A DNA stretch of 8,944 nt from NCBI GenBank assembly GCA_023132075.1, contig JAGLYT010000048.1, positions 1-8,944 on the forward strand, read 5' to 3'. This document shows, in pieces, positions 1-8,944 of the stretch. Numbering within the stretch: the first letter of the stretch is position 1; every line of letters begins with the position of its first letter. Made by a program: the position numbers and the translations under genes. Origin of the DNA: JAGLHV01 sp023132075 [NCBI: bacterium]. GTDB taxonomy: Bacteria > CBDUZB01 > JAGLHV01. The notes below the pieces were generated by a model that saw only the letters and a program-made list of their open reading frames with translations, was not told the DNA's origin and did not search any database.

Positions 1-201
1 ACACCAAAAGATAATATCTCCTATTTGTTCCTGCCGCTTATTACCTTTTAATGATAAATATTTTCCAAAATTTTTGACAAATTTTGTTTTATGCTTTCCT
101 TTATTCCAATTTTTAATATTATCATTATCATCCGGCGTATGTTCACCGCCGGGATGTATAAATTGAACAAAACATAATTTATTTTCTTTAGTTCTTCCCA
201 T
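1..201 (-). CDS. Conserved hypothetical protein, N-terminal 67 residues, cut by window edge
   Basis: An open frame runs from an ATG (199-201) to the window edge without a stop, so the gene is partial at its C-terminus. It is preceded by a strong SD, GGAGGGAG, at about 206-213. The visible protein begins MGRTKENKLCFVQFIHPGGE and is basic, with no signal peptide or membrane segment, so it is probably cytoplasmic. The short conserved-looking core (FVQFIHPGGEH, then NWNKGKHKTKF) resembles, from memory, uncharacterised bacterial proteins of unknown function; I cannot name a domain. It is the first gene downstream of the c-di-GMP riboswitch and terminator on the same strand, so its expression is probably controlled by c-di-GMP. 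Existence of the gene is well supported by SD, frame and regulatory context; its role is unknown. Confidence 0.8.
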   Translation of the reverse strand, partial: MGRTKENKLCFVQFIHPGGEHTPDDNDNIKNWNKGKHKTKFVKNFGKYLSLKGNKRQEQIGDIIFWC

Positions 202-214
202 ATTCTCCCTCCTT

Positions 215-245
215 AACCTGTCCCCGCGCACAGGCGGGACAGGTT
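215..245 (-). promoter_or_regulatory. GC-rich hairpin directly upstream of the SD
   Basis: A perfect 10-base inverted repeat, AACCTGTCCC (215-224) and GGGACAGGTT (236-245), with an 11-base loop that can extend the stem by two GC pairs around a bulge. It is strikingly GC-rich against the local composition. On the minus strand it ends one or two bases before the SD of the partial gene. On the plus strand it is followed by seven T (244-250), so it could also act as a terminator for plus-strand transcription. Its outer bases are shared with an alternative hairpin at 242-263. Confidence 0.6.
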
Positions 246-254
246 TTTTTAAAT

Positions 255-293
255 AAAAAAACCGATCTATCGTTTTTATGAACGACAAACCGG
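255..293 (-). terminator. Intrinsic terminator downstream of the c-di-GMP riboswitch
   Basis: On the minus strand the RNA forms a 13-pair stem between 281-293 and 262-274 with a 6-base loop, followed by seven U (255-261). Three of the 13 pairs are G-U wobbles that exist only in the minus-strand transcript; read on plus, the same positions are A-C mismatches. This fixes the strand. It lies between the riboswitch and the partial gene, the expected place for an expression platform that works by premature termination. Confidence 0.85.
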
Positions 294-315
294 CTATTAT
301 TTAATTTATTTTTTT

Positions 316-405
316 CTATCTTCGGTAACCCGGCGATCATAGGAATTTTCTCCCTCCAGACCCGTAGCTTTGCGTCCCATAATTTCTTACGGTTTGCCTT
401 TATCA
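316..405 (-). promoter_or_regulatory. Cyclic-di-GMP class I riboswitch (GEMM-I)
   Basis: Read on the minus strand, this leader contains the hallmark GEMM-I blocks in order: GGCAAACC (391-398), a 6-pair stem closed by a GAAA tetraloop, GGGACGCAAAGC (367-378), a second imperfect arm (about 333-365), and GGGTTACCG (323-331). These are the conserved parts of the c-di-GMP-I aptamer (Rfam RF01051). The base just before CAAACC (position 397) is G on this strand; in the family this G contacts the ligand and a G-to-A change there is linked to cGAMP selectivity, so c-di-GMP is the predicted ligand. A good promoter lies upstream (431-459) and an intrinsic terminator downstream (255-293), so control is probably by transcription termination of the gene at 1-201. 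Whether ligand turns the gene on or off cannot be read reliably. Confidence 0.92.
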
Positions 406-430
406 GACTATTTTGTTCCCTACACTAATA

Positions 431-459
431 AAACTATCCCCTATTCATCCATTTGTCAA
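431..459 (-). promoter_or_regulatory. Promoter for the riboswitch transcript
   Basis: On the minus strand a perfect -35 TTGACA (454-459) and a -10 TAGTTT (431-436) are separated by exactly 17 bases. The predicted start lies near 424, about 20 bases before the riboswitch. A short dyad, TTTGTC-N3-GACAAA (452-466), overlaps the -35 and could be an operator. The promoter is nearly the same as the one at 763-791. Confidence 0.75.
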
Positions 460-500
460 GGACAAATCATAGGCCTTCTTCCAACCCTTGAAATATGAAA

Positions 501-602
501 TTAGAATTTCTTAACCCGTTCCTCAGCCCTTAAAAGAATCATCAACTTACCCGTTAAGACACATAATATAATTAACAAAATACCCAGCAAAGCATTCCAC
601 AT
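501..602 (-). CDS. 33-residue membrane microprotein
   Basis: ATG at 600-602 and TAA at 501-503 enclose a 33-residue frame, preceded by a strong SD (GAGGGGGG, about 606-613). The protein has one hydrophobic helix at about residues 4-25 (ALLGILLIILCVLTGKLMIL) and a charged tail, RAEERVKKF. This is the layout of single-pass membrane microproteins that bind or tune larger membrane complexes; I do not recognise the family. It sits about 160 bases downstream of the promoter at 763-791 and just upstream of the riboswitch promoter, so it has its own transcript. The SD, the clean hydrophobic-then-charged design and the promoter support a real gene; absence of known homologues to compare with keeps confidence moderate. 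Confidence 0.6.
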   Translation of the reverse strand: MWNALLGILLIILCVLTGKLMILLRAEERVKKF

Positions 603-762
603 ATAATCCCCCCTCTATGTTTTGTTTAAATATTATCAACAAAAAAGAATCCCTTGATTATTATGTTCTGTTTCACTAAAAAATTAAAATAATCGAATTA
701 TTTATTTTATGATAGAGAATAAGATTGCCTTTCGCACTATTTTCTTTTTTATTATATTAGTA
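603..762 (-). promoter_or_regulatory. Leader of the microprotein gene with riboswitch-like 5' end
   Basis: This untranslated leader of about 160 bases contains no open frame of note. Its start (about 725-745, minus strand AAAATAGTGCGAAAGGCAA) aligns with the start of the c-di-GMP riboswitch leader (AAAATAGTCTGATAAAGGCAA), at almost the same distance from the -35 (62 versus 61 bases). The later riboswitch blocks (GACGCAAAGC, GGGTTACC) are absent, so it is not a working GEMM. A 7-pair AT-only hairpin with loop TCG (687-703) followed by a T-rich run could be a weak attenuator. Confidence 0.45.
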
Positions 763-791
763 AATCTATCGCAGTCTTATCCCTTTGTCAA
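763..791 (-). promoter_or_regulatory. Promoter for the microprotein gene
   Basis: On the minus strand TTGACA (786-791), a 17-base spacer and TAGATT (763-768). The block is closely similar to the promoter at 431-459: both read CCTTGACAAA, then one base and GGAT, then GATAG and TTTA at equal spacing. Confidence 0.72.
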
Positions 792-793
792 GG

Positions 794-817
794 TGAAATT
801 TATAAGTAATAATTTCA
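794..817. repeat. Inverted repeat next to the -35 box
   Basis: TGAAATT (794-800) and AATTTCA (811-817) form a 7-base inverted repeat around a 10-base centre, three bases from the -35 of the promoter at 763-791. The position suits an operator. There is no T-tract to suggest a terminator. Confidence 0.35.
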
Positions 818-849
818 ATGCTAATTCGGAATTGGTCTTTGGAAGAGCT

Positions 850-1070
850 TTAAAACCAGGTTACTAAGAAGAGCGAAATAATATTATTAGAATAATTATA
901 AACCGCATCATTAGATTGGTTATTTTCATAGGAATAGTTTATTTTTATTTCTATATCTCCGAAAACGGAATTTTTTAAAAGTTCTTTAGTTCCGTCATCT
1001 TAATATTGAATTGCTCTTCATCCACGTCTACTCCTCCTGAAAGCAAAAGAAATATATTTACTTCAGAATT
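850..1070 (-). pseudogene. Frameshifted remnant of an unidentified gene
   Basis: On the minus strand a protein-like frame with no start (NSEVNIFLLLSGGVDVDEEQ..., from 1070) meets a stop after about 31 codons, but a neighbouring frame takes over at the same point (about 999) and continues through DDGTKELLKNSVFGDIEIKI to a TAA at 850-852. A single base lost near 999 would join the two. A GTG at 1023-1025 with an SD-like GGAGGAG before it could give a short frame, but the amino-acid sequence continues sensibly upstream of it, so GGAGGAG may simply encode GG. The strand and place are those of a former gene just downstream of the glycoside-hydrolase-like gene. Family not recognised. A sequencing error instead of true decay is possible. 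Confidence 0.45.
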
Positions 1071-1109
1071 TTATTAAAAAAGTTTATCTAAGACGGACCT
1101 ACACAAAGT

Positions 1110-2234
1110 TTATTTCTGATTATCATACGCTTTATTTTCATTGCTTACGTCTTTTTCAAGAATACTAAGCATCTCTTCCGCTAATAAATGCTTTGAACTA
1201 AATATAATCACGCCCTTTGCTTTACTGCCGGTAACAGTATCAATCATCAAACTGAACTCTTGCTCTGCAATATCCCTGGTTTGAATAATAGGCAAAACAT
1301 TTTTACCTGTCAATTGAGCAACATAATCAGTAGTATCAGCAATCCATTTTTTGGACTTATTACACATTTTATGATACACCATCGGGGAAAAAATATCAAC
1401 ATATTCAGCCAGGGATGAATAATCCTGCCCAATAATTTTTTTTATCGCATTATTATGGTCACCGGTTTTCCAGGGGACAGTAAACATAGCTAAAAACATC
1501 TCCGGTTTATTCTTATTAATTATTTCCCGGACAGACTCTACTAATGAAGTTATATTCCGGCATTTCCATTCAGTCCAATTTTTTTCGTGCTCTTTAAGGA
1601 TCCACTCTGCCTTGCTTTTTGTTGTTTTTAGTATTTGGGGAATCTTTATTTTTGTTTCTTTCTGAAAAATTTTTAAACATTGCTCACAAAAACAGGTCTG
1701 TTCCAATATTGGTTCCGGTACTTCCCAGTGGCAGGGATAACGAATAAAATCCAGCCAAACTCCGTCAATATCATAATCTGTTATCAACTGTCTAATCTTA
1801 GCCAATTTTTCTTTTCTTAGGTCTTCCTGGTTGGGACATAAGCCTGCATACCATTTAACCTTAGAGATTTTCTCCCCTTTAACATTTATTGGCCTTGATT
1901 CAGGGTGTTTTTCCCAATAACGTTCACCTACAAAAATACTGACCTCAACAAGAAAATACATATTATTTTTATGTAAAGCGTTAATTAATTCTTTATTGCG
2001 GTAATCGCCAAAAAGAGCGTTTATTCCCCTGCTCTTTAATTCCTGTACAATTTGGTTTATATCTTTTCCTTTAAAGTATTTATCTTTGTAGTTAAGTCCA
2101 TAGATAGCTTTGATTTTTTGGTTTGGGTTTTGTTCCGCCTCCGGGGCAAAATCTACCCCGGGTAAAATGCAAATTAGAAGTATGGTAGAAATTATTATCA
2201 ACTGATGTGTCAAGTTCCTCTCTTTTTTCTCCAT
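1110..2234 (-). CDS. Putative TIM-barrel glycoside hydrolase-like protein, exported
   Basis: The 374-residue product has a basic N-terminus and a hydrophobic stretch at residues 11-27 (LIIISTILLICILPG), a signal peptide or membrane anchor; there is no good lipobox. The rest resembles the glycoside-hydrolase-like TIM-barrel families related to DUF4015/GHL10 and GHL6: GVWLDFIRYP at 158-167 (barrel strand with an acidic residue followed by RYP), SPMVYHKM at 283-290, and a late barrel strand GVIIFSS at 341-347. A cysteine cluster CFCEQC at 181-186, with C133 and C168 nearby, follows the RYP motif and may bind metal or form disulfides. Substrate is unknown; an envelope or extracellular polysaccharide is plausible. 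The start is supported by AAGG about 8 bases upstream. It is divergent from the transporter operon and not obviously linked to it. Confidence 0.8.
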   Translation of the reverse strand: MEKKERNLTHQLIIISTILLICILPGVDFAPEAEQNPNQKIKAIYGLNYKDKYFKGKDINQIVQELKSRGINALFGDYRNKELINALHKNNMYFLVEVSIFVGERYWEKHPESRPINVKGEKISKVKWYAGLCPNQEDLRKEKLAKIRQLITDYDIDGVWLDFIRYPCHWEVPEPILEQTCFCEQCLKIFQKETKIKIPQILKTTKSKAEWILKEHEKNWTEWKCRNITSLVESVREIINKNKPEMFLAMFTVPWKTGDHNNAIKKIIGQDYSSLAEYVDIFSPMVYHKMCNKSKKWIADTTDYVAQLTGKNVLPIIQTRDIAEQEFSLMIDTVTGSKAKGVIIFSSKHLLAEEMLSILEKDVSNENKAYDNQK

Positions 2235-2243
2235 ATAATCTAC

Positions 2244-2263
2244 CTTAAAAAGTAATTTTTAAG
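2244..2263 (-). promoter_or_regulatory. AT-rich hairpin overlapping an SD
   Basis: A perfect 8-base inverted repeat with a 4-base loop (CTTAAAAA, GTAA, TTTTTAAG). On the minus strand its 3' arm ends in AAG, part of the AAGG that serves as SD for the glycoside-hydrolase-like gene, so it could mask the ribosome site. The stem is nearly all A-U and weak. Confidence 0.3.
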
Positions 2264-2365
2264 TCGTTCTGTTTTAAATTAAATCAATAAGTTGCAATAA
2301 TCAAATAAATTACAAAAACCCATAACCCTGAAAAAAGTAAAGATTTAACTCAACTAGAAGGAATC

Positions 2366-2382
2366 GAGACACCCCGGGTCTC
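2366..2382. repeat. Short GC-rich dyad
   Basis: GAGAC (2366-2370) and GTCTC (2378-2382) flank ACCCCGG, and the alternative GGGTCTC pairing with GAGA-CCC also works. It stands out from the surrounding AT-rich sequence. No T-tract follows on either strand, so it is not a simple terminator. Role unknown. Confidence 0.35.
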
Positions 2383-2552
2383 AGTCATAATAAGAAATAT
2401 CAATAAAAGTATTATTCCCGATAATCTTCGAAGTTTTGCTTTTTGTTTTCAAAAGAAAAAATAATATAGTTTTAATTTTAACAAAATTCCTTTTTGAAAG
2501 CAATTAAATTTAGTATAAGTCCCATACAGGCTATGAATGTATCCCACCCCCC

Positions 2553-2581
2553 TTGACAGAGCAACAAAACTATGTTAAAAA
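2553..2581 (+). promoter_or_regulatory. Promoter of the LolA-like/barrel/RND operon
   Basis: TTGACA at 2553-2558 with CCTTGACA context shared with the two minus-strand promoters in this window. At 17 bases spacing the -10 is a weak TAAAAA (2576-2581). A better -10, TATACT (2585-2590), lies nearby but 26 bases from the -35, so the exact start is uncertain. Confidence 0.55.
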
Positions 2582-2622
2582 AGATATACTAGCAACTCCA
2601 AAATTACAACAGGGAGAAACCA

Positions 2623-3396
2623 ATGGCCAATAAAATTATTTTTCCATTACTCTTATTATCTTTAGTTAATTTTCCAATTATAAAAACATACGCAGAAACT
2701 CTTACCTCCCAGGAAATTGTGAATAAAATGAATGATGTCATCAATCCTCAAACAGCACAGGCAAAGGCAAAGATAACTATTATTACTTCCTCCGGAAAAG
2801 AAAGAACTTTTATTTATGATTCTTTCACTAAAGACCGGGGAGAAAAAAATCTCATCCGCTATTTAGAACCTAAACGGGCAAAAGGGCAGGCAATGTTGAT
2901 GCTCAATAATGCCGATGATATCTGGGCTTATTTCCCGCGTACGAAAAGAGTACGCAAATTAGCCACCCATGCTAAAAGACAAAATTGGGAAGGCAGTGAT
3001 TTTTCCTACGAAGATATGGGCTCAGGAGATGCTTTTATTGATGAATATAAAAACAAACTGTTGGGCGAAGAGAAAAAAGAAAATTATAATTGCTACAAAA
3101 TCGAACTGGAAAAGAAAAAAGACAGTGATGCCGGATATTCCCGCTTAATTATGTGGATAATTAAAGATAATTTCTTTCCTGTCGCCATGAATTATTACGC
3201 CAGGAAAGACCCCCAATTCCTTAAAAAAGTTTTAATCCAGTATGAAATAAAAGATATCGACGGCGTTCCCACCGGGATGAAAATGACGATGTATAACAAA
3301 ACCGATAATACCCAAACGAGCATGGAACTGCTGGAAATAAAATATAATTTAGATCTGGATGATTCTATTTTTTCTGAAAGGAATTTAAAAAAATGA
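2623..3396 (+). CDS. Outer membrane lipoprotein-sorting (LolA-like) periplasmic protein
   Basis: The 257-residue product has a signal peptide (residues 1-24, hydrophobic core then TYA before E25), so it is periplasmic. The mature part fits the outer membrane lipoprotein-sorting protein family (Pfam LolA_like, PF17131): a DDIWAYFPRTKRVRKL block at residues 98-113 and the signature GSDFSYEDM at 124-132, followed by alternating beta-strand segments expected of an open LolA/LolB-like half-barrel that shields a lipid. The cargo is not known for this family. SD AGGGAG (2611-2616) six bases before ATG fixes the start. The stop overlaps the next gene's start (ATGA, 3393-3396), so the barrel protein is translationally coupled. 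With the barrel and RND transporter it probably forms the soluble link of an envelope transport path. Confidence 0.88.
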   Translation: MANKIIFPLLLLSLVNFPIIKTYAETLTSQEIVNKMNDVINPQTAQAKAKITIITSSGKERTFIYDSFTKDRGEKNLIRYLEPKRAKGQAMLMLNNADDIWAYFPRTKRVRKLATHAKRQNWEGSDFSYEDMGSGDAFIDEYKNKLLGEEKKENYNCYKIELEKKKDSDAGYSRLIMWIIKDNFFPVAMNYYARKDPQFLKKVLIQYEIKDIDGVPTGMKMTMYNKTDNTQTSMELLEIKYNLDLDDSIFSERNLKK

Positions 3397-4586
3397 AATC
3401 CGATCACGATTCTTTTTGTATTTTAAAGATATTCATTATTTCTTTGTATTTACTATTACTGCCTTTGCATTTATACGCTTCTAAACTGGATATTTACGGC
3501 TATTTCCAACCCCAGCTTACCGGCACTTCTTCCAATGATGATTTTTACCAGTTTTCTTCCAATAAATTACGCATAGATTTTAAATGTGAATATTCAAAGT
3601 CTGTAACTTTTGGAGCTAATTATAATTTTATTCAGTATTCAGGGAAAACTCAATGGAATATGCTGGAATATATTCCCACGACAATAAGTAATGCCGTTCC
3701 TGCTGCCCAAACCGAATCATACGACATTTTATACGAAGATGATATCATCCTGGATAACGCCTATATCAAACTTTCTTTTAAGTATGCCGATATAACCATG
3801 GGAAAACAACAAATATCCCTGGGAACCGGCTATGCCTGGAACCCCACGGATGTTTTTAACTATAAGGATTTACTCGACCCTGCTTATGAACAGCCGGGGC
3901 ATAATGCTTATCGTATTGACTTTCCGATTAACAACAAATACAGCGTACTATTAATCTATTCCCCGGAAAACACATCGGAAAATTCCGGAAAGTTAATCAG
4001 CATTAAAGGAAAATTAGGACATTTTGATTATGCGTTTATTGGCATAGAAAAAGAATTTTTGTTTACTGATTATTTTACTTTTGATGATACAACCCAAAAA
4101 AGAAAAATTCTGGGAGGGGATTTTGTGGGCGAATTTCTGGGGCTGGGTGTGTGGGGAGAATATGCTTACAATCTTATTAAAGACACGGATGATTTTTATG
4201 AATCTGTTACCGGAATTGATTACACTTTTATCGGGGGAACCTATATTATGTGCGAGTATTACCGTAATACCGGGGGCAAAGATGATTATAAAAAATACGA
4301 TTTAAATGACTGGCTGCAATTCATTACCGCCCAGACAAAAACTATATCCCGGGACCAAATATACGCCTCTCTTACCCATCCAATGACTGACTTAATTACT
4401 GCGGGAACTTCCGTAATTACCAGTCTCAACGATGGCAGTCTTTCGTTAATTCCTTCTTTTACTTATAGCTTATTTGAAAATGTAGACTTATCGGTATTTC
4501 TAAATTTTAATCTGGGTAAAAAAGGAACCAACTATGACCGGACATTGGGAGATGGCGGAACAGCGAGATTACAGGTATATTTTTAA
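3393..4586 (+). CDS. Outer-membrane beta-barrel protein
   Basis: The 397-residue product carries a signal peptide (about residues 1-29, core ILKIFIISLYLLLLPL, cleavage likely after LYA). The mature part is rich in alternating aromatic and polar residues typical of transmembrane beta-strands, for example KLDIYGYFQPQL near the N-terminus, and ends in LQVYF, the C-terminal aromatic signature recognised by the BAM complex. The motif MGKQQISLGTGYAWNPTDVF around residues 136-155 resembles porin-like or DUF1302-like barrels that accompany RND/MMPL exporters, but I cannot assign a family firmly. There is no cysteine lipobox. SD AAAGGA lies 10 bases upstream, and the ATGA overlap couples it to the LolA-like gene. 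Likely role: outer-membrane acceptor or pore for the cargo moved by the neighbouring proteins. Confidence 0.8.
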   Translation: MKSDHDSFCILKIFIISLYLLLLPLHLYASKLDIYGYFQPQLTGTSSNDDFYQFSSNKLRIDFKCEYSKSVTFGANYNFIQYSGKTQWNMLEYIPTTISNAVPAAQTESYDILYEDDIILDNAYIKLSFKYADITMGKQQISLGTGYAWNPTDVFNYKDLLDPAYEQPGHNAYRIDFPINNKYSVLLIYSPENTSENSGKLISIKGKLGHFDYAFIGIEKEFLFTDYFTFDDTTQKRKILGGDFVGEFLGLGVWGEYAYNLIKDTDDFYESVTGIDYTFIGGTYIMCEYYRNTGGKDDYKKYDLNDWLQFITAQTKTISRDQIYASLTHPMTDLITAGTSVITSLNDGSLSLIPSFTYSLFENVDLSVFLNFNLGKKGTNYDRTLGDGGTARLQVYF

Positions 4587-4647
4587 GTAAAAGAACCCTA
4601 TCTCTGTTTTTATTAAATAACTTTATTTCCAAAAGGATTACTTACTT

Positions 4648-7380
4648 ATGCGCAACAAAATACTTAAATCATTAGCCGGACTGCATTCAAACCATCCATG
4701 GAAAATGCTGTCATTTGTTCTTGTTTTCACTGTACTCTTCGGGATAATGGCTATCAAAATAAAGCATACTATGCGATGGTCAGATCTTTTGCCGGCAAAA
4801 GACAAAAGGACTATCCAGTTTAATAAAGTACTTGATGAATTTGTATCGGCTACCAGTATTGTAGTAGTAGTGCAGGGTGAAGAAGAAAAAATAAAAGCTT
4901 TTGCTGAGGCCGCAGTTCCACAAATAGCGCAACAAATAGACCCTAAAGACGGGAAACTTTTTTTTAAACGGATCGATTATAAACAGGAAACGGGTTTTAT
5001 TAAAGAACACGGATTAATGTTGATTAAAGCAGATGATTTAAAAAATATGAAAGATGTTTTCAAAAACCCCAATCTCCTGCCTCTACTCACCAATATCAAT
5101 ACCAGTCTGGAAAAGGAATATATTCAACGGGAAGAATCTATCTCCACCCGTGAAAAAGAAGATAGCGCCTTTATGTTTTTAGACGGAATAGAAAATTTTA
5201 TAAAAGTAATACAAAAACATCTTTCCGGCGATTCTGTTCCACTAAAAGATGTTCATCAATCTGCAGATAAACTGCTTACCGGGGAAGAATATATGCTCTC
5301 TTATGATAAGCAGGCCTTAATCTTAAATGTCATCCCCAACTTTACGATGGTAGATATAAATAAAGTCGTTACCGGAACCAACACTGTTCAGGAAATAATC
5401 GATAATTTGATGAAAAAATTTGACGGGGTTCAGGCAGGACTTACCGGCATGGTTCCTATTCAGCGGGATGAAATGGTCTACAGCGAACAAAGCTTAGGTA
5501 TTTCTACTCTTATTGCTTTTATTGCTATTTATGTATTACTGGTATTGGCTTTTAGAATGTGGATAGCTCCTCTTTTTGCTTTATTAAATCTGCTCTTTGG
5601 GGTTATCTGCGTAGTTGGCCTTACTGCTATTACTGTAGGAACATTAAATATAATGACTTCGATGATGGGAGTAATTTTAATCGGATTGGGTATTGATTTT
5701 TCTATTCATATTATCTCCAGCTTTACTGAAAACAGGTCACTGGGCCTCCCTATTGAAGATTCCCTGCAGGAAACATTTCTCAACAGCGGTAAAGGGATTA
5801 TCACCGGCGCTATCACTACCGCAGTTGCTTTTTTTACCCTGATAATCTGCCGCTCCCGGGGAATGAAAGAACTGGGAATTGTATCAGGCAGTGGACTGCT
5901 GACTATTATGGTAGTTACTTTTTTATGTTTACCGGCTTTACTGGTCCTGAGAGAAAAAAGGTTGGAGAAAAAAATTAAAACAGGAAAATTAAAAAAGATA
6001 GTCGGGCCTAAAGATATTTCCCTAAAAATACTGGGTAAAATAGGCGGCCTTTTAAGTAAAAAATATCGCTTAACCATTATTATTTCACTAATGGTTACCG
6101 GTTTTCTGGTATTTTCTGCCCTCAGAATAACCTTCGACCAAAACTATATGAATATGGAACCCAAGGGTTTGGATTCTGTTGAATTACAGGATGTTATATT
6201 GGAAAAATTTGACCTTAGTATTGATTATGCGATGATATTAGCCGACAGTGTTGCAGAATCAAGGGAACTGGCTAAAAAAATAAAGGAACTTCCCTCTGTT
6301 GCTTCCATAGAAGACATATCACTTTATTTCCCCGCAGAAGAAGAGCAGAAAAAAAGAATACCCCACATTCTGGAAATAAAAAAATCATTACTGGCTTCAA
6401 CGTTAAATCAGTCATTCTCCCTGACAAAGATGGATAACCTATTAAAAGAGTTAGAACGCTTAGAAATGAATGTAATGGAAATGCAGGATATGGCTTATTT
6501 AGGCGGCCAGGATAAAATAGATAATAAATGCAGTAAAATCACCGGAGACCCTGACCAGCCTAAATCAATTAATATTATCCGCAAATTAATTAATTTTCTT
6601 CATCAGCATAAAACTGCCGGTATCCCGAAATTGGAAACCTTTCAAAACTCTTTTTCCCCTTATTTTAAAAAAACTGCTTTGCGTATGTGTTCAGAGGAAA
6701 TTATCCGACAAAAAGATTTACCTGTTTCTATTTTAGACAGATATTCTAATAAAGAGCGCACCCGGTTTTTAGTAACTGCTTTCCCCTCAATGAACATCTG
6801 GCAGGACTTAGAATTTCTGGACCGCTTTTCCGATGACTTAGAAAAAACCAGCGAAAAAGCTACCGGGATGCCGGTTATCTTCCGGGCGGTTATTGATATT
6901 GTTGCCCGGGATGGAAGAAACGCTTTAATCCTTACCATTTTTATGGTTTTTATTCTTTTGTGGCTTGATTTTAGAAGCCCTGTTGACGCCTTAATAGCTA
7001 TGATTCCCTTGATTGCCGGCTTATTCTGGATGTTAGGAATAATGAAAGTCATCGGTATGCAGATTACCATGCTGAATGTTATGGGACTACCGATGATTGT
7101 AGGTATTGGTATTGATGATGGGGTACATATTATGCACCGCTGGAAAATAGAAGGAAAAAATGCTATTGATAAAATATTTGCCAGCACCGGAAAAGCTATT
7201 TTTATTACCAGTCTTACCACGATGTTGGCTTTCGGTTCTTTGATGTTTTCCATCTGGAGGGGATTTGCCAGCTTAGGTGCAGCAATGTTCATCGGGGTAG
7301 GCGCCTGCTTTTTAACTACAGTGATAATTTTATCTGCCATTATGGGATTAATTGACCAAAAATCCGCAGGAAAAAAATAA
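4648..7380 (+). CDS. RND superfamily / MMPL-type exporter
   Basis: The 910-residue product has the duplicated RND/MMPL layout: TM1 (about 19-37), a periplasmic domain (40-283), TM2-6 (285-436), TM7 (475-495), a second periplasmic domain (497-755) and TM8-12 (758-905), 12 helices in all. Each half has the conserved acidic motif in the fourth helix of its set, GLGIDFSIH (D350) and GIGIDDGVH (D823-D824), expected to carry the proton relay. Length and architecture match the HAE3-like group of predicted RND exporters, which includes the hopanoid transporter HpnN; these move lipids or hydrophobic cargo out of the inner membrane. The start has AAAAGGA about 10 bases upstream. It follows the barrel gene by 61 bases with no terminator between them, so the three genes are one operon. 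Substrate is not readable from sequence. Confidence 0.92.
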   Translation: MRNKILKSLAGLHSNHPWKMLSFVLVFTVLFGIMAIKIKHTMRWSDLLPAKDKRTIQFNKVLDEFVSATSIVVVVQGEEEKIKAFAEAAVPQIAQQIDPKDGKLFFKRIDYKQETGFIKEHGLMLIKADDLKNMKDVFKNPNLLPLLTNINTSLEKEYIQREESISTREKEDSAFMFLDGIENFIKVIQKHLSGDSVPLKDVHQSADKLLTGEEYMLSYDKQALILNVIPNFTMVDINKVVTGTNTVQEIIDNLMKKFDGVQAGLTGMVPIQRDEMVYSEQSLGISTLIAFIAIYVLLVLAFRMWIAPLFALLNLLFGVICVVGLTAITVGTLNIMTSMMGVILIGLGIDFSIHIISSFTENRSLGLPIEDSLQETFLNSGKGIITGAITTAVAFFTLIICRSRGMKELGIVSGSGLLTIMVVTFLCLPALLVLREKRLEKKIKTGKLKKIVGPKDISLKILGKIGGLLSKKYRLTIIISLMVTGFLVFSALRITFDQNYMNMEPKGLDSVELQDVILEKFDLSIDYAMILADSVAESRELAKKIKELPSVASIEDISLYFPAEEEQKKRIPHILEIKKSLLASTLNQSFSLTKMDNLLKELERLEMNVMEMQDMAYLGGQDKIDNKCSKITGDPDQPKSINIIRKLINFLHQHKTAGIPKLETFQNSFSPYFKKTALRMCSEEIIRQKDLPVSILDRYSNKERTRFLVTAFPSMNIWQDLEFLDRFSDDLEKTSEKATGMPVIFRAVIDIVARDGRNALILTIFMVFILLWLDFRSPVDALIAMIPLIAGLFWMLGIMKVIGMQITMLNVMGLPMIVGIGIDDGVHIMHRWKIEGKNAIDKIFASTGKAIFITSLTTMLAFGSLMFSIWRGFASLGAAMFIGVGACFLTTVIILSAIMGLIDQKSAGKK

Positions 7381-7468
7381 ATTAAATGATACCAACGGCC
7401 ATTGTTAATAGGTTTTAGGAAAGGTTGCTTATCTCTAAAAAGTCAGCATTTTCAACGAACAAAATATT

Positions 7469-7506
7469 AATATTACTGTAAGTTTTCCACAATTGTTAGT
7501 AATATT
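7469..7506. repeat. Inverted repeat AATATTAC / GTAATATT
   Basis: Perfect 8-base arms (7469-7476 and 7499-7506) around a 22-base centre. A CTGTAA (7476-7481) starts in the left arm and matches the core of the repeats at 7541-7569. No T-tract follows on either strand. Confidence 0.35.
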
Positions 7507-7533
7507 TCACAGGATTTTAAATATTTGTATCCA

Positions 7534-7545
7534 TACATTAATGTA
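7534..7545. repeat. Perfect 12-base palindrome
   Basis: TACATTAATGTA equals its own reverse complement. Its right end overlaps the first TGTAAT repeat, so a dimeric regulator site is possible. Confidence 0.35.
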
Positions 7546-7569
7546 ATATGACTGTAATGCAACTGTAAT
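7541..7569 (+). promoter_or_regulatory. Three direct repeats at 11-base spacing, Pho-box-like
   Basis: ATGTAAT (7541-7547), CTGTAAT (7552-7558) and CTGTAAT (7563-7569) are separated by exactly 4 bases each. This is the geometry of PhoB boxes (CTGTCAT, 4 bases, CTGTCAT), with one base different in each unit, and is typical of tandem binding by OmpR/PhoB-family response regulators on one DNA face. No gene starts downstream on plus before 7686, and the nearest -10-like sequence (CATACT, 7593-7598) is farther away than in standard Pho promoters, so the target is unclear. Confidence 0.4.
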
Positions 7570-7609
7570 AATAACAAGATTCCTTTTTCAGTCATACTGA
7601 ACACACATT

Positions 7610-7662
7610 GCCTTAAAAATATACTCTTTTCCCATTATAACCTATATAAAATAAGGCTTTTT
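7610..7662 (+). terminator. Possible plus-strand terminator
   Basis: GCCTTA (7610-7615) and TAAGGC (7652-7657) can pair, with inner ATATA/TATAT pairing, and are followed by five T (7658-7662). The loop is long and the stem short, so this is a weak call. It would end plus-strand transcription from the RND operon or from an RNA started in this gap. Confidence 0.3.
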
Positions 7663-7686
7663 CGTTGATTTCGGAAAAGACACCTT

Positions 7687-8259
7687 TTATTCTTCTATAA
7701 TCATTTCATCCAAAGACCGCTTGGGCACATGGTGTACTTTTTCACTGTTACGCCAATATTTTATATCTTCGGCAGGTTTTACTGTCTCTATCACCACTGT
7801 TTCTTTAGGCCTCCCCAAAGCCAAAACCATGAGTATTTCATAGCAAGGCAATATTCGGAAAGAATCTCTGAGCCCCTGGCGGTTTATCGAACCAATCATA
7901 CATCCCCCTAAACCTTTCTCCACCGCACCCAGTAAAATACTTTGAGCCGCTATCCCCGGGTCACTACCAAAGGACTCTCTTATCCGTTTATCCCCTAAAA
8001 TAATGATATATGCCGAAGGCCTTTCCCCCTCCTCCGGACCGGCCCAGTCTTTAAGATAACCTGCCCAGGCAAGATGGGAAAAAATCAAAGCATTCTTTTT
8101 TACATCACACGAAAGGATATATTTCAACGGCTGTAAATTACTTCCGGAGGCAGAGAGCCTGGCCAAATCTACAAGTTCTCTCAATTCCTGAGTTTCTATA
8201 CTAACCTCCTGATAAAATCGGCGGTAACTCCTATTTTTTAAAACTAACTCCTTAATCAT
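7687..8259 (-). CDS. Nitroreductase family flavoprotein
   Basis: The 190-residue product matches the FMN-dependent nitroreductase family (PF00881) in length and motif order: RSYRRF at residues 10-15 and SGSNLQP at 38-44 bind the FMN, GIAAQSILLGAVEKGLGGCMIG at 102-123 is the central helix and loop, and ALGRP at 147-151 leads to the C-terminal strand; HVPKRSLDEMI near the end is also usual for short family members. It is cytoplasmic, presumably homodimeric, and would use NAD(P)H to reduce nitro, quinone or other acceptors; the physiological substrate is not evident. SD AGGAGA lies about 6 bases before ATG. It follows the 80-residue gene by 21 bases, making it the last gene of a three-gene operon. 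Confidence 0.93.
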   Translation of the reverse strand: MIKELVLKNRSYRRFYQEVSIETQELRELVDLARLSASGSNLQPLKYILSCDVKKNALIFSHLAWAGYLKDWAGPEEGERPSAYIIILGDKRIRESFGSDPGIAAQSILLGAVEKGLGGCMIGSINRQGLRDSFRILPCYEILMVLALGRPKETVVIETVKPAEDIKYWRNSEKVHHVPKRSLDEMIIEE

Positions 8260-8280
8260 ACAAATCTCCTATGTTACAAT

Positions 8281-8523
8281 TTAAATTTTCTCTTTTATTA
8301 TCTCCAGCATCCATTTATCCGATTTAGCAATATATGAAATTTTACATTTTTTCCCATTATCCAATCTAATATTAAAAATTTCCTTTTCCGGTGTCCGCAT
8401 CCTGCTAATAATTTTTTCAATGTTGTATATATTCTTATCAATAATTACCACTTTGGGAACACCGGGATATTTGTAATCGGCACTGCATTCAACTAAGATT
8501 TCTTTTTGAATAATTTTTTCCAT
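8281..8523 (-). CDS. 80-residue conserved hypothetical protein
   Basis: The small soluble protein (MEKIIQKEILVECSADYKYP at the start) has no signal or membrane segment and a mixed charged and beta-strand pattern (PKVVIID, CKISYIA, WMLEII). I do not recognise a family. The ATG is preceded by AAGGGA with 4-base spacing, which supports this start even though it lies inside the upstream zinc-protein gene; the two frames overlap by 31 bases (8493-8523). This overlap points to translational coupling. Its place between a zinc-cysteine protein and a nitroreductase suggests a cytoplasmic role in the same process, but nothing specific. Confidence 0.75.
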   Translation of the reverse strand: MEKIIQKEILVECSADYKYPGVPKVVIIDKNIYNIEKIISRMRTPEKEIFNIRLDNGKKCKISYIAKSDKWMLEIIKEKI

Positions 8524-8789
8524 TGTTCCCTTGCCTGGTCTGTTTTATCTTTATTTTTTTCGGGTAGGGGTTTATCAGCAAACTGGAATTGCTCACAAAA
8601 ATTTGCTTTATCTTTATTTTTCACCGGATCTATATTATTAATTTGGCACTGGTTTGCTTTGTGTTGGTCATAAAATCTGCAATTTAAACAAACATGCAAA
8701 TCCTCAGCACACTTAAGGCAGGTATCTCTTCTTCCGGGTTGATTAAACCCTTCCCAGATTGTATGGCAGTTATGACAGTATTTCATCAT
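8493..8789 (-). CDS. Cysteine-rich, zinc-ribbon-like protein
   Basis: The 98-residue product has eight cysteines in its first 65 residues: CHNC (5-8), CLKC (24-27), CLNC (34-37), C48 and C65, enough for two four-cysteine zinc sites. The block LHVCLNCRFYD (31-41) followed by NFCEQF (63-68) resembles small uncharacterised zinc-ribbon proteins common in deltaproteobacteria. The C-terminal 30 residues are lysine-rich and likely disordered. The role is unknown; a nucleic-acid or protein adaptor is a guess. The start is uncertain: two ATGs in a row (8784-8789), while the obvious SD, GGAGG (8807-8811), is 17 bases from the first ATG. It is the first gene of the minus-strand operon. Confidence 0.8.
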   Translation of the reverse strand: MMKYCHNCHTIWEGFNQPGRRDTCLKCAEDLHVCLNCRFYDQHKANQCQINNIDPVKNKDKANFCEQFQFADKPLPEKNKDKTDQAREQWKKLFKKKS

Positions 8790-8811
8790 CTTTAAAAAGG
8801 AAATATCCTCC
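8790..8811 (-). promoter_or_regulatory. Displaced SD in a small hairpin
   Basis: On the minus strand GGAGG (8807-8811) is followed by TATT and TCCT, so AGGA and TCCT can pair around a 4-base loop, with two further G-U pairs, and a T-run follows. The SD is thus both maskable and 17 bases from the ATG, too far for normal initiation unless the hairpin brings it closer. Confidence 0.35.
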
Positions 8812-8869
8812 GATAGATATAATACAAAACTGCTATAATAAATAAGTTCTCTTTTTTTTTCCTGATATT

Positions 8870-8875
8870 ATTATA
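8870..8875 (-). promoter_or_regulatory. Candidate -10 box for the zinc-protein operon
   Basis: A perfect TATAAT on the minus strand, about 80 bases upstream of the first ATG. No good -35 is found at 16-18 bases spacing (AAAGGG at 17), so it would be activator-dependent or is fortuitous in AT-rich DNA. Confidence 0.3.
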
Positions 8876-8944
8876 AAACCGCCTTGACCAAACCCTTTTT
8901 TTGGTTCTTGAATCGAATTTATTTTACCCGGAAGGTCAAATACT

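Follow-up and report, generated by a model that had tools for sequence, protein, structure and literature searches.

A c-di-GMP-I riboswitch, probably an OFF-switch, ahead of a rare gene with viral relatives

Closest Described Systems

c-di-GMP riboswitches are usually tied to motility, pili and surface proteins. Cd1 of C. difficile, an OFF-switch that controls flagellar genes, has an aptamer of the same class as the leader described here, and its downstream terminator can coexist with the folded aptamer, both competing with an antiterminator; in the pilM ON-switch, the aptamer and terminator folds are instead mutually exclusive (both according to PMC9262584). As for functions of mobile elements, cdi1_4 and cdi1_5 are c-di-GMP-I riboswitches of C. 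difficile prophages that precede type I antitoxin RNAs; less downstream transcript is reported for them at high c-di-GMP, and a report of insensitivity is cited as well (PMC7699646).

Two further systems touch on phage defence. In C. difficile, transcription stops early in the abiF leader RNA (RCd22, RF03085 motif), which lies ahead of a gene for phage defence; this leader belongs to an RNA family different from that of the present leader, and the excerpt of PMC12373285 that describes it makes no mention of c-di-GMP sensing. Regarding the anti-phage dCTP deaminases (PADLOC dCTPase; NF041025; AvcID type), a homologue of which is found in the sister genome, AvcD is kept in check by an antitoxin RNA (PMC10511110). 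No report of a c-di-GMP riboswitch before the gene of a phage-defence protein was found among the papers listed by searches of the open-access literature, some of whose listings covered a part of the matching papers (in one case 10 of 1,246), as judged mostly by titles and the first lines of abstracts.

The window considered here, that is, the whole stretch of DNA that was analyzed, is a complete contig of 8,944 bases (C333) from a genome, G000, assembled in 389 contigs and 86.7% complete. Our reading of the locus, to which we give a probability of about one half, is that a c-di-GMP-I OFF-switch controls one rare gene, whose product is probably PUA-like and would act in the contest with phages. 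Differently from Cd1 and its flagellar genes, the product of the window gene is unclassified and has its relatives in viruses, and the proposed antiterminator of the leader uses the 5′ strand of the aptamer; differently from cdi1_4 and cdi1_5, whose target is a prophage antisense antitoxin RNA, the target is a chromosomal protein gene and, in a sister genome, a nuclease-deaminase operon. The aptamer itself is an ordinary member of the c-di-GMP-I class; the new part is the phage-linked target family together with the copied set of leaders.

Aptamer, Promoter and Ligand

On the minus strand, the elements follow one another in the order promoter, aptamer (408-321), A-rich linker, terminator (295-260), second hairpin (245-215), AAGGAGG (214-208) and ATG (201). 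An earlier note on this DNA had placed a c-di-GMP-I (GEMM-I) riboswitch on this strand, and a covariance search bears it out: RF01051 matches 408-321 on the minus strand (81 bits, cut-off 35; E 3.3e-15), the full model is aligned (1-87 of 87), the alignment marks no non-standard pair in the consensus helices, and RF01051 is the top Rfam match within its clan. The predicted fold of the leader (430-200) lies 5.2 standard deviations below those of dinucleotide shuffles; a chance origin of the aptamer and its leader is excluded by the covariance score, by this comparison with shuffles, and by conservation in the sister genome. The outer limits proposed in the earlier note, 199-459, fit as well, with TTGACA at 459-454 and the ATG at 201-199. 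TTGACA is the −35 element, and a weak −10 element, read from the sequence as TAGTTT (436-431, minus strand), follows it after a 17-nt spacer.

A covariance scan of G000 returned 12 RF01051 matches, all above the cut-off, of which the window aptamer is the top scorer. Among 97 other genomes listed, G001 and G002 are the two relatives that share more than the domain with G000; the first has 12 matches, 12 of them above the cut-off, and the second 19, with 18 above it, and the set used below consists of the 42 aptamers above the cut-off from the three genomes. GGDEF matches number 7, 8 and 9 in G000, G001 and G002, respectively, so c-di-GMP signalling is likely present. In a tree of the 42 aptamers, that of the window and those of three leaders from G002, named after their contigs (G002:C142, G002:C183 and G002:C48), form one clade with a support of 0.998; members of this clade, hereafter the four sister leaders, are 82-92% identical to one another, and their identity with the remaining aptamers does not exceed 68%. 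TTGACA is invariant in their promoters, which also have the bases just after it in common, and at the −10 place the other sister leaders carry TATTTT or TACATT. The aptamer of G002:C48 obtains its best E-value with a sister family, RF03167 (c-di-GMP-I-GGC).

As for the ligand, the second G of GGCAAA, at position 397 (minus strand), is predicted to contact it, and we place this base at G20 of the crystal numbering; a G occupies the equivalent position in 42 of the 42 aptamers. Since a GEMM-I aptamer in complex with cGAMP was obtained with the change G20A (PMC6274999), the ligand predicted from the sequence is c-di-GMP, as the earlier note had read from the same base. That the aptamer senses 3′,3′-cGAMP instead is very improbable: the aptamers of cGAMP riboswitches do closely resemble those of c-di-GMP riboswitches, under which they were originally filed (PMC9262584), against which stand the G, the c-di-GMP form, at 397 and the first rank of RF01051 within its clan.

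Two other features of the window were observed outside the leader. Just upstream of the riboswitch promoter, at 501-602 (minus strand), lies a reading frame for a membrane-like microprotein of 33 residues (MWNALLGILLIILCVLTGKLMILLRAEERVKKF); it is kept in both species, and a matching stretch occurs upstream of the leader in L014, at about 480-585. On the plus strand, 2623-7380 holds three genes in a row, encoding a LolA-like protein, an unclassified protein of 397 residues and an MMPL-type transporter, a run likely devoted to lipid or outer-membrane transport.

Terminator, Second Hairpin and Gene Start

The intrinsic terminator, found both by terminator calling and by folding, spans 295-260 (minus strand) and consists of a 15-pair stem followed by TTTTTATTTA, with a T-rich tail at 259-250; it was called on the minus strand only, in agreement with the strand specificity that had been noticed beforehand, and its energy, taken alone, is −17.6 kcal/mol. 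Terminator-like sites in the region number two, against 0.5 expected in shuffles, and the other one is the second hairpin as read on the plus strand.

This second hairpin, AACCTGTCCC...GGGACAGGTT (245-215, minus strand), was detected by folding between the terminator and the ribosome-binding site; like the viral relatives and the candidate anti-phage operon described below, it goes beyond the account in the earlier note. A comparison of the four sister leaders found it kept in G002:C142 and, with changed pairs, in G002:C183, each with 12 pairs, and absent from G002:C48; the window form has 12 pairs and one bulge. It resembles, we presume, a palindrome of mobile elements, and may be one; alternatively, it may guard against opposite transcription, because on the plus strand it reads as terminator-like, with a T run at its end. 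We attribute no part in the switching to it. The pattern CCTGTCCC...GGGACAGG has one further occurrence in the three genomes, before another gene in G002:C96 (3382-3408; L081, L083), and this gene is deacetylase-like by eye. Strings of AACGTCCCCTATG, noted near the G002:C96 hairpin and also ahead of the leader in G002:C183, are a hint of palindromes from mobile elements.

The ribosome-binding site AAGGAGG (214-208, minus strand) is read in three of the four sister leaders. In the window, it is followed by the ATG at 201-199, which opens the controlled gene (201-1, minus strand); only the first 67 codons are present, the rest being cut by the contig end, and the orthologue in G002 has 312 residues.

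Predicted Switching Mechanism

The window leader is probably an OFF-switch, acting on the transcription of one gene. In the absence of c-di-GMP, the terminator's 5′ arm would pair with the aptamer strand GGCAAACCG (398-390, minus strand), which would prevent termination and allow the gene to be expressed; with c-di-GMP bound, this strand would stay within the aptamer, the terminator would form, and transcription would stop. This direction is predicted because the aptamer (321-408) and the terminator (260-295) have no bases in common, as in Cd1 and unlike pilM (PMC9262584).

In minimum-energy folds of growing window transcripts, pairs with the aptamer arm are absent until 36 nt past the aptamer; later transcripts, ending before the 3′ arm of the terminator, have 9-12 of them, with a core of nine pairs between GGCAAACCG (398-390) and the terminator stretch CGGUUUGUC (292-284, minus strand), the proposed switching strand, and this pairing ends once the terminator's own stem takes over. 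The alternative fold appears at some transcript lengths only, two of four in one test series. Among the sister leaders, G002:C142 forms 10-11 such pairs, partly other ones, G002:C183 forms five, also using other pairs, and G002:C48 has none in its growing-transcript folds; a competing antiterminator is thus predicted in three of the four. A swap test on 21 leaders with a good terminator gave averages of −16.2 kcal/mol for own and −15.0 kcal/mol for swapped pairings of arm and aptamer, a slight difference, with a permutation p of 0.016 that is generous because the 21 leaders are related. Against the other aptamers, the window arm ranked 7 of 21; its antiterminator is not specific, since GGCAAACC is common to many aptamers.

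These last values are among the data that would suit an ON-switch, or a terminator not governed by the ligand, so that c-di-GMP would increase expression or have no effect: the antiterminator of the window is weak in the swap test, that of G002:C48 is missing, the terminator is stable by itself at −17.6 kcal/mol, and a sister copy of the promoter that has lost most of the aptamer (G002:C143) still precedes a gene. We regard both variants as unlikely, given that the aptamer and terminator do not overlap as they do in pilM (PMC9262584), that termination in the presence of ligand is described for the majority of the C. difficile c-di-GMP riboswitches of type I (PMC7699646), and that the aptamer is retained at 75-82 bits in four leaders. 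The OFF direction is the more probable one.

Five leaders (L008, L009, L030, L040 and L044) carry a second copy of the aptamer 3′ strand (GCCGGGTTRCCGA or GCCGAGCTACCGA) after the first; in L009, L040 and L044, this second copy is the 5′ arm of the terminator, as if the switching were done by strand exchange between the two copies.

Sister Leaders and Their Targets

The link between riboswitch and gene holds, and the sister genome also has this leader ahead of the orthologue. The G002:C142 aptamer, which scores 82.2 bits with RF01051, stands before an open frame that is 86% identical to the window gene over its first 67 residues, and this frame encodes 312 residues from an ATG behind an identical AAGGAGG; it also supplied the full-length protein used in the searches below.

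The remaining leaders of the clade precede other genes. From the end of the G002:C183 leader, 120 nt lead to a gene with a match to PADLOC PDC-S02 (5e-44), whose product has nuclease parts recognized by Pfam as YhcG_C and NucS_C and is EVE-like by eye. After a gap of 51 nt, a second gene matches PADLOC dCTPase (1.4e-94); the protein has 747 residues and, with the NCBIfam anti-phage model NF041025, scores 282.3 bits, which is below the cut-off of 400. The target of the G002:C48 leader is a gene for a protein of 216 residues that looks hydrophobic by eye, and a TrwC-relaxase gene follows; searches of four libraries and of plasmids gave nothing usable for this protein. Finally, a fifth copy in G002:C143 (3397-3455; L078) has kept the promoter and the untranslated start but little of the aptamer; located before a gene that is lipoprotein-like by eye, it is a natural riboswitch-free sibling. 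Because the leaders of the clade and the G002:C143 copy stand before unlike genes, the promoter and riboswitch appear to have been copied as a unit, and at least one set of targets is defence-like.

The Controlled Protein Family

The earlier note had described the gene as a conserved hypothetical with no known function; the lack of a convincing family match stands, while "conserved" is too broad for a family that is rare in the data searched, being limited to two genomes of the genus, three viral contigs and one broken plasmid copy. The 67-residue piece of the window had no match in Pfam, and the 312-residue orthologue had none in NCBIfam and none in PADLOC, even with E values of up to 1 admitted; the matches that it did obtain to known families, DUF7219 in Pfam (0.027), phrog_8768 in PHROGs (0.042) and MutL in the PDB (0.35), were taken as chance. 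Beyond G000 and G002, only weak matches were found in the 386 genomes, one in G365 with a single protein as query (E 9.5e-4) and one, with a four-row profile, to a fragment with a stop in G022 (E 3.5e-5); profile matches to casein kinases (E 0.001) looked spurious and were dropped. Two members of the family, used as separate queries, found no relative among 50,697 phage records. On plasmids, tblastn gave one match, in CP101711 of Synechocystis sp. B12 (37% identity, E 1e-25); this plasmid relative (CP101711.1, 55957-56845; L057) is frameshifted.

In viral contigs, the single-protein query found no relative, and a two-row profile found three, the same three as a four-row profile. In two of them, L058 and L059, an RGP-like gene lies directly downstream of the relative (E 7.3e-6 and 1.3e-6, respectively). 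Upstream, L058 has a TET-associated glycosyltransferase (TAGT) gene one gene further off (E 6.7e-39), with a radical-SAM gene in between, and it also encodes a PAPS-reductase; L059 has two TAGT copies (E 3.2e-34 and 9.2e-27), the nearer of which overlaps the start of the relative. The TAGT protein of L058 matches the PHROG named beta-glucosyl-HMC-alpha-glucosyltransferase (5.4e-48), which points to DNA glycosylation; judging from these matches, the relative lies in both contigs between glycosyltransferase genes of what looks like the DNA-hypermodification type. In L060, a contig of 9.3 kb, two neighbours were scanned, one being of Fic type and the other without a match.

Regarding the fold, a structure model built from a single sequence was useless (pLDDT 31), and one from four sequences was poor, with a pTM of 0.54 and a mean pLDDT of 45. 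Seven of the first eight Foldseek rows for it were ASCH proteins, at E 1 or worse, with no match reaching E 0.001, and the Pfam scan of the 312-residue orthologue gave neither ASCH nor EVE. In a second structure comparison (VIA), ZmASCH came first (Z 4.3, rmsd 4.3, 120 residues aligned), followed by the N-terminal domain of McrB (2.8), PH0355 (2.7) and THYN1 with 5-methylcytosine DNA (2.5); all these values are below the level of advised trust, a VIA Z below 8 possibly meaning merely a common arrangement. These proteins account for seven of the 11 rows (four of them ASCH) and have the PUA-like fold, the other four rows being different proteins at Z 2.2-2.4, and the structure listings gave no usable score for any other family. 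With low confidence, the four-sequence model thus makes the protein lean to the ASCH/EVE (PUA-like) fold, a lead that fits the DNA-hypermodification neighbourhoods of the viral relatives. We infer that the gene product is rare, probably has a PUA-like domain of ASCH/EVE type, and belongs to a family that viruses carry inside clusters of DNA-hypermodification type; its most likely role would be to read or process modified DNA bases, a phage-contest function exerted at low c-di-GMP, when the protein would be made. An unclassified family common to viruses with glycosyltransferase clusters and a bacterial chromosome is worth a structure and a phage assay.

A Possible Link to Phage Defence

The gene may have another origin, namely cargo of a phage or plasmid with a private role, such as making a modified base, that was caught beside a duplicated promoter-riboswitch unit of the host; c-di-GMP control would then have no link with defence. 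This is quite possible, if short of probable. Clear relatives outside the genus are in viral contigs or on a plasmid, the second hairpin is like a mobile-element palindrome, presumably, and has one further copy in G002, and the G002:C48 leader stands upstream of the 216-residue gene and a TrwC-relaxase gene. However, two species retain both the gene and the leader, with 86% identity over the shared part of the protein, which suggests selection in the host, and no TAGT-like gene was seen by eye among 10 open frames of at least 100 residues in the first 12 kb of G002:C142, two of which were domain-scanned; one neighbour there is radical-SAM-like, a kind of gene also present in L058.

The preferred reading, an OFF-switch on a phage-contest gene, can be extended to the whole clade: in this uncultured lineage, the promoter and the c-di-GMP-I OFF-switch would have been copied as a unit before immunity genes whose products recognize or degrade modified phage DNA, that is, the window family, the PDC-S02 nuclease with the deaminase, and the 216-residue putative membrane protein, with immunity on at low c-di-GMP (free-living) and off at high c-di-GMP (surface-attached). 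This wider proposal is doubtful. One clear defence-like operon is the total found behind leaders of this kind, since the window family matches no defence model, the G000 deaminase homologue has no such riboswitch, and the targets of other leaders are mostly negative. Outside the clade, PADLOC was run on 16 downstream genes of 38 leaders, including 10 of the 11 other G000 leaders (L011 was left out), and L004 alone gave matches, to subtilase (4e-32) and IetS (3.9e-6). For 10 of the 11 other G000 target genes, Pfam gave DUF7305 twice, subtilase, one weak match of DUF4388 type, and no match for six; many targets of other leaders start like pilins or secreted proteins, by eye.

As for the deaminase, homologues at 1e-20 are limited, among the 386 genomes, to G000 and G002. 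The G000 homologue (contig C246) is in two pieces, 70% and 48% identical, has its own PDC-S02 protein and no riboswitch; it is a different arrangement of the nuclease-deaminase kind of module, and its riboswitch-free state tempers the defence reading. In viral contigs, no deaminase relative was found with a single-protein query, which reaches close relatives only, and one core aptamer pattern, searched for as exact matches only, was not found. If the proposal were true, a second messenger of lifestyle would gate phage defence through RNA; a branch of riboswitches on phage-linked genes would tie the decision between sessile and free life to phage defence, and the data hint that this lineage ties virus-related genes to the lifestyle signal.

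Two neighbourhoods were recorded in addition. G000:C246 (L070), between 2077 and 8795, has in a row a gene for an unclassified protein of 500 residues, the deaminase, a PDC-S02 gene of EVE/Mrr type and TPR genes. About 570 nt behind the G002 orthologue of the window gene, L047 has at 2392-3786 an ATPase_2/DUF234 gene that matches PADLOC PDC-S27 (3.1e-42).
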